In this document: positions 1 to 31,795 of the stretch, piece by piece
Layout: every line of letters begins with the position of its first letter
Position numbering within the stretch: the stretch's first letter is position 1
Origin: a virus
Virus record (IMG/VR): IMGVR_UViG_3300021952_000026
Location: 1-31,795 of that record
Strand: one strand, 5' to 3'
DNA: 31,795 nucleotides
Notes under the pieces: generated by a model
The model's input: the letters and a program-made list of their open reading frames with translations, nothing else
What the model was told of the DNA's origin: nothing
Database searches by the model: none
Position numbers and translations under genes: made by a program

Positions 1-43
1 CGTCGACGACACCCCAAAATGACCCCTCCCTCTAAAAGATTCC
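1..43 (-). other. Window-edge segment downstream of the last gene
   Basis: These 43 bases lie downstream of the last complete gene. On the minus strand they contain a purine-rich GGGAGGGG stretch followed, about ten bases later, by a GTG codon (12-10) whose frame stays open to the edge. This may be the ribosome binding site and start of another gene, but only four codons are visible, so no gene is called. Confidence 0.3.
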
Positions 44-409
44 TTACCGGGGGGCCTTGCGGTTGCTCCCTGATGGCAGCCCTAGCACATTAGCAGCCTC
101 AGCCGCCACGAGTGACAGCGCTTTAGGCGAGCACCCCTCAGCCTCAGCCGCCGCTGTCATAGACGGATAACCGGCAAGCACGTTAAGCCCGGCAGCGTAC
201 GCCAGCCCTAATGCTCGCAACCTTGCGTTAGCCACCCTCGACTCCCCTTTGCCTAGGATGAACCCCACAATAGCAGACACCACCGTTCCCCCCACTGCCT
301 GCACCTCAGCCTGTACCCGTGTTGCATGCCACTCGGCTACAGCTTCGGCTTGTGCTTCACGTAAACCGCATTCGTCGATTAATTCACATACGAGGTCTTC
401 GTCGTTCAT
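44..409 (-). CDS. Hypothetical protein with possible HTH segment (121 aa)
   Basis: Not assigned to a family. The N-terminal 35 residues are acidic and helical, residues 40-52 are hydrophobic and glycine-containing, and residues about 83-108 (MTAAAEAEGCSPKALSLVAAEA) have the helix, small turn, helix pattern of a helix-turn-helix. The ATG overlaps the stop of the upstream gene in an ATGA, with a weak AAGGA just before it, so it is probably translationally coupled. It is the last gene of the leftward cluster in the window. If the circular map continues to the terminase, a small DNA-binding protein here could be a regulator or terminase-associated, but that is inference from position only. Confidence 0.6.
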   Translation of the reverse strand: MNDEDLVCELIDECGLREAQAEAVAEWHATRVQAEVQAVGGTVVSAIVGFILGKGESRVANARLRALGLAYAAGLNVLAGYPSMTAAAEAEGCSPKALSLVAAEAANVLGLPSGSNRKAPR

Positions 410-642
410 TCCTTGGGCGTTTCATGCTCGCGCTGAAATGTCCAGCCAATTAATTCACGCTCACCCAATCTTTGCCGCGCATCTTGATTGTTCGTCTGAT
501 CCGTGCACCACAACTCTGCACCGTCACCGTCTTCTGGCGTCCACATCGCAGTGGCAGCCATCGCTAGTGCCTCTACGGGATCGGAAGCGTTCACAATGGC
601 CACCCAGCGTTTAGTATCTACCGCGACGGCAAATAGCGGCAT
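406..642 (-). CDS. Hypothetical small protein (78 aa)
   Basis: No family recognised. The sequence starts with a hydrophobic beta-like stretch (MPLFAVAV), followed by a conserved-looking helix rich in Ala and Met (residues 20-33) and a polar, charged C-terminus. I chose the ATG at 642 over the earlier in-frame ATG at 708, because the longer form would overlap the preceding gene by 91 bases and its extra residues look like a frame shadow. The downstream gene begins inside its stop codon (ATGA). Confidence 0.55.
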   Translation of the reverse strand: MPLFAVAVDTKRWVAIVNASDPVEALAMAATAMWTPEDGDGAELWCTDQTNNQDARQRLGERELIGWTFQREHETPKE

Positions 643-803
643 ATGGTTTCGCGATCCATCCGCCAGCGCGAGCGGGAGCGAATGTCTTTGTAGGTTTCGC
701 CGGTGCATTCTGCCACGCGTAAAAGATTGGCAGCTGTCTTCAGTTTAGCGCGCAACTCGGCAATTTGATGCTCAAGTTCGGTGATGGTTTCCATGTGACT
801 CAT
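618..803 (-). CDS. Small coiled-coil protein (61 aa)
   Basis: A short protein with an N-terminal heptad-like helix (residues 4-30, ITELEHQIAELRAKLKTAA) and a basic C-terminus rich in Arg. No family is recognised. It begins 12 bases after the previous stop; a second in-frame ATG at 794 is an equally possible start. Its 3' end overlaps the next gene by 25 bases. It could bind nucleic acid or a protein partner, but nothing shows this directly. Confidence 0.5.
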   Translation of the reverse strand: MSHMETITELEHQIAELRAKLKTAANLLRVAECTGETYKDIRSRSRWRMDRETICRYLPSR

Positions 804-815
804 AAAAACGCGGCA

Positions 816-1214
816 TTATTTCGTGTTCAATTCAGTGTTCAATTCCGTGTTCAATAAACGATTCAATCCACATCGGCATTCCTCGCCACAAATGCCGCTC
901 TGATGCGTTGCGTAGTCACTCAGGATGTCGAGCTTCTCCCGCAGGGTCATGATCTCCGCCGTTTGCCGGTTGTGCGCGTCAATGAACATGCGCCGAGTAC
1001 GCGTTAGTTCACCGCGCAGGGCTTCTATGGTGCCCTTCAGTAGGTCCATTTCATTCAGCGCCTCATCGTGCGTGATAGGGTCGCACAACACGCAGCGAAG
1101 ATGGTTGCCAATCCGCTCAACGGCGTTTTCATCGCATTTAGGGCACGTTATAAGCGCCAGGTCGTGATCTTCTAGGAGGTCAGGGTCTTCTGTAAGGTCA
1201 GGGTCTTGCTTCAT
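816..1214 (-). CDS. Zinc-ribbon and coiled-coil protein with terminal repeats (132 aa)
   Basis: Residues 24-44 form a zinc-ribbon pattern: C24, C27, C41 and C44 as two CxxC knuckles 13 residues apart. Residues 52-100 are a long charged helix of coiled-coil type, and a second Cys cluster (C109, C113, C115) follows. Both ends are repetitive: the N-terminus repeats DPDLxE, and the C-terminus repeats the tetrapeptide LNTE, encoded by 12-base tandem units at about 826-856. The start ATG is fused with the stop of the MazG-like gene (ATGA). The zinc ribbon suggests nucleic-acid or protein binding; no specific role can be assigned. Confidence 0.65.
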   Translation of the reverse strand: MKQDPDLTEDPDLLEDHDLALITCPKCDENAVERIGNHLRCVLCDPITHDEALNEMDLLKGTIEALRGELTRTRRMFIDAHNRQTAEIMTLREKLDILSDYATHQSGICGEECRCGLNRLLNTELNTELNTK

Positions 1215-1531
1215 TTGGTTATTGTTGGTTCTTTAACAAAGACACCGCTAAGCAACAGTGTGCCCTTACGATCTTTGATTTGGTCCCACGCGAGCGCCAA
1301 GCACTCGGTGATGTTAGTTTGCTCTAGTTTGCAAAGATTAATGAGGCACACTATCACATCGCCCACGGCGTCTTTCATGGCGTTTCGGTCGCGCTTGGCA
1401 ACTGCGTCCGCTAGTTCGCCCATTTCGCTAACAGCCTTGAGACACTGGGCCTGAGCGGTGCTGTTCGGAATGATCTGGCGAGCGATTGCCCAGTCGAGCA
1501 CGTTATTTTCGTAATCGTGGAATGTTTTCAT
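1211..1531 (-). CDS. MazG-like nucleotide pyrophosphohydrolase (106 aa)
   Basis: MazG-type enzymes hydrolyse (d)NTPs to monophosphates and in phages may tune nucleotide pools or (p)ppGpp. Visible here are the all-alpha fold signature WAIARQI (14-20), the first metal-binding ExxE at E36 and E39 (SEMGEL), and a second helix KDAVGDVIVCLINL with D54 and D58. The second helix lacks the Glu of the classical ExxD, a variation also seen in small phage MazG-like proteins, so activity is uncertain. The start at 1531 is chosen because its ATG overlaps the upstream stop (ATGA); the 33 extra upstream residues of the open frame are a shadow of that gene. The length suits a single-domain MazG-like protein. 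Confidence 0.75.
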   Translation of the reverse strand: MKTFHDYENNVLDWAIARQIIPNSTAQAQCLKAVSEMGELADAVAKRDRNAMKDAVGDVIVCLINLCKLEQTNITECLALAWDQIKDRKGTLLLSGVFVKEPTITK

Positions 1532-1905
1532 GAAAGATATACCGAGGATTCCTCGGTGGTTGGTTGCCATTTCCCCAGCGTCCTGAGAAACGCTTCTGCG
1601 CGTTGGCGCGCGGTGGCGCAGAAAAAACATGGGTCATCCGAATAATGCGCATCCGTAATCCTAGCAAGTTGGTTTGAATAGGTCAGATTCCAATCTGAAG
1701 TGACGAGCTTCTCCGCCTCATGCATGGCGTTGAGGTCGGTGCAGTAGTTTGGGATGCTGTTGCGCGAAATCACTTCTCCAGTTGGCATAATCACAAACTG
1801 ATACCCAAACTCCCATCCAATAGTTGCCTTTTGATGCTCTGGTGATCCCTGCAATTTCCACCCACACGCCTCCGCAATAGCCGCGTTGATTTGTTCGTCG
1901 GTCAT
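1528..1905 (-). CDS. Phage ABA-sandwich-type protein (125 aa)
   Basis: Matches the pattern of a common small phage family (Phage_ABA_S). It has an N-terminal helix MTDEQINAAIAEACGWKL, a central NYCTDLNAMHEAEK (53-66), and a C-terminal RAEAFLRTLGKW (102-113), all hallmarks I recall of that family. The function is unknown; these proteins are typically encoded among small early genes. The start at 1905 is an ATGA overlap with the previous stop, and the gene ends in another ATGA overlap with the MazG-like gene. A CFFC motif (93-96) is present but has no partner Cys pair. Confidence 0.75.
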   Translation of the reverse strand: MTDEQINAAIAEACGWKLQGSPEHQKATIGWEFGYQFVIMPTGEVISRNSIPNYCTDLNAMHEAEKLVTSDWNLTYSNQLARITDAHYSDDPCFFCATARQRAEAFLRTLGKWQPTTEESSVYLS

Positions 1906-2255
1906 TTCAGCGCATTTTTTGCAATTTCCCTCATCCATTCCGGTCTGTCAGCCATCGTCGGCCACTTGCAGTCGTAAATGCGCTGCAATGCGGTTTCCAG
2001 CGCCTCAATCCTTTCAGCCGCTTCCATAAGAAGCGCATCTGTCTGCTGTTCGTCCACAAGTGAAACCTCCCCGCAGTCACCTGACCAGCGTTTACGGGCC
2101 TGCACGCAACCGGCTTTGAGTTTTTCTATCAAGCCCATTTCGCCAGTACGTTTATTGCCATGATAAACGTATTCATATGGCGATAAATGCCCGCATTCGC
2201 CGCAATCTAAAACAAGTTGAACTCGATTGGTTTGGCATCTGTCGCAACGATTCAT
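1902..2255 (-). CDS. Small zinc-ribbon protein (117 aa)
   Basis: The N-terminus holds two CxxC knuckles (C4/C7 and C18/C21) typical of a short zinc ribbon. The remainder is a helical, charged region (LMEAAERIEALETALQRIYD) like many phage early proteins of unknown function. The start at 2255 is firmly set by a near-perfect Shine-Dalgarno (AAAGGAGG, 8 bases upstream) and by the ATGA overlap with the Lar-like gene. That Shine-Dalgarno is written inside the last codons of the upstream gene. It is one of three zinc-binding small proteins in this cluster; the target is unknown. Confidence 0.7.
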   Translation of the reverse strand: MNRCDRCQTNRVQLVLDCGECGHLSPYEYVYHGNKRTGEMGLIEKLKAGCVQARKRWSGDCGEVSLVDEQQTDALLMEAAERIEALETALQRIYDCKWPTMADRPEWMREIAKNALK

Positions 2256-2506
2256 TTCGCTACCTCCTTTGCTGTTAACGATTGTTTTCGACCATTCCAC
2301 AATTCAATAACCTCAAGCGGAATCCCGCCTGTAGCTTCACATACAATCATTACTCTTTCGTGCACATAATTCCACGGCCCATTTGCTCCACAATCATCGC
2401 AAAGGACTGCACACGGCACTCCTTCTCTATCATGCGTTGATTGTTTCAAAATTAGGTTGGTGCTTCCGCAAAAAGGGCACGGTTCTAATGCATTTTTGCC
2501 GCTCAT
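2252..2506 (-). CDS. Lar-family restriction alleviation-like protein (84 aa)
   Basis: Lar-type proteins are small zinc-binding phage proteins; the founding member alleviates type I restriction by modulating host EcoKI. The signature is clear: LEPCPFCGS at residues 8-15, the second knuckle C36/C39 followed by GA-GP, and a late EVIELWNGR (residues 65-73) matching the usual EA..WN.R end. C32 is an extra Cys. The start at 2506 has an ideal AAGGAGG 8 bases upstream, encoded in the 3' end of the preceding gene, and an ATGA overlap. The fold is well supported; actual antirestriction activity is inferred from the family. Confidence 0.8.
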   Translation of the reverse strand: MSGKNALEPCPFCGSTNLILKQSTHDREGVPCAVLCDDCGANGPWNYVHERVMIVCEATGGIPLEVIELWNGRKQSLTAKEVAK

Positions 2507-2829
2507 TTTGCCACCTCCTTCAGCTTTTCTCCTCGCGCCAGCTTGTTCACTTGCGCTGTGATCTGCGCCCTCGCATTTCCAAGCGCATATGCTGCCATTG
2601 ATTCGGCTTCATACTGGCTACCAAAATGCGCCGATGTGATCGCTTCGCCCACCTGCCCGTCTCCATAGCGGATGTTCACTTTCAGCACCATCAGGCACTC
2701 TGGTATGTGGTAGCGGTCGCGGAGTTTAGAGACCTCCTCCATGAAGTTGAGGATGTTCTCGTTTCCCTCCTCGCGGGAGATTGGCTGCATCAGTTTTGCA
2801 TAACGCTCAATGTTGTTTTCAGTTCTCAT
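2503..2829 (-). CDS. Hypothetical early protein (108 aa)
   Basis: No family recognised. The sequence is a mixed alpha/beta protein: residues 44-60 (CLMVLKVNIRYGDGQVG) look like a beta hairpin and residues 70-100 form a long Ala-rich helix. The start at 2829 is supported by GGAG 8 bases upstream and an ATGA overlap. It ends in KEVAK, the codons of which form the Shine-Dalgarno and overlapping start of the next gene. Confidence 0.65.
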   Translation of the reverse strand: MRTENNIERYAKLMQPISREEGNENILNFMEEVSKLRDRYHIPECLMVLKVNIRYGDGQVGEAITSAHFGSQYEAESMAAYALGNARAQITAQVNKLARGEKLKEVAK

Positions 2830-3263
2830 TTGGTTGTCTCCTTAGCTGCTGCGATGAGTGCGTCGGCGGCTTTAATTGCATATTGAATCCACCTCTGATC
2901 CAGTTCTCCAGCCAACATCGTTGTATTGGAGAACCTGCCAGCAACGAGCATCGCCGCAATCTCCAGCCGCGAGGGCTCTGGACGTATGCTGTCGGTTGCA
3001 TCCATCATTTCGCCAATGTGGTTCTTCCATCTCTCAATTTCAGTTTTTGCCCGATACATCTCAGCGCGCGCCTGGTCGCGCTCTTTAATCGCGCCAGCCA
3101 ACTGCTCGGTGAGGTGCCCGGCAGTGGTGCGCAGCAGATCGTGATCGTGTGCGTCTAAGAGTTCCAGCCGCTCAGCCGCCTCTGCGTAGAGTGCGCCTCC
3201 CAATGGTGCCCACGCTTGAGCTGCCTTTCTGAGTTCGTTTATTAGTTTTTCTGTTGGTTTCAT
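2826..3263 (-). CDS. Hypothetical coiled-coil early protein (145 aa)
   Basis: First gene of the leftward early-type cluster, downstream of the candidate promoter at 3308-3336. The protein is almost wholly helical. Residues 1-95 contain long charged heptad-like stretches (EQLAGAIKERDQARAEMYRAKTEIE region), and residues 98-140 are an Ala-rich helical pair. No family is recognised. The start has an A-rich leader but no strong Shine-Dalgarno. Its C-terminal AKETTK encodes the AAGGAG of the next gene. Confidence 0.65.
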   Translation of the reverse strand: MKPTEKLINELRKAAQAWAPLGGALYAEAAERLELLDAHDHDLLRTTAGHLTEQLAGAIKERDQARAEMYRAKTEIERWKNHIGEMMDATDSIRPEPSRLEIAAMLVAGRFSNTTMLAGELDQRWIQYAIKAADALIAAAKETTK

Positions 3264-3307
3264 TTTGTCGTTTTTTATACAGCAGCACCATGGCTGCCTT
3301 GGTTTTG

Positions 3308-3336
3308 GGTGTATGCTAATCGGGTCAGGTTGTCAA
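3308..3336 (-). promoter_or_regulatory. Candidate leftward sigma-70-type promoter
   Basis: The minus strand carries a perfect TTGACA at 3336-3331. Seventeen bases downstream lies TACACC (3313-3308), a poor -10 (three of six matches). The element lies immediately beside the left iteron array and points at the gene cluster 3263-44. A TATAAA closer to the first gene (about 3287-3282) is an alternative -10 but lacks a good -35. Only the -35 is strong, so the call is tentative. Confidence 0.4.
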
Positions 3337-3339
3337 TTT

Positions 3340-3540
3340 GTAACGGTGTAACGGCTGTAACGCCCGTAACAGGCGTTTTCTACACGTGCCACGCGGGTAC
3401 GCGCCACGCCTCGCGCGCGGTCTTATATATATATATATTATTTATAGTAGTATTCTACTGTTACAGGTGTTACAGAGCTTATTTTGTAGCACTTACAAGG
3501 CGTTACACTTGCCGTTACACCCCGTTACACCCCGTTACAC
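3340..3540. repeat. Two opposed iteron arrays flanking an AT-rich core: candidate replication origin
   Basis: On the plus strand GTAAC(G/A) occurs four times at 3340, 3348, 3357 and 3366 (spacing 8-9). The inverted form (C/G)TTACA occurs seven times from 3460 to 3539 (near 3460, 3469, 3492, 3502, 3514, 3524, 3534; mostly 9-12 spacing). Between the arrays lies an AT-only run with (TA)n at about 3423-3445 and a GC-rich segment at 3383-3420. Direct repeats of 9-12 bases beside an easily melted core are the usual architecture of an initiator-bound origin. The right array overlaps the last codons of the primase-helicase. No gene is seen between 3264 and 3514. Alternatively the repeats are operator sites for the adjacent promoter. 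Confidence 0.55.
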
Positions 3541-5713
3541 GCACCCAGCGACGGGTCACGGTGCCGTTTTCGCGAAATGCGGACGATCTCCAACCCATAC
3601 GGCGAAGAATGCCGCTTAATCGAGCCGCCGCCGCTTGAGACTGGTTCTCGATGTCGATGTCTAACGGGTCAGCAAGCAACTGCCGGACAGAATACGTTTT
3701 TGTGTTGTCAAGATATGTTGCCAGCACCGATGCCCAAGGGTCTTCTGGCCTGCGTTCCTCCGCCGCTCTAGCCGCCGCCTCAATCGGTATCTCATGCCAG
3801 CCTTCGCCGGCTTTATAGCGGTGAACCGCCTCGGCAAACAACTGGTCACGATTATCCCGTAGCCAGCTCTGGTTGATGAGCCCGCATCGCACCGCCCAGA
3901 ATCGCCGTGCGCCGGTGTCGTCTGCCTGCCAGTCATCGCGGTTCGTGGTTCCAGCAAACACGCTCTGGCGCGGGTGCTCCTCCGTCATGCGACCATATGG
4001 CACCCGCACGCGGTCAACTCGGGTGGACATGATGCCTTTAAGCCTGTCCACATCCTGACGGCGGAACGAGTGCATTTCGGCAACTTCGATGAGCCACTTG
4101 CCCTTGAGCGAAAGAACAAAATCCTTGCTGCCAAAATCCTCGTGGCACTCCCCGAACCACTCGCCGCCAAGGATGGCAAGCGCGGTGGACTTGCCTGCGC
4201 CCTGCGATCCCTCAAAAACGGGCATCGTGTCTACCTTGCAGCCCGGAGCCATTGCGCGGGCCACCAGCGACAGCAACCAGCACTCACCGACGCGAACGTA
4301 ATACGGATCGAACGCTGTGCCGAAGCCGTTATCCATCAGCCGATTTAGTCTCGGCTCTCCGTCCCATGCTAGCCCGTTTAGCCACTCGGTGAGCACGTTT
4401 CGCGGGTTGTCGCGGGCGATGCTGATTGCGGCTTCGTGTACCCGGTCGCTGGACGCGGTCGGCAACTCAAACACGGACTGCATCCACCGACAGGCCTTCG
4501 AGGAGTGCTGGTCTGTCCAAGGTTCCACGCGCCCGTTGACGTCGGTCTGGGCACGCTCAAGAAACGTGTCCCACCAAATCCGCCCGCGCCAGTGGTCATG
4601 ATGCTCGAAGATCCGGCACAACGAGTCTAAGCATGGCACGTATTTCCCGCCCGCGCCGATCTGGAGACCATACTTGGCATGGTCGCCCCTCGGCACCGGG
4701 GCAAACTCCTCGCGCACCTCCACGCGCTGCACAGCGTCCCCGTCAGGCGTCCTTGCTGCCTGCGTAGTCGTCACCGTGCGGGCCACCACGACAGGCTCGG
4801 GGCTCACCGCTTGGGCCTGCGAGAGCAACGCTAGGAGTGCCTCCTGCGTCCAGCCCTCGGCGATAGCATCGGCACAGTCCCAGCCTTGCGGCGCATCGGC
4901 GGGAAGTTGCACCCGCTTAACCGCACAGCCGAACGGCATAATCGCGGCGGCGGCAACTTCCATTGCCTTGCGCCCCGGATTGTCCGCATCAGGCCAAAGA
5001 ATCACACGCCTCCCACGCAGTGGCTCGAAATCCACGTGCGCCACGGCATTGCTGCCTCCCGGCCACGACAGCACCGGCGTTCCGTTGATTGCGCCCCCGA
5101 GAGCGTCGGCGCATTTCTCCCCCTCCACGAGCACCACAACGGCCTGCGGATAACGCGCCAGCCGGTCGAGACCGTAGAGCGGGCGCGGATTCGCAAAGCC
5201 TTTGCTGCGCCACACGATTTGCCCTTGGTCGTCGTACCATGGGGTACGGGGTCGGAAGGTTTTGCGCCCGTTTTCGACAATCCGCAGCACATAACCCAGT
5301 GTACGGCCATCCTGTGTTAAATAAATGTGCCGCTGGCCGTGCCCAAGTTTGGGGTCGGGCATGTCCTCCGGCGGATCGAGCACCGGCACGAAATCCTCGT
5401 CAGGCTCAGGCGCGGGCTTGGGCACCACAACGGGCGCTGGAGTGTCGGATAACCTGCGCCCGGCTTCAGCCTGCGTCAGCCCGTGAAGGGCAGCGTAGAG
5501 GCTCACCGGGTCGGATCCGCCACGCTCGCCGCTGGAAAAGTCCTTCCAAACGCCTTTGCGAACGTGAATTCTTAGAGACTGCCCCGGCTCACCGGCAAGC
5601 GAGCCCACGCACCAATCGGGGCCGATCTTGCGCCCGTTGGGTAGCCATTGCTGGAGGGTCGCAAGGTAATTTGAAAGAAGACGCGCGTTGATGGCGTCAA
5701 AGTCGGGTTTCAT
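3515..5713 (-). CDS. Toprim primase fused to VirE-type (P4-like) helicase (732 aa)
   Basis: Probable replicative primase-helicase. The N-terminal 90 residues resemble the DnaG-like region but lack an obvious CHC2 zinc motif (only WCVGS and the DFSSGERGGS stretch). A Toprim domain follows, with VVVLVEGEKCADAL (E198) and VILWPDADNPG (D242, D244). The C-terminal half is a virulence-associated-E/P4-type ATPase. It has Walker A GSQGAGKST (502-510), a Walker B-like WLIEVAEM (540-547), a sensor-like FAGTTNRDDW stretch and the terminal GARRFW. Such enzymes lay primers and unwind DNA at the phage origin. GGAG sits 8 bases before the start and the ATG overlaps the upstream stop. The 3' end is embedded in the iteron array (last residues RVTGCNGV). 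Confidence 0.88.
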   Translation of the reverse strand: MKPDFDAINARLLSNYLATLQQWLPNGRKIGPDWCVGSLAGEPGQSLRIHVRKGVWKDFSSGERGGSDPVSLYAALHGLTQAEAGRRLSDTPAPVVVPKPAPEPDEDFVPVLDPPEDMPDPKLGHGQRHIYLTQDGRTLGYVLRIVENGRKTFRPRTPWYDDQGQIVWRSKGFANPRPLYGLDRLARYPQAVVVLVEGEKCADALGGAINGTPVLSWPGGSNAVAHVDFEPLRGRRVILWPDADNPGRKAMEVAAAAIMPFGCAVKRVQLPADAPQGWDCADAIAEGWTQEALLALLSQAQAVSPEPVVVARTVTTTQAARTPDGDAVQRVEVREEFAPVPRGDHAKYGLQIGAGGKYVPCLDSLCRIFEHHDHWRGRIWWDTFLERAQTDVNGRVEPWTDQHSSKACRWMQSVFELPTASSDRVHEAAISIARDNPRNVLTEWLNGLAWDGEPRLNRLMDNGFGTAFDPYYVRVGECWLLSLVARAMAPGCKVDTMPVFEGSQGAGKSTALAILGGEWFGECHEDFGSKDFVLSLKGKWLIEVAEMHSFRRQDVDRLKGIMSTRVDRVRVPYGRMTEEHPRQSVFAGTTNRDDWQADDTGARRFWAVRCGLINQSWLRDNRDQLFAEAVHRYKAGEGWHEIPIEAAARAAEERRPEDPWASVLATYLDNTKTYSVRQLLADPLDIDIENQSQAAAARLSGILRRMGWRSSAFRENGTVTRRWVRVTGCNGV

Positions 5714-6024
5714 AAATTGTTCTCCAATAGTCTAATAGCTTCCTCGGCAGATCGCGCGACAAACGCGATCCCGCCGTGTTCGTTTACTCGCTGCATCCAA
5801 TTTTGTTGTTCTGACGACACGCGCCCAGTGGGTGTTTTAACTTCCACCGACAGAAACCGCCCCCGACACCAGCCGATGAGATCCGCGCTCCCGCGCATAA
5901 GTCCAAATGTGTGCCAGCGTCCCTGCGCGTCCTGCACCCGCCCGCAGTGGTTACGGAATACTCGTGTATCTGGGCGAGAGTTAAGCGCGCGGTGGATGGC
6001 GGATTGGATCTCGGATTCGGTCAT
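5710..6024 (-). CDS. VRR-NUC domain nuclease (104 aa)
   Basis: Small PD-(D/E)xK endonuclease of the VRR-NUC family, often encoded next to helicases in phages and proposed to cut branched DNA. The active site is visible: D48 in GSADLIGW, then E61 and K63 in FLSVEVKT, followed by the helix SEQQNWMQRV typical of the family. The start at 6024 is set by ATGA overlap with the helicase stop; the 16 extra upstream residues in frame are a shadow. It overlaps the primase start at its own end, so helicase, nuclease and primase are translationally coupled. Confidence 0.85.
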   Translation of the reverse strand: MTESEIQSAIHRALNSRPDTRVFRNHCGRVQDAQGRWHTFGLMRGSADLIGWCRGRFLSVEVKTPTGRVSSEQQNWMQRVNEHGGIAFVARSAEEAIRLLENNL

Positions 6025-7421
6025 GCGGTTATTTTGTAGCGTTTCTGCGACCGATTCCGAAACCGATGCCATGCCCAGCCGGCAGCGTAGCCCTTGAGTT
6101 TCGCGATGCGTTTCCAGTCTTCCAGCGTGGAGGCTTTATGCATCAGTTTTTCCACGCGCTCGTTGAGCTTTTCACGCTCAACCTGAGCAAGTTCCCCTGT
6201 ATCCGCGTCGGGCAATTCCCTCTCCTGCTTGGGCTTTTCATGCCCGCACTGAGGGCACACCGTCGCCCCCACAGCCACGACAGCGAAACACGATTCACAC
6301 AGCCGCACCGGTGCCGCACCCTTGCGCTTGGTTCGCCCCTCCAGCGTCCACTCACGGACATCCTCGGCAAATCCGTGTTTCTCCACCCACTCGCCCGAGC
6401 GCGTTGATCCGCAGTTGCCCACGTGGTCAATGATGATTGCATGACTCTTGTTCGGCGCGATCCGCAGCACGCGCCCAACCTGTTGCAGATACAGCCCAAG
6501 CGACGCCGTTGGGCGCAATAAAATAGCCGCCGTCACGCAGGGAAGGTCAAACCCCTCGCTAATGATGTCACACGAGCTGATGCCATGTAGGCGGCCGCTA
6601 CCAAGCGCCAGCACCGCATCACGACGAGCCTCTGCGGCCATGGTGGAATCAAGCGACGTCCACCGATACCCAGCTTCGCGGAACGTGTTGGCAACGTGTT
6701 CGCTATGCCGAATGGACGCGCAGAACGCCACCGCAGGCGCGCCAGAGCACAGCTTGCGATACCAGTTCACAGCTTCGCCCGTGACCCGCGAGGTGTTAAC
6801 GCGCGCCTCAACGTCCGCGTGCCGATAATCGCCCATCCGTTTTTTGAGCCCGTCCGTGTTCACCGTTGCCGGACAGTAATACCGAACCGGCGAGAGGAAC
6901 CCGCGGCGGATCAGGTCGGCCACTTCCGGCCCACGCACCATCGTTTCAAACACATCACCAAGCCCGCGACCGTCGAGCCGCTCAGGCGTGGCTGTAACGC
7001 CAAGGATGCGGGCCTCTGGATAAGCCTCGATGATTTGCGCCCAGCTACCCGCCCGCGCGTGATGAGCCTCGTCCATGATGATCCAATCTGGGCGCCATGC
7101 GATGCGGTTGGCGCGGTTGCGCATGGTGTGGACGCCACCCACCTGAACCGGCAGCTCCAAATTGAGTGAGTGACCGGCGGCAATATATCCATGCCGGATG
7201 CCAAAGCGCCCCAGCGTGCGTCCAATCTGATCAAGGAGCTCGGCGCGGTGGGCGAGCAATAGCACTCGCTGCCCGCGTGAACTGATGGCGCCGGTGAGGT
7301 AGCTGAACATGACGGTTTTACCAGCGCCCGTTGGGGCCACGAGCAGCACGCGACGGGCGCCCGCAGCAAAAGCCGAGCGCACGCCGTTAAGTGCCTCGGT
7401 TTGATAATCGCGAAGATTCAT
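6021..7421 (-). CDS. SF2 DEAD/DEAH-box helicase with C-terminal zinc ribbon (466 aa)
   Basis: ATP-dependent DNA helicase of the SSL2/UvrB-like SF2 class. Motif I is APTGAGKTV (29-37), motif II DEAH (117-120), motif III GVTATPERLDG (141-151), and motif VI LQQVGRVLR (312-320). A C-terminal zinc ribbon is formed by C375, C378, C389 and C392, followed by a charged tail. Such helicases accompany phage primases and may remodel forks or recombination intermediates. The start ATG overlaps the stop of the preceding remnant frame (ATGA), and its own stop overlaps the VRR-NUC start. Confidence 0.9.
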   Translation of the reverse strand: MNLRDYQTEALNGVRSAFAAGARRVLLVAPTGAGKTVMFSYLTGAISSRGQRVLLLAHRAELLDQIGRTLGRFGIRHGYIAAGHSLNLELPVQVGGVHTMRNRANRIAWRPDWIIMDEAHHARAGSWAQIIEAYPEARILGVTATPERLDGRGLGDVFETMVRGPEVADLIRRGFLSPVRYYCPATVNTDGLKKRMGDYRHADVEARVNTSRVTGEAVNWYRKLCSGAPAVAFCASIRHSEHVANTFREAGYRWTSLDSTMAAEARRDAVLALGSGRLHGISSCDIISEGFDLPCVTAAILLRPTASLGLYLQQVGRVLRIAPNKSHAIIIDHVGNCGSTRSGEWVEKHGFAEDVREWTLEGRTKRKGAAPVRLCESCFAVVAVGATVCPQCGHEKPKQERELPDADTGELAQVEREKLNERVEKLMHKASTLEDWKRIAKLKGYAAGWAWHRFRNRSQKRYKITA

Positions 7422-7855
7422 GGAATTAATTCACGCTGATTTAAATTCCATTCCTCTTGCTTTCGGCGGTTTTTCATCATTTTCAAATACCGCTCGTAAG
7501 ACCCTGACTTATGTTGAGTAAATCCAAGCCCCTTGCACCAGTAATCGTTTCGCAATAATGATTTAGCTATCCTTCTCCATGAAGGAGCGTCTTTCTTTGA
7601 TTCAAGACGAGCATCTGCTTCATCGGGTATTCCAGCGGGGTATCCTCGATCCATCCACCATTTTCTAAACACATCAATTTTGGCTTTAAAATGCTCAGAA
7701 GTTTTTTGAGGCAAAGATTTTAACAATAATTCTGAAAATGATCTCCAAGTATGACCGGATGGCAATGTTACTTTGCGATAACCAGTCATATTTCCAGATT
7801 CCTGCACATACATTGCGCCGGAATTTGCTCCATTTACTCTGGCAACAATTTTGCC
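7418..7855 (-). pseudogene. C-terminal remnant of an IbrA-like PAPS-reductase-family (DUF3440) protein
   Basis: The open frame matches, from memory, the C-terminal third of IbrA-type phosphoadenosine phosphosulfate reductase-family proteins. Features are GKIVARVNGANSGAMY (7855 to about 7808), LPSGHTWRSFSELLL, the WWMDRGYPAGIPDEAD stretch, and the diagnostic APSWRRIAKSLLRNDYWCKGL. The nucleotide-binding N-terminal domain is absent. The homologous frame begins upstream of the first ATG (7813), inside the end of the ParB-like gene in another frame, so the gene is 5'-truncated. A 131-aa product from 7813 remains possible, and the stop is still coupled to the helicase start (ATGA). The segment is visibly more A+T-rich than its neighbours. 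Confidence 0.6.
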
Positions 7856-8190
7856 CCAACTTCTTTTCCAACTCGATTCCTATGAAATCCATCAACTACT
7901 TCAAACCCAGATTCATCTTTCATTGCCACAATTGGCTGAGTGTAACCATCTGCCTGTATTGATAGCTGCAACAGCCTCATTTCTGGAGGTGCAACAGAAT
8001 TTGGATTGTAATCATTAGCGTGAAGACAATCCGATTTTACCCACAACACACAATCAACGGGCTCGCGTTTTAACGGACTGTGTTCTCTAAGTAACAAACG
8101 CAATTCGTTAATTGCGTCTATTTTATCTTCAAGGTTTAAGTTTTCTAATTCAGAAAACAAAACTTTAGCTTTTTGAATAATTGCATTCAT
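7834..8190 (-). CDS. ParB-like (IbrB-type) protein, C-terminally truncated (118 aa)
   Basis: ParB N-terminal-domain protein. Residues 47-60 (CVLWVKSDCLHAND) precede the usual NPN, ParB box I is DGYTQPIV (81-88) and box II EVVDGFHRNRVGKEV (97-111). IbrB-like proteins continue for many residues after box II; here the frame ends only seven residues later (GAKLLPE), where the sequence switches to IbrA-like coding in another frame. An N-terminal helical extension (1-40) is present. The gene starts after a CAACAAT leader with no Shine-Dalgarno and is separated by 45 bases from the SSB-like gene. Family members occur in phages beside PAPS-reductase-like genes; their role is not firmly established. 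Confidence 0.7.
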   Translation of the reverse strand: MNAIIQKAKVLFSELENLNLEDKIDAINELRLLLREHSPLKREPVDCVLWVKSDCLHANDYNPNSVAPPEMRLLQLSIQADGYTQPIVAMKDESGFEVVDGFHRNRVGKEVGAKLLPE

Positions 8191-8235
8191 ATTGTTGTCT
8201 GCGCGTGGTGGTGGATGCGCGCCCCCCGTGTTGAA

Positions 8236-8667
8236 TTAAAACGGAATGTTGTCGTCGTCAGACGCCGCCGGTGCTGCGCTTGGCGTGTAGTCGCGCGGCA
8301 TATACCGCTTGATTTCCAAAAACGATTTGCCCTCGTACTTGCCCGATTTCTTGGGCTCGCCCATGGCGATCTCCACATAACCCGTGCAGCCGATCAAATC
8401 AGCGGCGGCGAACTCCACGACGTCGCCCTCGTCATCGCTGAACCCGAAGCAGTTTCGGGCCTGCGTGATGCGCCACGCGGCGCGCTCGGAGTTGTAAAGC
8501 GTATCACGGAACTGCATGGTGGATCCTTTGCCCACGATTAGCTCCAGTTCGATGGTTTGATCGCCTTTCTGTGAAAATCCCTCGGTTGCGGTTTTGATCT
8601 GCGCGAAATGCACGCCGGGTTCTAGCCGGGTATTTTCGGATTTGGTAGCTGTGTATCGGATGGTCAT
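8236..8667 (-). CDS. DUF669-like single-strand-binding-type protein with SSB tail (143 aa)
   Basis: The N-terminal 120 residues fit the DUF669-type phage protein seen in recombination modules: LEPGVHFAQI, an RDTLYNSERAAWRITQ region, and a GYVEIAMGE..KSGKYEGKSFLEIKRY segment. The C-terminus is a Pro/Ala-rich linker ending in DDDNIPF, the acidic tip by which bacterial SSB recruits partner proteins. This combination suggests a phage SSB substitute for the RecT system. The ATG overlaps the RecT stop (ATGA). DNA binding itself is inferred. Confidence 0.75.
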   Translation of the reverse strand: MTIRYTATKSENTRLEPGVHFAQIKTATEGFSQKGDQTIELELIVGKGSTMQFRDTLYNSERAAWRITQARNCFGFSDDEGDVVEFAAADLIGCTGYVEIAMGEPKKSGKYEGKSFLEIKRYMPRDYTPSAAPAASDDDNIPF

Positions 8668-9320
8668 TTGGAGAGTTCAGCTTTGCGTGCGTCTTTCGCT
8701 GCCGTGAGTGCTGCCAGCGCGTGTTTAGGTGCCGTTATAACGCACTGCGCCCAAGCAGCCTTGAGTTCATCCAGCGATTCAGTGGACTGGAGCGCGTACA
8801 CAGCCGCATCAATGTTGTACGGGTCGGCGCTGGGCAGCGCCTCCACCACAACGGGCGCAAACTGCTCAGTCTCTTCGGGGGTGTACATCCCTACGATCAC
8901 GCCGGGGTAAACCGTGCGCACCCCTTCGGAGATGCACCGTGCCCGCATCATCGCGGCGGGGTATTTTTCAAGGTTGCCAACGCCTGCCTTTTTCGCGCGC
9001 GCAATGTCCCAGCGGATCGTCACCGAGCCCCCGGCGGAATGCGTGAACGTGCCCGCTACGGCAGCGTCCGTGTATTCGTCCCAGTTCACGCGTCCCCCGG
9101 CGGACTGAAACCGTGCCAGCATCGCGTCGGCGGATAACGCAGGACGGCCTTGGATGATGTGATAATGCGTCGCGGCCTTGGCTGGGTGTAATCCGTCAGC
9201 CTGCGCCACCAGCATCAACGCGGCGGCTTGCTCGGGCGTTTTGAGTCCGAAAAACCCAGACTTAGCGACCGCAGCCGCCATAGTGTTGATGTCCCCGATG
9301 GGGACAAGTTCGTTGTTCAT
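8664..9320 (-). CDS. recT: RecT-family single-strand annealing protein (218 aa)
   Basis: RecT/Red-beta-type annealases coat ssDNA produced by a partner exonuclease and anneal it to homologous strands. The family pattern is clear: an N-terminal QAAALMLVAQADGLHP helix, the HYHIIQGRPALSADAMLARFQ strand-helix, a central WDIARAKKAGVGNLEKYPAAMM, and RARCISEGVRTVYPGVIVGMYTPEE. It is shorter than Rac RecT (269 aa) but suits phage RecT. It is coupled by ATGA to the upstream pentapeptide-repeat gene and to the downstream SSB-like gene. Confidence 0.85.
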   Translation of the reverse strand: MNNELVPIGDINTMAAAVAKSGFFGLKTPEQAAALMLVAQADGLHPAKAATHYHIIQGRPALSADAMLARFQSAGGRVNWDEYTDAAVAGTFTHSAGGSVTIRWDIARAKKAGVGNLEKYPAAMMRARCISEGVRTVYPGVIVGMYTPEETEQFAPVVVEALPSADPYNIDAAVYALQSTESLDELKAAWAQCVITAPKHALAALTAAKDARKAELSK

Positions 9321-9952
9321 TTGTTATTTTGGTTGAGAAATTCGATTGCTTCTTTGTTGCTGGAGTAAAAATTAGGGATCTTTCCGATTGAAGCGTGCCA
9401 AATCAGTGCGCCTGCGGCATTTGCGCCAAGTTCCTTTTCTAATTTAACACCTTCTTCGCCTGCAAGATGCACTGCCCATCCGGCGAGACAATGAGTTGTG
9501 CCGCAGGTGTGCCAACTTTCCATATTCAATCCTCCATCCGGCACCGTTTGAAGGATTTTTTCGCAAAGATCCTCAACACTAGGACATTCTGGCAACACAG
9601 CGCCGCTCAGGGCAGCTCGGCTCAGGTTAGCGCCGCGCAGGTCAGCGCCGCGCAGGTCAGCTCCGCTCAGGTAAGCGTCGCTCAGGTCAGCTCGGCGCAG
9701 GTCAGCGCCGCTCAGGTAAGCGTCGCTCAGGTCAGCTCGGCTCAGGTAAGCTCCGCTCAGGGCAGCGCCGCGCAGGTCAGCGTCGCTCAGGTTAGCGCCG
9801 CGCAGGTCAGCGCCGCGCAGGTCAGCGCCGCTCAGGTCAGCGCCGCTCAGGGCAGCTCGGCTCAGGTCAGCTCCGCGCAGGTCAGCGCCGCGCAGGGTTT
9901 CAGAATCCATTTTCTTTAATAGGATTCCTGTAGAGGATTTGATTTCAATCAT
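9317..9952 (-). CDS. Pentapeptide-repeat protein with C-terminal domain (211 aa)
   Basis: After a short N-terminus (MIEIKSSTGILLKKMDSET) come about 20 perfect-register pentapeptides of A(D/N/A/Y)L(R/S)(G/D/R) type (residues 20-119), predicted to form five coils of a right-handed square beta-helix. A C-terminal domain of about 90 residues follows, with SWHTCGTTHCLAGWAVHLAG and a late SSNKEAIEFLNQ; it recurs in phage proteins but I know no function. Some pentapeptide-repeat proteins mimic DNA (MfpA, Qnr) and inhibit or protect gyrase; here that is only a possibility. The start at 9952 is set by ATGA overlap with the exonuclease stop; the longer in-frame upstream extension is a shadow. The gene also overlaps the RecT start. 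Confidence 0.8.
   Translation of the reverse strand: MIEIKSSTGILLKKMDSETLRGADLRGADLSRAALSGADLSGADLRGADLRGANLSDADLRGAALSGAYLSRADLSDAYLSGADLRRADLSDAYLSGADLRGADLRGANLSRAALSGAVLPECPSVEDLCEKILQTVPDGGLNMESWHTCGTTHCLAGWAVHLAGEEGVKLEKELGANAAGALIWHASIGKIPNFYSSNKEAIEFLNQNNK
9596..9895 (-). repeat. 15-bp tandem repeats encoding pentapeptides
   Basis: Twenty consecutive 15-base units (plus-strand form close to GCTCAGGTCAGCGCC) encode the pentapeptide repeats. Units differ at a few positions only, so the array can expand or contract by slippage. It is coding DNA, not a CRISPR: there are no spacers. Confidence 0.9.
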
Positions 9953-10920
9953 TTTGCTGTTGTTTTTGATGCGACCAACGGGGCCGCGCCGGTTTTTGTT
10001 TTTGCTATCACCTCGGGAAACACAGCACCCGCCGTGCTCCAGAGTTCGCGAGCCTTTCGGCCCGAAATTGTTCCCATTGCCTCGATGACGTTTTCCGCGC
10101 CAAGCACTCCAGCGCGCACCGCGTCTGCAATGTCTGCGGCTTCTACGTACTCGGAGGAACGCGGCTTTTGGAGCCTCCACCCGGGCACCGTAACGCCCTC
10201 GGCTAGTAGCTGGCGCGCTTTGGTTTCGGCAGCTTCGCGGAAATCGTCAAAAGTTTTGCAACGAGTCAGGAAGTCACCTAATCGCTCAGGTGATTCAAGG
10301 AGCGCAACAAATGAATCGGAAGTCGTTGCCAATGCGGTTTCCTGCGCAGCAACTCGGGCCGTGCATGTCAAACTTTTGGCGCACCAAGTGCAATAGTCAT
10401 TCGGCTTTGGAGGCGTTCCAACATTATCCACCGCCGCTTGAACGATCGCGCGAGCCTCGCTGAACGTAAACGTCTCGCTCATAACCTCCTGCTGATCACA
10501 GAAAAGCAGGTGCGCCGTCCATTCTGTCTCCATGTGCTCGGTCATGCAGCCGAGCGCATAAGCCGCCATCTGCTCGCGGTAATTGTGGCGCTGGCCCGAT
10601 TTAAGATCGGCTAACCATTTGCCACGGACACAAACGGCGTCCATGGTGCCGGTCTGTTTGATAATCGGAACATAAATTCGGCAAGCGTCCTCAGACGTTT
10701 TAACGCCTCCGTTGCCCTGGCTCAGCCGGTAAAGCTGCAACGTCGCCCAATGCGCCAGCTTCAACTCCTTTTCGTCGCCATTCGGTACTTCGCCGGTTTC
10801 CCACATGTGCCGGAAATAGCCGTCAATTCTGGTGCCGCGCTGGGCGGCTTCGGAGCTGCCACCGGGGGCTGATTCCCACTGCCCGCAAAGGGCCAGTTTA
10901 GGAAGGGATGAAGGTCTCAT
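9949..10920 (-). CDS. RecB/Cas4-like PD-(D/E)xK exonuclease with probable Fe-S cluster (323 aa)
   Basis: Probable recombination exonuclease partner of RecT. Catalytic residues are D94 (GTMDAV), D105 and K107 (WLADLKSGQ). A QxxxY motif at Q117-Y121 (REQMAAYAL) is typical of RecB/AddB nucleases. Cysteines are placed as in AddB/Cas4 iron-sulphur nucleases: one at the N-terminus (C12) and C177, C180, C186 as CxxCx5C. In that family the cluster staples the nuclease core. The motif I His is not obvious (RGTRIDGYF). It heads the recombination operon and is linked by ATGA overlaps to its neighbours on both sides. Confidence 0.82.
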   Translation of the reverse strand: MRPSSLPKLALCGQWESAPGGSSEAAQRGTRIDGYFRHMWETGEVPNGDEKELKLAHWATLQLYRLSQGNGGVKTSEDACRIYVPIIKQTGTMDAVCVRGKWLADLKSGQRHNYREQMAAYALGCMTEHMETEWTAHLLFCDQQEVMSETFTFSEARAIVQAAVDNVGTPPKPNDYCTWCAKSLTCTARVAAQETALATTSDSFVALLESPERLGDFLTRCKTFDDFREAAETKARQLLAEGVTVPGWRLQKPRSSEYVEAADIADAVRAGVLGAENVIEAMGTISGRKARELWSTAGAVFPEVIAKTKTGAAPLVASKTTAK

Positions 10921-11330
10921 AGTGAACCCTCCGCAATTACTTTATCTCCAGCGGTAAATTCAAACCCGTGCGAATAATAGCCGTTGTGATCGTTGTACAG
11001 ATGCAAGAATAACTCGCGATCTCCATTCACTAAACGAAATGACGCCCAGTTTTCCTCATTAGACATGCCTTTGTTTGTTTCTGCAGCGTGTCTAGTTTTA
11101 TCAAACGTAAACCCAGCGATGATTTCATTTATCAGCCTTTCGTCACAGCCATCGTCGCAGACATTGTCTGCAAACGGTACGGGTGTGACGAAGTCTGGGT
11201 TACGAGTAATAAACCATCCGAATGATTCGCAACAATTTTTGTCCGCATCAAAACCAACAACCACGTTGCTCTCGTCGACGAAGTTGTATTTCTCTCCCCA
11301 TTCGTTTGTTTTTGGCCCAAAGTATCTCAT
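10917..11330 (-). CDS. Hypothetical protein ending in GYYSHGFEF (137 aa)
   Basis: Not assigned with confidence. It resembles small phage proteins with a conserved FGWFITRNPDF-like segment near one third of the length and LFLHLYNDHNGYYSHGFEF near the end, a domain of unknown function I have seen in other phages. The start at 11330 follows a CAACAACAACAATT leader without Shine-Dalgarno; the 22 upstream residues of the open frame look like a shadow (basic, Thr run). The stop overlaps the exonuclease start (ATGA). It is A+T-richer than the flanking genes. Confidence 0.65.
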   Translation of the reverse strand: MRYFGPKTNEWGEKYNFVDESNVVVGFDADKNCCESFGWFITRNPDFVTPVPFADNVCDDGCDERLINEIIAGFTFDKTRHAAETNKGMSNEENWASFRLVNGDRELFLHLYNDHNGYYSHGFEFTAGDKVIAEGSL

Positions 11331-11413
11331 AATTGTTGTTGTTGCGCGTTGCCGAGTCGCGCCCCTCGTTTTAACGGGTACTGCGGCTTTTCCCAACCTT
11401 CAGTTTTTTTGGT
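11331..11413 (-). other. Short intergenic leader with CAA-rich segment
   Basis: 83 bases between two genes. The minus strand carries a run of seven A and, just before the downstream start, CAACAACAACAATT. No clear terminator hairpin or good promoter is seen. Confidence 0.4.
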
Positions 11414-11917
11414 TTAACTAACGCCCGTTGAAAGTTTCCGCGCCTGAACGCGGTGATATGATGCCCGTTTGTCTGCGCGACGTTGCTCTGCTCGCTGTTC
11501 GGGCGTTAGCAAACCGGCCTTGATGGCTGCCTGCGTCTGCCTAATCCGTTCGCTTCGGGCCTTGTCGGCTTCGATCTCCTCGGGCGTCATCAACTCCCAG
11601 CGCCGCTCGGCTGCTTTTTGGCGCAATCGCGCTCCTTGTGCGCGCTTTTGAGCCTTTTGCCGCTCGTGTTTTTCCTCAGCAGAAAGCGTGCGGCGTTTTG
11701 ACGCCTGCGCAGGCTGCGGTGCTGGCTTGTCGTTGACGCGGAATCGGCCCTTTTGCGCCTGCCAAGAATTATCTACGCCGGGGAAACGCTTTGCCTCCCA
11801 GATTGCCAGCGCTTTTTTCAACGGGCCAAAATTTAACTCCCCACCGAACCCCATTGTTTGAGGGTCTGCTGGCAGCAGCATTTGCATGCCCACCGTTCGT
11901 TGTGCTTCGTGGCGCAT
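11414..11917 (-). CDS. Basic coiled-coil protein (167 aa)
   Basis: No family recognised. The first 60 residues are mixed (GFGGELNFGPLKKALAIWEAKRFPG). Residues about 66-167 are an extremely basic, Ala/Arg/Gln-rich helix (LSAEEKHERQKAQKRAQ and onward) with two TPE(E/Q)-type turns that break it into segments, so a nucleic-acid-binding coiled coil is plausible. The start at 11917 is two bases behind the preceding stop (TGATATG); an in-frame ATG at 11935 would overlap it. Confidence 0.6.
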   Translation of the reverse strand: MRHEAQRTVGMQMLLPADPQTMGFGGELNFGPLKKALAIWEAKRFPGVDNSWQAQKGRFRVNDKPAPQPAQASKRRTLSAEEKHERQKAQKRAQGARLRQKAAERRWELMTPEEIEADKARSERIRQTQAAIKAGLLTPEQRAEQRRADKRASYHRVQARKLSTGVS

Positions 11918-11918
11918 A

Positions 11919-12101
11919 TCAGTTGCCAAAATCAATCACGTCAGGGGTGCGCAATTTTGCAAGTTGTTCCTGCAAGCGGCGGTCAAATTCGCGCTCACGG
12001 CGGCGAGCTTCAATCTGGCGGGCTTCACCAAAGTGCAGTCCGATTACAAAGCCCGATCCCATAAGGGCTGAGGCGACAAGGAGGAAAGGTATAAGGTCCA
12101 T
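11919..12101 (-). CDS. Small single-pass membrane protein (60 aa)
   Basis: Residues 3-23 (IPFLLVASALMGSGFVIGLHF) form a convincing transmembrane helix. A highly charged cytoplasmic-type helix (EARQIEARRREREFDRRLQEQ) and a polar tail follow. The ATG lies one base after the previous stop (TAATATG); the longer open frame is a shadow. Type and size resemble small phage membrane proteins, but it is outside the lysis cluster and no role can be assigned. Confidence 0.6.
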   Translation of the reverse strand: MDLIPFLLVASALMGSGFVIGLHFGEARQIEARRREREFDRRLQEQLAKLRTPDVIDFGN

Positions 12102-12102
12102 A

Positions 12103-12318
12103 TTATCGAGGGAGAGCGTTTGCCATTGCTGCGCGGCGGCTGGTGCCGAGGGCGCTAAAAACAGTGCGTGCCGTTGTACCATCAGCTTTGCGTATGGTCG
12201 CCCAAAAGCTAAGTTGCCAGCCGTAGGGGTGGCGTTGGTCACCAGTGCGTCCGTAGCGAATGGTGTTAGGGAGGATTTCGGCGGCGCCGTGGATTGGGTG
12301 GTTGATGTTCCAGTTCAT
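12103..12318 (-). CDS. Hypothetical small protein with structured leader (71 aa)
   Basis: A compact protein beginning MNWNINHPIHG with aromatic beta-like segments (YGWQLSFWATIRKADG, RTVFSALGTSRRAAM). No family recognised. The start at 12318 is chosen because the upstream part of the open frame reads through three hairpins and a CAA repeat (giving a Thr run) and is not protein-like. The leader is ACAACAACAACAACGACA directly before the ATG, without Shine-Dalgarno. Confidence 0.6.
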   Translation of the reverse strand: MNWNINHPIHGAAEILPNTIRYGRTGDQRHPYGWQLSFWATIRKADGTTARTVFSALGTSRRAAMANALPR

Positions 12319-12344
12319 TGTCGTTGTTGTTGTTGTTTGTGTCT

Positions 12345-12394
12345 CTGACGGCCTCGTCAGCACCCGCCTTACGGGTGGACGCCCCGAAGGGCGT
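12345..12394 (-). promoter_or_regulatory. Three contiguous RNA hairpins
   Basis: On the minus strand, directly after the stop of the 86-aa gene, lie three perfect 6-bp stem-loops with almost no spacing. ACGCCC-TTCG-GGGCGT (12394-12379, a C(UUCG)G tetraloop) is followed by CACCCG-TAAGG-CGGGTG (12377-12361) and CTGACG-AGGC-CGTCAG (12360-12345). No U-tract follows, so they are not an ordinary intrinsic terminator. They precede the CAA-rich leader of the 71-aa gene and could protect, process or regulate the transcript. Confidence 0.65.
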
Positions 12395-12400
12395 TTCGGC

Positions 12401-12661
12401 CTAGCGGATGTTGTAGCGTTCCGCCAATACATTTTTCTCAGCAACAGAAATTAACCCGCCTGTTAGAGCAGAGACAATCACCTGAGCTACAGTGTTGGCT
12501 GTTGGTTTATTTTGAATCCACCAGCCAGCGTTGGTAGCAATTTCAAATTTTTTGAGCAGTTCTGCCGGAATGTTGCGTTTTGCCGCTATGGTAAAAAATG
12601 CGGTTTTAATTTCAGTCGCCCATGCAACTTGTTTTTCAGTGCCGTTTAATGTCGTTGTCAT
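12401..12661 (-). CDS. Hypothetical protein (86 aa)
   Basis: Begins MTTTLNGTEKQVAWATEIK, a pattern shared by small phage and bacterial proteins of unknown function (KQ..WA..I), and continues with a helical body and AAKRNIPAELLKKFE. A NAGWWIQNK segment follows at residues 48-56. No enzymatic motif is seen. No strong Shine-Dalgarno precedes the start. Its stop is followed at once by the three hairpins. Confidence 0.6.
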   Translation of the reverse strand: MTTTLNGTEKQVAWATEIKTAFFTIAAKRNIPAELLKKFEIATNAGWWIQNKPTANTVAQVIVSALTGGLISVAEKNVLAERYNIR

Positions 12662-12706
12662 GAATCAAACTAAACCCTATCCGCTTAGGTTTGTCTATGC
12701 CTTTTT

Positions 12707-12871
12707 TCATTTTTTTTCATCCCCACGCAACTCCTTGTTTTTCATGCCCTTAGGCCTACCACCCAGCTTCCCATTAGCAGCCGAGGATGCGCTTTTTTTG
12801 GGCGAAACGGCACTTCCGCCCCGTTTTCCGATGCTGGAAAGGTAGCGTTTAACTTCTTCGGACAGATTCAT
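12707..12871 (-). CDS. Gly/Lys-rich microprotein (54 aa)
   Basis: Short gene between the endolysin and the 86-aa gene. The protein starts MNLSEEVKRYLSSIGKRGG and continues with Ser/Lys/Ala-rich sequence to ANGKLGGRPKGMKNK. The two KRGG/GKLGGRPK turns resemble a widespread class of small basic phage and bacterial proteins (GKxGGRPK motif). The function is unknown; nucleic-acid binding would fit the charge. The start at 12871 is the only ATG of the frame upstream of the conserved-looking part. Confidence 0.6.
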   Translation of the reverse strand: MNLSEEVKRYLSSIGKRGGSAVSPKKSASSAANGKLGGRPKGMKNKELRGDEKK

Positions 12872-12882
12872 CCGATGAAACT

Positions 12883-12899
12883 ACCTGACCGGGTCAGGT
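12883..12899. repeat. 17-bp near-perfect palindrome at endolysin stop
   Basis: ACCTGACC-G-GGTCAGGT is an 8-bp perfect inverted repeat around one base, and it contains the endolysin stop codon. The minus strand continues AGTTTCATC, so the T-tract is too weak for a firm terminator call. It may be a weak terminator or a protein-binding operator for the small gene downstream. Confidence 0.45.
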
Positions 12900-13490
12900 T
12901 TGCAATAGTCCGCGCTGAAAGAGTTCCGCCTCTTCCATCCTTCTGCGCCCGAGCCCCTTGCTATTAGGCCAGAGTCTTGTTTGAGCTTCAAACAACGCAG
13001 GAATGGCGCCGAATTGCCCACCTTTGAGCGCAGTCTGAATATCGAGCATCTCCTTGCGCCGATCGCCCGTTAAACTAGCTCCACGATTGAACACCAAGCT
13101 CACAAGTGCCGCGCAGCAATCGCCGTGCAACTCGCCGGCCTGCGGGTAGATGCGTAGAGTCTGAAGGTAAAACCGCGGCAACGTGGTTTCTTTGAAAACG
13201 GCCTCGGCGGCTTCCCACGGCACCACCAAATGCCGCACGAACGGCAGCGCATTTTGCGCGGACTCTCCGCGCTTATCTGAAACGCTGATAAGCAGTTCCA
13301 ACGCAGATTTATCAAGATGATCCGCCCACGCGCGGCGTGTTTCAGCGGCGCCGGTTTGCCCAACGTCAAAACCAATGCCGATGGTTATGCCGCTTGATTC
13401 ACCGGGCCACTCCGGATTGCGGTTATACTCGTCGGCACCCCCAGTTTCCCACTCAATGATGCGTTTAATGCCGTAGTCCGAAAGGTTCAT
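12894..13490 (-). CDS. Endolysin, pesticin/GH24-like muramidase (198 aa)
   Basis: Cleaves peptidoglycan at lysis. The N-terminus reads IKRIIEWETGG, followed by GITIGIGFDVGQTG. The set E13, T36 and D42 has the same spacing I recall for the pesticin muramidase triad (E178, T201, D207), with the GxGxD core of GH24-like lysozymes. A helical lobe follows (residues 70-198), including the typical CAALVSLVFNRGAS and a late WPNSKGLGRRRMEEAELF. There is no signal peptide or SAR helix, so export should depend on a holin. The ATG overlaps the preceding stop (ATGA). Confidence 0.82.
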   Translation of the reverse strand: MNLSDYGIKRIIEWETGGADEYNRNPEWPGESSGITIGIGFDVGQTGAAETRRAWADHLDKSALELLISVSDKRGESAQNALPFVRHLVVPWEAAEAVFKETTLPRFYLQTLRIYPQAGELHGDCCAALVSLVFNRGASLTGDRRKEMLDIQTALKGGQFGAIPALFEAQTRLWPNSKGLGRRRMEEAELFQRGLLQT

Positions 13491-13744
13491 AGCTCAATAA
13501 AATAGTGACGCTGGCGCACCATGCGCCCTTGTGAATCTGCTGACGTGTAAAACTTTGATGGTAGCTTTTTTATGGCTTTTGATCTTCGCAGCCGATCGTA
13601 GTGCAGCCCTAGTTTTTCAGCCAACGCCGAAAGAGAGTGCCAGTGTGGCGGCGCATCTTCGCCAACGATCTCCATCCGAAGCCGTTGCAGTGCGCTTAAA
13701 CTGGAAGCCTGAACGCTCCCCCTTTGGTTTCTTTTGCTAGCCAT
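13487..13744 (-). CDS. Small HTH-like protein in lysis region (85 aa)
   Basis: After a basic, low-complexity N-terminus, residues 40-65 (LSALAEKLGLHYDRLRRSKAIKKLP) look like a helix-turn-helix of homeodomain or excisionase type. The last residues form a strand (RQRHYFIEL). It overlaps the metallophosphoesterase by 49 bases and the endolysin start by ATGA. A regulatory or DNA-binding role is plausible but unproven. Confidence 0.55.
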   Translation of the reverse strand: MASKRNQRGSVQASSLSALQRLRMEIVGEDAPPHWHSLSALAEKLGLHYDRLRRSKAIKKLPSKFYTSADSQGRMVRQRHYFIEL

Positions 13745-14442
13745 ATTTGAGTTTCATCCGTTGTATACTCTCCCCATGCAAAACCGCGAGACCAACTTGT
13801 TGTCGCGCGCCTGTTTGCAGCGTAGTGGGCCTGCGAAATGTCCATTAGTGTCCCCACGCAATACCCGGTCGGCGCGTCCAGCCTGCGCCCTTCGGCCTGC
13901 ATCACGCGGTGAAGGTGCGCGATCACAACTTGCGTGTGAGTTCCATTGCAAACAGTCTCGGCGTGGTCGCGGACAGCTTCGGAGTTGCAAAAGTACCCGT
14001 GCCCAAACAGCGCGCTGCCAAGTGGCAGCCAACCGCGCTTGAGGTCGTATGGCAGCAGCTTTGCCCGCAGCCGGCGAGTTTCGGATTCGATGTCCTGATA
14101 TACGCGCCCCGCCAAAGACGCCACCAATGCCCGAGGGCTGTCCATCAACGAAATCAACCGGTGTTCGTGATTGCCGAGACAGAACGCCTGCGGTTCGAGC
14201 TGGCGCAAGAACGCAACGCCCATTTGCAGGTCATGGTCGGGATCTACGCTGTCGTCCGCGGTGCCTAATGCGCCGGCCCTGAGGCACGCCAGATCAATGG
14301 CATCCCCGAGGTGAATGGTAGTGTGTGGCTTCCAGCGAGCTTTGAACCGCAACACCTCGCGCAGGATCGCTTGATCGGCGAGGAACCCATGTGAGCAACC
14401 CACCGCTAAAAATCGCTTCCAAGAGCGCGTGATGTTTGCCAA
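13696..14442 (-). CDS. Calcineurin-like metallophosphoesterase with altered motif I (248 aa)
   Basis: Core motifs of the metallophosphoesterase fold are in order: GCSHG (15-19), HLGDAID (44-50), CLGNHEHR (88-95), FGHG (146-149) and VIAHLHR (173-179). These normally bind two metals and hydrolyse phosphoesters. The first motif is usually GDxHG; here the Asp is replaced by C16, so metal binding may differ. The start is TTG at 14442, because an in-frame stop lies only four codons upstream and no ATG or GTG fits. It sits between a ferritin-like gene and the endolysin. Substrate unknown; phage members may act on nucleic-acid ends or nucleotides. Confidence 0.8.
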   Translation of the reverse strand: MANITRSWKRFLAVGCSHGFLADQAILREVLRFKARWKPHTTIHLGDAIDLACLRAGALGTADDSVDPDHDLQMGVAFLRQLEPQAFCLGNHEHRLISLMDSPRALVASLAGRVYQDIESETRRLRAKLLPYDLKRGWLPLGSALFGHGYFCNSEAVRDHAETVCNGTHTQVVIAHLHRVMQAEGRRLDAPTGYCVGTLMDISQAHYAANRRATTSWSRGFAWGEYTTDETQIWLAKETKGGAFRLPV

Positions 14443-14451
14443 GCGGCAGGC

Positions 14452-14808
14452 CTAAGCCAGAGTCAGGCGGTAAAGAAGTTGATCCACGTGCCCAAGGATG
14501 TCGTCGCGAAGATTGAGCAGATCGGACGCTGTGCGGAACTCGGCACCAAGCCCGTCGAGGTACTGCTTAAACTCGGTGATAATGCCGATCACCGTGCGAT
14601 CATCCACTTGCCCCTTGACGTTGAGCACCACGCCGTTCAGAGCCTCGCGACCGTAGCGACCAATAGCAGCCTCCACCAAGGAATCAATGGGGTCTTCTAT
14701 GGCCTCGTAGGCGTCCCCGAAAGCGTTGTGCCGGGCAAAGGAAGTTGTCTGCCAATGCCAGACTTTGAGCTGCGCATGAAATTGAAGGAGCGGTTGGATC
14801 AGGTTCAT
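14452..14808 (-). CDS. Ferritin/Dps-like small protein (DUF5856-type, 118 aa)
   Basis: The N-terminus reads MNLIQPLLQFHAQLKVWHWQTTSFARHNAFGDAYE, then IDSLVEAAIGRYGRE. The HWQT...H...D..YE pattern is that of a Dps/ferritin-like helical bundle protein found in phages and giant viruses (DUF5856 as I recall). Its biological role is not established. The start at 14808 is set by ATGA overlap with the small membrane protein; the longer frame is a shadow. The length gives about four helices, the minimum for the bundle. It lies inside the lysis cluster, which is odd for a storage-type fold. Confidence 0.7.
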   Translation of the reverse strand: MNLIQPLLQFHAQLKVWHWQTTSFARHNAFGDAYEAIEDPIDSLVEAAIGRYGREALNGVVLNVKGQVDDRTVIGIITEFKQYLDGLGAEFRTASDLLNLRDDILGHVDQLLYRLTLA

Positions 14809-15035
14809 TTGTTGCGAAGGGTTTTCACGATCATGATTGAGCTGTAAATGATCGCGGTGATTAAACTTAGGATGCGAAGCCACGCCTCGAAATTAGAAAG
14901 CGAGATCGCCAACGCCGTGAGATTGGCAAACCCCACTTGTATAATCCCGTCGATGTGGCGGTTGTGGAGCATGCTAGGCTCTGGCGATGAAGGTGACTCC
15001 TGCGCCGAAGATTCGTGGCAATTTTCCGTTTTCAT
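14805..15035 (-). CDS. Small membrane protein, holin candidate (76 aa, or 55 aa from 14972)
   Basis: The C-terminal 50 residues carry one or two hydrophobic helices: IIQVGFANLTALAISL and LRILSLITAIIYSSIMIV, ending in a basic KTLRNK. Such a topology, small size and location in a lysis cluster fit a holin or antiholin. Two starts are possible: ATG at 15035 adds a polar, Ser/Pro-rich N-terminus that overlaps the previous gene, while ATG at 14972 lies one base after that gene's stop. I cannot decide between them. The stop overlaps the next start (ATGA). Confidence 0.6.
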   Translation of the reverse strand: MKTENCHESSAQESPSSPEPSMLHNRHIDGIIQVGFANLTALAISLSNFEAWLRILSLITAIIYSSIMIVKTLRNK

Positions 15036-15207
15036 CGTAAATGCCAGAGTAAGGGGTTATTGTGTCAGGAGGAAGACCTGCCCCGTCGCTTCCTGCCGGC
15101 GGGAGGACGCGATTTACGCGCGCCAGAATCTGAAGCCCCGCCGGAGGTGTCGCGCCGAGATATTTTGCCTGCTGCGCCGGAATAATTGGAACGGGAAGAA
15201 CGGTCAT
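14974..15207 (-). CDS. Hypothetical Pro/Gly-rich protein (77 aa)
   Basis: The frame is protein-like from ATG 15207: MTVLPVPIIPAQQAKYLG, then PPAGLQILARVNRVLPPAGSD, and a terminal IFGAGVTFIARA. No family recognised. It overlaps the 3' half of the small membrane protein gene in another frame. Of the two overlapping frames this one has the more natural composition downstream of 15207. The longer frame from 15294 is likely a shadow. Confidence 0.5.
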   Translation of the reverse strand: MTVLPVPIIPAQQAKYLGATPPAGLQILARVNRVLPPAGSDGAGLPPDTITPYSGIYDENGKLPRIFGAGVTFIARA

Positions 15208-15319
15208 TGCGCTTTGATTGTAAATAGTGCTTGCCAAAATAGCCAATTCCAACTCCCGCGGCGCCCGAGAAAAACACCCAAAATGAGGGCGCAACTAGGG
15301 CCAAAAGTTGGAGAAACAT
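15065..15319 (-). CDS. Small single-TM protein overlapping two neighbours (84 aa)
   Basis: The first 30 residues are a strong transmembrane segment (FLQLLALVAPSFWVFFSGAAGVGIGYF). The rest is Ser/Arg/Gly-rich and overlaps the 77-aa gene out of frame, so it may be under relaxed constraint. ATG 15349 is an alternative start but overlaps the lipoprotein gene by 20 bases. A holin, antiholin or pinholin-type role fits the context; the second half may not be selected as protein. Confidence 0.45.
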   Translation of the reverse strand: MFLQLLALVAPSFWVFFSGAAGVGIGYFGKHYLQSKRNDRSSRSNYSGAAGKISRRDTSGGASDSGARKSRPPAGRKRRGRSSS

Positions 15320-15329
15320 GCTCACATCA

Positions 15330-15602
15330 TTACCGCCCTTGGGAAGCATGTTTAAGGGCGCTCACGGCGTCGATGTAGGATAATTCAAGTTGCTGATATC
15401 TTGCGGCGGAGTGCCACACCTCATCGTCCTGCGCTTGGTACGTCTGGCCCTTTGCTAGGCGTAGAATCCCCGATGGCTGGTACAATGATCCCGCTGGCAC
15501 GGGCGAGACGTGCGCGCATCCGATCAGCCAGAGCGTCATCACCACGCTGACGAGCAGCAAGGATGCCGTTTTCCATGAGTTCGCAGTAACTCTCAATGTC
15601 AC
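15330..15602 (-). CDS. Lipoprotein, o-spanin candidate (90 aa)
   Basis: An N-terminal Lys-containing region, a hydrophobic stretch SLLLVSVVMTLWLIGC and the lipobox LIGC (C29) predict a secreted lipoprotein. The mature part (CAHVSPVPAGSLYQPSGIL and onward, 62 residues) is polar and contains PVPAG and DEVWHSAARYQQLE. The gene overlaps the upstream 85-aa gene by 182 bases in another frame, the arrangement used by Rz/Rz1-like spanin pairs to fuse inner and outer membranes. The start is GTG at 15602, with no clear Shine-Dalgarno. A lipoprotein unrelated to spanins is the alternative. Confidence 0.6.
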   Translation of the reverse strand: MTLRVTANSWKTASLLLVSVVMTLWLIGCAHVSPVPAGSLYQPSGILRLAKGQTYQAQDDEVWHSAARYQQLELSYIDAVSALKHASQGR

Positions 15603-15678
15603 GGCTTAGTTCCCAGTGTGCTCGGATTACCTTGAGCTGAAGCCAACTACTTAGACTCTGGAGCAGAAGCAGAAGCAT
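15421..15678 (-). CDS. Hydrophobic-N-terminus protein, i-spanin candidate (85 aa)
   Basis: Begins MLLLLLQSLSSWLQLKVI, a short hydrophobic segment that could anchor in the inner membrane, followed by a helix (HWELSRDIESYCELMENGILAARQRGDDALADRMRARLARAS) and a polar Pro/Ser tail. The start is well set by AAAGGAG 8 bases upstream. The lipoprotein gene begins inside it in another frame, which suggests an Rz/Rz1-like pair. The hydrophobic stretch is shorter than a standard Rz anchor, so the role is uncertain. Confidence 0.55.
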   Translation of the reverse strand: MLLLLLQSLSSWLQLKVIRAHWELSRDIESYCELMENGILAARQRGDDALADRMRARLARASGIIVPAIGDSTPSKGPDVPSAGR

Positions 15679-15844
15679 CTGATTTCTCCTTTCGCACAAC
15701 GTTGATCACGCCCATCGCGCCCAGCCCGGCGCTCACGATGGCATCCGTGAGGTCCGGGCGGAGTTTAACACCGAGGGCCGTCAACACCGAAATGATTCCG
15801 CGCCATGTGGACGGTTCGGAGAGTCGCTCAAAAATGTATTTCAT
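15647..15844 (-). CDS. Small amphipathic protein, holin candidate (65 aa)
   Basis: Two moderately hydrophobic helices (WRGIISVLTALGVKL and AIVSAGLGAMGVINVV) separated by RPDLTD, then a charged Lys/Ser/Ala tail. This topology is common in small phage holin-like proteins with an R/KPDL loop. The ATG overlaps the preceding 37-aa gene's stop (ATGA), and its 3' end overlaps the i-spanin candidate by 32 bases. The role is inferred from topology and position between the fibres and the lysis genes. Confidence 0.6.
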   Translation of the reverse strand: MKYIFERLSEPSTWRGIISVLTALGVKLRPDLTDAIVSAGLGAMGVINVVRKEKSDASASAPESK

Positions 15845-15954
15845 GGTTTTAAAAGTCTTTTAAGTGTTTCAGCAAAAACTAATTGCAAAGAAGTTGGAAG
15901 CAGCACCGCCGCAACATAAACAGCCACTGCGGTCCATACAATTACTTGTCGCAT
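15841..15954 (-). CDS. Microprotein with one TM helix (37 aa)
   Basis: A 37-codon frame starts four bases after the fibre stop and ends in an ATGA overlap with the holin-like gene. The protein is MRQVIVWTAVAVYVAAVLLP, then TSLQLVFAETLKRLLKP: one clear transmembrane helix and a basic C-terminus. The tight packing argues it is real, since otherwise the gap would be one of the largest in this region. No family recognised; a lysis or membrane role is possible. Confidence 0.6.
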   Translation of the reverse strand: MRQVIVWTAVAVYVAAVLLPTSLQLVFAETLKRLLKP

Positions 15955-15958
15955 TCGC

Positions 15959-18121
15959 TTATAGCGACGCTCTCACCTTGAGCGTTCCGCTTGCCAGATC
16001 GACCGTTGCGCCCGTGTTATTTATGGCGCGGACAGTAACCGTGTTTGCCCCAGTCACATTGGCAACAAGGGTCACGCCTGCGGTGTTTGTCGACAAACAC
16101 GCATCGGCAAACATTGATGTTGTTGCGCCTGTGCAAGTCACCGTGGTTGCAGAAGTTGAGTTTGCTGCTAGCGACGGGAAGTCGTGTGTTTTTGAGCCCG
16201 TGAAATAACCGCTTGAGATGGAGGTTCCGTCAGCAAAGGCCAGCGGGCCGGTCGCGTAAGTGTATTGACTTACTAATGCGTCCACCTTGGTTTCGTAAGG
16301 CGTTACGGCAGTGTTTGATAGGCTATTTCCGGACGAGAAAAAGAACGAACCAGCAACTCCCGTTACTAAATAGTTCGACGCTCCCGCTGGCATCGAAAAC
16401 GAGCTGTTGAATACGCCAACAAGTGAACCTGCACCAGCAATGTTGAACGCATTAACGGTTGTTGCTGAACTGGAGAATGAGCACCAGCCTGCCGTCATCA
16501 AAGCAGTTGTGCTTGTAATGTTTACGACGTTCGCGCCATTTGCCCGAATGTCGCATGATTTAAGCTCAACGTATGGTTTTAAACTTCCATTGGTGCCGCG
16601 GAGCAAAAAGGCGCACGTTCCAAACTCGGTCGACAAATTAGTCGCGTACAAGCTGCCTCCGTTGAGATCAAAATGCGTTCCACCTTGGCCCACAACGGAA
16701 TACATCAAACTCTTGACGTCGTTCAGTTTAACGATCACGTCAGAATTGACCAGCATCCCCACCGCGCTGGTGGATGTTAGATCATTTCCGATGGTGCAGG
16801 TTTCAAAATTCACGGAAACGCCAACTGCGCCGGTGGCCGAAAAAGTGAACGTCGGCGATGCTGCGTTGCTGCCGTTGAAACGAATGCCAGACAATTGAAG
16901 TGAATTGTTTGCTGCCGTCGATCCACCTGTGAACGTGTGGTTTCCAGTGATTTGAACGACGGAATTCAAGCCGTTGTTCGTGCCAATAGCTGACAGTGAC
17001 ACGCTTCCTTTGAGCGTAAGATTTTCGGTATAAAGCCCCGCCGGAATCAGCACCTGCGCCGGATTGCTGGCTGTCGCATCCGTTATCAGATTCAAACACC
17101 CTTGAATCGTGCTTGCGTCGCGGCCCACAACCTTAACTCGCGCGCCAAAATAACCGCCCGCCATTTTACTCCAATCGATGGCGGCAGAAGCGTCAACGTC
17201 TGCATTCACAAGCAAGGAAGCCGGAGATTGGAGAGTTCCAGCAACCGTTTTCCAAAGTCCCGTCCCACCCACCAGCGGCAGAGAAGTGTGAACGTGCGAA
17301 GGCTGCCCATCGCCAAATTGCAACGTAGCGGTATGCCCGTTTGCCGAGGCTTTAACTTCGACGGCAACGTAAATCCGATCCGTGAGCGAAACCGTCGTCT
17401 GTGGAACGAGCACGGACAACGAAAACTGGGCAGAAACGTTGTTGATTACCTGCTCGCCTGAAGTCCCCAACAATGTTGGAGCATCGGTTCCGTTGTATAT
17501 GTAAACTTTTGCACGAATTACTGTTCCGGCATTGGCGTTAGCATCACCATATGCCCACACATTAAAGTCCCAAAGGCCCGCGGGAATTGCAGTGACGTCT
17601 GGATCAATTGGTGTCGCTTCAGAAACATAGCCACCGAACAGAGTCCAAGCTCCTGTAGTCAACGTGCCCGTCGTAATGCTCGTTGCGGTTGCTGATCCTG
17701 TGCGGCCAAGCTGTTTAGGTGTGCCGGGCAAATTGGTTGTCGGAGAGTCGGCAGCGACGTCTTCACGAAAGTAATAGGTGAGACCATTAGCTCCACCTCC
17801 TCCCGTGCCAGTGGATGGCGTGGCTGGAGCCCAAGCTGAACCTGTCCACGTTAACACCTGCCCAGTGCCCGGCGTTCCCTGCAAAGCCAAAGTCTGGCCC
17901 TGCAATTTGTTCACCGTCGGCGAAGGCATATTGCCCGTCAGGTCTCCGCCAACGGCCTCCGTGGCCCCGAGTGCGCCCACCTGCGAAGCCGTAGGCATGG
18001 CGTGCGCGTGGTCGCCCCGCGAATAACTGGTGGACGTGCCTGCGGTGGCGGTTCCAAGTGCTGCGGGAGTCGCGTTGGACCCCGCATTAAGCATGTCGCC
18101 GGTAGGTTTGTTCAAAGCCAT
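15959..18121 (-). CDS. Tail fibre / tailspike-like protein with probable beta-helix (720 aa)
   Basis: Probable receptor-binding protein. Residues 20-100 are fibre shaft modules, including SYSRGDHAHAMP (32-43), a motif frequent in phage fibres, and TGQVLTWTGSAWAPA (86-100), repeated in the neighbouring fibre proteins. Residues about 115-280 look like a beta-sandwich (DRIYVAVEVKA region). From about 335 a pectin-lyase-type beta-helix begins (VLIPAGLYTENLTL, then repeated short strands with Asn/Gly turns) and runs to about 600. The C-terminus is strand-rich. No catalytic residues for polysaccharide cleavage can be named. It is the last gene before the lysis block. Confidence 0.8.
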   Translation of the reverse strand: MALNKPTGDMLNAGSNATPAALGTATAGTSTSYSRGDHAHAMPTASQVGALGATEAVGGDLTGNMPSPTVNKLQGQTLALQGTPGTGQVLTWTGSAWAPATPSTGTGGGGANGLTYYFREDVAADSPTTNLPGTPKQLGRTGSATATSITTGTLTTGAWTLFGGYVSEATPIDPDVTAIPAGLWDFNVWAYGDANANAGTVIRAKVYIYNGTDAPTLLGTSGEQVINNVSAQFSLSVLVPQTTVSLTDRIYVAVEVKASANGHTATLQFGDGQPSHVHTSLPLVGGTGLWKTVAGTLQSPASLLVNADVDASAAIDWSKMAGGYFGARVKVVGRDASTIQGCLNLITDATASNPAQVLIPAGLYTENLTLKGSVSLSAIGTNNGLNSVVQITGNHTFTGGSTAANNSLQLSGIRFNGSNAASPTFTFSATGAVGVSVNFETCTIGNDLTSTSAVGMLVNSDVIVKLNDVKSLMYSVVGQGGTHFDLNGGSLYATNLSTEFGTCAFLLRGTNGSLKPYVELKSCDIRANGANVVNITSTTALMTAGWCSFSSSATTVNAFNIAGAGSLVGVFNSSFSMPAGASNYLVTGVAGSFFFSSGNSLSNTAVTPYETKVDALVSQYTYATGPLAFADGTSISSGYFTGSKTHDFPSLAANSTSATTVTCTGATTSMFADACLSTNTAGVTLVANVTGANTVTVRAINNTGATVDLASGTLKVRASL

Positions 18122-18124
18122 ATG

Positions 18125-19477
18125 TTACCAAGTAATTGTGATTGAAGCGGTTCCTGCTCCGCTGGTAATGGTGATCGCCTCAAGCGATCCGGCAGTGAAT
18201 AAATGCGCAAAATGAGCTTGATTTGCACTGAATCCAATTCTACCTGCGCCGCCGAGACCGCCAAGCCCGCCGGAATAGCCAGAGCCTTCGCACGCACCGC
18301 CGCCGCCACCTCCGCCTGATCCTCCGTCATTAACGTCGTTTTGACCACCGCCGCCGCCGCCTGAGCCATAAGCATTTCCAATTGATCCACCATTCCCGCC
18401 AAATCCCGAAATGCCATCGTTACTTTGTGCGCCCGCTGATGACGTTGCAGTTCCTCCCGGGATGTAAGTCCCTCCCCCCTGCCCATAATCCAACGGAGGA
18501 CCAGAATTACCGGGCCCGCCGCCACCGCCGCCACCGGGGCCTCGTCCGGTGCGTCCGGGATTTGCAGCCCCAATACATGCGCCACCGCCACCGCCGCCGC
18601 CGTATCCTTTTTTGCCACCCTGCCCGCCAGCATAGGTCGTGCCGTTAAATATCACAGACTGACCGTTAGCACCTTCGACCCCATCCGCGCCATCAGCGCC
18701 GTCAACTGGATTTCCAAACTCGTCACAACTCCCGTCTTGGCCGGTATAACCATTCCCCCCATCGTCCCCTTTGCCGGGGATGATATCGACCATCGCATAA
18801 CGGACGCCCGCCGGAACTCTCCAATAATGAGTACCAACGGTGTTGAATGTGATAGTTCCGCCGCCGCCTTGTGGCTCCCACTTTGACGTGGTCGCATTCC
18901 ACGCGAGCACCTGACCGTCATTTGGTGCCGTAGTGGCAATGTCGCGGCTTTGAAGTTGAGTAGCATTCCCGCTACCCCCAGCAGCCGGCGCCCACGCCGT
19001 GCCATTGTACGCCAAAACCTCGCCCGTAGATGGCGCAATCCCAGCAATGTCAACACCTTGCAGCTTGGTAGCATTTCCGTCACCCGAACCGCCGCCAATC
19101 CCCTGCGTGATGGCGCGCACCTGAATCGGCACGCCGTTAGCCGGCGCTGTAGCTAGTTGCAACGTGCCGCCGTTGGATGATCCAATTGTGTAGTCAACGC
19201 CTGCGCGCTGGTCGATGCCACCGACACTCACGAGGTAAGCCGCAGCGCTCGTTGAAGTCCACCCAAGGATCGGCGCAAAATCAGTTGCAGATCCATTGCC
19301 GGTAAACTGCGTAGCCGTGGTCCCCGCCGCGCCGGGGACCGCTAATTTCACAACGCCGTTGTCGGCGCCGAGGTATAGCTCCCCATCCTTGGTATTGACG
19401 GCCAACTCGCCAACGTAAAGGCTAGTGGGGTAACCAGATGCGCCCGAGCGGGCGCGTGGAATGATGGGGAATGCCAT
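18125..19477 (-). CDS. Polyglycine-rich tail fibre adhesin (450 aa)
   Basis: N-terminus MAFPIIPRA...ELAVNT...LY (1-45) is shared with the next fibre gene and probably an attachment module. Residues 55-122 form a phage fibre beta-domain. Two copies of a 31-33-residue repeat follow (135-165 and 171-203, NATxLQ...DI...AP..G.VLA.N...W.P). Residues 285-412 are dominated by runs of five to seven glycines separated by short variable loops, like the polyglycine II sandwich adhesin tips of T4-like phages (gp38 of S16). The C-terminus is a short strand-rich cap. In such adhesins the loops determine host range. Also possible: a simple Gly-rich structural linker. Confidence 0.78.
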   Translation of the reverse strand: MAFPIIPRARSGASGYPTSLYVGELAVNTKDGELYLGADNGVVKLAVPGAAGTTATQFTGNGSATDFAPILGWTSTSAAAYLVSVGGIDQRAGVDYTIGSSNGGTLQLATAPANGVPIQVRAITQGIGGGSGDGNATKLQGVDIAGIAPSTGEVLAYNGTAWAPAAGGSGNATQLQSRDIATTAPNDGQVLAWNATTSKWEPQGGGGTITFNTVGTHYWRVPAGVRYAMVDIIPGKGDDGGNGYTGQDGSCDEFGNPVDGADGADGVEGANGQSVIFNGTTYAGGQGGKKGYGGGGGGGACIGAANPGRTGRGPGGGGGGGPGNSGPPLDYGQGGGTYIPGGTATSSAGAQSNDGISGFGGNGGSIGNAYGSGGGGGGQNDVNDGGSGGGGGGGACEGSGYSGGLGGLGGAGRIGFSANQAHFAHLFTAGSLEAITITSGAGTASITITW

Positions 19478-19482
19478 GGGAT

Positions 19483-20430
19483 TTAGTAGGTGCCAGCAGA
19501 AGCCACAGTTGCCACTCCAGACTGCGCGTCGATGTTGATGGAGTCAGATGATTTAATGCCGCCGAGAACCGAAGAGGTCGCAATTGGAAGCGTATAGGTG
19601 CCACCAATCACCGAAAGGATTCCAGTTGTGGTGATGGAGAGGCCAGAACCAACGCTGAGTGCGCCGATTTGGGAGGTTGTAGCAAACGGCAACTGCCCTG
19701 AACTCAACAATCCAGAGCCGTCCAATTGCGGAATCAGTCCCGGATAATTGCCAGTCGTCACCTGATCATTTGTGACGGCGTTGAAATCTCCAGCAGTCAA
19801 CTGAATGTTGCCATCCTGCGGCGTTTTGTAGTTAACGCTAATGACTTCCGAAGTGCCGCCGTGAATGAGGTCCCACGACGTGCCATTGAACGCCATCAGA
19901 TCGCCGGCGATAAACTTGGTGTGGCCATCAATAGCAGTGACTAGCGTCTGCGTATTGGCGGCAACATAATAATCACCCTTTGCCGCCGTGCCCGAGCCCA
20001 CTACGCCGCCCGATGCAATTACGGGTGAGGTGTTAACGTCCCATGCTCCCTTGTAAGTCAGCGCGCCAACGCTGGCCGCAGGCAACTGCGCGGAGGAAAT
20101 CTTCCCGCTTGAATCAAGCTGGGGAATCTTGCCAGCGATTGCTGAAGTCGTAAGGTCAGCAATCTGCGATGTGGTCAGCCCTTGAATCTGCGAGGTCGAA
20201 ATTAAACCAGCGTTGGTCAACTGCGGAATGCCGTTGGGCGTTGCGTCGCGCGTCAGAAGTCCCGCGTTGATTTTGTCGTACCCCACTTCGACAACGCCTT
20301 CGTTGCCTTTGACGTAAAGCGTGTAGGTCTGAGTGTTTACGGCCAATTCGGCAAGCTGAAGGTCGCCAGATAGCGGCGCTGCCTGCGAAGTTGTGATAGC
20401 GTTGTATTTGGGAATAATGGGGAAGCTCAT
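19483..20430 (-). CDS. Tail fibre/collar protein with shared W-VNT module (315 aa)
   Basis: N-terminus MSFPIIPKYN...ELAVNT...LYVKGNEGVVEV matches the start of the polyglycine protein. Residues 68-123 contain repeats of IPQL(T/D)..G.(I/L)S(S/T) with QIQGL or QLPAA endings; one more copy is at about 229-245. Residues 130-188 form a module (AWDVNTSPVIASGG, GDYYVAAN, IDG, GDLMAFNGTSWDL) that also occurs twice in the 443-aa protein. The end reads SAGTY, like the collagen-like protein. It is probably a trimeric fibre or connector at the tail tip. Confidence 0.75.
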   Translation of the reverse strand: MSFPIIPKYNAITTSQAAPLSGDLQLAELAVNTQTYTLYVKGNEGVVEVGYDKINAGLLTRDATPNGIPQLTNAGLISTSQIQGLTTSQIADLTTSAIAGKIPQLDSSGKISSAQLPAASVGALTYKGAWDVNTSPVIASGGVVGSGTAAKGDYYVAANTQTLVTAIDGHTKFIAGDLMAFNGTSWDLIHGGTSEVISVNYKTPQDGNIQLTAGDFNAVTNDQVTTGNYPGLIPQLDGSGLLSSGQLPFATTSQIGALSVGSGLSITTTGILSVIGGTYTLPIATSSVLGGIKSSDSINIDAQSGVATVASAGTY

Positions 20431-20439
20431 GGTGTCAAA

Positions 20440-20730
20440 TTAGTAAGTGCCTGCGGATAGAGTTGTTGGCACCCACGCGGTGCCGTTCCACACCAGCGCC
20501 TGATTGCTGGTAGGGGTTGAATCTGAAACGGGATTGGATTGAAGTCCCACAACAGTTGCGACACTTCCAATTTCATCGGTGCCCAGAATCACGTCACCGT
20601 GCAGCGAAGTGAGATCTCCGGGAGGGCCTTGTGGGCCCTGTTCGCCTTGGGCGCCTTTATACCCGGGCGGGCCCATTAAAAGCTGAACGACAAACGCGGA
20701 TTGAGCCGCACAATTGGATTCGCAACTCAT
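20440..20730 (-). CDS. Short collagen-like tail protein (96 aa)
   Basis: Residues 20-40 are seven uninterrupted Gly-X-Y triplets (GPPGYKGAQGEQGPQGPPGD), a collagen-like triple helix. The N-terminus is Cys-containing (MSCESNC) and hydrophobic, and the C-terminus holds the ALVWNGTAWVP motif seen in the fibres, followed by SAGTY. Collagen-like segments act as trimeric rods in phage fibres. The start overlaps the previous stop (ATGA). Confidence 0.75.
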   Translation of the reverse strand: MSCESNCAAQSAFVVQLLMGPPGYKGAQGEQGPQGPPGDLTSLHGDVILGTDEIGSVATVVGLQSNPVSDSTPTSNQALVWNGTAWVPTTLSAGTY

Positions 20731-21074
20731 GGATTCTGAATGGTGACGCGGCCCACAATTAATTGCTCGCGGCGTGATTCATTGGGGCGCGTGGTAAATA
20801 CGGACATGCGGGCGCCAAACTGCGCCGAAAGTGCCTGCGTTTGTGCGGCGGTAAGCGAGATGTTGAGCACCCATGGCGTCACAAGCTCGGTTGTCATGGG
20901 CGTGATCAATACGCCGGCGGAGGTATACAGTTTGATGTCAAACACCCAGTCCGTCATGTCAACATAAGCGTCTGGGCTTTGTATGCTTGCGTAGTCAACA
21001 GTTTCGCCGAATACCATGCCAAAGCAAAAGTCCGCCCCTCGGACTATCGTTGCGGAAAATTCTTGGGGCGCCAT
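20727..21074 (-). CDS. Hypothetical tail-tip protein (115 aa)
   Basis: Likely baseplate or fibre-adaptor protein. Residues 2-25 begin with a short strand pattern (FSATIVRGADFCFGMVF). The middle MTDWVFDIKLYTSAGVLITP resembles the N-terminal domain of BppU/upper-baseplate proteins and other adaptor beta-domains (DLTGW...I.......). Start at the ATG 21074; a GTG three codons upstream is possible. Its stop overlaps the collagen-like gene (ATGA). The resemblance is a general pattern, not a firm match. Confidence 0.55.
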   Translation of the reverse strand: MAPQEFSATIVRGADFCFGMVFGETVDYASIQSPDAYVDMTDWVFDIKLYTSAGVLITPMTTELVTPWVLNISLTAAQTQALSAQFGARMSVFTTRPNESRREQLIVGRVTIQNP

Positions 21075-21095
21075 ACAGTACACTCTAGTGTGAAG

Positions 21096-21320
21096 CTATT
21101 CACCGCCCCATCCATCACCAACAGCATCACAACAGCCGCTAATCCGCTCCACGCCCGGCGGCCACGCCTTAGCCGCAATCAAATCGGCTTTAGACCGCAG
21201 TTTATTTAAAGGGCAGCGCGGCGTTTCGTCAAGAATCTGAAATCGAGCCTTGCAAGTCGGGCGTTGTTCGCATGCCGAACAAATGGCAATCCGCTCCTGA
21301 ACGATTTGGTGCGTCGTCAT
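21096..21320 (-). CDS. Cys-rich small protein, tail region (74 aa)
   Basis: Cysteines at 14, 17, 23 and 36 (ICSACEQRPTCKA... RCPLNK) form a probable zinc site of a small phage protein type (RxxICxxCxxxxxC, then CPL.KW-like). Further Cys at 63 and 64 lie near the end. Such proteins often lie between tail and fibre genes, with unknown function. The ATG overlaps the stop of the 443-aa gene (ATGA). Confidence 0.6.
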   Translation of the reverse strand: MTTHQIVQERIAICSACEQRPTCKARFQILDETPRCPLNKLRSKADLIAAKAWPPGVERISGCCDAVGDGWGGE

Positions 21321-22648
21321 CGCGTCACTTGGGGGCTTATGGTGATATCAAATGTGTTAGTCAAATCTTCGCCATCGACATTTTCGACGCGGGTTTCGCT
21401 CGCCGAAAGTCCATCCGCTGATACGCCGCCAAAAGTGATGGTGCGGCGGATAATATTGCCCTCAGGGTCAGGAACAGGATTTTTTTCGTAAAGCGTCCCG
21501 CCGATTCTATAGTATCCAGTGTCGATTTGGTCTTGGCGTTGGCGTTTATGGTACGCGCTCCACTTGTCACCAAAATCGTAAATCACTGGCGCTCCTTGCA
21601 CCCGTCTATCTTCAAACATACCCCAGCTAAAGACCATCTCAATAGTGTATGGTTCATCCGGCGGATCGGGCGTAATTGTCAGAGCAATTGGGTCAGAATC
21701 ATCAATTTGTGCAGTGGTAAACACAAAACACTTCTGCTGATTCATTTGCTCCAAGGTCCTTGGGTAAATGTCGTCGTTGAGGTAAATCCCAACGGCATTC
21801 GGCAAAATGTATATTGGCGGCCCTGTCTCTTGATACAACGGAACCGCGTCAGGTGTCAGTTTTTTCCAAACTTTTCCATCAAAAAGAACCCCCTGTCCCT
21901 CATAAAAATAGCGCATTCCATCAATACTCGGGTCTGTTTCATTTAGTGGGAAATCCTTTGTCGGCAACATGATAGTGCCCGGTTTAACAAGTTTTCCTCC
22001 AGAAATGCCACCGGATTCTAGAACTGGATCAGTGTTTGGCGTCCAGAAAAACGTGCGATCCTTTTGTGGAAATCGTTGTTGCGGTTGATATACCCACCTC
22101 TTGCCGCCACCATACAAATCAATAGCGTACATAAAATCGCCCGGATAAACGCGCGTAATTCCATCGATTGGCGGATTAATCGTTATTGGGTCATCTTTCT
22201 TTTTATCAATTGGATCATTTGGATCATCTGGTGGAGGAATTGCTACGGTATAAAATCCCAGTTTTGAAGGTGATCCATCGACGGATCCGCCGTTGGATAA
22301 AACCGGCTCAGTATTTACCTTCCACTTTCCAAGGTCTGCGGTGCGGATTTTATCCGGCAAGGGATTTACATAAACCCTGCCAATTGTCTGAGTTCCCGAC
22401 GTGTTGCCCGTGCTGCCCGTTAAATAAAATGACGAGTAGGTACTGTCATTTTCACCACGGCCGCCGATGAAGCACGTTTTTTCGCGAATGGTGCGGTTGT
22501 CAGTTCCACCAGCACCCTGAACACCGCCAGTGAACGACCAATTAAGTGGCGACGGACCATCACCATCAAACGGACTGAATTGACCGTTGCCCGAAAACGA
22601 AGCGGTAAAGTTAAGATCTACTGATGCGGCAAAATCGTTCAGCGACAT
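21317..22648 (-). CDS. Tail-associated protein with two W-VNT modules (443 aa)
   Basis: N-terminal 100 residues are Gly/Ser-rich with strands (NFTASFSGNGQF, SSFYLTGSTGN). Residues 109-187 and 202-263 are two copies of a module (W..NT(E/D)PVL..GG...G......IDG...... GD/GQ ..DG..W) that also occurs in the 315-aa fibre protein. Residues about 285-443 are strand-rich (TIEMVFSWGMFEDRR, GGTLYEKNPVPDPEG). No enzyme motif. Placement after the tape measure and before the fibres suggests a tail-tip or baseplate component. Confidence 0.65.
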   Translation of the reverse strand: MSLNDFAASVDLNFTASFSGNGQFSPFDGDGPSPLNWSFTGGVQGAGGTDNRTIREKTCFIGGRGENDSTYSSFYLTGSTGNTSGTQTIGRVYVNPLPDKIRTADLGKWKVNTEPVLSNGGSVDGSPSKLGFYTVAIPPPDDPNDPIDKKKDDPITINPPIDGITRVYPGDFMYAIDLYGGGKRWVYQPQQRFPQKDRTFFWTPNTDPVLESGGISGGKLVKPGTIMLPTKDFPLNETDPSIDGMRYFYEGQGVLFDGKVWKKLTPDAVPLYQETGPPIYILPNAVGIYLNDDIYPRTLEQMNQQKCFVFTTAQIDDSDPIALTITPDPPDEPYTIEMVFSWGMFEDRRVQGAPVIYDFGDKWSAYHKRQRQDQIDTGYYRIGGTLYEKNPVPDPEGNIIRRTITFGGVSADGLSASETRVENVDGEDLTNTFDITISPQVTR

Positions 22649-22652
22649 AAAA

Positions 22653-23216
22653 CTAGGCCGTTAATGCGCAAGGACTTGGGAAAGGCTGAATGCAAAGGTT
22701 TTTGATTGAAACAATTGATTTTGTGTTTGATTTTGTGTCTGTGTCTACCAGCACGCGCGCAATCAGGTTGTACTGCACCTCGCTGGTATTCTGCACAAAA
22801 TCGCTTTCAATTGTAAACTTCACTTCCTCAAGGATTAAACTGTCCTTGTTGAATTTCATGTAGCTGTAAACGTAGCAGTCGTCGGAGACGTCCATGACAA
22901 GCGGCGGCTTGTTGTCCGGGTGCATCCCTGTGGGAAGCATCTGCCAGATCAATCCCCAGTCGATCATGACCTTCATGTTTTCACCTTCGGACGCGTCAGT
23001 CACTTTGAAGGGACACGGCAATGATTCAGCGGTTCCTCCACTGCTGCCGCTACTTCCGCCTTGCTGGATTGCTAAAGTGGTTCCGTTCCATGAGCGAGAA
23101 ACAGTGTAGTTGGTTCCGGGCTGAACAATGGACTGGCGCACCATGTCGATCAACGCATTTAGCCGATCGGCAAAAGGGATTTTGCCACGATCAAAATACG
23201 GAGGAATGTTGCTCAT
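22653..23216 (-). CDS. Hypothetical tail protein (187 aa)
   Basis: Starts with MSNIPPYFDRGKIPFADRLN, continues with a Ser/Gly linker (QQGGSSGSSGG, 51-61) and LPCPFKVTDAS, a pattern often seen in short phage tail proteins, then beta-rich segments (CYVYSYMKFNKDSLILEEVKF). A CIQPF and final CALTA are present. No function can be given beyond its place in the tail module. Confidence 0.6.
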   Translation of the reverse strand: MSNIPPYFDRGKIPFADRLNALIDMVRQSIVQPGTNYTVSRSWNGTTLAIQQGGSSGSSGGTAESLPCPFKVTDASEGENMKVMIDWGLIWQMLPTGMHPDNKPPLVMDVSDDCYVYSYMKFNKDSLILEEVKFTIESDFVQNTSEVQYNLIARVLVDTDTKSNTKSIVSIKNLCIQPFPSPCALTA

Positions 23217-23217
23217 T

Positions 23218-23856
23218 TTAAACCCCGTAAATCAATTGATCCCAGTGGCCCGATGGCCCCGCGCCCATCCATTCATAGGTGTTGCGCCACTTGTCCCCTT
23301 CCTGAATACCACGAGCTGCGCTTAGGATGAAAAAGCCATCTCCGTATCCGCTGAATGGATCGGGTGGCGTGTCAATTTTCCCGACATTCCCCGCATCCGC
23401 TGGCCCATCTTCCAGTTCCGTCATACGGACCATTAGTCGAGGGGACAAGTAACTTTCAAAACCTCCCGAGTATAAACCGTAAAAAGTTTGGAATGTACTT
23501 TCGGGTTCGTCGGCAGGGTTCCATGCCTTTCCTCCCTCTCCCTTTGTTGCCAAATAGGGGTCTGTTGGGTTTTTTTTCCAATACAACCAATTAGTCCGGA
23601 TTTGTTGAGGCGTCGAATCGAAGACTGGATGCAATTCCAAGGGGTCCGTTGTGGTCGTTGCATCAAGCTGGAATTGAGGATGGCCCTGAGAGAATAAATA
23701 TTCCTCGGTCACCGTCCAAATTCCATCAACCTGTTCCTTTCGATACGACCGAACACCCTCAGAAGGGTCAAATTCTGAAGTGTCCTGTTTTGTGATGGTT
23801 CGCATCACAACCTTTTGAACGTCTTGCGTTTCTTCGTATTTCGATTGAATTGGCAT
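23218..23856 (-). CDS. Hypothetical tail protein (212 aa)
   Basis: No family recognised. N-terminal 70 residues contain strands with alternating charged residues (VVMRTITKQD, WTVTEEYLF). The central part has WLYWKKNPTDPYL and YGLYSGGFESYLSPRL, and the end is FFILSAARGIQEGDKWRNTYEWMGAG. It is packed one base after the tape measure gene, as tail-tip proteins usually are. Confidence 0.6.
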   Translation of the reverse strand: MPIQSKYEETQDVQKVVMRTITKQDTSEFDPSEGVRSYRKEQVDGIWTVTEEYLFSQGHPQFQLDATTTTDPLELHPVFDSTPQQIRTNWLYWKKNPTDPYLATKGEGGKAWNPADEPESTFQTFYGLYSGGFESYLSPRLMVRMTELEDGPADAGNVGKIDTPPDPFSGYGDGFFILSAARGIQEGDKWRNTYEWMGAGPSGHWDQLIYGV

Positions 23857-23857
23857 A

Positions 23858-25180
23858 TTAGTATCCTAGCTGAGGTTCAGTTGATGAAGGGCCAAATTGC
23901 TTGTATTGGTTGCCCATAAAAATCGACATTAGCTTTTCGGTGGCGTCAGCTGTACGCCGTTGCTGGTCAAGTTGTTGCCGGTTTAAATTGACCACCTCAT
24001 CGCCGCCGGGGGTGGCTTGCCAAGAGCTGCCGCCGCCGCCAATTTTGCCCATTGCCCCAATCAACGCACCGATTGGCGTTGCCATTGCAGGAGCAAGAGG
24101 TTGATTGATGCCAGGGTTGAATGCAGGCCGTTCGGCTTTAGTTTTAACCTGCGCCTCATCAACTCTCTTTTGATACTTTTCAAGTATAGTGTCAAAAATG
24201 CCTTTTTGGCTTTTTGTTTCTTCAGTTGCTTTTTCTTGTTCGGCGGCAGCTTCAGCCATGCCCTTTCCGCCTCCAGTCATTCCAAATCCACCCATCCCTT
24301 GAAACGCCATGCCCGCATAAACCTGCGTGCCCTTGGATGGTTTAGGCAAAATACTTTTAACATATTCAGCAGCGTCCTTGAGCATCTCAACAGCAATGGC
24401 AATACCATTGCCAAGCGAAACGCCGACTTCGGTCAGATCAATCCGCTCAAGTTTGTCCACCACATCCATCAGCACCGGAATTACCTTTGACGCCATGCCC
24501 GCAAACAAAGGCTCCCACGATACCGCCAGCTTTTTGATGCCAGTTTGAAACGCTGCAAAAGTCGGCGCGTAGTCCTCGTAAATCTGCGCAGAGCCAAGCA
24601 CGCCCTTTTCAGCTTTTTCCATCGACGCCCCCTTGAGCACCGGCAATAGCAACGCGCCTTTTCTGGCGCCAAACAACTCGGCGGCAATGGCCATTTTCAT
24701 GCCACTAGACGCCACGCCATCCATGCCGTTTGCCACCATCCGAAACTGTTCGAACAAGGTTTTACCTTGCAACGCTTGCGCGCTGATTCCGATTTTGCCA
24801 AGAGCTTGGGCGACCTTGCTGCTTGGGTCTGCTGATTTAGCCAGCGACTCGTTGAAATGCGTCATCAGGCGCGGCAAATCTTCGGCAGACATGCCCACGC
24901 GGGAAAACGCTTTGTCCAACACCGACAACTCCCGAACCGTCACGCCAGACTGCTCGGCAATGATTTGCAATTCCTTGCCTTTACCCATCGCATCCCACAT
25001 GCCTTTCATCGCAATTCCCGCGACCGATGCCGCTGCGCCAAATGCCGCGAGTGCTTGCCCACCGAGCCCTCCGCCAAGGGATGAAAGTGACAAGAGAAGC
25101 CCGTTTGTTGCCTCTTTGGCTTTATTTACGCCAGATTCAAATCCGCTGGCGTCCAGTGTGATTGCTGCTTCAAAAGCCAT
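23858..25180 (-). CDS. Tape measure protein (440 aa)
   Basis: Sets tail length and channels DNA. The N-terminus MAFEAAITLDASGFESGVNKAKEATNGL is a typical tape-measure start (repeats of the D/A.GFE.G..KA.. type). A hydrophobic Gly/Ala stretch (36-61) and long helical segments follow (VTVRELSVLDKAFSRVGMSAEDL, LTHFNESLAKS, ELFGARKGALLLPVLKG). Internal Gly/Met-rich regions (290-310) and a Gln-rich C-terminus follow. 440 residues predict, at about 1.5 angstrom per helical residue, a tail near 65 nm, short for a siphovirus. The position behind the chaperone genes supports the call. Confidence 0.82.
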   Translation of the reverse strand: MAFEAAITLDASGFESGVNKAKEATNGLLLSLSSLGGGLGGQALAAFGAAASVAGIAMKGMWDAMGKGKELQIIAEQSGVTVRELSVLDKAFSRVGMSAEDLPRLMTHFNESLAKSADPSSKVAQALGKIGISAQALQGKTLFEQFRMVANGMDGVASSGMKMAIAAELFGARKGALLLPVLKGASMEKAEKGVLGSAQIYEDYAPTFAAFQTGIKKLAVSWEPLFAGMASKVIPVLMDVVDKLERIDLTEVGVSLGNGIAIAVEMLKDAAEYVKSILPKPSKGTQVYAGMAFQGMGGFGMTGGGKGMAEAAAEQEKATEETKSQKGIFDTILEKYQKRVDEAQVKTKAERPAFNPGINQPLAPAMATPIGALIGAMGKIGGGGSSWQATPGGDEVVNLNRQQLDQQRRTADATEKLMSIFMGNQYKQFGPSSTEPQLGY

Positions 25181-25183
25181 AGA

Positions 25184-25924
25184 TTAACTCCAGATGATTT
25201 GCCCCCGGTCGATCTTGCCTTGAGCAAGGCCGGCGATGATTCGGTTTTTCATTTTCTGCGCCTGTACATAATACGCCAGCTTGAGTTGATTTTGAATCAC
25301 GCTTGCGTTGGGCATCTTCGATTCGTTGCGCGCTAAAAATTGGATGACCTTTTTGTTGTGCTTGTACTTAAAAATGCTGGCAACGTGCCCTTTGTTTTTG
25401 CTGACCCAATCAGGAAGGCTGATTCCCAATTGGTCGGCTGCATTTGCCCAACCCGCCGCCGTGATGCCGATGCGTTTCTTAAGCAACTCATTGATGGCCA
25501 CCATTTGCCAGTCCCACACAGGACGTTTTTGAAATCCAGCAGGAATGCGTTTGTTGGCCTTTTGTTTGGATTGAAACCACCGCACCAACGCCGTCGGTGA
25601 TTCGTTCATCATTTCCGGATTGATGCCCTTCCGTTTAAAGAATCGAAGATCGCCAACGTAGCGAGATTTAATAGGGATAAACGCGTCGTTTAAATCGCGT
25701 TTGATGGCGCTTGTGTTTGCCCGCAACCCCTTAGCATAGGTCTTGTTGGTCGGGCTCATCGGCGGAGTAAGCGTCAGCGCCGTTTTGATCACGCCCTTAA
25801 ATTGTTCGCGAGCCACCACCTCCGCAGTGCGGTGGCATGTGTGCAGCACGTTACTCAGCCAAACATCAAACTGATCTTTAGCAAACTTTGCGGATACTTT
25901 CGGGCGTGAAACGGGCGCGGCCAT
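25184..25924 (-). CDS. Hypothetical protein between chaperone and tape measure (246 aa)
   Basis: A highly basic, helical protein with no recognisable family. Segments include FDVWLSNVLHTCHRTAEV (residues 18-35), TLTPPMSPTN, FFKRKGINPEMMNES, RPVWDWQMVAINELLKKRIG (134-153) and the C-terminal YYVQAQKMKNRIIAGLAQG. Its ATG shares one base with the GT stop (TAATG), so it is coupled to the chaperone. In most siphoviruses the tape measure follows the chaperones directly, so this is an unusual insertion. It could be a tail assembly factor, but nothing proves this. Confidence 0.6.
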   Translation of the reverse strand: MAAPVSRPKVSAKFAKDQFDVWLSNVLHTCHRTAEVVAREQFKGVIKTALTLTPPMSPTNKTYAKGLRANTSAIKRDLNDAFIPIKSRYVGDLRFFKRKGINPEMMNESPTALVRWFQSKQKANKRIPAGFQKRPVWDWQMVAINELLKKRIGITAAGWANAADQLGISLPDWVSKNKGHVASIFKYKHNKKVIQFLARNESKMPNASVIQNQLKLAYYVQAQKMKNRIIAGLAQGKIDRGQIIWS

Positions 25925-26151
25925 TACTCGGAATCTTCATCAATAGGCACGGTGCGAAGCAATTCATCCACAGTTTGCATTGCCTGAGGCCCCGATGGTT
26001 TCACCGTCCACGCTCCATTGATCCACAGCGCCGCGTGATAGTACCGCATCAAACGCGCCAAGGGTGCCCGCCGCATGATGTAGTCCTCAGTCCATCCGGT
26101 TTCACGGGCCAGGGTGAGCACAAACGACTCCAAAAACCCCGGCCCAATTAG
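25924..26151 (-). CDS. GT-type frameshift extension of the tail chaperone
   Basis: The -1 frame relative to the 114-aa G-like gene. After slippage at GGGAAAC (26157-26151) reading resumes CTA-ATT-GGG and runs 75 residues to the stop at 25924, giving a G-GT fusion of about 189 residues. The extension contains LESFVLTLARETGWTEDYIM and a tail of acidic residues. The frame has no ATG or GTG near its start and closes upstream just before the slip site, so it cannot be an ordinary separate gene except from TTG at 26133. This is the usual lambda G/GT arrangement. Confidence 0.8.
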   Translation of the reverse strand, partial: LIGPGFLESFVLTLARETGWTEDYIMRRAPLARLMRYYHAALWINGAWTVKPSGPQAMQTVDELLRTVPIDEDSE

Positions 26152-26157
26152 TTTCCC
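26106..26157 (-). promoter_or_regulatory. Programmed -1 ribosomal frameshift signal (slippery heptamer plus stem-loop)
   Basis: On the minus strand the heptamer G-GGA-AAC occurs at 26157-26151 in the zero frame, of X-XXY-YYZ form and close to lambda's GGGAAAG. The zero-frame stop TAA follows at once. After a 5-base spacer (TAATT) comes a 10-bp stem (GGGCCGGGGT at 26145-26136 with ACCCTGGCCC at 26115-26106, one G-U pair) with a 20-base loop. Slippery site, spacer and stimulatory stem are the canonical components. Confidence 0.85.
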
Positions 26158-26492
26158 GGCGCGTCAGAGCTGCCAGAGTCACGCGGCACAACATCCACGC
26201 GGCCATCCTCAATCATTGCGTTTTGCTCGGCGCACCATGCTGCCACGGGCTTTACCAAAGCGAAGGGAAACCAACGCGAGAATGCTTCAATCTCAGCCTG
26301 CGCAGTGCCGTTTGTAATGGCGGCTTCCACCGCTTCGGGGTCGCGCGATTGCAGCCACGCGATGGCAGCAATCTGCTGCGTTTCTTCCAATTTGGAAAGT
26401 TCCAGTTTTTGCATTGCCACCTGCGTTGTCAGCGTCCACGGCAACAACTCAAGCGGACCTACGGTTTTGCGCGCAAGAAGAAATGGGCTCAT
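26148..26492 (-). CDS. Tail assembly chaperone, G-like (114 aa)
   Basis: Functions as the short form of a lambda G/GT-type chaperone that coats the tape measure during tail assembly. No sequence match can be claimed; the call rests on position before the tape measure, size, helical composition (TTQVAMQKLELSKLEETQQIAAIAWLQSRD) and above all the -1 slippery site at its 3' end. It ends GRVDVVPRDSGSSDAPGN immediately before the slip. The ATG overlaps the preceding stop (ATGA). Confidence 0.75.
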   Translation of the reverse strand: MSPFLLARKTVGPLELLPWTLTTQVAMQKLELSKLEETQQIAAIAWLQSRDPEAVEAAITNGTAQAEIEAFSRWFPFALVKPVAAWCAEQNAMIEDGRVDVVPRDSGSSDAPGN

Positions 26493-26926
26493 TGTAGGAA
26501 CCTCTTAGCAAACTCTTGTTTTAACCATTCGGGCGAGTTTGGATAAATCACCCCGGCACCGCGCGCGTCACGGCGTTTAATGCCTGTGCATTGCGATTTT
26601 GCCCACGTCTTAAGGTCGCGCAAGTTGTCGCGAAATGCGCGCATGAATGAAATCACGCTGTCTGGGTTTGCCTCGCACCACTCACGGTCGAGAAACCGTT
26701 TTTTGAACACGCCAAACTCTATCTCCTCGCCATCAATCCGGCACTTCACATCCCCATCAATCAGCCATGTGACGGCCCTCTGGTCGCCCTCCATTACATC
26801 CTCGTACCCGTTGGGTTTCAGAAGCTGCCCGCCCGCAGTGAGCCATGACGCGACGAGGTCGGTGTTGGGACTCTTCTGCGGGCTTTCGTTGTCTCGTAAT
26901 ATTTCGATAATCTGTCCGACTTTCAT
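26489..26926 (-). CDS. Hypothetical tail-module protein (145 aa)
   Basis: No family recognised. The first 20 residues are helical (MKVGQIIEILRDN). A central beta-rich RAVTWLIDGDVKCRIDGEEIEFGVFKKRFLDR is followed by a helical and basic C-terminus (FMRAFRDNLRDLKTW, KRRDARGAGVIYP). Located between the small tail proteins and the chaperone, in the place of a tail completion protein. The stop is overlapped by the chaperone start. Confidence 0.6.
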   Translation of the reverse strand: MKVGQIIEILRDNESPQKSPNTDLVASWLTAGGQLLKPNGYEDVMEGDQRAVTWLIDGDVKCRIDGEEIEFGVFKKRFLDREWCEANPDSVISFMRAFRDNLRDLKTWAKSQCTGIKRRDARGAGVIYPNSPEWLKQEFAKRFLQ

Positions 26927-26932
26927 AAGTCT

Positions 26933-27247
26933 TTAGCTGGCGTAGGGGTATGCAACTCCCGTGGCTTCCCAGCCATAAAAATCGTCATTCTTTGTCATCT
27001 TCTTTACGCTTGTAATGATGCATTTGCCGGTAGACAAAGACGGAAAACCGGAAGACCCCCCCAACGTGAAAGGATTGGTGTCCCCCTTGCCGCGGGCGTT
27101 AAACGACGATGACGCATCAAACGACTTCGCAGTGTAATGCGTCCCATCCGAGGAAATCAACTGCTTGAAATCGGCTTTGGTTTCAAAGTCAGTGGATTCA
27201 ACAACAACGCCCGAAGGGTTGATAATAGAAATACCAAAGGATGCCAT
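26933..27247 (-). CDS. Small tail protein, tail tube candidate, homologue of the upstream gene (104 aa)
   Basis: Beta-rich sequence (FGISIINPSGVVVE, SSSFNARGKGD) without Cys pattern or TM. Its last third, IITSVKKMTKNDDFYGWEATGVAYPY, aligns with LTSAKVSETNDDFAISEATYTYFH of the preceding gene, so the two are probably a duplication. Position after the completion proteins and before the chaperone is where major tail (tube) protein genes lie. It is shorter than most tube proteins, so the role is tentative. Confidence 0.6.
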   Translation of the reverse strand: MASFGISIINPSGVVVESTDFETKADFKQLISSDGTHYTAKSFDASSSFNARGKGDTNPFTLGGSSGFPSLSTGKCIITSVKKMTKNDDFYGWEATGVAYPYAS

Positions 27248-27252
27248 AAAAT

Positions 27253-27552
27253 TTAATGGAAGTAAGTGTAGGTCGCTTCGGAAATAGCAAAGTCGTCATT
27301 GGTTTCAGAAACCTTTGCGCTCGTTAAAGTTGCGCCTGTGAAGTTTGATGTTGGAACGCTAAGGAGATCAACTTCACCTTTGGTTTTAACAGTGATGGTT
27401 TCGGTGCTCCTTGGCTTTGGCTGCGCCACCACAGTTTTACCTTCCGAACTGCGAATTGTTGCCACTTCTAGCGTTTTGTCCGCAGATGATTCTTGCAAAT
27501 AGCCTTGAGGTAGGCCAACCCCTAAAGCTGAAGCTCCAAATGATACGGGCAT
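27253..27552 (-). CDS. Small tail protein, tail tube candidate (99 aa)
   Basis: Beta-rich, with VVAQPKPRSTETITVKTKGEVD in the middle and the shared C-terminal motif NDDF....EATY.Y. It is homologous to the next gene over its C-terminal half. The start has only an A/T-rich leader, no Shine-Dalgarno. The two genes are separated by five bases. One may be the tube subunit and the other a cap or specialised variant; nothing shows which. Confidence 0.6.
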   Translation of the reverse strand: MPVSFGASALGVGLPQGYLQESSADKTLEVATIRSSEGKTVVAQPKPRSTETITVKTKGEVDLLSVPTSNFTGATLTSAKVSETNDDFAISEATYTYFH

Positions 27553-27555
27553 AAA

Positions 27556-27936
27556 TTAAAGTGTTGGGTAAAAGCCAATTATATAGTTCAAAACGGTTTT
27601 CCAATGGCGGTCTTGATGGTCTTCGGAGTTATTTTCCGCAACGATCCCGGCCAAGGTGACGCCAGAGGTATTCACTGAAATGGATCGCATGAAGCTGTCC
27701 ACGTTGCGCGCAAACTGTTCATGTGCTGACGGCGTTGTGTCATCAGCCTGAGATTCCGCCATGACAGTTAGATGTCCACGCTCAAGCGGAGAACCCACCA
27801 CCACATCGGATTGCAACTGCAACCGAATGGCCGGCAACGTCACGCGGCCATCGTCCTGTGGAAGCCCTACGTAAACCGCAGGAAAGGCCGTTTCTAGCTG
27901 GCTCTTGATCTCTTCGCAAAGCAGGCCACCAGTCAT
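27556..27936 (-). CDS. Tail terminator/completion-like protein (126 aa)
   Basis: Sequence begins MTGGLLCEEIKSQLETAFPAVYVGLPQDD, then LPAIRLQLQSDVVVGSPLERGHLTVMAES, close in pattern to small phage tail-completion proteins (gpU-like alpha/beta). The end TVLNYIIGFYPTL fits the terminal strand. The start at 27936 is set by ATGA overlap with the connector gene; the longer frame from 27966 is not needed. Function inferred from gene order (connector, completion, tube). Confidence 0.6.
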   Translation of the reverse strand: MTGGLLCEEIKSQLETAFPAVYVGLPQDDGRVTLPAIRLQLQSDVVVGSPLERGHLTVMAESQADDTTPSAHEQFARNVDSFMRSISVNTSGVTLAGIVAENNSEDHQDRHWKTVLNYIIGFYPTL

Positions 27937-28241
27937 CGTGTCACGTCCTCCAGCGAAATGTGCCAACTCACTCCGTTGTTGTTGGTCACGTTAATGACGC
28001 GCCGGTCAACATCATTGATGCTGATGCGATCGCCCTTGTTCGGTGGCGTTGGCATGTCAGCGCAATTCACGGCAATGGTTGCGCTTAAATGGCTTTGGTA
28101 GCCTCCGAAATCGAGAACCTCGCTGGTGTTAAGAAAATTGACGATGCCCGTGTACGTTTGCCCGTTATAGGCAAACGGCCTCCCCATCACGCCGGCGGCG
28201 CGCGTAAACGCTTCCGACATGACGGTGAAAAACGAGCTCAT
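27933..28241 (-). CDS. Head-tail joining protein (gpFII-like, 102 aa)
   Basis: Beta-rich, with YNGQTYTGIVNFLNTSE (25-41), KGDRISINDVDRRVINVTNNNG (74-95) and WHISLEDVTR (93-102). This is the kind of pattern shown by lambda gpFII/ATP-binding sugar transporter-like head-tail connectors. The neighbours (capsid upstream, completion downstream) agree. The ATG has AAAGGAAA 5 bases upstream and overlaps the previous stop. Confidence 0.65.
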   Translation of the reverse strand: MSSFFTVMSEAFTRAAGVMGRPFAYNGQTYTGIVNFLNTSEVLDFGGYQSHLSATIAVNCADMPTPPNKGDRISINDVDRRVINVTNNNGVSWHISLEDVTR

Positions 28242-28450
28242 TTTCCTTTTTTAACCGGCTCTGAAGGCACCTCGGGCGCGGCAGGAACACTGCGGCGGCG
28301 AGTGACTTGCAAAAAGGAGAAAAGCTCTACGCGTTCGCCGGGTTTGCCAGCGGACGCGTAAACGCGGAGCGCCTCAGCTCGGTCCGCCCCGAGATACTCG
28401 GAGCGAACCTTGCCAGAGGCATCGGTTGAGATAATCAGATGTAGGCGCAT
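28238..28450 (-). CDS. Hypothetical small protein after capsid (70 aa)
   Basis: Begins MRLHLIISTDASGKVRSEYLGADRAEALRVYASAG, a strand-turn-helix pattern seen in small phage proteins between the capsid and connector genes, followed by a Pro/Glu/Lys tail. No function recognised. The final codons give the A-rich Shine-Dalgarno of the next gene. Confidence 0.6.
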   Translation of the reverse strand: MRLHLIISTDASGKVRSEYLGADRAEALRVYASAGKPGERVELFSFLQVTRRRSVPAAPEVPSEPVKKGK

Positions 28451-28455
28451 GACGC

Positions 28456-29358
28456 TTAGTTAGCGGCGGACACCAAACGCTGACCAGCGGCGGCGTTACC
28501 AACGGCCACGCCGTAGATCCACTTGAGATACACAGTCACGTCGAGCGTGAGCGGGTTGATGTACTCAACCGCAGCGGCGCTGAAGCCAGTGACGGGATCA
28601 GTGATGATTTCGAAGTTGCCGGGGAACGGGATGCCCGAACCGAAGGCTTCGCGAGGATCCTGCGGAGGACGGGACGCGAGCACCACCGCTTCAGGCGTGC
28701 AAGCAAACCCGGTGAGATGCGAGCCGGTCGGAAGTGCCGGATACTCAAATACGTTTTCAAACCCAGCCACACCAGCGATTTCACCAGTCTGGATGATGTC
28801 GAAACCCATCGCCATGAAACGGTTGGGGCGGGTGATGAGCGGGTCTTCAAGCAACGCGGAGTAGGTTGCACCGTTGACGCTGAGATAGCGGTTGCCGTGG
28901 ATACCGCGACCAATCAAAGCTGCACGCAGATTCACTAGCGTGTTGTAGCTTGGCGCGTTGTCCACGGTTTCGTTGGCAAAATTGCCAGTCGTCCACAGAG
29001 CGGCGACGCTGTCCACGATGCTGTTGGCCATCGCGACGGCGATGGGTTCAGCAAGTTCGTCAATCAGATTACGCGCTGTACTGTTAAGCTGCGCGCTCGT
29101 GAAGGTTGCGCCCACACGCTTAGAGTACGACAGCGTCACGGGAACGTCAGTCGTATTGAACGCGGGAAGTTCTTCCGTGTCGTTAACAACGGAAGGCACA
29201 GATTTCAAGCGAGTCAAAACCGTTTGGCCCTGACGAGCGCCCATGGGTTCGAGGTCTTTCGAGATGGCGGAGAGTAGAGGCCTCTTGGAGAAGACCAAGG
29301 ACAAGCTCCGTTGCAAAATTAACGAGGAATTAAGCGTTCCTAAATTGTTGGTAGCCAT
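28456..29358 (-). CDS. Major capsid protein, HK97 fold, P22 coat-like (300 aa)
   Basis: Forms the icosahedral shell. The pattern fits P22 coat-like/HK97-fold capsid proteins: N-arm (QRSLSLVFSKRPLLSAIS), an E-loop-like region (GARQGQTVLTRLKSVPSVVNDTEELPAFNTTDVPVTL), spine helix (LIDELAEPIAVAMANSIVDSVAALW), P-domain strands (RYLSVNGATYSALLED) and the A-domain end. The length (300 aa) is short for P22 coat (430) but normal for HK97-fold capsids. There is no Shine-Dalgarno before the ATG, only an A-rich leader, yet this should be a highly expressed gene. The preceding coiled-coil gene fits a scaffold. Confidence 0.78.
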   Translation of the reverse strand: MATNNLGTLNSSLILQRSLSLVFSKRPLLSAISKDLEPMGARQGQTVLTRLKSVPSVVNDTEELPAFNTTDVPVTLSYSKRVGATFTSAQLNSTARNLIDELAEPIAVAMANSIVDSVAALWTTGNFANETVDNAPSYNTLVNLRAALIGRGIHGNRYLSVNGATYSALLEDPLITRPNRFMAMGFDIIQTGEIAGVAGFENVFEYPALPTGSHLTGFACTPEAVVLASRPPQDPREAFGSGIPFPGNFEIITDPVTGFSAAAVEYINPLTLDVTVYLKWIYGVAVGNAAAGQRLVSAAN

Positions 29359-29387
29359 AAACTTATGAGTGTTTTGTTGAGGTTAAA

Positions 29388-29786
29388 TTACTTAAGAGAT
29401 TGGAGATATTCGGCGCGAATGCGTGAGCGTTCGAGCGAGTCTTCGACGCCTTCGAGCTTCTCAGCCAACGATTTAGGCCGAGCGACAACGTCTTCAGAGG
29501 GCATGACTTCCACGGGCGGGTGCCCTGCGGAGGCGACAATCAACGCGGCTTGCTCATCAACGCTCTTGGCGTTGGCGGCAGTAGCGGCGAGTTGTTGAGA
29601 AAGTTCAGCGTGCTGCTGAGTAAGCTGTTCAACCTGAGCTTTGAGCAGGTTCCGCTCGTTAACAGCGGCAGCAGATTCGTTCAGTAGTTCGTTAAGCGCG
29701 ACAACCTCCGAGGAAAGCTCGGTGACGCGCGTTGATGCGGCGTCCAGCGCAGATAGCGCATCGGCCAAGGTCGCGGGTGTATCCAT
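29388..29786 (-). CDS. Coiled-coil scaffold/assembly protein candidate (132 aa)
   Basis: Residues 5-75 are an Ala/Leu/Glu/Gln-rich coiled coil (ALDAASTRVTELSSEVVALN, LLKAQVEQLTQQHAELSQQ). It is followed by EQAALIVASAGHPPVEVMPSED, a segment common in proteins lying just before the capsid gene, and an acidic/basic C-terminal helix. The position between protease and capsid is that of scaffolding or capsid-assembly proteins. The start at 29786 is chosen because the ATG at 29810 sits in the terminator hairpin region and adds residues unlike the rest. Confidence 0.65.
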   Translation of the reverse strand: MDTPATLADALSALDAASTRVTELSSEVVALNELLNESAAAVNERNLLKAQVEQLTQQHAELSQQLAATAANAKSVDEQAALIVASAGHPPVEVMPSEDVVARPKSLAEKLEGVEDSLERSRIRAEYLQSLK

Positions 29787-29804
29787 ACAAACCCGCGCCG
29801 CATG

Positions 29805-29842
29805 AAGCAAAACCCCCTCTGGCGTGGAGAAACCAGAGGGGG
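29805..29842 (-). terminator. Intrinsic terminator between head protease and coiled-coil gene
   Basis: On the minus strand CCCCCTCTGG (29842-29833) pairs perfectly with CCAGAGGGGG (29822-29813) across a 10-base loop, directly followed by TTTTGCTTC. A 10-bp GC-rich stem plus U-tract is a strong intrinsic terminator or attenuator. It lies in the 101-base gap between protease and coiled-coil genes, so part of the transcription should stop here. Confidence 0.8.
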
Positions 29843-29887
29843 AATGCGATGAACAACAACAATGAAACCTTACGTGCGAACAATAAA

Positions 29888-30715
29888 CTATTTCTTGACC
29901 ATCGCAAGCAATTTGTCATAGGCGGCTTGCTCCAAAAGGATGCCGTCGATGATGTTGTTTGCAAGAGCACGGGGGGCAAAGAAAGCCTGCCCGCGCATCG
30001 CCTCGGGCGACACCTTGCGGTTTCGGAGCACATTGCCACGGAACTGGTCAAACGCGTCTTGCACGTACTCTTGCAGCGAAGCGCGCTGCGCCGCCGTTAG
30101 ACTCGGGCCCATACCAGCGCCTTTAAGATCGCCCTCGGCGTTGGTAATAGGCTCCCACGACATCCCTTCATCAGCCCACATTGCAGACTGATCGCACCAC
30201 GGAATGATGGTGCCAATACTCCCCCAAGTGGACGACTGCGAACCAAACAGCTTAGTGCAACTCACCGCCAGATTGTACCCGGCAGAAGCGCAAGTGCCGT
30301 CGCTGTACGCCACAATCGGAATCCGTTTGGCAAGGTCTTGAATTAGGTCGGAACATTCTGCACAGCCTTCAACGGCGCCGCCGGGCGTGTCGATGTCGAG
30401 CCAAATGCCTTTGACGTTAGCGCGGCTTGCCTCTTGTAGATCGTCCTCTAGCCACTCGTAATCGTACCCGCCGCAGATCGCTTCGAGTTGCGAAATCCCG
30501 CGCGCCATGGTGCCCTCAATGTGGATGTGCGCGATCCCATTTGGGTCGATCTCCATCTCTTCGCGTTCGCACCCACCCAACGCGGACAAGTCGGGCATCT
30601 CAGCGCGAGCAATGCGAGCCTCTACAATCTTACGGATTGAGGCGTAGCCACCCGGCGTGATGAGCCAAGGCCTGTGATATACCTGCTCAATAATGTGTGC
30701 AAATCTCTTGTGCAT
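29888..30715 (-). CDS. S49-family head maturation protease (275 aa)
   Basis: SppA/ClpP-type serine protease, used by lambda-like phages to mature the prohead. The nucleophile motif is DGTCASAGY with S144, and a Lys in the position of the S49 dyad is K198 (EGDLKGAGMG). The fold core VKGIWLDIDTPGGAVEG (101-117), IPIVAYSDG (132-140) and TKLFGSQSSTWGSIGTI are in order. The lambda protease (gpC) carries scaffold as its C-terminal part; here the length fits the protease domain alone, so the next gene may be the scaffold. Three bases separate it from the portal. Confidence 0.88.
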   Translation of the reverse strand: MHKRFAHIIEQVYHRPWLITPGGYASIRKIVEARIARAEMPDLSALGGCEREEMEIDPNGIAHIHIEGTMARGISQLEAICGGYDYEWLEDDLQEASRANVKGIWLDIDTPGGAVEGCAECSDLIQDLAKRIPIVAYSDGTCASAGYNLAVSCTKLFGSQSSTWGSIGTIIPWCDQSAMWADEGMSWEPITNAEGDLKGAGMGPSLTAAQRASLQEYVQDAFDQFRGNVLRNRKVSPEAMRGQAFFAPRALANNIIDGILLEQAAYDKLLAMVKK

Positions 30716-30718
30716 AAG

Positions 30719-31795
30719 CTATTCCGCGCCTTGGTCAGGCGGGTTTCCGTTGGGGGTAAGCATTACAAAATCAGACAGCGGCAGGCCCGAGCGTTTCATG
30801 CGCTCGCGAATCGCTAGCGCTTCGGCTTCACGTTCATCGAGGTGCTGGTCGAGAGTCTTGCCACCTTCCCCTACAATTTCGCCCATGGTCAACATCCCTG
30901 CGCGGTAGGCGTCAAGTTGCGCACGAGAAACGCGGCCGGCGTCCACCGTAAGAATCGGCGGCGTGGTGAATGACCACTTGAGGAACCCACCGGCATCGGT
31001 GCCTTTGTACGCGGGAAGCTGCCCGAGTTTGATTGCTTTGGAAATCACGTACCCGATCGCGCGGCGCGCGTTCATGCGCAACACGTCCTGACGGTCTTTG
31101 ACAATGCGGTTTACCTTCTCGGTCGTAGCCCGAACGTCAGCGCCCCCGTTGTCGTTTTTCCAAAACCACTCAACCGGCAGGCCGGCGCCAAGGAGAGACT
31201 GGCGGATCAACCTTTCAGTCAGGCGATCAGTTGCCTCGGTGGGAATTTCGTTGCGAAGCTGCTCCAGCTTTTCGTTTGCGCCGGCTCGAAAGTATTGAAT
31301 CGTCCCCGCCATGCGTTCCTCTACGCGCAACCCAGACTGCCCCGGCGCCGGAACGTCAGGGTAAGCAAACGCCTGATCCATGGGGTCGGCCATCCCTTGT
31401 TCGTTGTGAACAATCAGTCCCAACGTGGAAGCGAGTTGAGCCGCTTGCTTGATGTTGCGCCCGATTTCAAACGCCGCGCGAAGGTCCATGATGCCCGCTG
31501 TCAGAGCCGAAAGGCCGCGATAAAAATCCACTACCGGATGATCACGCACCAACATCATTGATTGCGCGGAAATCCACTGGTCTTGATCCTCGGTGGCTCC
31601 GAGCAGGTTGTACCCCACGGGGCGCCCCTCGCGGCTGATTGCAACGCCAAGGTGCTGGCGTAATCCTTTATATGGGCCTGACTCAATTAACTCGGTGGCG
31701 GTGCGGGATTGGATGGCGTGCCACGGAATCGACTGAAGCTGCGGCCAACCGTTCTTTGATTCCGACAACAGCAATCCTTGATCACCATCGCGGTC
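30719..31795 (-). CDS. Portal protein, lambda-type (358 residues visible; N-terminus outside window)
   Basis: Forms the dodecameric gate of the capsid through which DNA passes. The frame is open to the window edge; the TTG at 31774 is not a convincing start, so the N-terminus lies beyond. Features of lambda-type portals are an early MMLVRDHPVVDFYRGL, SALTAGIMDLRAAFEIGRN, the TERLIRQSLLGAGLPVEWFWKND clip-like segment, the stem-like NARRAIGYVISKAIKLGQLP and the C-terminal RAQLDAYRAGMLTMGEIVGEGG(K)TLDQHLDERE, where GmlT..ei....G.d....l.Er is typical. Followed by the S49 protease as in lambda. Confidence 0.82.
   Translation of the reverse strand, partial: DRDGDQGLLLSESKNGWPQLQSIPWHAIQSRTATELIESGPYKGLRQHLGVAISREGRPVGYNLLGATEDQDQWISAQSMMLVRDHPVVDFYRGLSALTAGIMDLRAAFEIGRNIKQAAQLASTLGLIVHNEQGMADPMDQAFAYPDVPAPGQSGLRVEERMAGTIQYFRAGANEKLEQLRNEIPTEATDRLTERLIRQSLLGAGLPVEWFWKNDNGGADVRATTEKVNRIVKDRQDVLRMNARRAIGYVISKAIKLGQLPAYKGTDAGGFLKWSFTTPPILTVDAGRVSRAQLDAYRAGMLTMGEIVGEGGKTLDQHLDEREAEALAIRERMKRSGLPLSDFVMLTPNGNPPDQGAE

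Follow-up and report, generated by a model that had tools for sequence, protein, structure and literature searches.

What is read beyond the last codon of a small gene, G, in the virus record IMGVR_UViG_3300021952_000026, and why does a stop codon directly follow its putative slip site? The window (i.e. the whole stretch of DNA that was analyzed) comprises the 31,795 bases of this record, and its structural genes are on the minus strand. Just upstream of the tape measure gene, two open reading frames, G and T, are found in the 0 and −1 frames. This arrangement is very probably a programmed −1 ribosomal frameshift that would supply two tail assembly chaperones from one mRNA. The elements under discussion are as follows.

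26492-26148, minus strand: zero-frame gene G, 114 aa, TAA included; the short product (putative tail assembly chaperone)
26157-26151, minus strand: slippery heptamer GGGAAAC, read G_GGA_AAC in the zero frame, in the phase of the open reading frame at 26492-26148
26150-26148, minus strand: zero-frame stop TAA adjoining the heptamer; a stop is adjacent in 53 of 67 non-redundant loci
26150-26146, minus strand: spacer TAATT, 5 nt
26145-26136, minus strand: 5′ arm of the putative stimulatory stem, GGGCCGGGGT (fold, covariation, synonymous recoding control)
26115-26106, minus strand: 3′ arm of the putative stimulatory stem, ACCCTGGCCC (fold, covariation, synonymous recoding control)
26151-25924, minus strand: −1-frame region T, 75 codons, with first codon CTA (26151-26149) and stop TAA (25926-25924)
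25180-23858, minus strand: tape measure gene (PHROG match, E 1.6e-15)

The cassette and its surroundings

A base-by-base check agreed with the cassette that the initial annotation had listed: the heptamer, the TAA, the 5-base spacer, the 10-bp stem with one wobble pair, the closing TGA and the 75 open codons were all confirmed at their coordinates, all on the minus strand. The 3′ end of G reads ...GCG CCG GGA AAC TAA, and the −1 frame is closed upstream by TGA at 26166-26164. The stem has ten pairs, including one G-U, and its 20-nt loop folds a further 4-bp helix. A single-strand fold of 26095-26160 yielded −29.4 kcal/mol (z −2.65; 3 of 200 shuffles were as low), and the 45-nt stretch downstream falls in the lowest 0.2% of the strand. 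Heptamers of the XXXYYYZ type, in contrast, often arise by chance (109 in the window, 50 on one strand and 59 on the other); the heptamer by itself was thus weak evidence, and the case had to rest on relatives.

In the mechanism envisaged, G would be the product of most ribosomes, which terminate at the TAA of ...GGA AAC TAA. When the two tRNAs sit on GGA (P site) and AAC (A site), the stem, which starts 5 nt further on, would resist unwinding in some ribosomes, and both tRNAs would re-pair one base back, onto GGG and AAA. After such a slip, reading would continue with CTA into T, giving a G-T fusion of 189 aa. We infer that the slip takes place, and its efficiency likewise. G and GT would presumably act like gpG and gpGT of lambda, which is to say that they would load the tape measure protein and recruit the tail tube protein.

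The window's G and T matched no Pfam or PHROG family, and scans of their relatives (T against Pfam, G against PHROGs) gave no meaningful match. Relatives of G were aligned in alignment A5. An AlphaFold model of G (pLDDT 84) features a beta hairpin and five helices; a PDB structure search with this model returned nothing informative and no solved relative, and a comparison with viral models returned a single clear relative to which no function is assigned. Because these searches furnished no family match and no solved relative, the name “tail assembly chaperone” rests on gene position and shared mechanism. G and T are accordingly described as a putative lambda G/GT-type chaperone marked by position and mechanism and not by homology. 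Searches of annotated phages with T (tblastn) and with the major capsid protein gave no match. A single genome-contig match (L123) was rejected as chance, as no heptamer and no G or T frame is located there.

Several neighboring genes were noted. T and the tape measure gene are separated by a 246-aa gene at 25184-25924 (minus strand), which counts against the chaperone reading. The ATG of this gene overlaps the stop of T (TAATG), it had no Pfam or PHROG match, and a related gene follows T in locus L003 and probably in L002. The short genes at 26933-27247 and 27253-27552 (minus strand; 104 and 99 aa) are neighbors with similar C-terminal ends and no family match; possibly they are tandem duplicates at the place expected for the tail tube gene. 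A Peptidase S49 domain protein, likely the prohead protease, is encoded at 29888-30715 (minus strand), between the portal and major capsid genes.

Conservation of the slip site, the frame switch and the stem

Searches with single sequences yielded one relative each for T and G. In both of these first relatives the cassette was complete, with GGGAAAC-TAG in one and AAAAAAC-TAA in the other, and both had a stem of their own. Profiles were built from the window and these two sequences, and viral contigs were searched with them, giving 67 loci by T and 50 by G. Near copies (>90% identity in 240 nt) were dropped to obtain a non-redundant set of 67 loci, the window included.

An in-phase XXXAAA[C/A] was located exactly at codon 1 of T in all 114 loci with a usable T region. 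X is G, A or C, and the last base is C in every locus but L071. On a tree of 65 G-T proteins, X changed at least 10 times, the whole triplet being swapped each time. These swaps put Gly, Lys or Pro at the residue preceding the final Asn of G; since that residue varies while the slip motif stays, it is the slippery property that has been kept and not the amino acid. Substitutions were also counted by codon position in 89 close pairs. Upstream of the heptamer, the zero frame gave 581/323/1830; downstream of it, with the stem left out, the −1 frame gave 417/115/1241. From these biases, selection passes from one frame to the other at the heptamer.

The stem was examined in a gapless alignment of 68 columns (alignment A4), in which a 13-pair helix was scored over the 67 loci. 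Of the cells in this helix, 85.3% were paired, compared to 78.2% in shuffles and 27–48% with slid partners. Double-change cells numbered 73, compared to 22 in the shuffles, and none of 500 shuffles had as many. Because relatedness inflates covariation counts, a second control was run in which the amino acids of T were fixed and the codons were redrawn. The stem of the window (−23.6 kcal/mol) was much lower than the recoded mean of −11.8 kcal/mol (sd 3.1), and none of 100 recodings was as low; over the relatives, 65 of 67 loci were at 0.05 or below in this control. By these two comparative measures, the stem is under selection.

Taken as a whole, the comparison shows selection on the heptamer and its phase, on the switch of frame and on the stem. 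The initial annotation had proposed a lambda-like −1 frameshift strategy and had named the heptamer and stem of relatives as a check on it; with heptamer, frame and stem conserved in 67 non-redundant loci, the proposal is strongly supported.

Other ways of producing T were weighed against this evidence. T could be a separate gene, translated by reinitiation after the TAA of G (e.g. from TTG 26133 or GTG 26121), with the heptamer incidental. Both of these in-frame codons are present in the window, and the stop is close by, as in coupled genes. However, in 17 of the 67 loci the T frame lacks ATG, GTG and TTG all the way between its upstream stop and codon 30, and T is therefore unlikely to start by itself there; in the other loci, the place of the start varies. 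In addition, residues of T upstream of any start are conserved, the first predicted helix of T starts at residue 6, right behind the slip, and all 114 loci retain the heptamer. The start-less loci and the frame switch, both comparative observations, point to T as an extension of G with no start of its own, and we consider reinitiation very improbable. Transcriptional rather than ribosomal slippage might also make the fusion, and the A_AAA_AAC relatives do have at least six consecutive A, the sort of run that can make RNA polymerase slip. The long homopolymer run that marks a transcriptional-slippage cassette is nonetheless absent from the window, whose GGGAAAC has no run of more than three bases; many relatives use GGGAAAC or CCCAAAC, the phase of the heptamer is invariant, and the stem is selected, all of which leave this explanation hardly credible. 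A single gene split by sequencing or assembly error, for which nothing speaks beyond the split itself, is already refuted by the relatives, as the same split in the same phase recurs in 114 loci from many samples with X as G, A or C.

Three further features of the relatives were recorded. First, the base behind the heptamer is T in all 114 loci, and the first codon of gene T is consequently CTN (Leu), the sole non-redundant exception being ATA in L071; this invariance could reflect a protein constraint or be part of the slip context. Second, in L072 (6001-6093) and L073, the T frame is only 31 codons long and stops close to where the contig ends, the heptamer and stem being preserved; this is probably an effect of the assembly end or a damaged copy. 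Third, many A_AAA_AAC relatives (L080, L081, L085, L093, L098, L099, L100, L102, L103, L109, L112 and L113) feature a GGGAGG or AAGGAG that resembles a Shine-Dalgarno sequence; it is located about 12 nt before the heptamer and ends about 7 nt short of it. The stimulator of E. coli dnaX resembles this element. A Shine-Dalgarno stimulator was looked for upstream of the window's heptamer and was absent. A point against the frameshift is that A_AAA_AAC, the heptamer of such relatives, promotes −1 slippage weakly in E. coli (PMC5009743), from which the host of this phage group may differ; it is strong on mammalian ribosomes and is used, along with GGGAAAC, by haloarchaeal viruses (PMC5009743). The near-universal XXXAAAC of the group may say something about the tRNAs of its hosts.

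The stop codon directly behind the slip

A zero-frame stop stands right behind the slippery heptamer of the window (TAA, 26150-26148), making it a stop intercodon. Among the 67 loci, the zero-frame stop is the next codon in 53, one codon later in six (TAG every time) and 6–11 codons away in eight, in which the heptamer and stem are intact. The expected number of adjacent stops, given the Leu codon CTN of T (one ATA), was derived from ordinary coding regions of the same contigs. It was 9.4 against the 53 observed, and none of 20,000 simulations, which ignore relatedness, exceeded 22. CTA is used at the slip in 39 of 67 loci, compared to 7.3% of CTN codons elsewhere. The tree called for at least 12 changes among stop types with a stop kept, and for 11 changes in the presence of the adjacent stop. 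Given this excess and the repeated changes of type, the position of the stop adjoining the slip is selected. The adjacent stops are TAA in 26 loci, TGA in 14 and TAG in 13, compared to a background of 258 TGA, 234 TAA and 101 TAG. A slow-stop signal was sought in the four-base stop contexts and was not found; the window has TAAT.

What might such a stop do? The reading that we place first is structural, or one of economy: the stop would end the abundant G before the stem. G would then be free of residues encoded by the stem, and ribosomes that do not shift could leave without melting it. In the exceptional loci with a far stop, the stem-encoded tail of G amounts to about ten residues. We judge this reading to have roughly an even chance of being correct.

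Placed second is a tuning of the product ratio. The adjacent stop might lower the G:GT ratio or tie it to the level of release factor, since some of the slips would occur while the stop occupies the A site. In the systems that have been tested, −1 slippage at a stop intercodon faces competition from release factor (PMC4373837), and a haloarchaeal virus, HCTV-2, has the same layout. On the other hand, with all three stop types in use, no preference for one release factor is seen, and in loci that lack a nearby stop, stem energy shows no obvious compensatory change. It is tentatively conceivable that the stop is a working part of the cassette in this sense, with release-factor decoding against slippage setting the G:GT ratio and possibly tying tail assembly to the termination capacity of the host.

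Placed third is the suggestion of the initial annotation that the stop stimulates the shift, slow termination holding the ribosome on the heptamer and raising the slip. A stop is selected at that codon, with at least 12 changes of type that preserved a stop, and stops take part in +1 shifts such as that of prfB (PMC5009743). The published effects, however, run in the opposite direction. When HIV-1 constructs with a stop at the same codon were expressed in mammalian cells, −1 shifting dropped by about 70% (PMC4373837); in bacteria, according to earlier work of the same group cited in PMC4373837, frameshifting fell and was abolished by raised RF2. The HIV-1 intercodon evidence implies that the stop more likely competes with the slip than helps it. 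Moreover, slow stops are not enriched, and eight of the 67 loci do without a near stop. A stop-pausing component is therefore unsupported, and we think it unlikely.

Comparison with known systems, and significance

Among known systems that come close, lambda G/GT (GGGAAAG) is likewise situated upstream of the tape measure gene and has a short G, a −1-frame T and a GGGAAA-type heptamer near the end of G. Short stretches of T right behind the slip look alike in lambda and the window (SFALKLAREMGRPD and SFVLTLARETGWTE). The likeness covers 14 residues at the same offset behind the slip, and it ranked 15 among shuffles in hmmsearch and had an hhalign probability of 9%; homology of T to lambda T, N15 T, P2 E′ and the HCTV T regions was rejected as not significant compared to shuffles. 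The two systems differ in that the last heptamer base is G in lambda and C in the window, in that a strong near stem is present and selected in the window's group, unlike lambda, and in the extra gene between T and the tape measure gene of the window. The earlier statement that lambda G runs on past its slip is correct: it continues for 15 nt before TGA, compared to 0 nt for the G of the window.

Slip-to-stop distances are 18 nt in P2, 15 nt in N15 and 27 nt in both HCTV-1 and HCTV-5, and means of 26 nt (SEA-PHAGES) and 36 nt (Xu set) were given in the PRFect paper (PMC10885494). HCTV-1 has two genes between T and the tape measure gene, compared to one in the window. The tail assembly chaperone of HCTV-2 resembles the present case in its AAAAAAC with TGA directly behind and in its annotated −1 fusion upstream of the tape measure gene. 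Its T has no sequence likeness to that of the window, and the 50 nt from the stop on hold no comparably strong stem (−12.8 kcal/mol). With this precedent, the adjacent stop is unusual among tail chaperones, not unique. Rous sarcoma virus and barley yellow dwarf virus are eukaryotic RNA viruses with other heptamers, downstream structures and products. In both, too, a stop codon is found right behind the slippery heptamer (PMC4373837).

The nearest annotated relative of the window's tape measure protein is that of Verrucomicrobia phage P8625 (22.6% identity over residues 7–183, E 3e-4), a weak pointer to the host. Just before the tape measure gene of P8625, gp18 (L007, 8361-8981; 206 aa) aligns in order with G-T; unlike the window, it is one unbroken frame without a heptamer. 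The notion that gp18 is a natural unshifted G-T fusion was set aside, as the alignment is colinear but not significant (hhalign E 0.22). A search for relatives of gp18 found only near-identical ones.

Frameshifts of this kind are already known. The protein family has no name in the libraries that were searched, and the adjacent stop, itself selected, represents a modest variation. An automatic annotation, finding neither G nor T in Pfam or PHROGs, would either overlook T or list two small genes as unrelated; through the cassette, a putative chaperone can be assigned to this phage group despite its unmatched G and T. The comparative set includes at least 10 swaps of the heptamer triplet, at least 12 swaps of stop type, 11 gains or losses of the adjacent stop and one conserved stem; the unsettled part played by the codon after a −1 slip site thereby becomes amenable to testing in bacteria. 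If release-factor competition does operate at this codon, the group would constitute a natural series of stop-type swaps with which slippage could be timed against A-site decoding.
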